From a virus: DNA of 42,572 nucleotides. The DNA is taken from positions 1-42,572 of IMG/VR virus record IMGVR_UViG_3300030098_006042. One strand, 5' to 3'. Both the position numbers and the translations under genes were made by a program. Within the stretch, counting starts at the first letter, position 1, and each line of letters begins with the position of its first letter. Of this stretch, positions 1-42,572 are shown in pieces. The notes below the pieces were generated by a model. The model made no database searches. It saw only the letters and a list, made by a program, of their open reading frames with translations, and was not told where the DNA came from.

Positions 1-77
1 TCCCCGTTCGAAATTGACGCGGTATTTAGGCAGGAATGCTTTCTTTAGCTGTCGGTCTAATTGGATGGCGAGCATGT
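1..77. repeat. Terminal direct duplication (circular-contig overlap), left copy
   Basis: Bases 1-77 are identical to bases 42496-42572. A 77-base exact end overlap is what a de Bruijn assembler leaves when it closes a circle at k=77. A gene also reads through the join in frame. I therefore read this as an assembly overlap of a circular molecule rather than a biological terminal repeat, although a true short terminal repeat is not formally excluded. Confidence 0.9.
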
Positions 78-129
78 TAGGGCTAAAGCGTTTAATCGTC
101 TTTTCGCTGAGCTTGAAAATAATAGTCAT
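1..129 (-). CDS. Hypothetical protein, N-terminal part (continues at 42495-42367 across the join)
   Basis: This is the 5' part of an 85-residue protein whose other half lies at the right end of the window. Its ATG is at 129 and the first residues read MTIIFKLSEKTIKRFSPN. The start is 4 bases after the stop of the gene at 134-430, so the two are probably translated from one message. This longer start restores 18 residues missing from the open frame seen at the right end alone. I do not recognise the family. Confidence 0.65.
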   Translation of the reverse strand, partial: MTIIFKLSEKTIKRFSPNMLAIQLDRQLKKAFLPKYRVNFERG

Positions 130-133
130 AGTC

Positions 134-430
134 TCACCATTCCCCGTAAACGCCAGAGGACTGGAAAGAATAACCATAGTCGCCGGGCTCAACTGCCCAA
201 ACGTGAAAGTCAATCTCTCCATGGTCGACTAGGTTAGTGATGACGTTCCACACAACTAAGCCGTTCTCCACTAAGCGCTCGACTCGAATAGGTTCGAACG
301 TGTTGACGTCGCAGGAGCACGCCTTGACGAATTGCATTGCTTGCTCTGGTGTGACGTTGCCTCGTGTTTCGGTTGGGTTGAGTCGATCGAGCAGGTCAGT
401 GAGTTTTGATTGAAAGATTTTGAGGTTCAT
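134..430 (-). CDS. Hypothetical protein, first gene of the leftward accessory unit
   Basis: This is a 98-residue acidic protein that I cannot assign. The N-terminus is predicted helical (MNLKIFQSKLTDLLDRLNP). The C-terminal half is rich in aromatic and hydrophobic residues (VVWNVITNLVDHGEIDFHVW), suggesting a small mixed alpha/beta domain. The start is supported by the ribosome-binding leader AAAGGAAGCAA just upstream, the same leader found before several other leftward genes. A perfect 8-bp inverted repeat at 454-474 sits between a TATAGAT -10-like box and the start codon, so the unit is probably repressed at this site. It is followed by the join-spanning gene 4 bases later. Confidence 0.6.
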   Translation of the reverse strand: MNLKIFQSKLTDLLDRLNPTETRGNVTPEQAMQFVKACSCDVNTFEPIRVERLVENGLVVWNVITNLVDHGEIDFHVWAVEPGDYGYSFQSSGVYGEW

Positions 431-453
431 TGTGTTGCTTCCTTTGCTTTAGG

Positions 454-474
454 TTTGAGAGTTAATCTCTCAAA
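454..474 (-). promoter_or_regulatory. Operator-like inverted repeat at leftward promoter
   Basis: TTTGAGAG - TTAAT - CTCTCAAA is a perfect 8-bp inverted repeat. On the minus strand a TATAGAT hexamer-like -10 element (474-480) abuts it, so transcription toward 430 would begin inside the palindrome. That is the usual layout for a repressor site. The seen facts are the palindrome and the -10-like word; repressor binding is inferred. Confidence 0.45.
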
Positions 475-623
475 TCTATATTGCTACAACTAGTGGTAAC
501 TCGCAACTATAGACGCACAAGAATAGTTATGCGTACTAAAGGTTATGATCGTGGCCTACTATGGGTAAATTTTGAGCCTAAAGCCTGAAAGCATTAGAAA
601 AAACCCAATAAAATCAAGGACTA

Positions 624-633
624 GGGTATACCC
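624..633. promoter_or_regulatory. Perfect 10-bp palindrome upstream of the rightward operon
   Basis: GGGTATACCC is self-complementary. It lies 120 bases before a possible ribbon-helix-helix protein gene (757-954), and proteins of that class often bind short palindromes and repress themselves. Binding is inferred only. Confidence 0.3.
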
Positions 634-659
634 CTACCCCGGTTTGACCCTGCGTGCCC

Positions 660-677
660 GATGTGGGTCGCCACATC
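660..677. promoter_or_regulatory. Short perfect stem-loop / operator candidate
   Basis: GATGTGG - GTCG - CCACATC forms a perfect 7-bp stem with a 4-base loop in the leader region between the divergent units. There is no T-run after it, so it is not a terminator. It could be an operator or an RNA hairpin in a longer leader. No other gene was seen in 431-756. Confidence 0.35.
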
Positions 678-706
678 TAAATTCCCACCCCAATTCACTT
701 CAGATC

Positions 707-735
707 TTGCCTATTAGGTTGTTATTTGCAACTAT
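707..735 (+). promoter_or_regulatory. Candidate promoter for the rightward operon
   Basis: TTGCCT (707-712) and AACTAT (730-735) are separated by 17 bases and could be -35 and -10 boxes. The matches are imperfect. Transcription would start only about 15 bases before the start codon at 757, just leaving room for the strong AAGGAGG ribosome site. Confidence 0.3.
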
Positions 736-756
736 TGGCCTAGAAGGAGGTAACCC

Positions 757-954
757 ATGGGTGACACCGGTTACAAAGGACCAAAACTGCCAGAGAAGAC
801 GCAACTTGCGCTTCCAGAAGGCACTTTGAAGCGAGTTGAGGCTGTTGCAGAGCTAGAGGGCCTAGGTAAGGGCCAATACATGCGACGGGCGATTCTCGTA
901 ATGCTCTCAGACTCAGAACGGCGATTTCAAATCGCAAAAAAGGAAGACCAATGA
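757..954 (+). CDS. Small possible ribbon-helix-helix regulator
   Basis: This is a 65-residue basic protein. Its pattern, a short strand (KTQLALPEGTLKRVEAVAE) followed by two helices split by a Gly-containing turn (LEGLGKGQYMRRAILVML), resembles the ribbon-helix-helix fold of Arc/CopG/MetJ proteins, which dimerise and insert the strand into the DNA major groove. The start is well supported by AAGGAGG six bases upstream. It is the first gene of a two-gene unit closed by the terminator at 1190-1234. Palindromes at 624-633 and 660-677 could be its targets. With no CI-type repressor found, it is a candidate phage regulator. The family assignment rests on pattern only. Confidence 0.6.
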   Translation: MGDTGYKGPKLPEKTQLALPEGTLKRVEAVAELEGLGKGQYMRRAILVMLSDSERRFQIAKKEDQ

Positions 955-1166
955 ACGAGCTCATAAAAGACCACATGCCGTGCGACGAGAAAATGAAAGA
1001 CGCCCTCTACAATGGCTGGCTCGAAGGGGCCAAGGAGGCTGTCGATGTGGCAGTCTCTCTCGACCGTGGAGGCAAGGAGCACAATCACAACGTACTCGAG
1101 GCCATCCGCAATTTGGCACCAATTCTCAAGGTCTTGCAGGGCCATGTGGCAGCCAACAACGACTGA
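951..1166 (+). CDS. Small hypothetical protein coupled to the RHH-like gene
   Basis: This is a 71-residue protein starting at an ATGA overlap with the stop of the preceding gene, so it is translationally coupled. It is predicted mostly helical, with a repeating small/hydrophobic pattern (GWLEGAKEAVDVAVSLDRGG then VLEAIRNLAPILKVLQGHV). It contains two His-Asn residues near the middle and no membrane segment. The two-gene unit ends in a strong terminator 24 bases downstream. Gene pairing suggests a partner or modulator of the RHH-like protein, as in antitoxin-type pairs, but no toxin motif is visible. Function unknown. Confidence 0.55.
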   Translation: MNELIKDHMPCDEKMKDALYNGWLEGAKEAVDVAVSLDRGGKEHNHNVLEAIRNLAPILKVLQGHVAANND

Positions 1167-1189
1167 ACACCAACCAAAAGAACCTAACC

Positions 1190-1234
1190 AAAGAACCTGG
1201 TCATTTTTTCGCGAGTGACCGGGTTCTTTTTTTT
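1190..1234 (+). terminator. Strong Rho-independent terminator
   Basis: AAAGAACCTGGTCA pairs with TGACCGGGTTCTTT (14 positions, one G-T wobble), with a 12-base loop and a run of eight T at 1227-1234. It separates the small regulatory unit at 757-1166 from the packaging and structural genes. Confidence 0.9.
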
Positions 1235-1357
1235 GGCGACCAGCCCCGTACAGATCTTGCATCAAATCGCGAATCCCGCCTTTCTTTTGCCTCTCCTGGC
1301 AACCCATTCCCGTGTTAAAAGTAGAAGACCTGGTGACAGTTTGTATCGTCACTGGTC

Positions 1358-1396
1358 AGCGTCGAGGGTTTCGCTTCCTTTGTTTCCCTCGACGCT
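1358..1396. repeat. Perfect 11-bp inverted repeat upstream of small terminase
   Basis: AGCGTCGAGGG pairs perfectly with CCCTCGACGCT across a 17-base loop. No T-run follows in either direction. On the minus strand the loop contains CAAAGGAAGCG, close to the ribosome leader used by leftward genes. Its place between the terminator and the small terminase candidate is where pac or cos sites often lie, so it could be a packaging recognition site. That role is inferred. Confidence 0.5.
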
Positions 1397-1423
1397 TTGA
1401 CTCTCATCTTGCAGCGAGACCCT

Positions 1424-1915
1424 ATGACGAAGCGATACGACAGCAGTAAACTGTCAGTGCAGCAGTTCAGGCGTGGTGAAGATGAAGCCCTTGAGAAAGT
1501 CAGGGCAGAGCTGCGTGAAGAAGCCAAGAAGACCCCCATCAACAAGAAGCTCCATCTCGAAGCCGAGGCTAGCCTCGTGCCGGATGTTCACAGCTTGATT
1601 GGCAACGCTTACCACATCATCGACACTGAGCTGCGAACCCTCAAGGGGTTAAGCCGCAACCAGTATGAGGGGCTCGATAAGAACCAGGCTGCAAACTTCG
1701 CGGCCATCGTCCGGTCCATCCAGACGTTGAACAACGTTGAGATGACCCTGCGTGACCAGAACGCTCTTGAGGCTCTACCTGATGACGAACTCAGGAAGCG
1801 TGCGAGCGATGCGTTCCTCAAGCTCGACAAACGACTGCAGAAGGTGATCACCGAAGAAGGCAATAAGCTTCAGGCAGAGCGAGCCGGAAAGGCGCACGGT
1901 AAACGCGATGGATGA
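1424..1915 (+). CDS. Putative small terminase subunit
   Basis: This is a 163-residue, highly charged, mostly helical protein beginning MTKRYDSSKL. A TTG 27 bases upstream also keeps the frame open, but the ATG is the better start. Its position (first gene before the large terminase cluster), size and a helical central segment (NVEMTLRDQNALEALPDDEL) fit the small terminase, which recognises the phage DNA end and loads the large subunit. No specific family motif is visible, so this is mainly a contextual call. The C-terminus is strongly basic (GKAHGKRDG), as in DNA-contacting tails. It overlaps the next gene by 8 bases. Confidence 0.5.
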   Translation: MTKRYDSSKLSVQQFRRGEDEALEKVRAELREEAKKTPINKKLHLEAEASLVPDVHSLIGNAYHIIDTELRTLKGLSRNQYEGLDKNQAANFAAIVRSIQTLNNVEMTLRDQNALEALPDDELRKRASDAFLKLDKRLQKVITEEGNKLQAERAGKAHGKRDG

Positions 1916-2558
1916 CCTGATGCGCGACAGCGTTAGCCACTTCGGCCATCGCTACGAAACTCGAGGTGCCGTCACAGAGGCCAGCCCTGCATTCAAGCTC
2001 GAAGAAGAGCTAGACCGTCCTGCGCTCCTTTTGCGCCCAGCCGACTCCAACGACGCAGCGTTCATCATGGAGACTTGGCTCGACGGTCACGCTAAGCAGA
2101 ACAAGGGCCAAAGCGTCATCAGTCTCTTCAAGCTCCACCGTCCCATCGTTGAGGACTTGCTGGGTGAGAGCTTCACCTACGTCGCGTGCAACCACGGGAT
2201 GACCGACCAGATTTACGGCTATCTCTGCGGTCGCAGATACAAGTTCGACATCATGGGCAAGCAGAAGTCTCTGCTCATCATGCACTGGGGACACGTCAAA
2301 TCAGCGTTTCGAGGCTTCGGCATTGCCGGGACCATCGCTGAGCGTGTTTTCGGTTACAAACGAGGCCAGAAGGTGCTCCACACGCACCAGGGTCGCATTT
2401 TCAAACAGCTCAAAAAGAGCCACAACTTAGAGTATGCTCCCCGTTGTCTAACAGCGGAGGGGATTGATGCATATTTGGATCACTATGTGGCTGAGCGAAT
2501 CAAGCACTACGGAGGACATCGTGGACGTAAAATCAATAGCGCTTCACCGAGACGCTAA
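1908..2558 (+). CDS. GNAT-like N-acetyltransferase fold protein
   Basis: This 216-residue protein has features of the GNAT fold: LRPADSNDAAFIMETW (about 42-57) matches the usual start of the domain, and HVKSAFRGFGIAGTIAERVFG-like residues (about 129-149) carry the R-G-x-G-x-A pyrophosphate loop of motif A that holds acetyl-CoA. The substrate is unknown. Such proteins sit near the terminase genes of several podoviruses, where they may modify a host or virion protein. It overlaps the small terminase candidate (8 bases) and the next gene (38 bases), so it belongs to the packaging transcript. An inactive fold with a structural role cannot be excluded. Confidence 0.65.
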   Translation: MDDLMRDSVSHFGHRYETRGAVTEASPAFKLEEELDRPALLLRPADSNDAAFIMETWLDGHAKQNKGQSVISLFKLHRPIVEDLLGESFTYVACNHGMTDQIYGYLCGRRYKFDIMGKQKSLLIMHWGHVKSAFRGFGIAGTIAERVFGYKRGQKVLHTHQGRIFKQLKKSHNLEYAPRCLTAEGIDAYLDHYVAERIKHYGGHRGRKINSASPRR

Positions 2559-2805
2559 AGAAGTAAGACATCAAAGACGACTGACACACGGAAGCCTGTG
2601 TTCGCTTGAGCGACGCGAGGATTTTGTGGTGGCGACCTTCAACGACGGCTACAGGGTAGCTGTTCCCATGACATCCATCAGTTTTATCGAGCTTGGCGAC
2701 GGTCCATGGGAGCGAAAGCCTGCTCCAGCGGCTAAAAAGAAGGGAAAAACGCCCGCTCCTAAATTCAGGCGCTCCAACCCTGCCGAATCTAGCGCCGCGT
2801 CGTGA
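2521..2805 (+). CDS. Small hypothetical protein before large terminase
   Basis: This is a 94-residue protein with a GTG start at 2521, chosen because GGAGG lies five bases upstream. Longer starts have no ribosome site and run deep into the preceding gene. The middle (EDFVVATFNDGYRVAVPMTS) looks like a small beta barrel, and SFIELGDGPWER suggests a capped domain. The C-terminal third is a Lys/Ala/Pro-rich tail (APAAKKKGKTPAPKFRRS), probably disordered and able to bind nucleic acid. It overlaps the large terminase by 4 bases. It may assist packaging, but no family was recognised. Confidence 0.6.
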   Translation: MDVKSIALHRDAKEVRHQRRLTHGSLCSLERREDFVVATFNDGYRVAVPMTSISFIELGDGPWERKPAPAAKKKGKTPAPKFRRSNPAESSAAS

Positions 2806-4283
2806 GCTACAGCACGAAGAAAAAAGCCGCCGTTGATGAGCGTGCTGTTCTTCGTGAATTTACCCGGCGTTTTGGCAACGTTGGCGACCTCGGTGCGCCC
2901 GGAGAGACGCCAGATCGAACATTCCGGTTTCGAGAATCACTCTTCGAGCAGCAGCTTGCCCTGATCGACTCAGAGTCACGCCTCAAAGTGGGTTGCTGCA
3001 GCCGTCGAGCTGGCAAAAGTACCGCAGCGGCCATGTATCTGATTGAGCAGTGCCTGCGCTACCCTGAAAGCCTCTGCGTTTACCTCGCCACCAGTCGTAT
3101 GGCAGCAAAGCGCATCCTCTGGCTTCTTTTAAAACAGATTGGCCGTCAATATGACCTCAAAATCCGGTATCAGAACACTGATCTCATCGCTCACTTTCCA
3201 AATGGCTCTCGGATCGAGCTTCACGGCTGTTCTGATGCTGGTGACCTCGATCGACTCCGTGGCAACAAGTTTCGGTTGGTCGTCATCGATGAGGCGGGCC
3301 ACTTCAACAAGATTCTAGACGAGCTGGTGCAGGAAACTATCGCGCCTGGCTGTATTGACCTTGATGGGACGATTGTCCTCATTGGAACACCGTCACCCCG
3401 CCAGCACGGTCTATTCTACGAAGCGTTCCACAACCCGGCGCTTGGCTACGAGAAATTCCACTGGACGCTGCACGACAACCCATATCTAAACAAGAACGGT
3501 CGCTCTACGCGCAAATGGCTCGAAGACCGCATGGCTCAGACTGGGATGACCGAAGAGAGCGCCGTCTACCAGCGTGAGTGGTGCGGGCGTTTCGTGCAGA
3601 GCGATGACAGCCTGGTCTACAAGTACAGCAGCAAGAACTTCTACGAAGAGCTGCCGCTCGACCATGAGTGGTTCAGAGTCATCGGCTGTGACATAGGTTT
3701 TCATGATGCCAGTGCCTTCAGTGTGATCGCCTATTCGCCGACGCATCCGGGGGTTTTCCTTCTCGACTGCTGGAGCCAGACAAAGATGCTCCCGACTCAG
3801 ATTGCTGAGAAACTCTCTGAGCTAATGGCTGAATACAACGCGACCTCCATTCAGATGGACACGGCTGGTGCCGGTAAAGCCATCGCAGAAGAGATGAAGC
3901 AGCGGTTTGGCCTGCCAATCAGGGCCGCGAAGAAGACCGAGAAAGTCGCCGCCATCGAACTTCTCAACGGTGAACTCGCGGCAGGCAGGTTCTTTCTGCA
4001 CAAGGATAGCTCAATTCTCGAAGAGTGGTCTGTGCTGAGCTGGAGCCCGTCGCACAACAAGCTCATGGAGGACAGTCGCTTTCCCAACCACGAGAGCGAC
4101 GCCACCCTTTACGCCTTTAGAGAGGCTCGCAACTACGCTTGGCGCGAACGCGTGAGGCATCCGCCTATAGGCACCAGAGAGTACGTTGAATGGGAAATGG
4201 AACAGTTCTGGCAAAAGAAGAGCGGGCAAATCGAAAACAACAACGGCAAGAGCTGGATGGAGACAACGTGGACGTTCAACTGA
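2802..4283 (+). CDS. terL: Large terminase subunit (packaging ATPase/nuclease)
   Basis: This 493-residue protein is the motor that pumps DNA into the prohead and cuts it. Residues 67-74 (SRRAGKST) are the Walker A loop, and LVVIDEA (159-165) is Walker B with its catalytic Glu. An adenine-binding and coupling region, LIGTPSP, follows at about 193-199. The RNase H-like nuclease half shows the expected acidic residues in GCDIGF (Asp297), QMDTAG (Asp353) and ESDATLYAF (Asp433). Length is normal for the family. The start is GTG, overlapping the preceding gene by 4 bases. Family identity is sure; the packaging mode (headful or cos) cannot be decided from the sequence. Confidence 0.95.
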   Translation: MSYSTKKKAAVDERAVLREFTRRFGNVGDLGAPGETPDRTFRFRESLFEQQLALIDSESRLKVGCCSRRAGKSTAAAMYLIEQCLRYPESLCVYLATSRMAAKRILWLLLKQIGRQYDLKIRYQNTDLIAHFPNGSRIELHGCSDAGDLDRLRGNKFRLVVIDEAGHFNKILDELVQETIAPGCIDLDGTIVLIGTPSPRQHGLFYEAFHNPALGYEKFHWTLHDNPYLNKNGRSTRKWLEDRMAQTGMTEESAVYQREWCGRFVQSDDSLVYKYSSKNFYEELPLDHEWFRVIGCDIGFHDASAFSVIAYSPTHPGVFLLDCWSQTKMLPTQIAEKLSELMAEYNATSIQMDTAGAGKAIAEEMKQRFGLPIRAAKKTEKVAAIELLNGELAAGRFFLHKDSSILEEWSVLSWSPSHNKLMEDSRFPNHESDATLYAFREARNYAWRERVRHPPIGTREYVEWEMEQFWQKKSGQIENNNGKSWMETTWTFN

Positions 4284-4459
4284 CAAAACTCCAGGGCTTG
4301 ATCGACCTATTAAAGGCGAACAACATCAACTACTATAAAGACGAAGACGTTGAACTGCGCTTTGGTTCAGCACCAAGTCAAACGTCAGTACCGCCGCCGA
4401 AAAACGACAAACAAAGCCAACAGGATGAAGAAGACATTCTGCTTTGGTCGGCGGGGTAA
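4268..4459 (+). CDS. Small protein between terminase and portal
   Basis: This is a 63-residue protein with a GTG start at 4268, supported by GGATGGAG five bases upstream. A longer open frame exists but has no ribosome site. The N-terminal helix LTKLQGLIDLLKANNINYYKDEDVELRF recalls, from memory, a widespread tiny phage protein found in the same place in other podoviruses; its role is not established. The second half is Pro/Gln/Asp-rich and probably disordered. It overlaps the terminase stop by 16 bases and is 3 bases before the portal gene, so all three are co-translated. Confidence 0.65.
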   Translation: MDVQLTKLQGLIDLLKANNINYYKDEDVELRFGSAPSQTSVPPPKNDKQSQQDEEDILLWSAG

Positions 4460-4462
4460 CAA

Positions 4463-6298
4463 ATGGCAAAGCGCATCTATGACAAAACCTATTGGTGGCA
4501 ATCGAAGAAAGACTATTACGCAAGGGTGATGGCGACCATTGACGCACTGCGTGAGCAGCATAGCGCCCGTGAAAAAGAGCACCTGCTCAACATGCGACTC
4601 TATGGCAACGTCTACACTCGCGACCTCAGCCTGCAGGGCTACGCGAAGCCTCAGAGCCATCGACGCCACCACCGGGTCCAGATGAACATCTGTCAGGCTA
4701 TGGTCGACACCATTTGCGCAAAGGTGACCTCACAGCAGACCAAGGTCCAGTTTCTGACCGAAGGTGGAGACTTCGTCTCACAGCAGAAAGCAAAACGACT
4801 GACAAAGTTCTGCTCAGGGCTTTTCAACATGTCCAACCTCTACAGGGTAGCTCCGCTCATTTTCCGAGATGCGGCAGTTCTCGGTATGGGCGTGATGAAG
4901 ATATTCCAGCGCGACGGCAAGGTCCTCGTAGAAAGGGTTTTCCCAAATGAGATTATTATCGACGATGCGGAATCTATTTCTGGCGAGCCTCGCCAGTATT
5001 TTCAGCGCAAATTCATCCCCGTCGAAATTCTCAAAGGGATGTTCCCCAATAAAGCCAAGGAAATCGAAAATGCCGAGCGAGTCGATAGCGGAGACCCCGG
5101 AGTTTCAGCGATGGTGGAATGCATCGAAGCCTGGCATCTCCCATCGAGTGAAGGAGCCGACGATGGACGCCATTGCCTTCTCATTGATGGCGTCGATCTA
5201 TTCGTGGAATCGTACGAACGGACAAGGCCTCCTTTTGTTTTCCTGCGCTGGACCCCACGGATGCTGGGCTTCTTTGCAGAAGGACTCTGTTCACAACTGA
5301 CCGGCTTGCAGGTCGAGCTGAATCACCTCTGTCGTCAAATTAGTCTCAATATGCGACTCGCCACACCAAAGTGTTTTATAGAATCTGGCAGCCAGATCTC
5401 GAGTGGCACCATTTCTAACGAGACATGGGGCATATGTGAGTACACCGGCACACCTCCAAGCTTCTTTGTTCCACAAACGACTGCTCCAGAGGTACTGCAG
5501 CACCTGGACCGCATCTTTGCGAGAGCTTACGAGATAGCGGGGATTTCATCGCTTGAAAGCCAAGCCAAGAAGCCTGCTGGCCTTGAGTCGGGGGTGGCGC
5601 TTAGGGAATACGCGACACAGGCATCGACAAGGTACGCAGCGATTCAGCGGGCCTATGAGTCAATGTTCCTTGAAGCCGCTGATCACATGCTTGAGCTGGT
5701 TCGCGCCGCCGCTGATGCTGGTGAAGATCTTGACGTGATGTCCATCGGAGAGAAGGACCTTCAGCGAATAAAGTGGAGCGACATAAAGCTCGACAGAGAA
5801 GATTACGTGATTCGCAAGTGGCCGACCAATCTCTTCAGCGACTCACCAGCATCGAAGCTCCAGAGCGTAACTGAGCTTGCCCAGTCGGGGCTGATTGATC
5901 CGGCCCAGGCTATGCTCTTGCTGGACTACCCGGACACGGAGGCTCTGACGCACCTACTGACAAGCGATTATCACGATGTGATGCACATCATCAGTCAGAT
6001 GCTAGAGCACGGCAAGTTCATCCCACCGGAGCCGTTTCAGAATCTCCAGCTTGCCACCAAGCTTGTGAACAGCGCTTACCTGCGGGCGAAGACCCAGGGG
6101 GCACCAGAGGACCGGTTGGACTTGCTTCGGCGCTACCTGGAAAACGCAGCAGCCCTCTTGGCTGAAGCCATGCAACCAGTGGGTGGAGCACCTGGTGACA
6201 TGCCTATGCAGCAATCAGCCCCATCTGCCGCAAGCGGTGGGTTGCCACAAATGGACCCAATGCAGGACGTGGCTGCGCTGCCGCCACCCGTTCAATAA
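4463..6298 (+). CDS. Portal protein
   Basis: This 611-residue protein would form the dodecameric portal ring through which DNA enters and leaves the head and to which the short tail attaches. Support: position directly after the terminase and before scaffold and capsid; the length; and portal-like stretches such as LNMRLYGNVYTRD, NICQAMVDTICAKV, a central VERVFPNEIIIDD, and SQLTGLQVELNHLCRQISLNM preceding the long helical stem. The C-terminal 60 residues are Pro/Met/Gln-rich (GGAPGDMPMQQSAPSAASGG) and probably disordered inside the head. Start ATG at 4463. The portal call is confident from context plus pattern. Confidence 0.88.
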   Translation: MAKRIYDKTYWWQSKKDYYARVMATIDALREQHSAREKEHLLNMRLYGNVYTRDLSLQGYAKPQSHRRHHRVQMNICQAMVDTICAKVTSQQTKVQFLTEGGDFVSQQKAKRLTKFCSGLFNMSNLYRVAPLIFRDAAVLGMGVMKIFQRDGKVLVERVFPNEIIIDDAESISGEPRQYFQRKFIPVEILKGMFPNKAKEIENAERVDSGDPGVSAMVECIEAWHLPSSEGADDGRHCLLIDGVDLFVESYERTRPPFVFLRWTPRMLGFFAEGLCSQLTGLQVELNHLCRQISLNMRLATPKCFIESGSQISSGTISNETWGICEYTGTPPSFFVPQTTAPEVLQHLDRIFARAYEIAGISSLESQAKKPAGLESGVALREYATQASTRYAAIQRAYESMFLEAADHMLELVRAAADAGEDLDVMSIGEKDLQRIKWSDIKLDREDYVIRKWPTNLFSDSPASKLQSVTELAQSGLIDPAQAMLLLDYPDTEALTHLLTSDYHDVMHIISQMLEHGKFIPPEPFQNLQLATKLVNSAYLRAKTQGAPEDRLDLLRRYLENAAALLAEAMQPVGGAPGDMPMQQSAPSAASGGLPQMDPMQDVAALPPPVQ

Positions 6299-6307
6299 GG
6301 AATAATA

Positions 6308-7168
6308 ATGACTAATGAAAACGAGAGTCCGTCTTCGGATACCCCAATGCCTGAGGCGGAATCAGGGGCGTCAGCTCTCCCCACGGCTGACGCTCCACCT
6401 CCCGCTGAGCCTGATTTTAGTTCGCAATTTGCTGCACTGTCCCGCCAAGAGCGCGAGCTGCACCTTAAACAGAGAGAAATGGCAGCAAAGGAAAAAAAGC
6501 TGTCAGAAATGCAGGAGCGAGTGAGTCAGTATGAGAAAGCGGCTGCGCTTGCCAAGGACAACCCTGAGGCTTTTCTTGAGGCAAACGGTATTTCCGTCCA
6601 GCAGCTTCTGAGTCGCGAGCTCAACGGTGGTCAAACACCAGAGTCCGACCTGCTTCGTCAGCAGCTTGACGCGCAAGCTAAGCAAATCGAAGATCTACGA
6701 CAGTCGCAAGCTGCAAAAGAGCGAGAAGCTGAAACACAACGACTGACACAGTTAAAGACAAGTTACGTTGACCAAATCCGAGAATGGGTGGATAATAGTG
6801 AGCGTGGCGACAAATATGAACTCGTCAAGGCGTCGAATGCCTACGAGACCGTTTATCAAGTGCTTCAACAAGAGTACAATTCTAGCGGTCGCGATATGGG
6901 ATTTGGGGCAGCAGCTCAGGTGGTGGAAGACTACTACCGAAATGAGCTTGAGCGGTACAAGGACACCCGCGTGCTGAAAGAATTGTCCGGTGGCTCTTCT
7001 GAGCCTATGCAGAAAGAATCGGCATCTAGCCCTGCGGTTAGCGAGCAAAGACCTCGCACTACCAAAACCCTTGAGAACACCCCGGTGGCAACACCAGCCG
7101 AACCGGAGCGTCCTCTCACCAGAGATGAACGCCTAGCGAAGTTCGCTGAGTCGATCCGCTGGGTTTGA
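6308..7168 (+). CDS. Capsid scaffolding protein
   Basis: This 286-residue protein is hydrophilic with a disordered acidic/Pro-rich N-terminus (about 1-40). A long coiled coil follows (about 45-80 and 110-150, e.g. KQREMAAKEKKLSEMQERVS and DAQAKQIEDLRQSQAAKERE), then a charged, Pro-rich tail ending in LTRDERLAKFAESIRWV. A coiled-coil protein with a basic C-terminus directly between portal and major capsid is the classic scaffold, which guides prohead assembly and is then lost. No protease motif is seen. RBS AAGGAATAATA precedes the ATG. Confidence 0.85.
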   Translation: MTNENESPSSDTPMPEAESGASALPTADAPPPAEPDFSSQFAALSRQERELHLKQREMAAKEKKLSEMQERVSQYEKAAALAKDNPEAFLEANGISVQQLLSRELNGGQTPESDLLRQQLDAQAKQIEDLRQSQAAKEREAETQRLTQLKTSYVDQIREWVDNSERGDKYELVKASNAYETVYQVLQQEYNSSGRDMGFGAAAQVVEDYYRNELERYKDTRVLKELSGGSSEPMQKESASSPAVSEQRPRTTKTLENTPVATPAEPERPLTRDERLAKFAESIRWV

Positions 7169-7183
7169 TAGCAGGAGCTTGAT

Positions 7184-8530
7184 ATGCCTACTTCACAGTT
7201 AGGTTTAGGAACAGTTGGCGGAACCGCCCTGTCCAGTGCTACCGGAACGGGTATCACCCTTGATATGTCTGCCGTTCAAAACGGCCTTAAAGAACTCTAT
7301 GACCGTGGCTCGTGGCTTGCAGCCTTGTACGAGCATGACGGACTCTTCACTCGACTTCCGAAGTACGAAGGATTTACCGGTAGTTATTATCCGGTAGTCG
7401 TTCAGTACGCGCCGAACTCACGCCGAAGCCAAGACTTTGGTCGAGCGCAGGATAACTCGTCCTCTTTTGAGATGACGAAGTTTCTGGTGCACCGCGTCAG
7501 AGATTACGCTTTTGCGACATTGGACGCAGAATCGATCATGGCTACTCGTGGCGACGCAGGAGCGTTTGCCTCTTACATGGACGTCGAGATTAGCGGTGCG
7601 CGCTACGCGCTTCGTCGATCACTCTCACGCTCTGTCTATGGTGACGGTTCCGGCAAGATTGGTGTTGTACAGTCTTCGACGCTTTCTGCACCAAACACTA
7701 CCATCGTTTTGACCAAGGCCAACGACATCGTCAATTTCGAAGTCGGGCAAGAGCTTGAATGCGTTAGAAACGCAGATTTTGGTTCAACGGACACGGGTCA
7801 CCTAAAGGTTAGCTCAGTTAACCGTGAGGCTGGTTCGTTTGTTGCTTCCTATGAAGGCGGCTTCGATGCGGACAACGCAGTTATCGGTGGCGGCAAAGGT
7901 CGTCTCTTTATGCGAGGCGATAGCTCTGCAACAGCAGCAAACGCTAAGCGTATGAGCGGTCTTGATGCCTGGATTCCGGCAACGGCTCCAACATCCGGCG
8001 ACAGCTTCTTCGGCGTTGACCGAAGCACCGATGTCTCGCGCCTTGCGGGACACCGTTTTGCTGGTGATACAACTGACATCTATCACGCATTCGTCTCAGC
8101 TTCTGAGCGACTCGGTCGTGAAGGTGGCAAGCCTGACCATATCTTCTGTGACTACGGCACGTACACGTCGCTGATGAAGGAAGTGACTACGGCGGGCGCT
8201 GGCTACGATCAGAACACCAACAAGGGCGTGAAGATTGATATTGGTTTTGGCAAGACGCTTGAGCTTGGCTTCACCAGCATCGTGATTCACATGCCTACTG
8301 GACCAATCACGGTGGTGCCTGATGCCGATGCGCCAGCAGACACAGCTTATATGATCAAGCTTTCAGATTGGGAATTGGCATCTCTCGGGATGTGCCCACA
8401 GATCCTTGACCTAGATGGCCAGTCGGCTCTTCGCGTCTCAAATCGAGATTCGATTGAGGTACGTCTCGGGGCCTACTGTAACACTTTGTGTCGTAACCCT
8501 GGCAACCAGGCACGGATCGACTTCAGCTAA
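7184..8530 (+). CDS. Major capsid protein (HK97-fold type, inferred)
   Basis: This 448-residue protein occupies the major capsid position right after the scaffold. A good ribosome site (GCAGGAGCTTGAT) precedes the ATG. Features consistent with an HK97-type shell protein are an N-terminal arm (LGTVGGTALSSATG), an E-loop-like region around 65-100 (SYYPVVVQYAPNSRRSQDF), a long spine-helix region near 130-155 (SGARYALRRSLSRSVYG) and a beta-rich P domain with an A-domain segment near the C-terminus (LASLGMCPQILDLDGQS). It contains an internal beta insertion (about 190-260, LECVRNADFGSTDTGHLKV) that may form a surface domain. The order of genes makes the call safe; the fold is inferred. Confidence 0.85.
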   Translation: MPTSQLGLGTVGGTALSSATGTGITLDMSAVQNGLKELYDRGSWLAALYEHDGLFTRLPKYEGFTGSYYPVVVQYAPNSRRSQDFGRAQDNSSSFEMTKFLVHRVRDYAFATLDAESIMATRGDAGAFASYMDVEISGARYALRRSLSRSVYGDGSGKIGVVQSSTLSAPNTTIVLTKANDIVNFEVGQELECVRNADFGSTDTGHLKVSSVNREAGSFVASYEGGFDADNAVIGGGKGRLFMRGDSSATAANAKRMSGLDAWIPATAPTSGDSFFGVDRSTDVSRLAGHRFAGDTTDIYHAFVSASERLGREGGKPDHIFCDYGTYTSLMKEVTTAGAGYDQNTNKGVKIDIGFGKTLELGFTSIVIHMPTGPITVVPDADAPADTAYMIKLSDWELASLGMCPQILDLDGQSALRVSNRDSIEVRLGAYCNTLCRNPGNQARIDFS

Positions 8531-8751
8531 TGAAGTCGGACCCGGCACGGGAAGCGGTCCTCATCCTGCAGTCTTTGAAAAAAGATGAGCAGGGTGAGGA
8601 AGCGCCATCCCAGAGCAACAAAGAACTAGCTCTCGATGCTGCTATGCGTCGCGCCTATGAATCCGCCAAGGGCGACGATTACAGGGCATTCGGGAGTGCA
8701 TTGATTGATTTGTTGGACATCCATCGAGCTGGCGGCGGCTTGGATGCCTGA
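8530..8751 (+). CDS. Small hypothetical protein after major capsid
   Basis: This is a 73-residue helical protein whose ATG overlaps the capsid stop (TAATG), so ribosomes can re-initiate. Most of it is charged helix (KEDEQGEEAPSQSNKELALDAAMRRAYESAKG-like), ending in ALIDLLDIHRAGGGLDA. No membrane segment or known motif is present. Small proteins in this slot are often head completion or decoration-type proteins, but that is only context here. A strong stem-loop lies immediately after its stop. Confidence 0.6.
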   Translation: MKSDPAREAVLILQSLKKDEQGEEAPSQSNKELALDAAMRRAYESAKGDDYRAFGSALIDLLDIHRAGGGLDA

Positions 8752-8754
8752 CGA

Positions 8755-8784
8755 GGGTCGGGAGGCGGCGCAGCTTCCCGGCCC
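8755..8784 (+). other. Strong GC-rich stem-loop after the capsid unit
   Basis: GGGTCGGGAGG pairs with CTTCCCGGCCC (9 Watson-Crick plus 2 G-T pairs) around an 8-base loop. It starts 4 bases after the stop at 8751. No T-run follows, so it is not a full terminator. It is more likely an attenuator or an RNA end-protecting hairpin that keeps capsid mRNA more abundant than the downstream neck genes. That role is inferred. Confidence 0.5.
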
Positions 8785-8802
8785 AACCTTTTGGGAGGCG
8801 AG

Positions 8803-9489
8803 ATGGCGACTTTCGAGCGTTCAGATTTGATTACTCGGGTTCGTCGTCGCGCTGACCAGGAGAACTCTGAGTTCGTTACAGATGACGAACTCACTGATTA
8901 CTTGAACCGTGGACTGAGTGAATTGTGGGACATCATCGTCATGTCCTTCCAGCATTACTCAGTTTCGACAACCGAGTTCACCACCCCATCAACGACTGCT
9001 TTCAGTCTGCCTGATGATTTCTACAAGTTAATTGGCGTGGATTTTACAGCCAGCGGGACAAGCTACGCTACTCGCGTTTTGCCGTTTCAGTTCCAGCATC
9101 GAAACACCTACCAGTCTCCCCTCGGGACTGCTTCTGGTCTCAATTCGATGATGTACCAGCTTGTTGGCGATGAGTTTAAGGTCATCCCAGAGGACTCGCC
9201 ACCAGCGGGAACCATCAAGCTCTGGTACATTCCAGTTGGGCCTCAGTTCAGTGATGTCGAAGACACAGTGTCTGGGATTCCTCCTGGCTACGAGGATTAC
9301 GCGGTAACGTTTGCTGTCATTCAGGCAAAGGCAAAAGAAGAAAGTGACATTGCCTTCGAAGTATCAAACCTTGAGCGCCTGAAGCTCCGCATTGAACAAG
9401 CAGCTCGTCGCAGGGATGCAGGAGAGGCTAAGTCTATTGTCAATGTTGGCAATGGGACAGAGTTCTATCACGACGTGTTCTTTCGCTAG
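8803..9489 (+). CDS. Head-tail adaptor (neck) protein
   Basis: This 228-residue protein starts with MATFERSDLITRVRRRADQ, then EFVTDDELTDYLNRGLSELWDII. This helical hairpin is typical of podovirus/siphovirus adaptor proteins (SU10-type adaptor, gp6-like), which form a ring beneath the portal. A beta-rich middle (TEFTTPSTTAFSLPDDFYKLIGV, split by the usual SLP-DDF turn) and a C-terminal helix (YAVTFAVIQAKAKEESDIAFE) complete the pattern. The start at 8803 is preferred over a TTG at 8791 because GGGAGG lies 4 bases upstream. Confidence 0.8.
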   Translation: MATFERSDLITRVRRRADQENSEFVTDDELTDYLNRGLSELWDIIVMSFQHYSVSTTEFTTPSTTAFSLPDDFYKLIGVDFTASGTSYATRVLPFQFQHRNTYQSPLGTASGLNSMMYQLVGDEFKVIPEDSPPAGTIKLWYIPVGPQFSDVEDTVSGIPPGYEDYAVTFAVIQAKAKEESDIAFEVSNLERLKLRIEQAARRRDAGEAKSIVNVGNGTEFYHDVFFR

Positions 9490-9497
9490 GAGACCCC

Positions 9498-9812
9498 ATG
9501 AGACGTTTCCACAACACGCACTACGGCGATGACACAGTGGCAAAAGCTTTTCAGGATGTTGAGGACGCCTTTGTATCCCTGGAGGAAGTCCCCCTTCTTA
9601 ACGGTCGCCTGCTGAAAGACCTGGAGTTCAAGGGTAGCACTACCTTGCGTGTTAGCCATGGCCTTGGTCGCGCATTCAACGGGTACATTGTTGTTTCGAC
9701 GAATGAGAAGGTGGTTCTTAAGATAGTCGACTCTGAAAACCTTGACCCACTCAGCTATATTCCACTTCAGACAAATACCTACGATGCAACCATCAGTCTG
9801 TGGGTTTTCTGA
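9498..9812 (+). CDS. Small beta-rich virion protein (tail/neck associated)
   Basis: This is a 104-residue protein. From PLLNGRLLKDLEFKGSTTLRV through SHGLGRAFNGYIVVS to TYDATISLWVF it follows a pattern I know from many podophage genes in the neck/tail cluster: a leading helix, then a compact beta domain with an H-x-LGR-x-x-x-G motif. Its exact role is not established; a neck, fibre-anchoring or knob protein is plausible. The ribosome site GGAGA lies just upstream of the ATG. Its stop overlaps the start of the next gene by one base (TGATG). Confidence 0.65.
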   Translation: MRRFHNTHYGDDTVAKAFQDVEDAFVSLEEVPLLNGRLLKDLEFKGSTTLRVSHGLGRAFNGYIVVSTNEKVVLKIVDSENLDPLSYIPLQTNTYDATISLWVF

Positions 9813-12800
9813 TGCCACTTACAAAGCAAACACTGAGCCTTAAGTTTGAAAAAGGTCTAAACCAAAAAGCGTCAGACCGAACGCTGAACGTGCCTGAAAT
9901 GGCGGATATCCAGAATGCCCGGTTTGAGAAGACGGGTGAGCTGCGCAGGCGTCATGGCCTGACGCCGGAGGTAGACGGGACAAATCCATCCAACGTTAAA
10001 TATAGTGCAGACCTTAGCGCGGGCACTGAGTTTACCAAGTGCGAGCAGGTGGTGACATATAAAGACGAGCTGCTGTTGATGGATGGCAAGAACGCTTATG
10101 CGCAGCTCAAGAATAAAATGTGGGTTGATAAAGGGCCATGCGATCCGACCATCATCCGCAATGACGTTTTGCGCGACGATGCCTCGATGGTGCAGTCGCG
10201 TGCAGACCTCGCGTATACCGCAACAGGAGGCACTGGTGCCCTGGGCTTACTTGGTGCTGCATATTACGAGGTCGACCCATCATGGCAAGGTAAGACCAGT
10301 GGCACAGATTCAGTTACCTACAAAATTTACGTCCAGTTGTATGACTACGAGAGCATGCAGGAGTTCGGTCAACGGTTTGAAATAGCCGAGTATACCTTCC
10401 AGCCCCACACCAATTGGACGAACGAACGAGCTTATGCTGCACCTCGAGTTCGCCTGTTTGCAATCGGTGATAAGTTTGTCGTCATTTACAACAAGGCAGT
10501 CACGTTGTCTGGGCCAACCTACACGACGCATGTCCGCTACCGAGTCATTGACACCGGCACAGCCTCTCTGTTGTTGGATGAAAAGCCTTCCTCAACAACA
10601 TCGTTGCTTGCCACGGGCAAGTTCGCAGCTTGGGACGCATGCCCTTTTCATCGGTATGCAAGTGGAACATCTGTCGACGGTATTGCTATTTTTCACCGCG
10701 TGGATACTGGGACAAATGCTCACACTCTGCAGGAATATTTTATCTCCGGCAGCGACGAGCTCACGACCTCGGCAGGTCGGTCGTATAATTTTGCACACTC
10801 TAGCTATGCGAGAAACACGGAAGCATTTAACAAGGGTACGCCGAATCCCTATGGCTACTTTGTCAGACACCTTCAGCCCAGAGGAACCGATGATGACACC
10901 AATGCGATCTACAGTGTTGGGTTCAATGTCTTAGACACGACTGTTAAAGGAAAACTGGCTACCATTGACGCCGCTGGCGGGACCTTGTCGCTGCTTGGCT
11001 CAGTCGTTGCCGACCCTGACAACAAGGGAATTCTAAACGGCTCAATGGTTTATGAGCCACCTGCGTCTGGGTACGCAACACATTGTCGCGTGTATTACAC
11101 AACACTTGATGACCCTCACGGTCCCTCCGGCGTTTATCCTGTTCGTAACTCGTTGCGTTCAATGCGTGTACAACTATCTGACGGTGCGGCAACTGAGAAA
11201 AATAAGGTAGGCTTTAATACTGGCTTAGTGAGCGACCCTTGGGTCTTTAACGAGCAAATCTACTATACGATTGCAGAAACCATCTCACCAAAAGCAGAAG
11301 AGACTTCTGACCGGGGAACTCCGTTATTTTCAACCGGCGCGACTTATGTCGTTCGAGATACACTTGATGATACCAGCACGGCTACCTACAAGCGTGAACG
11401 TGCTGTGGTCGTCGCCAAAACGCTAGAAAGCGATGTGGCTGCAACTCCGTACGTGGACTGGTTTCACCTCAACAACGATTTCCCCTCTTCGCTAGATGGA
11501 GCCCTGGGGTACAGCATGTACTGGGGATGCTCTCCGGTTATCCAAGGGCCTAACAACGACCAGCGGTATGTTGGATGCAGCAGTTACATCGGCCAGCACT
11601 TGACTGGTGACCAGGCCATTTTTAGCACTTCGCTTTTGACTGTTAGCCATAAGCCTCGGCGCACGCTTCCAAGCGTTGAACACAACGAGCAGCTCTTGAT
11701 TGGTGGCGGCTTTTTAAAGTCGTATGCGGGTCACAAGGTTTTTGAAAACGGGTTTTTACGCAGGCCTCAAATTTCAAATGTAATCACCGGCAGCACAGGT
11801 GACGTAGACGGCGTAACTGGTCGCATGGAAAGCGGCACCTATTATTACAGGGCCGTTTATGAATACATCGACGAAGCAGGAAACTTGCACCGATCTGCCC
11901 CTAGCGACCCAATCTCAACGACAATCGGCGGATCAGTCAGTAACGCTTATCGCACTATCAAGGTCTACAACTTAAACCACTCATTAAGACACGCCGAGAA
12001 CGTCCGAATAGTTCTTTATCGCACGTTGTTAAACCAAACGAATTCGTTTCGGGTTGAGAGTCAAGCCAATAGCTTCGACTCACTTGAAACAACCTTCAAT
12101 GACATTCACTCTGATGCAGACCTGTTTAGCGCAGCAAACCCTGAAGCTGCTCATGAAATGCTATACACGCCAGGGCAAGCATCGAACGGTTCTCCTGGGT
12201 CTATCACCGATGTTGCTATTCACAAGAACCGGGTAGTTCTAGCGCAGGCTGACGACCGTGTCATTGTCACAAAGCCAACAGTGCGCACGTTGGCGTGTGA
12301 GCCTTTCCCTGAGCAGTTTTTTACGTTCACTGAAATTGAGGGCGGCACTCAGCAAGTCTTTGGAATTGAGTCGACCGGGGACCATCTCGTAATTTTTTCT
12401 AAGAATAGCTTGTACGCGGTTTCAGGAGAGGGGCCGGATGCGACAGGGGGTGGCTCACGGTTTAGTGGGGCCAGGCTATTGACGAGGGGCCAAGGGGCAG
12501 TTGAAGGCACCATTCACGAAAACACGCCAGCAGGCATTCTCTACCAGGCTCTTCGTGGCATCTATTTGCTTAAGCGCGACCTTACCGTCGACTACATTGG
12601 TGCACCTGTAGAGGACCTCGGTACTTATCGCGCCATTGGCTCTCTGACCAACGATGAGCGGCATGAGGTTTATGTTGTCCTTGGGCCGAAGCTCGATGAG
12701 TCCGCAGACTTCACGGGATACTCAACCATTCTTGTGTTTAACTACCTATACGGAGCGTGGACCCAGTACACGTATGACAAGGCATTCGTTGGCTACAATT

Positions 12801-13339
12801 CCCCTGGTGCGGTGCTGCATTCAGGCGATATTTACCTAGGCCGAATGCGATACGCATCAAGTTCAGGTCGGTCAAACAACTGCAACCAGGACTCTGCCGT
12901 CAAATCAGGGTTGTGGAAAGAGGATACGAGCTCATACTGGGATCAGCTTTATGGGTCGCCTGCCACTTATTCAAAGTTTAGCACAGTCGTTGAATCGCCC
13001 TACATTCACACCAACAACCTCCAAGGAGCGCAGCGTGTCTACAAGCTCCAGTTTCTCGGTGAGTACCTGGGTGACCATGATATCACCGTAAACGTCAAAG
13101 TGGACTACGACGATAGCTCAGCTCATAGCCAGACTAAGACAGCATCGGAACTGACGGATAAAAACATCTATCGGGTTCATGTAAAGCGGCAGCGCTGCAG
13201 GGCTCTTAAAGTCACACATACGATTGCACCAAACAGTTCATCGGTTCAGACCAATGGACTTTTCAAGCTTGCAGGGATGGCCCTCGAAGTGGGCTTCCGC
13301 CCAACGACGTTCAAGTTGCCAAAGGGAGACACAATCTAA
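9812..13339 (+). CDS. Tail nozzle-like / tail tubular protein
   Basis: This is a 1,175-residue protein. The N-terminus (LSLKFEKGLNQKASDRTLNVPEMADIQNARF, then GELRRRHGLTP) has the 'G-L-N-x-K ... N-x-x-F ... G-x-L-x-R-R-G' start seen in podovirus nozzle or tail-stabilisation proteins. These cap the short tail and bind fibres (compare T7 gp12 and P22 gp10 by role). Mostly beta, it includes a fibronectin-like stretch near 690 (SGTYYYRAVYEYIDEAG) and a beta-propeller-like second half. It is longer than the textbook examples, suggesting inserted domains. Start is the ATG at 9812; a GTG at 9800 is less likely. Confidence 0.75.
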   Translation: MPLTKQTLSLKFEKGLNQKASDRTLNVPEMADIQNARFEKTGELRRRHGLTPEVDGTNPSNVKYSADLSAGTEFTKCEQVVTYKDELLLMDGKNAYAQLKNKMWVDKGPCDPTIIRNDVLRDDASMVQSRADLAYTATGGTGALGLLGAAYYEVDPSWQGKTSGTDSVTYKIYVQLYDYESMQEFGQRFEIAEYTFQPHTNWTNERAYAAPRVRLFAIGDKFVVIYNKAVTLSGPTYTTHVRYRVIDTGTASLLLDEKPSSTTSLLATGKFAAWDACPFHRYASGTSVDGIAIFHRVDTGTNAHTLQEYFISGSDELTTSAGRSYNFAHSSYARNTEAFNKGTPNPYGYFVRHLQPRGTDDDTNAIYSVGFNVLDTTVKGKLATIDAAGGTLSLLGSVVADPDNKGILNGSMVYEPPASGYATHCRVYYTTLDDPHGPSGVYPVRNSLRSMRVQLSDGAATEKNKVGFNTGLVSDPWVFNEQIYYTIAETISPKAEETSDRGTPLFSTGATYVVRDTLDDTSTATYKRERAVVVAKTLESDVAATPYVDWFHLNNDFPSSLDGALGYSMYWGCSPVIQGPNNDQRYVGCSSYIGQHLTGDQAIFSTSLLTVSHKPRRTLPSVEHNEQLLIGGGFLKSYAGHKVFENGFLRRPQISNVITGSTGDVDGVTGRMESGTYYYRAVYEYIDEAGNLHRSAPSDPISTTIGGSVSNAYRTIKVYNLNHSLRHAENVRIVLYRTLLNQTNSFRVESQANSFDSLETTFNDIHSDADLFSAANPEAAHEMLYTPGQASNGSPGSITDVAIHKNRVVLAQADDRVIVTKPTVRTLACEPFPEQFFTFTEIEGGTQQVFGIESTGDHLVIFSKNSLYAVSGEGPDATGGGSRFSGARLLTRGQGAVEGTIHENTPAGILYQALRGIYLLKRDLTVDYIGAPVEDLGTYRAIGSLTNDERHEVYVVLGPKLDESADFTGYSTILVFNYLYGAWTQYTYDKAFVGYNSPGAVLHSGDIYLGRMRYASSSGRSNNCNQDSAVKSGLWKEDTSSYWDQLYGSPATYSKFSTVVESPYIHTNNLQGAQRVYKLQFLGEYLGDHDITVNVKVDYDDSSAHSQTKTASELTDKNIYRVHVKRQRCRALKVTHTIAPNSSSVQTNGLFKLAGMALEVGFRPTTFKLPKGDTI

Positions 13340-14199
13340 TGGCAAAACCTAAGGCAGGATTTTCGATGCTTGAGCAAGGCTTTAATCAGTTGGAAACCGC
13401 TCTAGCGATTAAGGACCCGGCAATGGGTCGCATGGTTGATACCGTTCTCTCAAAGCTCTCCGTGGCGATGGCGCGAAAGATGGGATTACCACCGGCAGCG
13501 CTGATGCAATTTGCTCGTCAGTTGATTGACCGTAAGACAGCCCAGAAGCTGGGAGAGGAAACGACTGCACGCCAAGCAAAGATGGCTGCTGTGCAACAGG
13601 TCGGAGGTGCAGAGCGCAAATTTAAGCTAGGGCTACAGGGCCTAGAACTCCAAGACGAGGCGTTTCAGCGCAAGCTGGTCACTAAGTATGTCGGAGCCGC
13701 TTTGGCCGCGTCAGGGGCCCTTCTGGGGCAAGCCATAGCGTCTGGGATGTTTAAGGCTGAGGATGTGGAGAAGAAGGTGTCCGGCATGTCTGACTTCAAT
13801 ATGCCAGAAATGAAGCTCAGGAAGCCTGAGATGGTTGAACAGGCCGAAGCTTTGGAGAAAATGAAAGCCGAGGCCCAGACTCGAGCCCCGGTGCCAGGCA
13901 CTCGTGGCGGTGGTCCTACAATGCCGTCTGAGTCGTTAGGGATTGGTGAGCTTGGTGCTGCAATGGAACCCACGCCAGCCTTTAACTTGCCTGAGCGAGC
14001 AGACCAGGGGCGGGTGGTTCCAACTCAGTCGAGACTTAAGCCCGCCAACTTTCAGCGTGACCTAGCTAGGGAAAGGGCTCGCCAAGCAGCATTAAGCGGA
14101 CTGGATCCAGCCGTAGCGAGGAGGCTGGTTTCTACTGGGGGGCTCCGCTCAGAAGAGGATCCTCTCGACAACATCCTTAAAACGCTGAGGGACTTGTGA
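13339..14199 (+). CDS. Putative internal virion / ejection protein 1
   Basis: This 286-residue protein is helical at the N-terminus (MLEQGFNQLETALAIKDPAMG) with an Ala/Gly-rich hydrophobic helix near 115-135 (YVGAALAASGALLGQAIASG) that could insert in a membrane. It then has a long Pro-rich, probably disordered C-terminal half. Together with the next three genes it follows the nozzle gene, the position of T7-like internal core and P22-like ejection proteins that leave the head with DNA and form a channel across the envelope. ATG overlaps the nozzle stop by one base. No sequence family was recognised; the role is contextual. Confidence 0.55.
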   Translation: MAKPKAGFSMLEQGFNQLETALAIKDPAMGRMVDTVLSKLSVAMARKMGLPPAALMQFARQLIDRKTAQKLGEETTARQAKMAAVQQVGGAERKFKLGLQGLELQDEAFQRKLVTKYVGAALAASGALLGQAIASGMFKAEDVEKKVSGMSDFNMPEMKLRKPEMVEQAEALEKMKAEAQTRAPVPGTRGGGPTMPSESLGIGELGAAMEPTPAFNLPERADQGRVVPTQSRLKPANFQRDLARERARQAALSGLDPAVARRLVSTGGLRSEEDPLDNILKTLRDL

Positions 14200-14789
14200 T
14201 GGAAGAATTTGATGAGATTGCACCCTTTGAGGGTGGAGGTGAGTACCAACCAGGGCAAGGCATGCCTGATCCTGCCGATCCCAGCCCTGCAGAACAACGA
14301 GCGCTCAGCTCGTTCCCTGCGCGAAATCAAAGGTCTGCACCCACCCCTGATGAGCCGGATGTTTGGGACCGGTATTCGCGTCAAATTCTGGACGATCTCC
14401 AGGGTATTGCGAGCGGGAAGGTAAAGACTGCGGCAGAACAGCAGGCGCTAGATTTGTCCAAGCAAATCGGGACTGCCGGTTATTCTGTTGCGAAGTCACG
14501 GACAGGTGTCATGCCTGGCAGCACCTTCGGACAAGCGGCTGAGCAAGCAGGTCTGGTGAGAGGTGCAGGTTTTGCGAGAGCTGCCGAGATTGGCAGGGCG
14601 GCACGAAAAATGGCGGCAGAAGAGGCTCTTAAGTTTCAGGCAGCGAAGTCTGCTGAACAGCGAGGGCTATCTCTAAGCTACCAGTCGATGCTTCAGCAAA
14701 GTCAGCAGGCAGAGCAGGCCGCCACTCAGAGCCTCTTCGGCTCATTGCTGCAATTTGGCGGCTCGATCATCATGGGCATGCTGGTTTAA
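14199..14789 (+). CDS. Putative internal virion / ejection protein 2
   Basis: This is a 196-residue protein. Residues 1-65 are acidic and Pro-rich (disordered), followed by Ala-rich helices (AAEQQALDLSKQIGTAGYSV, FARAAEIGRAARKMAAEEAL). It ends in a hydrophobic segment (LFGSLLQFGGSIIMGMLV) able to act as a membrane helix. The pattern, with its Gly/Ser stretches and terminal hydrophobic helix, fits small podovirus ejection proteins. The ATG at 14199 overlaps the previous stop (TGATG). Role inferred from composition and neighbours. Confidence 0.5.
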   Translation: MEEFDEIAPFEGGGEYQPGQGMPDPADPSPAEQRALSSFPARNQRSAPTPDEPDVWDRYSRQILDDLQGIASGKVKTAAEQQALDLSKQIGTAGYSVAKSRTGVMPGSTFGQAAEQAGLVRGAGFARAAEIGRAARKMAAEEALKFQAAKSAEQRGLSLSYQSMLQQSQQAEQAATQSLFGSLLQFGGSIIMGMLV

Positions 14790-14800
14790 GGGGGTAGATG

Positions 14801-16294
14801 ATGGCGATCGAACACGACACATGGGCAATGCAGCAAGAGAGAGAGAAAAACGCTTTAGATGAACTCTCGGGTGCTGAGCTTCCTGTGGGAGAGTCGAACC
14901 AGACGCTACAAGAGCTTTCCACTAACCTGGATATGGAAGGCTTGATGCAGGACTATTATGGCGGCGACATGAGCCTTGGGCGTGACCCGGATGGCGGCCT
15001 TAGTCTCATTGATGAAGCTATCGAGGATGCGTTCGGAACAAAGACGCCACCACCAGCCACCCAAGAGGGACAGAAAAAAGATGAAGATTCACGAAGTGCT
15101 GCATTCTCTCTCCCAGGAAGTCCTGTTGGTAGGTACCGGAGCGAGCTTGCTGGTTTGCGCGGACAGACGCAGACTTATTTAGACAAGGCATCCGAGGCAG
15201 ACACGCAAAGGCTTAAAGCCGAGCGCGACCTGCATACTGATATTAAAACGCTTGAAGATGCACGGACAGAGCGGATTCAGAAAGAAAAAGAAGAACTCAA
15301 GAAGGCGGAAGATATACGTCAAAAAGCGCTAACGAAGGCTAGGACTGACATCTCTGACGCTGCTGATATGGTTCTCAACTCAGAGATTGACCCCAATAGA
15401 ATCTACAAGAGTACTGGTCAGAAGGTTGGTGCTGCTCTCGCAATGGCTCTCGGGGCTGCTGGGTCTGCGCTCACCGGGACCGAGAATGGCGCTATGCGTA
15501 TTCTCCAGACCGCTATTGACCGAGACATTGCTGCCCAGCGCATGGAGATTGATGGACTCAAGTTTATCGTAGGTCAAAAACAGAACGCCTACTCGATGCT
15601 GCGCGAGCAACATGGTGACGACAGGAAAGTCGAAGAGCTTATGCGAGCCATGGCCCACCAGCACATCGACAACCAGATCCAAGCGCTCAAGACGCAATAC
15701 AATCTCGATGCGAACCAATCACGACTGACAGCCATCGAGGCCAGAAATAAAGCTGAGATGACAAAGGTAAACGAACGCTACGCTACTCTCCTGTTTAATG
15801 GCGAGATGGCTGAGTGGTCAACGAACATGAGTCTATTGGGTCGCCCCGGTTCAGGGAAGACTGGTGACCTTGGGATGTCTGTTGACCTGACAAGCAAGCT
15901 CAATGGCGCATTGATGTCTAAGAAGATGATTGAAGACCTCATTAAAGATGCCCCAGGAACTAGCGCCATAGGCTTCGACGGCAGTATCGGCACAGGAGGT
16001 GCTTTCTATGGCAACAATGCTGCCTTCGAAAACAAGAGAGACCGACTGGCAATGAGGATCGTTAACGCACTGTCTGGTGCAAACTTTACTGAGAGCCAGC
16101 TAGAAGAAGTAAGGCGCAGCTTGCCTAAGTGGCACGACAAGGACAAGACGAAAGTTCGAATGCTTAAAGATATGCTAGGTGAAATTGAACAGCAGATTGG
16201 AATTATCGGTTCTCTTGTACCTCTCGATAAGCAAGAGGAGTTCAACGCCCGCTTTATGCCTCAAGACGAGAGCCAGCAAATCAAGGGAATATAA
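14801..16294 (+). CDS. Putative internal virion / ejection protein 3
   Basis: This 497-residue protein has two ATG codons in a row (14798, 14801); GGGGG six bases before the second favours it. It is acidic at the N-terminus, with a long coiled coil at about 110-195 (KASEADTQRLKAERDLHTD, RTERIQKEKEELKKAEDIRQ). A Gly/Ala hydrophobic patch follows (VGAALAMALGAAGSALTG), then AIDRDIAAQRMEIDGLKF with more helix. Coiled coil plus a hydrophobic Gly/Ala hairpin is typical of proteins that span the envelope during DNA ejection. No enzyme motif seen. Confidence 0.55.
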   Translation: MAIEHDTWAMQQEREKNALDELSGAELPVGESNQTLQELSTNLDMEGLMQDYYGGDMSLGRDPDGGLSLIDEAIEDAFGTKTPPPATQEGQKKDEDSRSAAFSLPGSPVGRYRSELAGLRGQTQTYLDKASEADTQRLKAERDLHTDIKTLEDARTERIQKEKEELKKAEDIRQKALTKARTDISDAADMVLNSEIDPNRIYKSTGQKVGAALAMALGAAGSALTGTENGAMRILQTAIDRDIAAQRMEIDGLKFIVGQKQNAYSMLREQHGDDRKVEELMRAMAHQHIDNQIQALKTQYNLDANQSRLTAIEARNKAEMTKVNERYATLLFNGEMAEWSTNMSLLGRPGSGKTGDLGMSVDLTSKLNGALMSKKMIEDLIKDAPGTSAIGFDGSIGTGGAFYGNNAAFENKRDRLAMRIVNALSGANFTESQLEEVRRSLPKWHDKDKTKVRMLKDMLGEIEQQIGIIGSLVPLDKQEEFNARFMPQDESQQIKGI

Positions 16295-16306
16295 GGAAGT
16301 AAATTA

Positions 16307-19300
16307 ATGGCTAGCCTCTACAACTACTCGACGAAAACCTATGAGCCGGTTGATGACCGCGAGGTAACGGAGCGCGTCAAGGCTGGCCAGTACACCTTCC
16401 AGTCGGGGAAGAAGGTCAAGATACGGCTGCCCAACGGTGAGCTGTATGAAATTGAACCTGAGAAAACACAGAAGGCATTCAAGCTTGGCGCGACCTTTGT
16501 TACTGCAGAGGAAGAGCGCGAGATAGGCTTGAAGGAAAAGTATGGCCAGGGTTGGGGTAACGCCCTAAGCGCTTTTGCTCTTGGAACACTCTCTGGTGCG
16601 ACTCTTTCTGGTTCAAATATAGCCTTAGTTGAAAGCGGCATCATCAACAAAGAGACGCTTGATGCTTATCGCAAGTATCAAAGCGGCGCATATATTGGTG
16701 GCGATATAGCGGGCTCAGTGGGCTCCATTCTTGCGACAGGCGGTCTTGCAACCGCAGCACAAGCGGGAGTTCGAGGCGCTAGAGCAGCCAATGTTGCTGC
16801 CCATGTTCTTATGCCTTCTGCAATTTTAGCTAAAGGTGCATCGGCAATTGGTCGAGGGGTCACCGGAGCAGCTGCAGGCAACGCTGCAAAGCTGCTCGCA
16901 AAAGGCGCTGGCGAAGGCATTGGCAAAACTCGAAATGCTATTGTCTTAGGAGCGCTCGCAGAGGGTGCTGTTGATGCGGCGGGCTACGCTACCGCCGAGC
17001 ACCTTACGGAGTACTATCTAGGCAATCCTAACAAGAACGCTGAGACTTTTCTCGGTAACCTTGGGATGAGCACAGTGCTTGGTGGCGGATTAAGTGCCCT
17101 CATTCCTGGTGTCCGTCACCTGGTTAAGCCGATGAGCGCTGAGAAGTCGATGGATGTTCTCAGGTACGCTACAGGCCGGTTTGTTGATACCTCAAAGGGC
17201 CGTGTAGAAGTTTCTCAGCGACTAGCAGAGCAGGAAGGCATTACGCTCGACGAAGCCATGCAGAGAACTGCAGCTAATGTCGATAGCGCTCTCTGGCGTC
17301 AAAGCGTTGATGAGGATGTGCTTCGTTACAACGACACCTTGACCGACATCAAAACTGCAATTGAGGAAAAAGAATCTTTCATTGAGCGGCTGACCGCAGA
17401 GCGGGACCTCGACCTTGATGACATCGGCCCAGCTCTCACCGAAGCCAAACGACGGGTAGACGAGCTCACAAAGAAGAAGGCCGACCTGGATGACACCAGT
17501 GCCCTTGAAGATGCGAGGAGGCAGGCACAAGAGGACACGCTAAGTTTCCGAGAGCGATACAATCGCGAGATTGAAAAACAGAACCTTGAGGTGGAGAACC
17601 TTGTCGCGGCTAAAAGCCAAGCACAAGACACTCTCTTCTCGCTTAAGCAAGAACGGGACAGAATTGTTGACGAGGGCAAGACCATGCTCTCGCGTGAGAT
17701 TGAAACGCAGAGAGACAGGGCTGTCAGCGCTGTAAATCAGGTCTATGACCTTGTTGAGGATGGAAAGGCGCTGGCTCGGGGCGCTCATCGAAACAGCGTT
17801 TTGGTTAGGGGTATCGAATCAACGACTGAAGAAGGCACTCGGGGCGTTGATATGATTGACGCTTTCTATCTCGAGATAGCCAATAGACGCACTCAGATGG
17901 AAAACGCTAGAGGTCGGCCCGGCGTTGATTCTGCTGAGATCGATACAGTGATTGGTGTTCTTGATGCTATCGAGGATGAAGTAAACGACGTGCTGGCAAA
18001 GGTCGGCAAGTTTGAGACAAACCCGGTAGCAAGAGTAAGCAAAGCAACCGGCAAAAAGAAGACGGCAGAGGACTTAGCTCGCGAGGGTCAAAAGGCAGAT
18101 TTTCGCAAGGCGATTACATCGAAGGCTGTTGATGGGCCAGAGCTTGACCTCGCCATAAAGCGGGCAATGTTCACCACGCTCGATGAGAACCGCAAGGTGC
18201 TCGGTGACATCATTTTCAACCATGCCAGAGATGGCAAAATTGCGTGGAACACTCAGAGCCTTTTGAAGGATACCTGGCTGGGCTTCAAGGTACTTCAAAG
18301 CCATAAGTCATTCGGTAAAGCTGGTGAGCAAATCGGCCAGGTCACAGAGGCGTTCAGTCGTTTGCTTGAGGCCGACCAACAGTTTTCCAGCTACTTTATG
18401 GCACCCAAGCGTTTTGAACGAGAGGGCCGACGCTACACGGACCAGGACAAGCTTGAGCGCTTCTTTAGCAATCCCAACAAAAGCCATGAGCGCAAAGAGG
18501 GTTTAAATCGATACCTCCAAGCTGCAAACAACCTCATCACAATCTCCGAAAATGCTGGGCTTTACGCCAAGGTGGACGATGTTGTCGACGATGTTGTTGA
18601 CGTTCAGGCTGTAGCCGAGAAGGCCGCAAACAGATGGGTCGATGCCGTCAGCGAATCAACAAGGCGCATAGTCAATAATCTCCCAGGCTCGCTTAATCGG
18701 CGGGTTGTGGACGGTATCGAAAACGACATCAACAAGCTTATACAAGGAAACGCACACTACATCGCCGCTGGCTACGCGTCGGGGGTGTTGCCACGAGCAG
18801 TTCACAAGCAGTTTGCGAGAGAACTTGAGGATTTGTTGACTCAAAGACTCAAGGGCCACACGGGCACCGACCTTTGGCCGAAAATTCAACAGTGGCGACC
18901 AGGATATGAAGACCGCGATAAGTTTTTCGGTTTATCTGAAATTTTTACCGGTCGCAGAATGACTGCAGCAAGAGAAGAATTGCGTAGAGTAGAGCCAGAA
19001 GTTGATGCCTCTGTTGGTCTACATTTTGATTCTGTTTCCGCTCGTGTTCAAAAAATGATGGACGGTATTCGCAACCGTGATCCAAAGGTTCGAAGACTGG
19101 TGCAGGATAACCGCGAGGAGCTGGTTCGCATCCGGCACTTATTGATCCAAGCACCAGAAACCGAGGGTCTGGATGTAGCTGAAGCTGTGCACCAGATCGA
19201 TATGCTCTCGCGTCACTTTAAGGAGCTAGAGGAGGAGGTGCGCAGTAAGCACATCCAGTCCCCAGGCGAGCATCTTGACGATGGGAGCGCAATACAAGTG

Positions 19301-21727
19301 GCGGCGGCGCGTGTTGCAGACATGCCGTTGCCCACTGCAGCAGTCGACGATGTTGTTGACGTTGAGGCTGTAGCCTTAGAGGCTGCATACCGTTACAAAG
19401 ATGAGCTGGCCGGTCGTGCAAATTTTATCCTTGACGAGATCAGCAGGAGAACAGACGACCCGAGCGTCTTTCTCACCCTGGAGCCTAGCCTTGAGGACAT
19501 AATTCAAAAGAGGTCGGATGAGGCCCAGTTGCGCTACCTTGACGGCGAGATGACCCCAGAGTTTCAGGAAGAGGTCGCTCGTGATTTTGAGCGGGTGGTT
19601 AGGGATACGCTTGAAGAGCACCAGAGCGTAGACTATTGGGATGAAGTTTTGGATGACGCTAACATCATTCAGGAACTGCGTGCTCGGTACTCGTTAAAAG
19701 AACGTGCTTATCCTGAAGAGATGCCGGTCAACGACGCAACTCTTGTCTCACTAAGCTTTGCAAGCAAAGCAGGGGATGGTGGTCAGTTAGCCGCCAAAAT
19801 GCGGACCACCTATGAGCAAGCTGCAACGGCTCTTAACGACATCGAAAACAGCCTTATTACGCAATTAGCCGATAGCGCCCTGCTCACTGCTAGGTCTACC
19901 GCAGAAATGCTGCGCAAGAACCTAAATGAGCTTGATACCCGAATGGACTGGGACACGAAGGACATTTGGATTGAGCAAAACACTAGAGTTTTAGCTTACC
20001 TCGACGAATTGGCTGACTACCTAGAGCGCAATGCTGACGCTCTCTTTCGTCAGAGCAACAAGCTGCCAGTTGAGCGAATAGCAGTAGATGCCTATCAGTC
20101 GATTCAGCAAATGTCTCTTCCTGCGCTCCGCATGCGAGAAGTTGCAGTCCCAGAGACCCTTGCAGGCAAGTTGGCAAAAGCCACCCGTGAGACCAACGAG
20201 TCCATGGATGAGATTGGCAACCTACTCGAGGACACTGAAGCTCTTCGAGCAATCAAAGGTGGCGGACGTGCGGTAGAGCCTGCAGGCCACCCTGTTCACG
20301 ACTCCATTAGAGCACTTCAAGAGCTATCACTTCGCGAGAAGGATGCAGGAGCTGCTCTCGACCAGCAAATCGCAAAGCACCGGGACGCAAAGGCGATTGG
20401 ACGAGATCTTAAAGCTAGTCGCCTAGAGGAGCTTTCCCAAAGAGAGCAAGCTGAAGCCGCAGCACAAGGGGACCTTGAATTTGAGCAGGCTCGACGCTCA
20501 TACGAGATAGGCGAAGTAGAAGATGAGCTTGCATACACAGAGGCTCAAGCTGCGATTTTGGGCCGCGACGTAGAAGGTCTTAAGGGTACCGTTGAGCACT
20601 ATCAAAACCTTGAGAGAGCAGGCATTGCCGACCTTAAGGACATGGCTTACGGGCGGATGCCATATGAGGCCACTGGTGGTCCCTTTGGGCCTAAGCCTAA
20701 GCCGACTGAATTGCAAAGACCTGAGGCATATCTGCCAAGGCTGCCTGAGTCGGGCGCTGGCGCTATTGGAGACCTGACAGCAAGCGGCACGACTTCGATA
20801 CCCGGCTTAGCGATGTATCAGGTTGGCGGGTGGCAAGGTGCAGCGCTTGGCTCAATTGGTTTTAGTTCCGTTATCCAGGCTCTTCGGAGCGGTGCAGATC
20901 CACAACGACGGTGGATGGCATACCTGCAAGCCTATGACACCATGGTGAGATATCAGCACAACCGCAAACGCATCGTCAGCGACTTTCTAAGCGGCGAGCT
21001 CAAGAAGGCGACTGTAGACCGAAAGGCATCTCCGTTTCGATTGATGCTCGGATCTCTCATGCAGTTTGGAGAGTTCGAGGGGCTTTTTGAGGCAAGCTCA
21101 GGCGACGACTTTACCGATGCAACAGCACGACTGCACACCATCAACAGCAAGCCAGAATTGAAGATGAAGATCTTAGAGGAAGCTGTTGCGGGCTTAGACC
21201 CCAGCATGCCGAAGCACGCTGCTGCGATTCAGAAGCAATTGGCAACCTGCTTGGACTATCTGGGCGAGCAGTGCCCGAAAGAGCCTCAGACCAACCTCCT
21301 AGCTCTAACACGGCGAAGCAACTGGCGACCTTCCGACAGTGAAGTGTTTTCCTTTCAGACAGGTTGCGTGGAACCGCTTGAGAGCCAACTTGAGACGTTG
21401 CAGAACGGACTTGCTCAGCGTACAATTACTCCAAGGCAAGTCACGACCTGGCAGGTCTGCATGCCTAGCTTTTACGCCGACTGCGCCGAGGACATGTACT
21501 CGGGTTTCGCAGAACTCAAAGAACCTGCGCCATACGATGTTCGAACCGTTGCCTCCGTCTTTCTCGGTAGTCACGTCGAACCAACACGGCAAGCGCCGTT
21601 TGTTCAGGGAATGCAGGGCATGTTCAATCAGCAAACACAACCAATCGGTGACGCAGCAAGCGCAACTCGAGGCCGCAGTGAAGCGGCTCTGACCCCAAGC
21701 CAAGAACGACAGCAAAGGATTGCATGA
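16307..21727 (+). CDS. Giant internal virion / ejection protein (1,806 residues)
   Basis: This is the largest gene. The N-terminus (SLYNYSTKTYEPVDDREVTE...KIRLPNGELYEIEP) looks like a short beta module. Gly/Ala-rich hydrophobic stretches follow at about 85-115 (LSAFALGTLSGATLSGSNIA), 120-200 and 240-270 (MSTVLGGGLSALIPG). Most of the rest is charged coiled-coil helix, and a final hydrophobic patch (MYQVGGWQGAALGSIGF, near 1505) precedes the end. Size and composition match the large inner core protein of T7-like phages, which threads across the cell envelope. A near-identical 33-base unit is present twice. No transglycosylase or peptidase motif was found by eye. RBS AAGGAAGTAAATTA. Confidence 0.65.
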   Translation: MASLYNYSTKTYEPVDDREVTERVKAGQYTFQSGKKVKIRLPNGELYEIEPEKTQKAFKLGATFVTAEEEREIGLKEKYGQGWGNALSAFALGTLSGATLSGSNIALVESGIINKETLDAYRKYQSGAYIGGDIAGSVGSILATGGLATAAQAGVRGARAANVAAHVLMPSAILAKGASAIGRGVTGAAAGNAAKLLAKGAGEGIGKTRNAIVLGALAEGAVDAAGYATAEHLTEYYLGNPNKNAETFLGNLGMSTVLGGGLSALIPGVRHLVKPMSAEKSMDVLRYATGRFVDTSKGRVEVSQRLAEQEGITLDEAMQRTAANVDSALWRQSVDEDVLRYNDTLTDIKTAIEEKESFIERLTAERDLDLDDIGPALTEAKRRVDELTKKKADLDDTSALEDARRQAQEDTLSFRERYNREIEKQNLEVENLVAAKSQAQDTLFSLKQERDRIVDEGKTMLSREIETQRDRAVSAVNQVYDLVEDGKALARGAHRNSVLVRGIESTTEEGTRGVDMIDAFYLEIANRRTQMENARGRPGVDSAEIDTVIGVLDAIEDEVNDVLAKVGKFETNPVARVSKATGKKKTAEDLAREGQKADFRKAITSKAVDGPELDLAIKRAMFTTLDENRKVLGDIIFNHARDGKIAWNTQSLLKDTWLGFKVLQSHKSFGKAGEQIGQVTEAFSRLLEADQQFSSYFMAPKRFEREGRRYTDQDKLERFFSNPNKSHERKEGLNRYLQAANNLITISENAGLYAKVDDVVDDVVDVQAVAEKAANRWVDAVSESTRRIVNNLPGSLNRRVVDGIENDINKLIQGNAHYIAAGYASGVLPRAVHKQFARELEDLLTQRLKGHTGTDLWPKIQQWRPGYEDRDKFFGLSEIFTGRRMTAAREELRRVEPEVDASVGLHFDSVSARVQKMMDGIRNRDPKVRRLVQDNREELVRIRHLLIQAPETEGLDVAEAVHQIDMLSRHFKELEEEVRSKHIQSPGEHLDDGSAIQVAAARVADMPLPTAAVDDVVDVEAVALEAAYRYKDELAGRANFILDEISRRTDDPSVFLTLEPSLEDIIQKRSDEAQLRYLDGEMTPEFQEEVARDFERVVRDTLEEHQSVDYWDEVLDDANIIQELRARYSLKERAYPEEMPVNDATLVSLSFASKAGDGGQLAAKMRTTYEQAATALNDIENSLITQLADSALLTARSTAEMLRKNLNELDTRMDWDTKDIWIEQNTRVLAYLDELADYLERNADALFRQSNKLPVERIAVDAYQSIQQMSLPALRMREVAVPETLAGKLAKATRETNESMDEIGNLLEDTEALRAIKGGGRAVEPAGHPVHDSIRALQELSLREKDAGAALDQQIAKHRDAKAIGRDLKASRLEELSQREQAEAAAQGDLEFEQARRSYEIGEVEDELAYTEAQAAILGRDVEGLKGTVEHYQNLERAGIADLKDMAYGRMPYEATGGPFGPKPKPTELQRPEAYLPRLPESGAGAIGDLTASGTTSIPGLAMYQVGGWQGAALGSIGFSSVIQALRSGADPQRRWMAYLQAYDTMVRYQHNRKRIVSDFLSGELKKATVDRKASPFRLMLGSLMQFGEFEGLFEASSGDDFTDATARLHTINSKPELKMKILEEAVAGLDPSMPKHAAAIQKQLATCLDYLGEQCPKEPQTNLLALTRRSNWRPSDSEVFSFQTGCVEPLESQLETLQNGLAQRTITPRQVTTWQVCMPSFYADCAEDMYSGFAELKEPAPYDVRTVASVFLGSHVEPTRQAPFVQGMQGMFNQQTQPIGDAASATRGRSEAALTPSQERQQRIA
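18584..18616 (+). repeat. 33-base internal direct repeat, copy 1
   Basis: This stretch, encoding VDDVVDVQAVA inside the giant virion protein, matches 32 of 33 bases at 19343-19375. It is preceded here by an extra partial unit (GACGATGTT) giving a DVVDDVVD run. Confidence 0.8.
19343..19375 (+). repeat. 33-base internal direct repeat, copy 2
   Basis: Second copy, encoding VDDVVDVEAVA. The residues after each copy are weakly alike (EKAANRWVDAVSE versus LEAAYRYKDELAG), suggesting a duplicated helical module about 253 residues apart. Confidence 0.8.
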
Positions 21728-22131
21728 TGGCTCGAACGACTCTTCAGCATTTTCGAAATGAAACCGACGTTGGGATGGATGACGTTCTTCTGAACGCATC
21801 GAACAACAGCAACACGCTGTCGTGTCGGGGCATGAATCAGATGACAATTGTCGTCAACCAGACCGCACGCGCGTCGTCGACTGCTATCACGTTCAACGTG
21901 GAGGGCAGCATCGACGGAGGAACGACCTGGGCCAAGGTGCAGACCTCTGCCATTTCGAGCGGCACGCAGACGCTGTCAGATGCGACGTATTCGAAAGCCC
22001 TCGCAGCGACCGGCGTGTTTGCTGTGAATCTTGCAATCAACTTCACCCATGTGCGGATCCGAGCGTTGACCGGAGCTAGCGCAGGTTCGGGCGACAAAGC
22101 TGACGTAACAGTTATGTTTGGGAGTTTGTGA
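21727..22131 (+). CDS. Small beta-rich virion protein
   Basis: This is a 134-residue protein; the second of two adjacent ATG codons is preferred because AAAGGA lies 7 bases upstream. Alternating hydrophobic residues (MTIVVNQTARASSTAITFNV, FAVNLAINFTHVRIRALTG) and Gly/Ser turns (DGGTTWAKV) point to a beta sandwich like those of head or fibre decoration proteins. It lies between the last internal protein and the tail fibre, overlapping both (TGATG at each end). No family assigned; a fibre-associated or decoration role is inferred. Confidence 0.6.
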   Translation: MARTTLQHFRNETDVGMDDVLLNASNNSNTLSCRGMNQMTIVVNQTARASSTAITFNVEGSIDGGTTWAKVQTSAISSGTQTLSDATYSKALAATGVFAVNLAINFTHVRIRALTGASAGSGDKADVTVMFGSL

Positions 22132-23762
22132 TGAGTGGATTTGGAGACGCAGTTCAGGGCGGCGGCGTAGCTGGCACCTCAGAAATTGATGACAATCTTG
22201 CCAGTTCCGTCTTAATTGAATCTGCCGATGGTGAAGACTACTTGGCCATCGATACGACCGACAACGCCAGCAAGGTTGTCTTGTTGGGCACTCACACGGC
22301 TGCAGATAACGAATCCTCTGGCATGGTTGGGATTCGCGAAGCCACGCCTAAAGCCCCGCTACACATTGTCGGCGCGGGCGGCTCAACCGGAATTTCCATT
22401 GATCCAACCGTAAACTATTCGCCGACTTTGGTAATCGAAAATAGCACAGGCAACAGCAAAGACAGGTGCCTGGTTTTGCTCAACGGTGACGGCGGCGATG
22501 GGTCCGCCGTTTCGTTTAGGCAGGCGGACACAGAGCGCCTTTACATCAGCTCAAACAAAGATTCATCTGGCCCCGTCGTCTATAGCATCGGATCTCTTGA
22601 GTTGAAGTTGGGAACAAACAACACCGAGAGAATGCGCATCACCAGCGATGGCAAGGTTGGCATTGGCGAGGATACGCCACTTGGCGCTGACGGCGGTTCG
22701 GTTCACATCAAAACCGGTGACTCCGGTTCTTCGTCAGCTTCAGGCGATTGTGACGAGCTGATTGTTGAAGGTTCTGGAAACAGCGGTATCACAATCTTCA
22801 GCGGAGCGAACGACACAACAACGAACTTCGGCGGTCTTGCTTTTGGGCGAGCAGATTCTGGTACCAACGGGCGCTACCGAGGGGGCGTCAATTATAGACA
22901 CGGATCCTCAAACGACTATTTGCAGTTTTTGACTGCGGGCACCACAAAAATAATTGTCGACAAAGATGGCAAGTTGAGCACTGGTTTGACCTCGCCCGGA
23001 GCGCTCTGTGACAGTAATGGCATCCACATTAAGACCGGTGATGCTGCACACACGACAGTTCACGCTGATTGGAATGATTTGATTGTTGAGTCTGCTGGTC
23101 GATGCGGAATCACGTTGATGAGCAAGCATGACGGCGATCATTATTCCGCGCTCACATTTGCAACGAGTGGAGCGGCTGAAGAGGGCTACATTCGTTACGA
23201 CCACAGCAACAACAATATGAATTTTCGGACAAACAGCTCAGACCGAGTTCATATCACTGCGACTGGTTCGGTCGGAATCGGATCAAGCACGATTGGCACA
23301 AACGGCGCCAGCGTTCTTCTTATAAAAAATGGCACAGCGCCAGCATCATCGCCGGCAGACAGCGTTCAACTGTATGCAGAAGACGTTAGCAGCAGCAGCG
23401 AGCTTAAAGTTCGCGATGAAGCTGGCAACGTAACCACTCTTTCACCGCACAACTTTTCACTCACAGAGCGCAGTGACCCGATGGCCTGGGCGTATTATTC
23501 GCGAAATGAGTTTGCAGGAAAAGAGCTGAACGTTGACATGATGAGGGTTATCCGAAAGCTCGAAGAGCTGACGGGCGAAACATTTATCACTGTGCGCGAT
23601 TTGCCATCTGAGCAGTGCCTTGACTGGGATACTGAAGAGCAAAAGAAGCTAGAGCAAAGCGAAAAGGATATCGCAGATTGGGACGCTCAGCCTCAGGGCA
23701 GTAAAAACGGTAAACGCCCGTTGACTTATGAGAAACAACCAAAACCGACCTGGCTAGATTGA
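22131..23762 (+). CDS. Tail fibre / tailspike-like protein
   Basis: This is a 543-residue protein with repeated fibre modules: NTERMRITSDGKVGIGEDTP (about 163-182) and DRVHITATGSVGIGSSTIG near 380. These are the classic 'R-M-R-I-x-x-x-G-x-V-G-I-G' repeats of phage fibres. HIKTGDSGSS...DELIVEGSGNSGI and HIKTGDAAHT...NDLIVESAGRCGI form two larger copies. The C-terminus lacks the usual S74 auto-cleaving chaperone and instead has TERSDPMAWAYYSRNEFAGKE then a helical, acidic tail. It would bind the host surface. Start ATG at 22131 after GGGAG, overlapping the previous stop. Confidence 0.85.
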   Translation: MSGFGDAVQGGGVAGTSEIDDNLASSVLIESADGEDYLAIDTTDNASKVVLLGTHTAADNESSGMVGIREATPKAPLHIVGAGGSTGISIDPTVNYSPTLVIENSTGNSKDRCLVLLNGDGGDGSAVSFRQADTERLYISSNKDSSGPVVYSIGSLELKLGTNNTERMRITSDGKVGIGEDTPLGADGGSVHIKTGDSGSSSASGDCDELIVEGSGNSGITIFSGANDTTTNFGGLAFGRADSGTNGRYRGGVNYRHGSSNDYLQFLTAGTTKIIVDKDGKLSTGLTSPGALCDSNGIHIKTGDAAHTTVHADWNDLIVESAGRCGITLMSKHDGDHYSALTFATSGAAEEGYIRYDHSNNNMNFRTNSSDRVHITATGSVGIGSSTIGTNGASVLLIKNGTAPASSPADSVQLYAEDVSSSSELKVRDEAGNVTTLSPHNFSLTERSDPMAWAYYSRNEFAGKELNVDMMRVIRKLEELTGETFITVRDLPSEQCLDWDTEEQKKLEQSEKDIADWDAQPQGSKNGKRPLTYEKQPKPTWLD

Positions 23763-23773
23763 GGTACTCGAAA

Positions 23774-24025
23774 ATGGCAACAAAGATACTCCACACCGTC
23801 CAAGTGACAATTACAAAATCAATCGCAGAGGGTAGCGTATCGGCATCATGCCAAGCAATTGCGACATTGCCAGAGATTGATGGTACGCGCTTTGGCGTAA
23901 ACCTGCCGCTCGAAGGCGACGGCGTAACGTCGTTGATTGACAGCGCCGTTGATGCGCTCAAGGTCAAGATGTCCGAAGGCGGCCACACGGTCGAAGAGGC
24001 CCAGCCACCGGCGGAAGAGAGTTGA
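23774..24025 (+). CDS. Small hypothetical protein after tail fibre
   Basis: This is an 83-residue protein starting at ATG 23774 (GAGG nine bases upstream); a TTG at 23759 would add 5 residues. The first part alternates as beta strands (KILHTVQVTITKSIAEGSVS), then a helix (VTSLIDSAVDALKVKM) and a Pro/Glu tail. It lies between fibre and lysis genes, so it may be a fibre-assembly helper or virion component. No family recognised. Confidence 0.5.
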   Translation: MATKILHTVQVTITKSIAEGSVSASCQAIATLPEIDGTRFGVNLPLEGDGVTSLIDSAVDALKVKMSEGGHTVEEAQPPAEES

Positions 24026-24026
24026 C

Positions 24027-24329
24027 GTGGAAGAGGGCGGTGCGGCTGCTGGCTTGATCGGCGTTTTGTTAATTGCGATGCGAGTAATTGAGCGCAGCGT
24101 TGACAAAAAGAACGGCAGCAATGGCACCGCTAAGCTCGACACACGTATGGCCCTCGCCGAGCAGCAGCTAGCTGAACTGAAAGAAGATATCGCAAAGCTC
24201 ACAGAGAAAGTGGTTGAAAACCTCAAGCTTACATACGAGCTGCGCGAAAAACAAATTGTGCAAGATGCGGTGAATGAGGCTCTTAAGCACAAAGGCAATG
24301 GTCAGCATGACCCAGGGGGTGCCAAGTGA
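24027..24329 (+). CDS. Lysis-cassette membrane protein with coiled coil
   Basis: This is a 100-residue protein with a GTG start at 24027, chosen for GGAAGAGAG seven bases upstream; longer starts have no such site. One N-terminal membrane segment (AAAGLIGVLLIAMRVI, about 6-21) is followed by a long charged coiled coil (LAEQQLAELKEDIAKLTEKV, VENLKLTYELREKQ) and a hydrophilic tail. That layout matches inner-membrane spanin (Rz-like) or coiled-coil holin-associated proteins. It is next to the holin candidate with a 4-base overlap. Which of the two roles it plays is uncertain. Confidence 0.6.
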   Translation: MEEGGAAAGLIGVLLIAMRVIERSVDKKNGSNGTAKLDTRMALAEQQLAELKEDIAKLTEKVVENLKLTYELREKQIVQDAVNEALKHKGNGQHDPGGAK

Positions 24330-24568
24330 GTATTAAAGGACAAACCAAAGGCTGGAGGTCATCGGAGTTCCTCGTCACCGTCGCGGCAATGTGCGTGGCA
24401 ATCGCGACCGTGCTTTGGGAGGACAACCAGATTGTTAGTGCCCTAGCTGGCCTGGCCGGAATCATTGCACCGGCAGCTTATTCAGCAAGTCGCGCCATGG
24501 TTAAATCAGCGCTCGTAAAATCCGACGCACTGAAAGAGGTGGCCGGAAAAAAGCCATCAGAGGATTGA
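24326..24568 (+). CDS. Putative holin
   Basis: This is an 80-residue protein with a GTG start overlapping the previous stop. Two hydrophobic segments (FLVTVAAMCVAIATVLW, about 15-31, and IVSALAGLAGIIAPAAYSA, about 36-54) separated by a short polar loop (EDNQ), with a basic/charged C-terminus, give the class II holin layout. Holins open the inner membrane so the endolysin (24880) reaches the wall. Size and position in the lysis cassette agree. No family signature beyond topology was found. Confidence 0.7.
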   Translation: MSIKGQTKGWRSSEFLVTVAAMCVAIATVLWEDNQIVSALAGLAGIIAPAAYSASRAMVKSALVKSDALKEVAGKKPSED

Positions 24569-24780
24569 TGGATGTCAGCAAGGCATTCAACACGACTGGT
24601 CATGGCGCTGACCTCGGCTTACGTCTTAGTGGCGTTGGTGGCGATGAAGTTCGGGCCGCAGTGGTTGGAGAGATTGCTGGCGAAATCACTGATGGGCTCG
24701 AAGCGTTCGCGACCGCAGAGGTACAGCTCGACAAGAAACTAGACTGGGCAGCGACTGCTGGCCTGAAATGGAGATGGTGA
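24568..24780 (+). CDS. Small hypothetical protein in lysis cassette
   Basis: This is a 70-residue protein whose ATG overlaps the holin candidate's stop (TGATG). It is Gly/Ala-rich in the middle (DLGLRLSGVGGDEVRAAVVG), continues as amphipathic helix, and ends with aromatic WRW. It has no clear membrane segment. It is translationally tied to the lysis genes, so a virion or lysis-accessory role is possible. No family recognised. Confidence 0.5.
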   Translation: MDVSKAFNTTGHGADLGLRLSGVGGDEVRAAVVGEIAGEITDGLEAFATAEVQLDKKLDWAATAGLKWRW

Positions 24781-24781
24781 C

Positions 24782-24883
24782 ATGCCTAGAGGACCAGGAA
24801 CATATGGAAGCAAGGTTGGTCGTCCGCCGAAACCAAAAAAAGCAAAACCCAAGAAAACGAAGCCCAAAAAATCTAAGAAATGA
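24782..24883 (+). CDS. 33-residue small basic protein (PRGPGTYGSKVGRPPK type)
   Basis: This very short open frame begins MPRGPGTYGSKVGRPP and continues as a Lys/Pro tail (PKKAKPKKTKPKKSKK). From memory, phages of aquatic bacteria often have tiny genes of this G-P-G-T-Y-G-S-x-x-G-R-P-P pattern near their lysis or structural genes; the role is unknown, perhaps virion-associated or DNA-binding. The stop overlaps the ATG of the endolysin gene by 4 bases (ATGA), and the start follows the preceding stop at 24780 closely, so it fits the coupled operon. This raises confidence despite its size. Confidence 0.65.
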   Translation: MPRGPGTYGSKVGRPPKPKKAKPKKTKPKKSKK

Positions 24884-25329
24884 GCTGGGCAGGCAAATGG
24901 TTTAAGGCGGATGAGTTCGCTTGCACTTGTGGATGTGGCGGGAAAGATGTTCACCCAAAGCTCGTGGAGCTTCTCGACACCATCCGTGAGGAGGTGGGTC
25001 AACCTCTACGTGTGACGAGCTCATACCGCTGCGCCGACAGGAACACCGCAGTGGGCGGGGTAAAGTCGTCTCAGCACCTACCTCACAAGGGGCAAGCCTA
25101 CGCTGCTGACGTTACCTATTCCAATCGTAGTTTGAGGGGCAATCGAGAGAACCTCTTCAGGCTCTTCTGGCACGCGGAGAGAGCTGCTGAGAGGATGGGC
25201 CTTGTCGTAGGTCTCGGATTGTACGAACCGCGCTCAGGGGCGTTCCTGCACGTCGACGTGCGGGGCTGCAGGCCTAAGCCAATGAAAGCAGCGAGGTGGC
25301 TGAAATGGTCCTGGCCCCGTATGCCCTAA
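24880..25329 (+). CDS. Peptidase M15-type endolysin
   Basis: This 149-residue protein matches the M15A/VanY-like zinc peptidase family, which cuts the peptide cross-links of peptidoglycan. Motifs seen are KWFKADEFACTCGCGG (start of the domain), LRVTSSYRC (strand-loop), SSQH (His66), YAADV (Asp77) and FLHVDV (His124, Asp126). These are the expected zinc ligands and catalytic residue. It has no signal peptide, so it depends on the holin for export. It is the last gene of the rightward operon and is convergent with 25357-25599; no clear terminator lies in the 27-base gap. Confidence 0.88.
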   Translation: MSWAGKWFKADEFACTCGCGGKDVHPKLVELLDTIREEVGQPLRVTSSYRCADRNTAVGGVKSSQHLPHKGQAYAADVTYSNRSLRGNRENLFRLFWHAERAAERMGLVVGLGLYEPRSGAFLHVDVRGCRPKPMKAARWLKWSWPRMP

Positions 25330-25356
25330 GCCTGTATTTCGTTTGTGATGGATACT

Positions 25357-25599
25357 TCATTTGCGCTCTCGCATGAGTAGTCGGGCGAATTGCCTTAAGC
25401 CCTCAGTCGTCATCCAAGTCTTTTCAGCCAGATGCTCAACCCAATCTAGAATCTTCTCACGAGTGTCAGTGTGGCGTAGCTTGATGATGTATTCGTAGCC
25501 GCCCATCTCGGTGATGATAGCGTCATCCGTAACCCTCCATAAATGAGCTGGAGGCTTAGCAGTAATCTCTGAAAGCTTGGTGATATTTAAGTTCGGCAT
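25357..25599 (-). CDS. Small hypothetical protein, end of the leftward operon
   Basis: This is an 80-residue protein beginning MPNLNITKLSEITAKPPAH. It is mixed alpha/beta with a beta part (EMGGYEYIIKLRHTDT) and two helices (REKILDWVEHLAEKT; TTEGLRQFARLLMRERK). It lies 2 bases after the stop of the beta-rich virion-like gene at 25602-26339, so both are read from one message. There is no membrane segment or signal. A virion accessory or assembly role is possible by neighbourhood only; family unknown. Confidence 0.6.
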   Translation of the reverse strand: MPNLNITKLSEITAKPPAHLWRVTDDAIITEMGGYEYIIKLRHTDTREKILDWVEHLAEKTWMTTEGLRQFARLLMRERK

Positions 25600-25601
25600 T
25601 T

Positions 25602-26339
25602 TTATGTTCCTAACTGAATAACTTCTACGACGGATACGCCGGAAGAACCATTCGAGTAACCGTAAACTACACCAGCATCGTCAACATTACTGCTGGCTGC
25701 TCGGGGCAGAGCATCGGCGAGAACAAAGAAGCCACCCGCTGGGATGGTATGGACCCACTGTCGCAGGACCTGAACCTCAAGGCTCTGACTCGAACCGGCA
25801 GACCATGCGCTGCTGCTGTTGATATGAATGACGGCTGTGCTGTCACGAGCCACCAGGCCATATCGGGCGCCCGACCTAGCCGTGTTGGCAGCTCCCGCGT
25901 CGACAACAAAGAGGTGCTGGTTGCTTCCAAACCCCGCAGCGTCCGACCATGGTGTGCCTGAGCCTGCTGTAAGGGTTACCATGTTGGTGCTTCCGAGGGC
26001 AGTGTTTGCCACAGTCACAACACCACCGGTAGAGACCTTGTCTCCCATTCTTGTGTATCCGACAACAGTCACACTGTTTGTGGTGTCTGTGTTACGAATG
26101 GCCAGACACTGCTCTGTCTGAATCCCCTCATCAGTCGTGTCGTTTTGGGCAGCGTGATGAACAATTGCAGAGTAGAGAGGGTTCGCTCCGTCCGAAAGTG
26201 ACGGCAACTCGATCCGCTTAATAATAGCTTCATCTGGCGTCAGCTCATAGGCAGCCGACTTCGTTTTAAAATAAGGGTTCGAGTAATCCGCGTTCTCACT
26301 TAGAATCGTCTCTAGAGTCATCTTTGAGTAGGTTGTCAT
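25602..26339 (-). CDS. Beta-rich virion-like protein on the early strand
   Basis: This is a 245-residue protein. After a helical first 45 residues it is Gly/Ser/Thr-rich and alternating hydrophobic (SVTVVGYTRMGDKVSTGGVV, AVIHINSSSAWSAGSSQSLE), ending GVVYGYSNGSSGVSVVEVIQL. This composition is that of head-decoration or fibre-type virion proteins, yet it is encoded opposite to the late operon, in the same unit as the VRR-NUC nuclease. The ribosome site GGAGACCCCA supports the start, which overlaps the nuclease 3' end by 44 bases. A virion role is inferred; it might instead be host-surface directed. Confidence 0.55.
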   Translation of the reverse strand: MTTYSKMTLETILSENADYSNPYFKTKSAAYELTPDEAIIKRIELPSLSDGANPLYSAIVHHAAQNDTTDEGIQTEQCLAIRNTDTTNSVTVVGYTRMGDKVSTGGVVTVANTALGSTNMVTLTAGSGTPWSDAAGFGSNQHLFVVDAGAANTARSGARYGLVARDSTAVIHINSSSAWSAGSSQSLEVQVLRQWVHTIPAGGFFVLADALPRAASSNVDDAGVVYGYSNGSSGVSVVEVIQLGT

Positions 26340-26811
26340 TGGGGTCTCCTATCTTGTAACCACATTGATTTCGTAAAAATTCCAGCGCATCTCGATATCC
26401 AAAACAGACCTTGCACACCCACCCTAGCTCAGTGAGCTGACGCATCCATTCCTTTTGTTCGGCGGACACACGACTGGGCGCTGGCTTTGCTCGCTTTAGC
26501 TCGATAACAACACCTGGAGCATGGGGAAACTTCGGCGCTCGAGTAAATACGGCCAAGTCAGGAAACCCCTTATGTGCCCCCATCCTTTTCATCCGCGCAC
26601 CTGCCACTGGTGAGCGTGCCGCGATCCCCATCGGGCAATGTTGGAACAAGAGGTCTGCTTTTCGGAGGTCGGCGACCAACCACAATTGTTCTTGTTCTTC
26701 GCTTGGATACTTTGATTTCGCGCGTTTCCGCTTCGTAGGCGAGTCGACCCTTTGGGCTTTCTGAAAAAACCTTTGCGTCGCGTTCAAGACTCTCTGTGAG
26801 TGATCTGCCAT
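26296..26811 (-). CDS. VRR-NUC domain nuclease
   Basis: This 171-residue protein has the core of the VRR-NUC (virus-type replication-repair nuclease) domain, a PD-(D/E)XK fold. SEEQEQLWLVADLRK, then a Pro-Met-Gly-Ile-Ala motif, RMKRMGAHKGFPDLAV (catalytic Asp in GFPDL) and GVVIELKRAK (E-x-K), then SAEQKEWMRQLTELGW (Q-motif helix) appear in the family order. Such enzymes cut branched DNA, as resolvases or in repair, and are frequent in phage replication clusters. A strongly basic N-terminus (SPTKRKRAKSKYP) may contact DNA. A 129-base spacer precedes it and holds a structured element. Confidence 0.82.
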   Translation of the reverse strand: MADHSQRVLNATQRFFQKAQRVDSPTKRKRAKSKYPSEEQEQLWLVADLRKADLLFQHCPMGIAARSPVAGARMKRMGAHKGFPDLAVFTRAPKFPHAPGVVIELKRAKPAPSRVSAEQKEWMRQLTELGWVCKVCFGYRDALEFLRNQCGYKIGDPNDNLLKDDSRDDSK

Positions 26812-26878
26812 GCCAGGAGTATATTCGATTGTGTCGCGTTTTGGTACTCATCGTTTTCAATTCAAGATCTAGAATTAC

Positions 26879-26956
26879 CCCTCGCCAGGACGTCTCGTGT
26901 TTCAGGAGGTTTCCTTTCAAGCTTCGAGACAAAGTGTGGTCTACCCCTGGCGAGGG
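26879..26956 (-). other. Nested inverted-repeat element between MTase and VRR-NUC genes
   Basis: Outer arms CCCTCGCCAGG (26879-26889) and CCTGGCGAGGG (26946-26956) are a perfect 11-bp inverted repeat. Inside are GTCTCG (26892-26897) and CGAGAC (26925-26930), and inside those AGGA/TCCT (26904-26915) with a GGTT loop. The three stems are correctly nested, so a folded RNA or cruciform is likely. It has no reading frame of its own; its right arm overlaps the end of the methyltransferase gene. Function unknown; it could be an RNA-processing site, regulatory RNA or recombination site. Confidence 0.5.
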
Positions 26957-27714
26957 TTTTCGTTGCCTGCAAAATTACAGGCCGCGACTTGTAACAGTCG
27001 TTTTGCTGTCAGGTATGCTAACCCCGGCACGACCGCATTGCCTATGCTGCGGTGTCGGTCCACCCAATTGGGAACCCCATAAGCGCTTCCGTAAACTCGC
27101 ACGATAGTTTTCCAGGCTTCCCCCACACCCCACTGGTTGCCCTCGTAAAGAGACTTGCGGTACCTGCACTCGGGCGGCTCTTGTTCACACCGTTCTGCGA
27201 GCTTCCGTAAATCGAAGCTGTTGGTGTAGGCAAGGATGTAGATGCGCTCGCGAAGGTGCGGGAGACCGAGCGAACTCGCGCATAGAGTGTCCCATTCGAC
27301 TTCACACAACCCGCCATCGTAAAGGGCAGCGAGCACTTCATCGAGTCCCCGAACAGTGAGGCCTGGGGAGTTCTCCAGCAGCACTGCTGTGGGTCGAAGC
27401 GCCCCGATAAGGCGATGCATCTCCCACCAAAGGGAGGACTCTCGCCCCTCCAGACCTGCTCGTTTTCCGCAGACTGCGATGTCGACGCATGGCCATCCTC
27501 CGATGATGATGTCGCATCGTTCGAGGTCAGCAGGGTCAATTGATTCGATAGCTCCATAACGCCTCGCGTTGGGAAAATTCTTAGCCAGGACTGCTTGGCA
27601 GAACTCGTCCTTCTCTATCTGCCAGGCGATCTGTGAATTGGGGATGGCAGCTAGGACCCCAAGATCATAACCACCGATCCCCGAAAAGCAGCTACCGATT
27701 TTAATCGGCGTCAT
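26941..27714 (-). CDS. DNA cytosine-5 methyltransferase
   Basis: This 257-residue protein methylates cytosine at C5. Motifs in order: GSCFSGIGGYDLG (motif I, SAM binding, about 7-19), GGWPCVDIAVCGKRAGL (motif IV, catalytic Cys76), LLENSPGL (motif VI, Glu114), LPHLRERIYILAY (motif VIII, Arg155/157) and VPNWVDRHRSIGNAVVP (motifs IX-X, about 214-230). The target-recognition region is short, typical of small phage enzymes, so the DNA target cannot be read. The stretch 27042-27557 is also open in another frame with its own conserved-looking signatures. The start overlaps the acidic gene at 27701 by 14 bases. Confidence 0.9.
   Translation of the reverse strand: MTPIKIGSCFSGIGGYDLGVLAAIPNSQIAWQIEKDEFCQAVLAKNFPNARRYGAIESIDPADLERCDIIIGGWPCVDIAVCGKRAGLEGRESSLWWEMHRLIGALRPTAVLLENSPGLTVRGLDEVLAALYDGGLCEVEWDTLCASSLGLPHLRERIYILAYTNSFDLRKLAERCEQEPPECRYRKSLYEGNQWGVGEAWKTIVRVYGSAYGVPNWVDRHRSIGNAVVPGLAYLTAKRLLQVAACNFAGNENPRQG
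27042..27557 (-). CDS. Out-of-frame gene nested in the C5 methyltransferase (phage methylase-associated family)
   Basis: This is a 171-residue frame lying wholly inside the methyltransferase gene but shifted. Its sequence is not random. WRTPQASLFGDSMKCSLPF, AGCVKSNGTLYARV, SLPTPTASIYGSSQNG and GKLSCEFTEALMGFPIGWTD follow, in order, a pattern I recall from phage proteins usually annotated as methyltransferase C-terminal pieces ('W-P-x-S-G-x-x-R-N-G', 'L-P-T-P-T-A-S', 'N-P-x-F-V-E-W-L-M-G-F-P-I-G-W-T-D'). The same bases give VPNWVDRHRS in the main frame. GAGG lies 4 bases before the ATG. Alternatively it is a relic used only through frameshifting. Recalled from memory, not searched. Confidence 0.5.
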   Translation of the reverse strand: MELSNQLTLLTSNDATSSSEDGHASTSQSAENEQVWRGESPPFGGRCIALSGRFDPQQCCWRTPQASLFGDSMKCSLPFTMAGCVKSNGTLYARVRSVSRTFASASTSLPTPTASIYGSSQNGVNKSRPSAGTASLFTRATSGVWGKPGKLSCEFTEALMGFPIGWTDTAA

Positions 27715-27877
27715 CCTCTTCCTCTCCCTCGTCCTCTTCTTCTACCTCTTGCTCCTCATCCTGGTCTGCCTCCCTTCGGGCGTCCCAAAACTCCTCGGGC
27801 AGCTCTGCGAATTGAGCTTCGTGATAGGCGGCTCCTTCAAGGTCATTACTGTAAACGTCGTCACGCCGCTTTGGCAT
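27701..27877 (-). CDS. Small acidic-tail protein
   Basis: This is a 58-residue protein, MPKRRDDVYSNDLEGAAYHE onward, with a basic N-terminus and a run of Glu/Asp (about 40-58, DEEQEVEEEDEGEEEDDAD). Its ATG overlaps the previous stop by one base (TAATG) and is preceded by GGAGATG. Its 3' end overlaps the cytosine methyltransferase by 14 bases. A hyper-acidic tail could mimic DNA and bind a DNA-binding protein, as phage anti-restriction or regulator proteins do; that is inference. It was too short for a standard ORF listing but fits the coupled operon. Confidence 0.6.
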   Translation of the reverse strand: MPKRRDDVYSNDLEGAAYHEAQFAELPEEFWDARREADQDEEQEVEEEDEGEEEDDAD

Positions 27878-28236
27878 TACATCTCCTCCAACTCTTTACG
27901 TAGTCCTCTAGCCCGAAGCACACTTGCTCGATACTCGTTAATCGCCATCTCTCCCGCCTCCTGCAGGTTGCCGGTGGCGCCGTATGCATCACCCTCTTTT
28001 TGGCGAGCAGCAGCATCGGCCATCTTCTGAGTTACACCACGGCTAAAGCCGCCACTGATAACTGCTCGATAGGCGGCAGCGGGACTGTGTTCCTTTAGGC
28101 AGCGGCCAACACGGTGGATAGCCTGCTCCATATCGCGCTGCAGCCTCTGCTCTTTCAGCAGTTGGCCCTGAATGACTTTTCTCTGGTAGGCTTGTCGCGT
28201 GCTAGGCTTTTCGTTCTTCTTGAATGGCCACATCAT
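27877..28236 (-). CDS. Small hypothetical helical protein
   Basis: This is a 119-residue protein beginning MMWPFKKNEKPSTRQAYQRK. It is rich in Lys, Arg, Gln and Ala and predicted almost all helical (VIQGQLLKEQRLQRDMEQAIHRV, ARQKEGDAYGATGNLQEAGE). No membrane segment or Cys cluster is present. Position between the membrane-anchored protein at 28550 and the methyltransferase does not reveal a role. The start overlaps the previous stop by ATGA and the stop overlaps the next start (TAATG), so it is in the leftward coupled operon. Family unknown. Confidence 0.6.
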   Translation of the reverse strand: MMWPFKKNEKPSTRQAYQRKVIQGQLLKEQRLQRDMEQAIHRVGRCLKEHSPAAAYRAVISGGFSRGVTQKMADAAARQKEGDAYGATGNLQEAGEMAINEYRASVLRARGLRKELEEM

Positions 28237-28553
28237 GCTGCACCTCTCGCCGGGTGAAGGGACTTTTGCTTTTTAGGAAATAGGCGACGAAACAGCCCTG
28301 GAAGAGCCTTTACGCGGCGAGCCAAGATTGCGTACATGTTGGTGTCTGGTGCCGTGGCATTACGCGCAGCCTTAAGCTGCTCACAAACGGCTTCATACAA
28401 AGATGCCAGCTCTGCCTGCTCCTCGTCACCCGTCACCCGGTAGCGCGACTGGAACAGGGCTGCTTCGTTTGAAAACGCAGCATGCAGTTTCTTCAAGTCA
28501 CTGTGGTAGTTTTTCAGTGTTACCATGTCCTGCTTAATTTCTTTCCTACTCAC
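28233..28553 (-). CDS. Small hypothetical helical protein
   Basis: This 106-residue protein is predicted to be a helical hairpin: MSRKEIKQDMVTLKNYHSDLKK, then AELASLYEAVCEQLKAARNA, with a basic tail (LFRRLFPKKQKSLHPARGA). Two coiled-coil-like helices with a basic end recall small phage DNA- or protein-binding factors, but no family is recognised. The ATG overlaps the previous stop by 4 bases and its own stop overlaps the next start, so it is a coupled middle gene of the operon. Confidence 0.55.
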   Translation of the reverse strand: MSRKEIKQDMVTLKNYHSDLKKLHAAFSNEAALFQSRYRVTGDEEQAELASLYEAVCEQLKAARNATAPDTNMYAILARRVKALPGLFRRLFPKKQKSLHPARGAA

Positions 28554-28909
28554 TGAAGCACCTCCTTGATGATGATGCTGTCTAAGCTAGACCGGTAGGT
28601 AGGGCTGACCTCTCCACCGCAGTCTCCGACCAGGCACGGGTTTTCAAGGGTTGCTTTATCGACATAAATTACACGAACAGGGCGCCAGACGGGGTCGATG
28701 CCTGTAGGGCGACCGAGCTCAGCCTTAATGACCCGACGCTCCATTTCATCATTAAAAACCGGTGCGACACTTTTGCGCTCGCTTGGTTTCGCTGGGTTAT
28801 GAAGCAGGTTGTCTGTACCCTGTTTCGCAAAATGCAAAAGCGCTGCAACGACTCCTGCAAAAATGATTATAAATAATACGCTGGCGCCACCGCCTTTAGC
28901 TTCTTCCAT
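28550..28909 (-). CDS. Membrane-anchored hypothetical protein
   Basis: This is a 119-residue protein with one N-terminal membrane segment (ASVLFIIIFAGVVAALLHFA, about 9-28) after a short Gly-rich start. The rest is soluble, with two Cys (NPCLVGDCGGE) that could bind metal or form a disulfide, and a beta-like motif (PVRVIYVDKATL). A superinfection-exclusion or envelope role is possible but unproven. The start has the AAAGGAAGCAA leader. It begins a coupled chain down to 27701. Confidence 0.6.
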   Translation of the reverse strand: MEEAKGGGASVLFIIIFAGVVAALLHFAKQGTDNLLHNPAKPSERKSVAPVFNDEMERRVIKAELGRPTGIDPVWRPVRVIYVDKATLENPCLVGDCGGEVSPTYRSSLDSIIIKEVLQ

Positions 28910-28935
28910 GGTTGCTTCCTTTTTTGTGTTATTGC

Positions 28936-29862
28936 CTATCGCTTGAAATGAATCTCGCGGTCAGCGTTACCGGCGTGCTGAATCACACACCCGATCTTTG
29001 AGAACACCTCGGCAAAGCGCTCTGGATACGCTCCGAAGTAAACGAAGACTGTGCCGTGGGCTGGCGAGTCAGTTTTGTTGTGAGGTCCGTAGAATTTGAT
29101 GCGACCCTGAACAAAGCACAGGCTGCCATCCCACAACTCAGCGAACCACCTGGTATCGGTTGCATTGTTGATGCAGATAATCATCTGCTCTGTGGTGCCA
29201 CGGTTAAGTTCGGCCAAAGCCTTGTCGATCCAGTCGTGAATGACTTTGCGACCATAGGGAGGGTTTAAAAACACACGACCGGGCCAGGGCTGATGGAGAC
29301 CATTGCGGCCTTCGGCTGCTGAGTAGTAGACGTGAGCGTTAACAGTCGTGTTTGCTTCACTGCAAGACGCTGGATCCAAGTCGATGTCACCAAGCACCTC
29401 TTTCACAAGTTCGATGTACTTTGCAGGCGTGTACCAATCGGGCGGGCCGTCAAGACCGACTGTTGGGAGCTTTCGAGCAACGACCTCGGCCACCACATCC
29501 TGAGTGACTTTGCCACCGGATTCCTCAACAGCCTCCTGCCACGCTTCAGCTCTGTCGTCTGGGTGGAGCTTCTTAAGCGGGCGAACCTGTCGCTCGTTGG
29601 TGGGCAGCTCAGATGTGCCGGGGTTAGCTTCAATCTGGGCCACAGTCTCTGCCGCATTGATGAGCCGGTAGACATGCTGCCGTGTGTAATTCCAACGACT
29701 GCGACAGTAGTCATCGAAAGTGGCGTGCTGCTCTCGATACAGCTTCTCGTCTCTGATGGTGGCGAGGGCTTGGCCAACGTCAACGAAGGTGTCAAAACCT
29801 CGCTGAATGGTTTCCTCGAGTGCGGCGAAGGTGCTGCGCTGCGGCACAGTCAGGCTATTCAT
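28936..29862 (-). CDS. DNA N6-adenine methyltransferase (phage Dam type)
   Basis: This 308-residue protein has a helical N-terminus (ALEETIQRGFDTFVDVGQALATIRDEKLY, then FDDYCRSRWNYTRQHVYRLINA) like the helix-turn-helix modules of phage Dam proteins. Its C-terminal part fits the Dam (PF05869) family: PDWYTPAKYIELVKEVLGDIDLDPASC, VNAHVYYSAAEG, and VFLNPPYGRKVI with the NPPY catalytic motif at about 200-203. It methylates adenine, probably to resist host restriction. The start at 29862 is chosen for GGAG seven bases before; the longer open frame upstream is only the shadow of the HNH gene. Confidence 0.88.
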   Translation of the reverse strand: MNSLTVPQRSTFAALEETIQRGFDTFVDVGQALATIRDEKLYREQHATFDDYCRSRWNYTRQHVYRLINAAETVAQIEANPGTSELPTNERQVRPLKKLHPDDRAEAWQEAVEESGGKVTQDVVAEVVARKLPTVGLDGPPDWYTPAKYIELVKEVLGDIDLDPASCSEANTTVNAHVYYSAAEGRNGLHQPWPGRVFLNPPYGRKVIHDWIDKALAELNRGTTEQMIICINNATDTRWFAELWDGSLCFVQGRIKFYGPHNKTDSPAHGTVFVYFGAYPERFAEVFSKIGCVIQHAGNADREIHFKR

Positions 29863-30151
29863 ATTGATACTCCAAGTTGTACAATTTGCAGTTTGTAGGA
29901 TCACCGTCTCGGTGAACGATGCGCGAGTGCTTGGGTCGTGGACCCATGAAGGTTCGGAGAACGAGCGCTCTGACTTGCTGGGTCTTTTTTCCATCTGCGT
30001 TGCAGAGGGAGACAATGAGGACATCGGAAGGGGCGTAACCCACTTTGAGAACTTTCGGCTCGCTGCGTTTACGCCACGACCTAACGCGGCCATGAGTCGA
30101 GACTTCGTAGTCATTGAATCCCTCAATGCGCTTCCATCGCTCCAGGGTCAT
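29855..30151 (-). CDS. HNH endonuclease with NUMOD4 motif
   Basis: This 98-residue protein begins TLERWKRIEGFNDYEVSTHG with RVRSWRK, the NUMOD4 DNA-binding motif. It then has VRALVLRTFMGPRPKHSRIVHRDGDPTNCKLYNLEYQ, an HNH nuclease core with H-R-D-G-D and N-C-x-x-x-N-L. Such stand-alone enzymes are typically homing endonucleases. The start is chosen at 30151 because it forms an ATGA overlap with the preceding nuclease; upstream frame is shadow. The stop overlaps the methyltransferase start. Missing Zn cysteines suggest the compact one-domain type. Confidence 0.82.
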   Translation of the reverse strand: MTLERWKRIEGFNDYEVSTHGRVRSWRKRSEPKVLKVGYAPSDVLIVSLCNADGKKTQQVRALVLRTFMGPRPKHSRIVHRDGDPTNCKLYNLEYQYE

Positions 30152-31002
30152 CGGGTCTCTAGGACCTTCATCACTTGATATTCCTCGCAAGCCGCGAGTA
30201 GGCCTTCTCGGTCGAGGTTCACTCCGTGCTTTGAGCACAGCCACGTTGGGTCTCCTTTGAAATCGGGGGTGAGGTATTTGCATGTCCGACAGTTGCGGGC
30301 AGGTGGTGCGTTTCGATGGCAGACGTCACGGTGAGAGCAAAGATTGCGGCAAACAAAGTAGCCTTCATTCTCTGCGATTTTGGGAACCTCTTCATGCCAC
30401 AGCTCAAGCAGGCGCTTGCCTTTGCTAATCTCAAGCCTTGCGAGATCTCGGTCGACTTCAAAGAACTCGGTGTAGATTTCTTGCGAGTCGCAGTTCAGCG
30501 CCATGAAGCAGCAAACCTCGAGTTCGGCGTGAAACATGTAAAGGTGGCACTGCACCCAATATTTGACGTTAGCTTTCTCCAGGCCCTGCTTCTGAAGAGT
30601 GTTGAAAGTCGCGTTGCCCATCGACTTGCACTCCCAGAGAGCCCACTGATCCTCGTCCAGTTCGGGAAGGCCTTTGACAACGCCGTCCACGGAGCCTGCG
30701 AGAAAGCCACAGCCTTCAACTTTGAAGCTGAATTGCTTGCCAGTTAATTCCTCGACATCACAGACAGTGAAGCCTGCACTGCGCAGGTAGCGCTTAAGTC
30801 GTTCTTCATCCCCGTGGCCGCGATCGAACTTGCGCAAGATCTTCGCAGCGAACTGCTTCTCGCTGACCCAGTGATTGTCGTTCCAGATTTGACGCAGACA
30901 AGGACTGCCAAGGTTCGAGAAGCCGCTATGATCTCGAAAGTTTAACCTTGGTGGGTTGTCTCGCTGAATGGCGAGGTCCATGAGTTCTTGAGTGGTCGTC
31001 AT
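30148..31002 (-). CDS. PD-(D/E)XK nuclease with Fe-S cluster
   Basis: This is a 284-residue RecB/Cas4-like exonuclease candidate. Catalytic residues: Asp106 (GSVDGVV), Glu124 and Lys126 (LWECKSM, the E-x-K), and Gln151 (YWVQCHLYM, the Q-motif). Cys35 (GSPCLRQIW) plus Cys218, Cys222 and Cys228 (VCRNLCSHRDVC) have the spacing of the iron-sulfur cluster in Cas4/AddB-type nucleases. Further Cys238, 241 and 256 (NCRTCKY, LCSKHG) may hold zinc. Its likely job is resecting DNA ends for recombination with the Sak4-like and SSB-type proteins upstream. The start has no obvious ribosome site; a TATA-like run precedes it. Confidence 0.82.
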   Translation of the reverse strand: MTTTQELMDLAIQRDNPPRLNFRDHSGFSNLGSPCLRQIWNDNHWVSEKQFAAKILRKFDRGHGDEERLKRYLRSAGFTVCDVEELTGKQFSFKVEGCGFLAGSVDGVVKGLPELDEDQWALWECKSMGNATFNTLQKQGLEKANVKYWVQCHLYMFHAELEVCCFMALNCDSQEIYTEFFEVDRDLARLEISKGKRLLELWHEEVPKIAENEGYFVCRNLCSHRDVCHRNAPPARNCRTCKYLTPDFKGDPTWLCSKHGVNLDREGLLAACEEYQVMKVLETR

Positions 31003-31043
31003 ATTAAAATTGGTATTCGTATATTTATTTCATTCAGAGAAAG

Positions 31044-31080
31044 GGCGCCCCGGCGGCAGTGCATCGACCGCCGAGGCACC
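31044..31080 (-). terminator. Terminator after the ssDNA-binding gene
   Basis: On the minus strand GGTGCCTCGGCGG pairs with CCGCCGGGGCGCC (13 positions, two G-T wobbles), with an 11-base loop. It is followed by CCTTTCTC with a short T-run. It lies 7 bases after the stop of 31087-31614 and before the nuclease gene, so it may partly end transcription there. Confidence 0.6.
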
Positions 31081-31086
31081 AAGTAG

Positions 31087-31614
31087 TCAATAAGGGACGG
31101 AACCCTGTTTTGACTGTGGTGACTGCCAACCGCCAGGTGCCTGCATTGTTGGAGCTGGCTGAGCGGGGGAAGCCTGCGCAGCAGGTTCAGAACGCGGTGG
31201 CAACGGGGCAGAAGGCTTCTGCACATGTCGCTGCATGCCTCCTACCTCGTAAGACTCCTTGTCGGTCTGCGGGTTCTTCCGCGTGTAGACGTCCAAGACA
31301 AAGGGGATGTTGAAGATTTCTGAGATGTCGTTGAAGCCATTAGGGCGACCAACTGCGTAGAGCAGTGCATCCATTCGCTCTTCGAAAATCTCATTGCTCT
31401 TGGGAGCAGAGACGTGATTCGCATTGAGACGGATGTAAATGGCCTTGCCCGCGTACTCCTCTTCAAGAATACGAAACTCGAAGCTGATGCGGTCGCAAGT
31501 GTCGGCGCTTGAACGCTGTGTCTCTGTGCTGACAAGCTGCACAACGTAGCGACCAGCCGGTGGCTTGCCCAGCATTGGTGCGACGCTTCCTTTGGGTTTG
31601 TAAGCAAAACTCAT
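31087..31614 (-). CDS. Single-stranded DNA-binding-type protein (DUF669-like)
   Basis: This 175-residue protein starts MSFAYKPKGSVAPMLGKPPAG. A beta-strand-rich section includes YVVQLVSTETQRSSADTCDRISFEFRILEEE and AIYIRLNANHVS, followed by ISEIFNIPFVLDVYTRKN. The last 45 residues are a Pro/Ala/Gln-rich disordered tail ending GSVPY, like SSB tails. The pattern agrees with phage DUF669-type proteins that accompany Sak4/RecA-like genes and bind single-stranded DNA. It overlaps the ATPase gene by 4 bases, so the two are produced together. Assigned by pattern and partner; moderately sure. Confidence 0.65.
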   Translation of the reverse strand: MSFAYKPKGSVAPMLGKPPAGRYVVQLVSTETQRSSADTCDRISFEFRILEEEYAGKAIYIRLNANHVSAPKSNEIFEERMDALLYAVGRPNGFNDISEIFNIPFVLDVYTRKNPQTDKESYEVGGMQRHVQKPSAPLPPRSEPAAQASPAQPAPTMQAPGGWQSPQSKQGSVPY

Positions 31615-32297
31615 GATTGAACTCCTGATTGGATTTTGGTGATTATGTGGCCAAGGTCAGGCGGCTCATAGAAATCGAGCTGACCCGAACGGTCCCCAGC
31701 GTTGTAGGTTTCACAGCCGTGGCACTGGATGACACGCTGCGGGTTCCCCTCCTCGTCATTGACGAAGCGAAGGAAAAGAATTTCGTCCATGAGAAACAGC
31801 AATTCATTGGCCAGGATTTTACCCGGCATCAGCGGCATCATTCTGCCATCCTCGCCTGGGGCAATTTTGCTGATGAAAATGATGTGCTTGTCCATGATGT
31901 TTTTGATGTCATTGATCCACTCGCGAACGTTGCGAGCGACGTTGCCAAAGGCTTGGCGAGGATCCGCGACACGCTTCATCTCTTCAGCGAGATGCATCTC
32001 TGCAAGGACGCTGATGGAGTCGATGCCAATGCAGTCAAACGCCTGGTATTTATCCGTACCCAAGAGACCGTCCCTGAGCTTCAGTGCATCCATCCAAGAG
32101 CGGATCTGAATCGCCGGGAGCGCGACACCCTGGTTACAAAGCTGCCCGTTCTCACAGTCCACAACGAGCGGACGGCCAGGCAGTGTGCGCATCGAGAAAG
32201 TTTTACCAGTCTTTGGTAGGCCAGCGAGCACTGCGTTAACGCCACGGTTTGAACACAGTTCAGTCGTTGTTGTGATTAGCAGATCATCGTTAAGCAT
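31611..32297 (-). CDS. Sak4-like RecA-type ATPase
   Basis: This is a 228-residue P-loop ATPase. Walker A is GLPKTGKT (26-33), and a Walker B-like strand is FDCIGIDSISVL (Asp93). A conserved EMHLAEEMKR helix follows, then FGNVARNVREWINDIKN and HIIFISKIA near the C-terminal core. A small RecA-like phage ATPase next to an SSB-type gene is the signature of the Sak4 single-strand annealing recombinase group. It would pair or anneal DNA during phage recombination. The C-terminus (FYEPPDLGHIITKIQSGVQS) resembles the usual core end. Confidence 0.82.
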   Translation of the reverse strand: MLNDDLLITTTTELCSNRGVNAVLAGLPKTGKTFSMRTLPGRPLVVDCENGQLCNQGVALPAIQIRSWMDALKLRDGLLGTDKYQAFDCIGIDSISVLAEMHLAEEMKRVADPRQAFGNVARNVREWINDIKNIMDKHIIFISKIAPGEDGRMMPLMPGKILANELLFLMDEILFLRFVNDEEGNPQRVIQCHGCETYNAGDRSGQLDFYEPPDLGHIITKIQSGVQS

Positions 32298-32688
32298 CGT
32301 TGACCTCTACCTTCACGTTGACCTTGCCATTCTTGGACTCGATGGCGCGGCAGCAGTATTTATAGAGTTCCGGGTTGCCCAGCTCCAGCGCTCGAAGCTT
32401 CTTCATGTCGAGGACAGTCTTGCTGACAAACGGGGAGAGAACCTCGGGAATGCTGTCTTGGATTTGCGCGAGCTCATCCGGCAGAATTCTGCGATTCAGC
32501 TTGCTTGTGGTGACGACGCGAAATGCACCGTTGTCCATGCGCAAGCTTCCTTCTTGCTGAATACCCACGAGCTTTACGATCTCGTTATCGACAATGTCTT
32601 CGCGGGCTGAGAGGCTGGCTTTCTGGAGCTTCAGTTCTCGCTTCTCCTCGCAGAGAGCATGAAGCTTGTGGCTTGTTTGTTGGTCCAT
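32290..32688 (-). CDS. Replication-cluster protein (DUF7173-like)
   Basis: This is a 132-residue protein. A coiled-coil N-terminus (LHALCEEKRELKLQKASLSA, about 8-30) precedes ILPDELAQIQDSIPEVLSPF and KKLRALELGNPELYKYCCRAI, a pattern I recall from phage proteins beside Sak4/SSB genes (the DUF7173-type group). It ends KNGKVNVKVEVND. Its function is unknown; a coiled-coil helper of the recombination proteins is plausible. It overlaps the ATPase gene by 8 bases. Its ribosome leader (GAAGGAAGGAACC) is a variant of the shared AAAGGAAGCAA leader. Confidence 0.6.
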   Translation of the reverse strand: MDQQTSHKLHALCEEKRELKLQKASLSAREDIVDNEIVKLVGIQQEGSLRMDNGAFRVVTTSKLNRRILPDELAQIQDSIPEVLSPFVSKTVLDMKKLRALELGNPELYKYCCRAIESKNGKVNVKVEVNDA

Positions 32689-32690
32689 GG

Positions 32691-34598
32691 TTAGGTTCCT
32701 TCCTTCTGTGCAAAGTCTTCGAGTGCGTTGAGGTCGAGACAGTAAGTCTTGGCGCGGGCACGGCAGACGATGCGGCCCAGGATGAACGTGCGAGCCAGCG
32801 TGTCGCTTTCACGAACAACTGAGTCCACGATTCGGAGCTGCGGCATCTGATACTGGAAACGCTGGTTGTTGCCTTGGTTGCCGATAAGAATGCCTTCGGC
32901 TTTAAATGCTCGGCAGATAGTGGGCGAGCCGCCATAATCAGCAACAAGCTGTCGCCACTGGTCAGTCGTTAGGTAGATTCGAGGTGGCTTATCGTTGTTC
33001 TCTTCATCGTCGATGTATCCTGCGAAGCGTCGGTAGTCGGCTTTTGGATCAGTTGCCCTTGTCCCAGCATCGTCATAGACAATCGAAACCAAACGACCGC
33101 CCCGGTTGGCGTCGATCCAGCGGACGATGCCCTGAGCACAGCGGTGAACGTCATCTGTTGAGTCGGCTGCTTCAGTGTCGAGCCACGCTCTCATGACAGC
33201 CTTCGGGGCCTCAAGAAACTTGGTCGACCAATCACCAGGCAGAATGCCAAGCTCCCATGCCAGCCAGCCAGCGTATGCGACGAGAGCACAGCGCTCAGCG
33301 AGCCTGTTGTGCGCCGAATGCTTCACCATGTCGGCGAAATGTTTCTTGTAGATGTGGTTGTATTCGAGCTTGCGAAGGTGCCACGCTTGGTCATCCTCAA
33401 GGGACTCTTCAATTAGCTTGGTAATGAACATGCGCCCCGGCGCACCGCCGATTGTTTGGGATAGATCTTCGACTCGCTTTGAAACGGCGCGGGCCTCGGA
33501 CACTTCCATGCCGGTATCGAACTCCTTGTGGGAGATTGCGATATCTGCAGCACGCAGTCGTTGGCCTTCCTTCATGTCCTTGACGATGGGGCTAACCCAG
33601 TCACGGATGGAGTATTCGCCCGTGGACATCCAGAGCATGCGCCATTCCTTCGGCTTCTCGAGTTGAGTCACATTGACACGACGGCTTCTGCCGATACCGT
33701 TGGCGAGCCCGTAGAGCAGATTGAGAATCAGCGCAGAGCCTGAGCTGTCGCCCTTACCGCGCACACCGGACTGGCCAATCTCGTCGATGAAAGCAACGCG
33801 GTCATTGTGCGCAAAGCCAAGGTCCTCTTTAAGCGTGACACCAGTGCCGTCAAAAGAGACAGGGCGTGAGCCCCAGACAGACTTGCCAATGTCGAGAGCA
33901 CGGGACTTTCCACGGCTAGACTCGCCATAGAAGTGGATACCGCCCATCACAAACGACGGCACATTGAGAGCCCTGATGAGTGGGCCAGCGAAAGCCATTT
34001 GCAGGGCGAATGTCCACATCTTGCTTTTGCCTGCAAGCTTTACGAGTTCTTCCCAATTGTCCCAGCACGGTTCGGCCTTGGTCAGGAAGGCGTCGTGCTG
34101 ATCTATTGTACTGACCTCATTGCCCTCAGGCAGTACGCTGTCACCCAGCACAAAGTGCTTGTTGCAGTTGGACCAGCCTGGCTTTGAATGGATGGTCACG
34201 GTCTGCAGGCCATCGCTCTGCATCAGATACTTGCTGAACAGGTTCTGCGTTGAGAGCCCCTTGGTCAGAGCTTCTCGTTGCACGGTGAAGCCAAGGCGGG
34301 CGAGTCGCTGGTAGACGCCAGAGCTGTCGTTGCCAGTTAGCTCGTGGTCCCAGACAATCTCACTGATCTCTTCATGTGTTATTGGATGGTCGAACGTAAG
34401 GTAGCTGCCGTTGGCCCCACTATCTGCATCAAAGAGACGGGCTGACACCCAGGCACGAGTGCTTGTAAAGGGCACAAAGGAGTCCCCCTGACGAGCCTCC
34501 AGCCGGGCGCCCTTGCCACGGTCCTTGCAGTGTAGGGTGAACATGCCGGATGAAAACATCTCGTTGTCTAATGCAACTACTGCAGCTTCTGGCTCCAT
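32691..34598 (-). CDS. DUF927-like superfamily helicase
   Basis: This is a 635-residue protein. SKPGWSNCNKHFVLGDSVLP (about 138-157) and AFAGPLIRALNVPSFVMGGIHF match the front of the DUF927 region. GESSRGKS (225-232) is Walker A and VAFIDEIGQ (about 268-276) Walker B. Further conserved patches are LLYGLANGIGRSRR and WRMLWMSTGEYSI. This family is a replicative or primase-associated helicase of phages and mobile elements. The gene overlaps the primase gene by 22 bases, as expected for a primase-helicase pair. The C-terminal third (PGDWSTKFLEAPKAVMRAW) likely adds DNA-binding. Confidence 0.85.
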   Translation of the reverse strand: MEPEAAVVALDNEMFSSGMFTLHCKDRGKGARLEARQGDSFVPFTSTRAWVSARLFDADSGANGSYLTFDHPITHEEISEIVWDHELTGNDSSGVYQRLARLGFTVQREALTKGLSTQNLFSKYLMQSDGLQTVTIHSKPGWSNCNKHFVLGDSVLPEGNEVSTIDQHDAFLTKAEPCWDNWEELVKLAGKSKMWTFALQMAFAGPLIRALNVPSFVMGGIHFYGESSRGKSRALDIGKSVWGSRPVSFDGTGVTLKEDLGFAHNDRVAFIDEIGQSGVRGKGDSSGSALILNLLYGLANGIGRSRRVNVTQLEKPKEWRMLWMSTGEYSIRDWVSPIVKDMKEGQRLRAADIAISHKEFDTGMEVSEARAVSKRVEDLSQTIGGAPGRMFITKLIEESLEDDQAWHLRKLEYNHIYKKHFADMVKHSAHNRLAERCALVAYAGWLAWELGILPGDWSTKFLEAPKAVMRAWLDTEAADSTDDVHRCAQGIVRWIDANRGGRLVSIVYDDAGTRATDPKADYRRFAGYIDDEENNDKPPRIYLTTDQWRQLVADYGGSPTICRAFKAEGILIGNQGNNQRFQYQMPQLRIVDSVVRESDTLARTFILGRIVCRARAKTYCLDLNALEDFAQKEGT

Positions 34599-35551
34599 TG
34601 GAGACCCTCCGTGCGGCGGCTTGATTGGATTGCTTTGAGAACTTTGTTGGTGCGCAGGTCATGGTGATCACCGAAGCGCTCGATGTAGCGTGGGACCATG
34701 ACAGCCCAGATTTCATCATCCGTCCAACCAGCGTGAACCATGGCTGCGACAGATGTCATGAGGATTGCGTGACGGTTGCCTGGCTGCATCTCATCAACGT
34801 GAGAGATAATGGTGGCGCGAAGCTCTGCAGGCGTGGAGGCAGAGCGGCGCTCCATCTTCATTCGCGCGAGCTCATCATCCAGGCTTCCTTGCCAAGAGGC
34901 CCTGGTGCGGTCGGCACGCATGACACCCATGGGTGACTGTGGCTGTTCGAGACCAACCTCAGCGATGTACTCAGTGATGGCCGTCTCAAGGAGAGCCATG
35001 CGACTGGTCGTCACCTTGGGAAGCTCCCAGACTGGGACATCAGCCAGGCTTGGCCCGCGCCAGGTGTACGGTCGTTTGGTGTCGGGGTGGATGCCTTCTA
35101 GGATTGTCTGGCCAGAGTCGGCGAAGATTTCCACAACCGGGCGAAACTTGCGAGAACGATACTGCGCCCAACCATCGGCCTTCGCGTAGATAAGCTTGCG
35201 CTTGGGGGCGTTGCCTATTGAGACAAGCGGAGTGCCACCCAGGACTTCAAAGACAAGCTCTTCGAGCCCGTCAGCCTGGGCGGCATCCGTCAAATCTATG
35301 TCTATTGCTATTATTGGGCACGCGCTTCCATACACGACTGAAAGGTTGTGCTCCTGGTAGTGCTCGGTGGCACAGAGAAGGTCATCCAGGGAGATGGCGC
35401 ACTCACCTCGAAGCTGCCAGCCTTTGACAAAGACAGCCTTGCCAGTGGCAGGCATGAGGGTCTGAACCCCCTGCTCAAAGTAGCTTTCCGCGATTTCGTG
35501 GAAGAGTCGCGGTTTGATTTGACGCACCAAGTCATCAGATGGTAAATCCAT
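34577..35551 (-). CDS. AEP-type primase (Prim-Pol)
   Basis: This 324-residue protein fits the archaeo-eukaryotic primase (bifunctional primase-polymerase) family. AIDIDL (Asp84, Asp86) holds the metal-binding DxD. PLVSIGNAPKRKLIYAK lies where the S-x-H-type residue motif and basic triphosphate-binding residues occur. VEIFADSGQTILEGIHPDTKRPYTW resembles the third acidic motif and the following strand. The C-terminal part (LRATIISHVDEMQPGNRHAI) is helical and likely couples to the helicase. It would lay primers for phage replication. The start is the ATG at 35551; a decayed leader-like site lies about 110 bases further upstream. Confidence 0.82.
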   Translation of the reverse strand: MDLPSDDLVRQIKPRLFHEIAESYFEQGVQTLMPATGKAVFVKGWQLRGECAISLDDLLCATEHYQEHNLSVVYGSACPIIAIDIDLTDAAQADGLEELVFEVLGGTPLVSIGNAPKRKLIYAKADGWAQYRSRKFRPVVEIFADSGQTILEGIHPDTKRPYTWRGPSLADVPVWELPKVTTSRMALLETAITEYIAEVGLEQPQSPMGVMRADRTRASWQGSLDDELARMKMERRSASTPAELRATIISHVDEMQPGNRHAILMTSVAAMVHAGWTDDEIWAVMVPRYIERFGDHHDLRTNKVLKAIQSSRRTEGLQWSQKLQ

Positions 35552-35792
35552 CTCGTACCCCCGTTCGGGCCTTCCCCAGGCCAGGACTTGTCAAAAAGTG
35601 ACCGAACGGTGTACGTAACAACTTGCTTGTGCAGTTACAGTTCCGTTTTGGTCTGTGATTGCTTCCTTTGGACTCGGCGGGGCTGCAACCTCGTCGGGTC
35701 TTTGGCGGCGACACACAAGAAGCTTAATAGCTCCCAGACTTCCAAACAATTCTTGTTTTAAGACATATGTCTGCTAGCGCACGCTATGCACG
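35552..35792. promoter_or_regulatory. 241-base control region between excisionase and primase genes
   Basis: No gene was found. It holds AAACAA-TTC-TTGTTT (35744-35758), a perfect 12-bp palindrome at 35761-35772, the 9-bp repeats at 35777-35800 (partly inside the excisionase gene), an ACCG-TT-CGGT palindrome near 35604, and an orphan AAAGGAAGCAATC leader at about 35658-35670. This is a likely promoter/operator region for the primase-helicase operon. No terminator was seen for the integrase operon. Confidence 0.5.
35761..35772. promoter_or_regulatory. Perfect 12-bp palindrome
   Basis: AGACATATGTCT is fully self-complementary. It lies four bases from the 9-bp repeats at 35777 and three from AAACAA-TTC-TTGTTT (35744-35758). 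Likely a protein-binding site for the excisionase or a repressor; inferred. Confidence 0.45.
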
Positions 35793-35800
35793 CTATGCAC
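35777..35800 (-). repeat. 9-bp tandem repeats, left copy (inverted to 38130-38153)
   Basis: On the minus strand this reads GTGCATAGC, GTGCATAGC, GTGCGC. The reverse complement matches 38130-38153 in 22 of 24 positions. It includes the stop codon of the excisionase gene. Tandem 9-mers at one end of the integrase cassette and their inverted partner at the other look like arm-type sites or operators. Confidence 0.65.
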
Positions 35801-36101
35801 CTCTAGCTACGAAACCACCGCGTACTTTTTTCTTTTCTGCGAGTGTTTTTTTGATTCGCGCCGCAACCAGGGTTGGCTGCTCCGGTGCTTTGTTTGTTTC
35901 AGACTGAGATTTCAAGCTCTCAAAGTAAGCGATAATTTCGCTACGCACGAAGAGCTTTTTACGGGTGTTTCCACCAATGAGTCGTGGCTGCGGAAATTTA
36001 TCCGCCTTCACCAATCTTGAGATGGTCCACCGGGAGATGCCCAACAGGTTCGATACCTGCTGAACTGTCATCAATAGTGATTCTTGATTTAATTTTGACA
36101 T
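35793..36101 (-). CDS. Excisionase-like / AlpA-type HTH protein
   Basis: This 102-residue protein has the helix-turn-helix of AlpA/excisionase proteins: LMTVQQVSNLLGISRWTISRL, then VKADKFPQPRLIGGN, RKKLFVRSEIIAYFESL. This class bends DNA at attachment sites and steers the integrase toward excision. Start ATG 36101 (MSKLNQESL) is preferred over one 24 bases upstream; GGGGAAC precedes it. The start lies within the integrase gene (104-base overlap), so the two are tightly linked. The C-terminus is Lys-rich (KKTLAEKKKVRGGF). It may also regulate the operon. The family is clear; excision activity is inferred. Confidence 0.75.
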   Translation of the reverse strand: MSKLNQESLLMTVQQVSNLLGISRWTISRLVKADKFPQPRLIGGNTRKKLFVRSEIIAYFESLKSQSETNKAPEQPTLVAARIKKTLAEKKKVRGGFVARGA

Positions 36102-37440
36102 TGAGGTTCCCCACCAGGTCGTCATGTGTCCCCCACATTCCACCCTGGCTTGAAGGGTTATAGGTATTGATTGAATCTAATAGTATGGTTGCCCACCGTG
36201 AGATCATCTCATGGCGCTCTGGCAAGTATTGATACTGATTATAAACTTCTTCTGTCACCCCCTGTGGTTTGTGCCCCAAGCTCCACTTGATGAGGTCCTT
36301 TGGAAAACCCAAAGCCCCCCAAGCAGTCGCTACGGTGCGCCTAATATCGTGTGGTGTCTCCTTGAACTTGCCCTGCACTTTCATGGCGTTGTTCAAACCC
36401 ATCTGCGTGTTGATGTGCTGAAAGATATTCTGCGTGCGGTCAGTCGGTCGTTTGCTGGCCCAGAACTGCTCCTCTAAGATCTTCTCTGCAATAGGTGAGA
36501 GAGGGATGATGAAGTCCCGGTCTTTCTTCTGGCGTGCTGCAGGCACCCTCAACGCAGGGATGCGGCCATTGAAGAGAGGGACCATGTCTTCCCACCGCGC
36601 ATCGAGGATCTCCATTTTGCGAACACCAGTCAGCATCAGCAGGCGGATGGCACGCTGAATTTCTCGAGCCTTCTCATCAGACGTGTTGATCCACTGCTTG
36701 CCAATCGGAAGAAAGTCCCAGAGCCGGAAAAACTCACTGGCTCCGAATTTGCTGCTTCGCGGCTTCAGGTTTAGCTCAATGACGTAGTCGGGGAAGCTGC
36801 TGTTCGGGTCGATGCGGTAGCGCTTGCGGTTGTGCTTGAATGCCTGACGCAAGACCGAGAGAGCCTTTTGGCGTGAAATCTGGCCAACACCACGACTGAT
36901 GAGGGCATCGTTCCAAAGCTGAATATCAAGGTTGGTGATGTCGGTAGGGGCCCAGGTGCCAAAAAACGGGACAATGTAGTTGCGGGCGGCTGACTCGCTG
37001 TTGCTCCAGGTGCCCTTGCGCAACTTCTTACAGTCGTCTTTGCTGTTGGGGCCCTTGTCAGTCAGGTAGTCGTCAATCATCTGCTTTACGTTGTAGTCGA
37101 TGTTGGCCGTGCGGCGGTTCTTGATTTCGCCAGTGATACTGTCCTCGCGAATGACCATGTCGACGCGACGACGCGCCTGAGCTATCGTAAGCTCGTGTGC
37201 CGTGCCTAGCTTTTGGCGCGGTCTGATGGGATTACCCTTGTCGTCATAGCCAACCACTCGCCTATAGAAGAAGACTTTTCTGGAAGCCTTGGCGTGACCC
37301 TTCCTTGGCGGCTTGCAGTCCACCTGCAGGCCTACAGTGCGCGTGTCACTGAAGATCAGAGGCTTCGTGCTTCCAGGCTCAGCTAAAGGCAGAGCCTTGA
37401 TGGACTCTGCTGTGAAAAGGAACTTCTTACTTTTCGTCAT
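35998..37440 (-). CDS. int: Tyrosine-type integrase
   Basis: This is a 480-residue P4-like integrase that would insert and excise the phage at an att site. Catalytic residues: Arg274 (TGVRKMEIL), His364 and Arg367 (TPHDIRRT), His390 (LGHK) and the nucleophile Tyr400 (EEVYNQY; Tyr403 is an alternative). An arm-binding start (KFLFTAESIKALPLAE...FYRRVVGYDDKGN) is similar to DUF4102-type integrases. After Tyr, about 80 more residues (NTYNPSSQGGMWGTHDD...) are unusually long and their DNA overlaps the excisionase gene. The start is 37440, overlapping the previous gene by 14 bases. Attachment site not found. Confidence 0.9.
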   Translation of the reverse strand: MTKSKKFLFTAESIKALPLAEPGSTKPLIFSDTRTVGLQVDCKPPRKGHAKASRKVFFYRRVVGYDDKGNPIRPRQKLGTAHELTIAQARRRVDMVIREDSITGEIKNRRTANIDYNVKQMIDDYLTDKGPNSKDDCKKLRKGTWSNSESAARNYIVPFFGTWAPTDITNLDIQLWNDALISRGVGQISRQKALSVLRQAFKHNRKRYRIDPNSSFPDYVIELNLKPRSSKFGASEFFRLWDFLPIGKQWINTSDEKAREIQRAIRLLMLTGVRKMEILDARWEDMVPLFNGRIPALRVPAARQKKDRDFIIPLSPIAEKILEEQFWASKRPTDRTQNIFQHINTQMGLNNAMKVQGKFKETPHDIRRTVATAWGALGFPKDLIKWSLGHKPQGVTEEVYNQYQYLPERHEMISRWATILLDSINTYNPSSQGGMWGTHDDLVGNLNVKIKSRITIDDSSAGIEPVGHLPVDHLKIGEGG

Positions 37441-37912
37441 CGGACTTGTCGCGCTTCTGATAAATCGCCTGCACCGTTCGCCCTGATAGGTTGTCCTTGT
37501 GTCCATCAACGCCACTCGTTGCGAGCATATGGGCAACATGCTCGCACGCGGCGCCAATCCCATAACCAGCCCTTGCGAGCGCAGCGACTGCTTTCACTAA
37601 GGCTTGGTTGCGAAGTGCGGAGGCTGCTGGACGTCCGACTGGCGGCTCTGCAAACAAATCCTCGCGAGGAGGATCAACAAGCCACTGCTCTGAGTGCTTC
37701 AGCAGTAGAGGGTGCGTGTCGTCGTGGAAGCCCGACGCCAACAGCGAAGAGTGCACTGCTCTTGCGAGCAGCCACGCACGTTTTGCCAAAGCTGCGCGAA
37801 CACGCAGAAAGGCGAGACCCTTTGCCGTTTCTAATTCGGCAAATTCGGCATCAATTTTTCTGTTGTCTTTGTGGTAGGCCCAGCCCGGCCTCTCTTTCTC
37901 TAAATGCTCCAT
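37427..37912 (-). CDS. Hypothetical protein in integrase operon
   Basis: This is a 161-residue protein starting MEHLEKERPGWAYHKDN with the AAAGGAAGCAA leader directly upstream. A longer in-frame ATG (37963) lacks it. It is mostly helical, with a helical DNA-binding-like end (AALARAGYGIGAACEHVAHM, DNLSGRTVQAIYQKRDK). Being first in the integrase operon it may be a regulator or recombination helper. No family recognised. It begins right beside the large repeat-rich region, so its promoter lies there. Confidence 0.6.
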   Translation of the reverse strand: MEHLEKERPGWAYHKDNRKIDAEFAELETAKGLAFLRVRAALAKRAWLLARAVHSSLLASGFHDDTHPLLLKHSEQWLVDPPREDLFAEPPVGRPAASALRNQALVKAVAALARAGYGIGAACEHVAHMLATSGVDGHKDNLSGRTVQAIYQKRDKSDDEK

Positions 37913-38120
37913 AATTGCTTCCTTTTTGTCCCCACGACGGGGAAGCGGCATGCCTTCTGCCAAACCGCGAATTCTCTGAAAAGCACAAAAACCCCAAACG
38001 AATTCTTGTGCAGACCAACCGGTAGGTCAGGGGGATCCTGAACCCTTCTCGGCTTACCCCCTGCAAGAGGTAGGGCATCCACTCCGCGATTGCCGCCAAT
38101 AAGCGCCAACGTTGTTTTGG

Positions 38121-38156
38121 GTGCACGTTGTGCATATCGTGCATAGTGTGCGCGGG
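38121..38156 (+). repeat. Four 9-bp tandem repeat units (right copy)
   Basis: GTGCACGTT, GTGCATATC, GTGCATAGT, GTGCGCGGG follow in register, each starting GTGC. Positions 38130-38153 are an inverted copy of 35777-35800 (22/24). They lie at the start side of the integrase operon, so its two ends carry matching, oppositely oriented sites. Confidence 0.7.
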
Positions 38157-38185
38157 CAAGTTCCAAGTATCTGTTCTCAGGAGCA

Positions 38186-38206
38186 TTTGTGTGTAAAGTG
38201 ATACGG
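38186..38206 (+). repeat. Long-range inverted repeat, left part
   Basis: TTTGTGTGTAAA (38186-38197) is the perfect reverse complement of 38550-38561. The adjacent GTGATACGG (38198-38206) is the reverse complement of CCGTATCAC at 38508-38516. The matching pieces are contiguous on this side and split by 33 bases on the other. Confidence 0.65.
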
Positions 38207-38381
38207 ATTTTGGTGCGGACGGGGCGAATTAAACCGAGTGATTAACAATCGATAAATGAATTTTTGTGAGTTATTCCAGTAGCTTACGCTGCTCGAGTGG
38301 TCGTTTTTGGGTCGATTACAACCAATTGTACTTTTATTACATTTTTTTTGATTCTGGGAAGGATATACCTGGGGGGAACCC

Positions 38382-38436
38382 AGGGTGGGGGGAGAGGTGA
38401 GAGAAGAGAAGAAGGGAGGGTATAGGGGTGAGAGCG
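38382..38436 (+). other. Purine-rich, G-run tract next to AT-rich DNA
   Basis: This region is almost all purine on the plus strand (runs such as GGGTGGGGGGAGAGG and AGAAGAGAAGAAGGGAGGG). It is followed by AT-rich DNA with TAATAATGTAATAATAAT and a T-run (38440-38466). The asymmetry is striking. Purine tracts can form triplex or G-quadruplex structures and AT-rich runs can unwind, as in many origins. Function inferred. Confidence 0.45.
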
Positions 38437-38572
38437 CGGTAATAATGTAATAATAATAATATTTTTTAAGGTAAGTAGTAGTAAGTACTAGGTTTTCTGT
38501 GTTGAAGCCGTATCACATTTGCTGTTCTAGCCGGTGATAACCGGTGGTATTTACACACAAATTTTCGCTGAG

Positions 38573-38609
38573 CCACGGTCAAATTTTCCCCGCCCACGGT
38601 CAACTTTTC
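38573..38609 (+). repeat. 16-bp direct repeat pair
   Basis: CCACGGTCAAATTTTC (38573-38588) and CCACGGTCAACTTTTC (38594-38609) match in 15 of 16 bases with a 21-base period, about two helical turns. That spacing is good for two protein monomers on one face of the DNA. Confidence 0.6.
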
Positions 38610-38698
38610 GTGCGCACAATTATCTCATCGCTGTTCTGTGAGCTTTTCAGAGAGGCCGGTAATAATTGAGGACGAGCTCACAACTTGAGATTTGGAAA

Positions 38699-38820
38699 TT
38701 TCGCACGTTTCGCACGTCGCATGGGTTGGAAGGTTTGAAATGAGAAACGGTGTCGCACGATTCGCACGGGTCAGGGGTCGGAAGGTTTGAAACGTGGCAA
38801 GGTTTCGCACGTTTCGCAGG
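38699..38820 (+). repeat. 52-bp iterons (three copies)
   Basis: Units begin at 38699, 38751 and 38803, exactly 52 bases apart. Each starts with a doubled 9-mer TTTCGCACG (variants TGTCGCACG, ATTCGCACG, TTTCGCAGG). The first two units continue with (T/C)GGAAGGTTTGAAA at the same offset (TTGGAAGG / TCGGAAGG). The third unit decays after its 9-mers. Iterons with constant period and conserved core are hallmarks of initiator-protein binding at origins or partition sites. Confidence 0.7.
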
Positions 38821-38996
38821 GTTTCTAGGCTGGGGATTTTATCAGGGATTGGTGCTATTGGTTGGGTACGTCATAGAACACGGGCCCCACTAAATAGCTA
38901 ATACTCGGTTAGGGGTCCTATTAGGTTCTAGGGGTCCTTAGATTGATTCTGGGGGCCCCAAAACGACTGTACCTAGTCAGCGTGGGAATAGGACAC

Positions 38997-39022
38997 AAAA
39001 AAGCCTAGGGGTTACCTAGGCT
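38997..39022 (-). terminator. Terminator of the leftward accessory unit
   Basis: On the minus strand AGCCTAGG - TAACC - CCTAGGCT is followed by a TTTTTT run: a perfect 8-bp stem. It lies downstream of the gene ending at 39060, after the telomere-like repeats. Confidence 0.85.
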
Positions 39023-39061
39023 GGTTTGGTTTGGTTTGGTTGGGTTGGGTTGGGTTGGGTT
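39023..39061. repeat. Telomere-like GGTTT / GGGTT tandem repeats
   Basis: The plus strand has about three GGTTT units followed by four GGGTT-type units, with four G-triplets separated by TT. This meets the rule for a G-quadruplex. It sits between the stop of 39060-39314 and the terminator. On the message of this gene the run is C-rich, so the G-rich strand is the template. Confidence 0.6.
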
Positions 39062-39314
39062 AGCTAGGGCCTGGACCGTCCGAGAGATCCTCAATCCATA
39101 AATTGATTTTTTTTGCATCCTCAAGAGTTAGTGCAATGCCCTGTGCGTGACTGTTTGCCGCGCTAAAGCCTGACAAGTCATCAACAGGATAGACGTCAGC
39201 CCCTGCAGACCCAAGCGACTGAACAGGGCAACCGTCAACATCTAAAACATCGATGTTTCCCGCTGAATTTAGACGACCGAAAAATTCAGATAAATACCCG
39301 CTTGATTGTTTCAT
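39060..39314 (-). CDS. Small hypothetical protein in accessory module
   Basis: This 84-residue acidic protein starts MKQSSGYLSEFFGRLNSAGN, with the AAAGGAAGCAA leader in front of the ATG. A strand-rich middle (IDVLDVDGCPVQSLGSAGAD, VYPVDDLSGFSAANS) is followed by a helix (LTLEDAKKINLWIEDL). The single Cys is not part of a cluster. It terminates at a hairpin beyond the repeat tract. No family recognised; likely a small soluble protein of the accessory module. Confidence 0.55.
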   Translation of the reverse strand: MKQSSGYLSEFFGRLNSAGNIDVLDVDGCPVQSLGSAGADVYPVDDLSGFSAANSHAQGIALTLEDAKKINLWIEDLSDGPGPS

Positions 39315-39335
39315 GATTTGCTTCCTTTGTTTGGG

Positions 39336-39569
39336 TTACCAGGTCTTCACCAGGTCAATAGCGGCTGACAATGTCATCGTAGCCCCACCGGGAACCGCCC
39401 CACCGGGCAAATCATGTACTGATAGGATTCCAGACTGGGTGGACTGGAAATAGTCAGAGTGATTGCGAAAACTGACCATCAACTGGCCTGGATTGTCTGA
39501 GTCTGGTTTCTCTTTCAGATACCAGGATCCCACGCGCGCCTCAGTACTGCTGATTTTTTCGATTTCCAT
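39336..39569 (-). CDS. Small hypothetical protein in accessory module
   Basis: This is a 77-residue protein starting MEIEKISSTEARVGSWYLKE at 39569, chosen because the leader AAAGGAAGCAATC lies right before the ATG; the longer frame start is upstream of this site. It is beta-like (LMVSFRNHSDYFQSTQSG) with a Pro/Gly loop (LPGGAVPGGATMTL) and a short C-terminal helix (AAIDLVKTW). The next gene begins 22 bases on, so the two may be co-transcribed. No family identified. Confidence 0.55.
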   Translation of the reverse strand: MEIEKISSTEARVGSWYLKEKPDSDNPGQLMVSFRNHSDYFQSTQSGILSVHDLPGGAVPGGATMTLSAAIDLVKTW

Positions 39570-39600
39570 GATTGCTTCCTTTGCTTGGTAGGTTCTACCC

Positions 39601-39625
39601 AAAAAAGCCAGGGTTTGCCTAGCTT
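39601..39625 (-). terminator. Terminator-like hairpin upstream of 39336-39569
   Basis: On the minus strand AAGCTAGG - CAAAC - CCTGGCTT is followed by TTTTT: a 7-of-8 stem with one mismatch and a T-run. It closes the unit that includes the second recombinase and 39657-39812. Confidence 0.6.
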
Positions 39626-39656
39626 CGTTGGGTTAAATTGTTGGGTAGGTGCCTAT

Positions 39657-39812
39657 CTAGTCAAAATCACCGGGTTTAAACCGGTGCGTGCAGTCTTGGT
39701 TGATATCGGCCGCTAGATTGCAAATCGAAGCAGCTATGTGGTTGCCAATGAATGGAACCACTGAAAATAGCGCGGCTAAAAGGATTAGATTAAAGCTTAA
39801 AAAATCTCTCAC
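39657..39812 (-). CDS. Short membrane-type protein overlapping the second recombinase
   Basis: This 51-residue frame has its GTG start (39812) overlapping the recombinase stop by 4 bases (GTGA), giving translational coupling. After MRDFLSFN it has a hydrophobic stretch (LILLAALFSVVPFIG), then HIAASICNLAADINQDCTHRF and an end in GDFD. This looks like a small single-span membrane protein, perhaps with two Cys outside. It is short, without recognised family, and the ribosome site is weak, so this is a candidate rather than a certain gene. Confidence 0.45.
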   Translation of the reverse strand: MRDFLSFNLILLAALFSVVPFIGNHIAASICNLAADINQDCTHRFKPGDFD

Positions 39813-40753
39813 TCGTTATTGTCTCCGCTCATAGGGTGATTTTTAAGCAATTCAGCCCGATCCCAATAGTGCTTAAGGCTTTCAATAGACTTGTGTCCCG
39901 TTACAGCCTGGACCCTTGCTAGGCTTGTTCCTTTCAGGGCTTGGTCGGTGGCAAATCCGGCTCTGATACAATGCGGGCTATACAGCTTTGGATCGATGTC
40001 AGCCGCAATTAGAAGGCTTTTAAAGACCTTATCTAGTCCGCTATGACTTAAGCGCTTAGACCGATCGAGGCCATCCCCCCGGCGAACTCGACACCACAAC
40101 GGGCCATAACTCAGCCCGACAACACCCAACCATTGGTGAAGATTGTTGTACGCGTCCAAAATGAAATCATGATTGATAAGCTTTTCCCGCGCTACATCCG
40201 ATCCTTTCTCCAGAACCGACAAGACATAGCCTTGATCGGTTGATACGATGTGATCGACGTCAAGACCGAGTAGTTCTTTTTTGCGGCTAGCTGTAACCCA
40301 AGCCGTAGTAATCAAAGCTCTGTCCCTGATACCTCTGTTGGTATTGGTGGGGATAGCGTCTAAGATTTGCTGCGCAATATCTAGCGTTAAAGCTTTCTTG
40401 GATTGCGTTGGCTTTAGTGCAAGTTCCCTTCTAAGCCCCTTCATGAGTTTTTCTAGGCGCAAGTGCTTAAGAGATGGATCCCAACCAACTAGAGCGGAAT
40501 AATGCTGCTGAATGGTAGATAGGGCCCGACCTAGACCACCTTGTTCTGTTGGTAGGCTTAGGGTGATCAGGTAGAACCTTGTTGATTCTTGCCCTACCTC
40601 GTAGCGGTTGGCATTGCAGTACTCCAGATAGGCGTTAACAGCCCCAGAGTAGGCTTTAGAGGTAAGGTTTGATTGAGCTTTAGACTCGAGATCCTGAGAG
40701 GCTTTCTCAAGGGCTAGGCTGGCCTGATTTAACTGAATGATTTGAGCGCTCAT
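39809..40753 (-). CDS. Second tyrosine recombinase
   Basis: This 314-residue protein has all catalytic residues of a tyrosine recombinase: Arg157 (TASRKKELLGL), Lys183 (LEKGS), His261 and Arg264 (SPHCIRAG), His287 (TGHKS) and the nucleophile Tyr296 (KHYWDRA). It is smaller than and distinct from the integrase at 35998, with a Xer/IntI-like N-terminal core-binding region (LTSKAYSGAVNAYLEYCNANR). It could resolve multimers, invert a segment, or move the accessory module. It overlaps the GP88-like gene by 4 bases, so they form one unit. Confidence 0.85.
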   Translation of the reverse strand: MSAQIIQLNQASLALEKASQDLESKAQSNLTSKAYSGAVNAYLEYCNANRYEVGQESTRFYLITLSLPTEQGGLGRALSTIQQHYSALVGWDPSLKHLRLEKLMKGLRRELALKPTQSKKALTLDIAQQILDAIPTNTNRGIRDRALITTAWVTASRKKELLGLDVDHIVSTDQGYVLSVLEKGSDVAREKLINHDFILDAYNNLHQWLGVVGLSYGPLWCRVRRGDGLDRSKRLSHSGLDKVFKSLLIAADIDPKLYSPHCIRAGFATDQALKGTSLARVQAVTGHKSIESLKHYWDRAELLKNHPMSGDNNE

Positions 40754-41709
40754 AGAATCCCCCCAACCGCTTGGAGGCTAGAGCGGATCACGAAACCAGA
40801 GTTATCTTGTTTAGCTTTCCCTAGTTCTTTCAAAACGACAACGGAACCCGGCTTATCTAGAAATCTCCGGTCATCTTTGACTCCGTCCACCACTGGATAG
40901 CCACACCAATTACCAGCCTTCATGATGCCCTGGTAGACCGGCAAACTAAAGACCATAGCCACAGAATAGCCGCGTTCTAGGGCCAGCATTGCCTTATCGT
41001 GGTTATCTTCCTTTCGGCTAAATGTTAGATGGTAGTTATCAGGCAAAGACTTCTTAAGCCGACCCAGGATAGCCGTGTAATCGTAAAACTGGATCCGCTT
41101 GTACCCATTGGAGCCGTTAAACATATCGAATATCCAGCGATCACCATTCATGGCCTCATGGGGTAGATCGCTAGTCCCATTGAGCCTAGCAGCTACTTGA
41201 TAGGGTCGTTTAGATAGTCGGCTTAGTTGGTCGAACAATAAGATAGCCCAAATGGCTCTGTGTTCGAAATAGAGCCGAGTTCGCTTAATCCTACCAGCTG
41301 TAACGTTGCAAATTGCGCCATGGCCCGCAGTAAACAGACAAGCAAACTCACATCCAGCTGAGCGACTAGGGCAAACCTGATACCCGCTTGAGCCGGCTGC
41401 AGCAAAATGCATAACGAATGATTTTAGCAGACCCTTGCTAGCCTTGTTGCTAGCCTGCATTTTGTGCTGGCCTTCAGAGCTAAAGAAATCCGGATCATCC
41501 ACTAGTCTCATTAGCTGGCGTCCAATTTCGCGGGCCCAAAAAATGTCTGCCCTTAAGACTGGAATCCCGTGTTTCAAATCTCGATAAATTTGGTTGGCTT
41601 TTTCCCTGTCATATTCAATTGGGGCCAGTGTTACATAGTAACGATTCTTGTGCTCTTTGCTTACTAGGTAGGTTCTAAACTCGAGTTGATTGTTTGCTTG
41701 TGCTTCCAT
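40750..41709 (-). CDS. GP88-family-like protein with Cys motif
   Basis: This is a 319-residue protein. The centre (VCPSRSAGCEFACLFTAGHGAICN) has four Cys in C-x6-C-x3-C-x10-C spacing, and RLNGTSDLPHEAMNGDRW plus FYDYTAILGRLKKSLPDNYHLTFSRKEDN follow. This succession is what I recall of the phage GP88 family (first seen in mycobacteriophages). Its function is unknown; the Cys cluster suggests a metal or Fe-S centre. The start has the AAAGGAAGCAA leader. It is co-translated with the second recombinase (ATGA). Recalled from memory, so moderate confidence. Confidence 0.65.
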   Translation of the reverse strand: MEAQANNQLEFRTYLVSKEHKNRYYVTLAPIEYDREKANQIYRDLKHGIPVLRADIFWAREIGRQLMRLVDDPDFFSSEGQHKMQASNKASKGLLKSFVMHFAAAGSSGYQVCPSRSAGCEFACLFTAGHGAICNVTAGRIKRTRLYFEHRAIWAILLFDQLSRLSKRPYQVAARLNGTSDLPHEAMNGDRWIFDMFNGSNGYKRIQFYDYTAILGRLKKSLPDNYHLTFSRKEDNHDKAMLALERGYSVAMVFSLPVYQGIMKAGNWCGYPVVDGVKDDRRFLDKPGSVVVLKELGKAKQDNSGFVIRSSLQAVGGIL

Positions 41710-41735
41710 TGTCTTTGCTTCCTTTGATTAAATAA

Positions 41736-42281
41736 TTACTTTTTGAGAACGTCCCAGCGTACTGCAACGGGTCTAGGGTGCTTGTTGTTAGGCATAAAGC
41801 GAACTAGGCCAGTAGCGGCGGCAAAGATGCGAACCGCGCGCAATGACTCTTTAACCGCGTCGTGTCTATCGTGGTTCTCAGTTCGATAAAGTTTCGTGGC
41901 TAGGATATTGGAAGGCGCAACGTATAGCGTGTATGCATCATTACCTACTGCTGGTAGGTTCTCAGGCCAGGCGTTGACAATGTCGGATGGGTGAAGATAA
42001 GCAATTTTTTGCTTCATGTTCCCACCAGGCCCATAGGCCATAATTCCCACTAGCATCTCACCCCAAATATTGGGGGTATCTTCAAACTCGAGATCGAGCG
42101 CTTCAATCATAGCTGTATGCAATGCTCGTCGATCTGGATTGCGTCGTTTGTTTGGCTGTCCTGCCCTTTGGCTACTTCCCTTTGATGGGAAGTGAATTGC
42201 CAACCGTAGTGATTCGAAATCATAGGCTAGGCCAACGCGAGCGTTTAAGCCTCTCTTGTGGTAGAATTTATAGTTGTTCAT
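41736..42281 (-). CDS. Hypothetical protein upstream of GP88-like gene
   Basis: This 181-residue protein begins MNNYKFYHKRGLNARVGLAY with a mixed alpha/beta pattern. It has basic stretches (RAGQPNKRRNPDRRALHTAM) and a C-terminal patch (RIFAAATGLVRFMPNNKHPRP). No motif was recognised. The AAAGGAAGC leader lies upstream of the ATG. It is separated from the GP88-like gene by 26 bases and forms the start of that unit, possibly its DNA-binding partner; inferred from charge and neighbourhood. Confidence 0.6.
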   Translation of the reverse strand: MNNYKFYHKRGLNARVGLAYDFESLRLAIHFPSKGSSQRAGQPNKRRNPDRRALHTAMIEALDLEFEDTPNIWGEMLVGIMAYGPGGNMKQKIAYLHPSDIVNAWPENLPAVGNDAYTLYVAPSNILATKLYRTENHDRHDAVKESLRAVRIFAAATGLVRFMPNNKHPRPVAVRWDVLKK

Positions 42282-42315
42282 GCTTGTGCTTCCTTTGCTT
42301 GTGCTTGTGAGACCT

Positions 42316-42357
42316 AAAACAGGCCCTTAAGCCCTACCACTGCAATGATAGGGCCTG
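42316..42357 (-). terminator. Terminator-like hairpin after the join-spanning gene
   Basis: On the minus strand CAGGCCC pairs with GGGCCTG (7 bp). The same GGGC can alternatively pair through GCCCTA/TAGGGC (6 bp). It is followed by TTTTAGG. The competing stems and T-run support a terminator, perhaps a switchable one. Confidence 0.55.
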
Positions 42358-42366
42358 GGGCTTGTC

Positions 42367-42572
42367 CTAAGCTTCTCCGCCGTTTTCTCGTACCTCTAAG
42401 AGTAGGTGTTGAAGTACTGGCTTGTGTTGTTCTGAGATAAGACAAAGATAGTGATAGCCACTGTTCACTTCGTCGGATCTATGTTCCTCAATAATTCCCC
42501 GTTCGAAATTGACGCGGTATTTAGGCAGGAATGCTTTCTTTAGCTGTCGGTCTAATTGGATGGCGAGCATGT
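42367..42572 (-). CDS. Hypothetical protein, C-terminal part (starts at 129 across the join)
   Basis: Read on the circle, this gene starts at 129, passes the join, and stops at 42367, giving 85 residues. The frame stays open through the join, which supports circularity. The protein is short and mixed charge, with many Lys and Arg in the first half (RQLKKAFLPKYR) and an acidic end (EVRENGGEA). It has no signal peptide or membrane segment. It is the second gene of a two-gene unit after 134-430 and is followed by a terminator-like hairpin at 42316-42357. No family was recognised and the function is unknown. Confidence 0.6.
   Translation of the reverse strand, partial: MLAIQLDRQLKKAFLPKYRVNFERGIIEEHRSDEVNSGYHYLCLISEQHKPVLQHLLLEVRENGGEA
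42496..42572. repeat. Terminal direct duplication (circular-contig overlap), right copy
   Basis: Exact copy of bases 1-77. Removing one copy gives a 42,495 bp circle in which base 42495 is followed by base 1. Confidence 0.9.

Follow-up and report, generated by a model that had tools for sequence, protein, structure and literature searches.

Does a frame of 171 codons lying out of register inside a phage DNA methyltransferase gene encode a protein of its own and, if so, what would that protein do? The question was raised by a preliminary description of a stretch of 42,572 nt (referred to here as the window), an IMG/VR virus record that carries portal, major head and integrase genes. The cytosine-C5 methyltransferase gene, here called alpha, occupies positions 27714-26941 of the minus strand and has 257 codons. 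The nested ORF, beta, begins with an ATG and runs from 27557 to 27042 on the same strand, in the +1 frame and entirely within alpha. Both ORFs were found as described, the three peptides quoted for the shifted frame occurring there in order, and the bases that encode (Y)GVPNWVDR in the main frame do encode MGFPIGWTD one frame over.

Each beta codon consists of positions 2 and 3 of one alpha codon and position 1 of the next, so that the middle base of a beta codon is the free third base of an alpha codon; conservation of beta therefore provides a clean test.

Selection on the shifted frame

A set of 87 loci, comprising 80 viral loci, six more and the window, was chosen by the main frame alone and compared with synonymous shuffles, which leave the alpha protein unchanged. 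The loci are diverse: the 81 that were aligned form 72 clusters at 70% identity, with a median identity of 40%. The motif [L/M]MG(F/Y/W)P..W was present in the +1 frame of 70 of the 87 loci, against 0.4 expected from the shuffles, and PTP in 79 (18.5 expected). The median open length of the +1 frame was 229 codons, compared with 104 in the shuffles, and the +2 frame, used as control, behaved as expected by chance (median 55 versus 61). Taken alone, the open +1 frame of the window was less extreme, its 190 codons being matched by 1% of the shuffles.

The similarity of the window beta to the same frame of 80 relatives exceeded the shuffle null in the core (z=10.7) and in the motif region (z=17.2); no such excess was found in the single-coded flanks of the window (z=-2.3 and -1.1). 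Over 600 pairs of loci the similarity above the null reached z=46 and z=83. At fourfold degenerate sites of alpha, third-base identity was 0.295 before beta, rose through 0.353, 0.469 and 0.636 to 0.723 along beta, and was 0.311 after its stop codon (random, 0.256). For alpha residues 111-165 the value was 0.47, against 0.26 at random.

Divergence at alpha codon positions 1, 2 and 3, of which position 1 is the wobble position of beta codons, was measured for 99 pairs of closer relatives. Upstream of beta it was 0.135/0.084/0.401, as in ordinary alpha coding. In the conserved beta core (DPQQCCWRTPQASLFGDSM..., 27264..27395, minus strand), which lies over alpha motifs VI-VIII, it was 0.208/0.090/0.223, both frames being constrained. 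The pattern was that of beta coding in the PTPTA region (0.416/0.261/0.298) and at motif IX (0.290/0.126/0.121), and past the end of beta it was that of alpha coding again (0.236/0.184/0.486). Along the gene, constraint falls first on alpha, then on both frames, then on beta and finally on alpha once more, with the changes at the limits of the nested ORF.

These results show that each of the two frames genuinely codes and is under selection, purifying selection on the shifted one being strong. True overprinting, which the preliminary description had suspected, is borne out by the shuffle nulls, by third-base conservation and by codon-position divergence; constraint in aligned homologues, a check that it had put forward, passes to the beta frame and back.

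A nested frame could also stay open and look conserved merely through conservation of the main frame in a register poor in stop codons. Such shadow ORFs exist, an example being Streptococcus phage P0091 gp40, called inside an ordinary methyltransferase that has motif IX in its own frame (RECWRLQGFPDWAF), and the +1 register is indeed stop-poor, since shuffles still leave about 100 codons open. However, shuffles that preserve the main protein abolish the signal seen over the 600 pairs, third positions are frozen within the nested ORF only, and the constraint shifts to the beta frame. For the family this explanation was ruled out by the synonymous shuffles, third-base conservation and codon-position divergence, and we regard it as having next to no likelihood.

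Distribution of motifs between the two proteins

Searched separately, as the description had advised, the two frames matched different families. Alpha matched PF00145 within residues 5-170 only (E=3e-34) and phrog_363 (E=1e-48); its score with TIGR00675, 97.5 bits, was slightly below the cut-off of 100.65. The Pfam and TIGR models cover only about the first 170 residues of alpha, and phrog_363 was matched by all 41 alpha sequences. Alpha contains the C5 cytosine methyltransferase core, motifs I-VIII with Pro-Cys, GGWPC being conserved: in catalytic motif IV (GGWPCV, 27484..27501, minus strand) residues G72, G73, P75 and C76 are invariant in alignment A4. Motif X (RSIGNAVVP, 27025..27051, minus strand), with G225 and P230 invariant in the same alignment, is also in alpha, and only its first residues overlap the last codons of beta.

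The AlphaFold (AF2) model of alpha had a pLDDT of 83 and a pTM of 0.81, and its closest PDB fold was that of M.HhaI, over about 173 columns. The predicted fold is a confident M.HhaI-like large domain in which residues 182-220 (27055..27171, minus strand; pLDDT <50) form a disordered linker exactly at the site of the small domain. Over this linker the beta frame dominates, alpha codon position 1 being the most divergent.

The preliminary description had assigned all C5 methyltransferase motifs to the main frame. This did not hold: pattern searches revealed no recognisable motif IX in the window alpha and found one in the alpha of only a few relatives, the PF00145 match ends at residue 170, and a sequence resembling motif IX lies in the shifted frame. 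No small domain appeared in the AF2 model of the alpha chain. In the monomeric enzymes M.HhaI and M.HaeIII the small domain and motif IX are in the same chain; alpha is without both and so does not have the monomeric form. The lack of motif IX in the main frame was a clue to a heteromeric enzyme.

Beta matched phrog_1008 (E=1e-12), as did all 65 aligned beta sequences, while nothing meaningful was returned by Pfam, NCBIfam and PDB sequence searches. A search of viral contigs with the single window beta yielded no matches, and an alignment of 12 sequences was required as query. The families phrog_1008 and phrog_363 are both labelled DNA methyltransferase; they are kept as two separate families and the nesting is not indicated.

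The conserved elements of beta follow one order: W(R/K)TSQ..., SGM.RNG..Y.L, PTPTA, a variable part in which the longer members have extra PTP units, and L-NP-(F/W)VEW(L/M)MGFP.GWTD. PTPTA (27216..27230, minus strand), with T111 invariant and P112 at 95% in the 65 sequences, marks the start of the variable part, which is probably target-recognising. The putative motif IX of beta, LSCEFTEALMGFPIGWTD (27054..27107, minus strand), shares its bases with alpha ...VRVYGSAYGVPNWVD; its assignment draws on the consensus L NP..VEW[LM]MGFP.GWTD, to which the window contributes CEFTEALMGFP where most relatives have NP.FVEWLMGFP, and on the fused relative L183. In L183, HMMER aligned LNPRFVEWMMGLPDGW of the alpha chain to M.HhaI motif IX, LHPRECARVMGYPDSY, in a second domain with the low score of 3.6 bits. 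Motif assignments throughout are by patterns and profile alignments. The AlphaFold model of beta alone was poor (pLDDT 61), the motif IX helix being its sole confident part; this fits an obligate partner and could also mean that the alignment was thin.

Beta had been described as a methylase-like protein. Rather than a second methylase in its own right, it is more aptly viewed as the part that alpha lacks, a small-domain/motif IX subunit of one and the same enzyme. The locus very probably encodes a two-polypeptide cytosine-C5 DNA methyltransferase in overlapping frames, a catalytic alpha and a small-domain beta, the latter made from an internal start. Alpha would form the large domain, with AdoMet binding, the Pro-Cys catalytic loop and motifs I-VIII and X; beta would be translated from its ATG in the +1 frame and would contribute motif IX and most likely also the region that recognises the target, so setting the specificity. 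The two proteins would associate into one active enzyme, whose role is probably self-methylation of the phage against host restriction.

Alternatively, alpha might be complete and active by itself, with beta a separate accessory protein such as a regulator or anti-restriction factor. HMMER laid the alpha linker, with a conserved V..GxPxRxDR ahead of motif X, on motif IX of M.HhaI, and a degenerate motif IX might have been kept in alpha. The absence of a small domain from the AF2 model speaks against a complete alpha, as do the fused relatives L080, L103 and L183, in which motif IX has shifted into alpha. Moreover, L168 has motif IX (LMGFPIGWTDL) followed by the RVATGIKERVNRLKCLGNAVVP stretch, which is therefore not a substitute for motif IX. 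We consider an independently active alpha very improbable, and favour the two-subunit enzyme.

Production of beta and arrangement in relatives

The putative start of beta is preceded, at a distance of 4 nt, by the ribosome-binding-like sequence GAGG (27562..27565, minus strand). In 59 of the 81 loci, the window included, an ATG fell no more than five codons from a single site, a number only modestly above the synonymous null (45 +/- 4). A Shine-Dalgarno-like sequence preceded the beta start in 36 of the 81 loci (44%), against a background of 18%. Both features favour internal initiation of beta.

The preliminary description had left a choice between overprinting and regulated frameshifting. 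A programmed +1 ribosomal frameshift would join alpha and beta into one chain, and in split relatives (Hammer, phiBT1, L126, L168 and L173), in which the beta frame continues to motif X beyond the alpha stop codon, such a shift would yield a full enzyme. Against this, most loci have a separate ATG for beta within one short segment, with enrichment of the Shine-Dalgarno-like sequence, and the beta core overlaps alpha motifs VI-VIII, which would have to be given up in a single shift. Nested genes keep motif X in alpha, and a frameshifted chain would be without it. The start signals make frameshifting unneeded, although they are not proof; we judge it very improbable, and overprinting with an internal start is the part of that choice that is retained.

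To see the arrangement from the other side, 80 viral loci were fetched by the nested frame alone. A methyltransferase in the overlapping frame was found in 74 of them, with beta fully nested in 67, partially in 4 and split in 3; the nested frame was likewise present in nearly all of the 80 loci fetched by the main frame alone. A scan of genomes with beta as query gave 72 loci, of which 44 were nested, 10 partial, 6 fused and 2 split, the remaining 10 being without a catalytic motif in range. These architectures were counted by regular expressions and the numbers are approximate. The scanned loci came from Pseudomonadota, Actinomycetota, Bacillota, Bacteroidota, Chloroflexota, Planctomycetota, Spirochaetota, Cyanobacteriota and one archaeal assembly. 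Under a stricter joint test, 202 viral, genome and phage loci, with some contigs counted twice, had alpha together with a nested motif IX frame.

In the split relatives, namely L126, L168, L173 and phages Hammer, Priya, Lunsford and phiBT1, alpha ends after motif VIII and motifs IX and X are in the beta frame. In the fused relatives, L080, L103 and L183, motif IX is within alpha itself. As read from these sequences, motifs IX and X have changed frame within the family. In L183 (1402-2343) and L103 the alpha frame holds both of these motifs, yet an extended +1 frame with the W(R/K)TS...PTPTA core is retained, and this core may serve a function separate from motif IX. With moderate confidence, we propose a large family of phage and bacterial C5 methyltransferases whose recognition (small) domain is encoded entirely in the +1 register of the catalytic gene, with selection passing from one frame to the other over its length, and in which motifs IX and X have moved several times to give nested, split and fused forms.

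Several loci are irregular. Annotation divides alpha into two neighbouring methylase genes (74/75) in phage Llama (L002 1302-2061) and its cluster F relatives, and there the match to beta is also in two pieces, as if one small indel had broken both frames simultaneously. Phage Jinglebell (L021 1525-2230) has two opposite-strand ORFs annotated over the methyltransferase, probably a misannotation. L096 shows an apparent internal deletion that puts the alpha N-terminus in frame with the beta core (IIGELKDLVSCSLRTSQLCLDGELSEFC) and is possibly a broken copy. A Roseovarius chromosome assembly contains five similar copies of the locus (L248, L249, L250, L253 and L254), either repeated prophages or an assembly artefact.

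Precedents, annotation and wider meaning

In M.EcoHK31I the ORF of the small polypeptide is also nested within that of the large one, in another frame. This enzyme (YGGCCR) has motifs I-VIII and X in the larger polypeptide and motif IX in the smaller only, and its predicted recognition domain has been placed in the large subunit (PMC3404938). Judged by that description, the window resembles it in having motifs I-VIII and X in alpha and motif IX only in beta. It is a phage gene, and it seems to differ also in that the place of the recognition domain in alpha is taken by a linker of 39 residues, predicted to be disordered, where beta is the constrained frame. The assignment for M.EcoHK31I is a prediction; in the window the predicted fold and the constraint point to beta. 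If M.EcoHK31I has the same division of domains, the window enzyme would be a further member of its kind.

M.AquI (CYCGRG) consists of two polypeptides that form one enzyme, split after motif VIII, the small subunit carrying motifs IX and X (PMC3404938). L126, L168, L173 and mycobacteriophage Hammer share this split, in overlapping frames, while the window, with motif X in alpha and beta fully nested, does not have the M.AquI arrangement. Alpha is also predicted to fold as the large domain of monomeric M.HhaI. In a search of openly available papers, M.EcoHK31I and M.AquI were the only precedents found for nested phage methyltransferase subunits. M.EcoHK31I is the known precedent and M.AquI a cousin; the breadth of the arrangement, across phages, many bacterial phyla and archaea, appears to be unreported.

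The genes around alpha were also inspected. A Dam-type N6-adenine methyltransferase (28936-30126, minus strand; PF05869, E=8e-12; phrog_111) is located just upstream of the C5 enzyme, and the phage therefore probably methylates two kinds of base. An ORF of 58 aa (27701-27877, minus strand) with a long acidic tail (EEEDEGEEEDDAD) overlaps the start of alpha by 14 bases, and its purine-rich end is also the ribosome-binding-like sequence of alpha. A VRR-NUC nuclease gene (26296-26811, minus strand) directly follows the methyltransferase and shares 44 bases with the gene that comes after it (25602-26339).

Phage annotation usually assumes that genes hardly overlap. Most GenBank phage records annotate just one gene under the match, alpha; Paenibacillus phage Jacopo is unlike them, the methyltransferase and its nested +1 ORF (JACOPO_56 and JACOPO_57) both being called DNA cytosine methyltransferase. 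With the nested frame in most loci and no Pfam or NCBIfam model covering beta, the description was right in supposing that the overlap is widespread and missed by annotation. In one published pipeline for phage genomes, overlap is penalised as such (PMC6070908).

Here a rule against overlap conceals one half, seemingly essential, of a common enzyme. If our reading is true, annotations of many orphan phage methyltransferases omit the specificity subunit, prediction of recognition sites from the annotated protein would read the wrong frame, and the enzyme would be destroyed if the annotated gene were recoded for cloning. The family offers a deep and testable case of two overlapping frames maintained across bacteria, archaea and their viruses.
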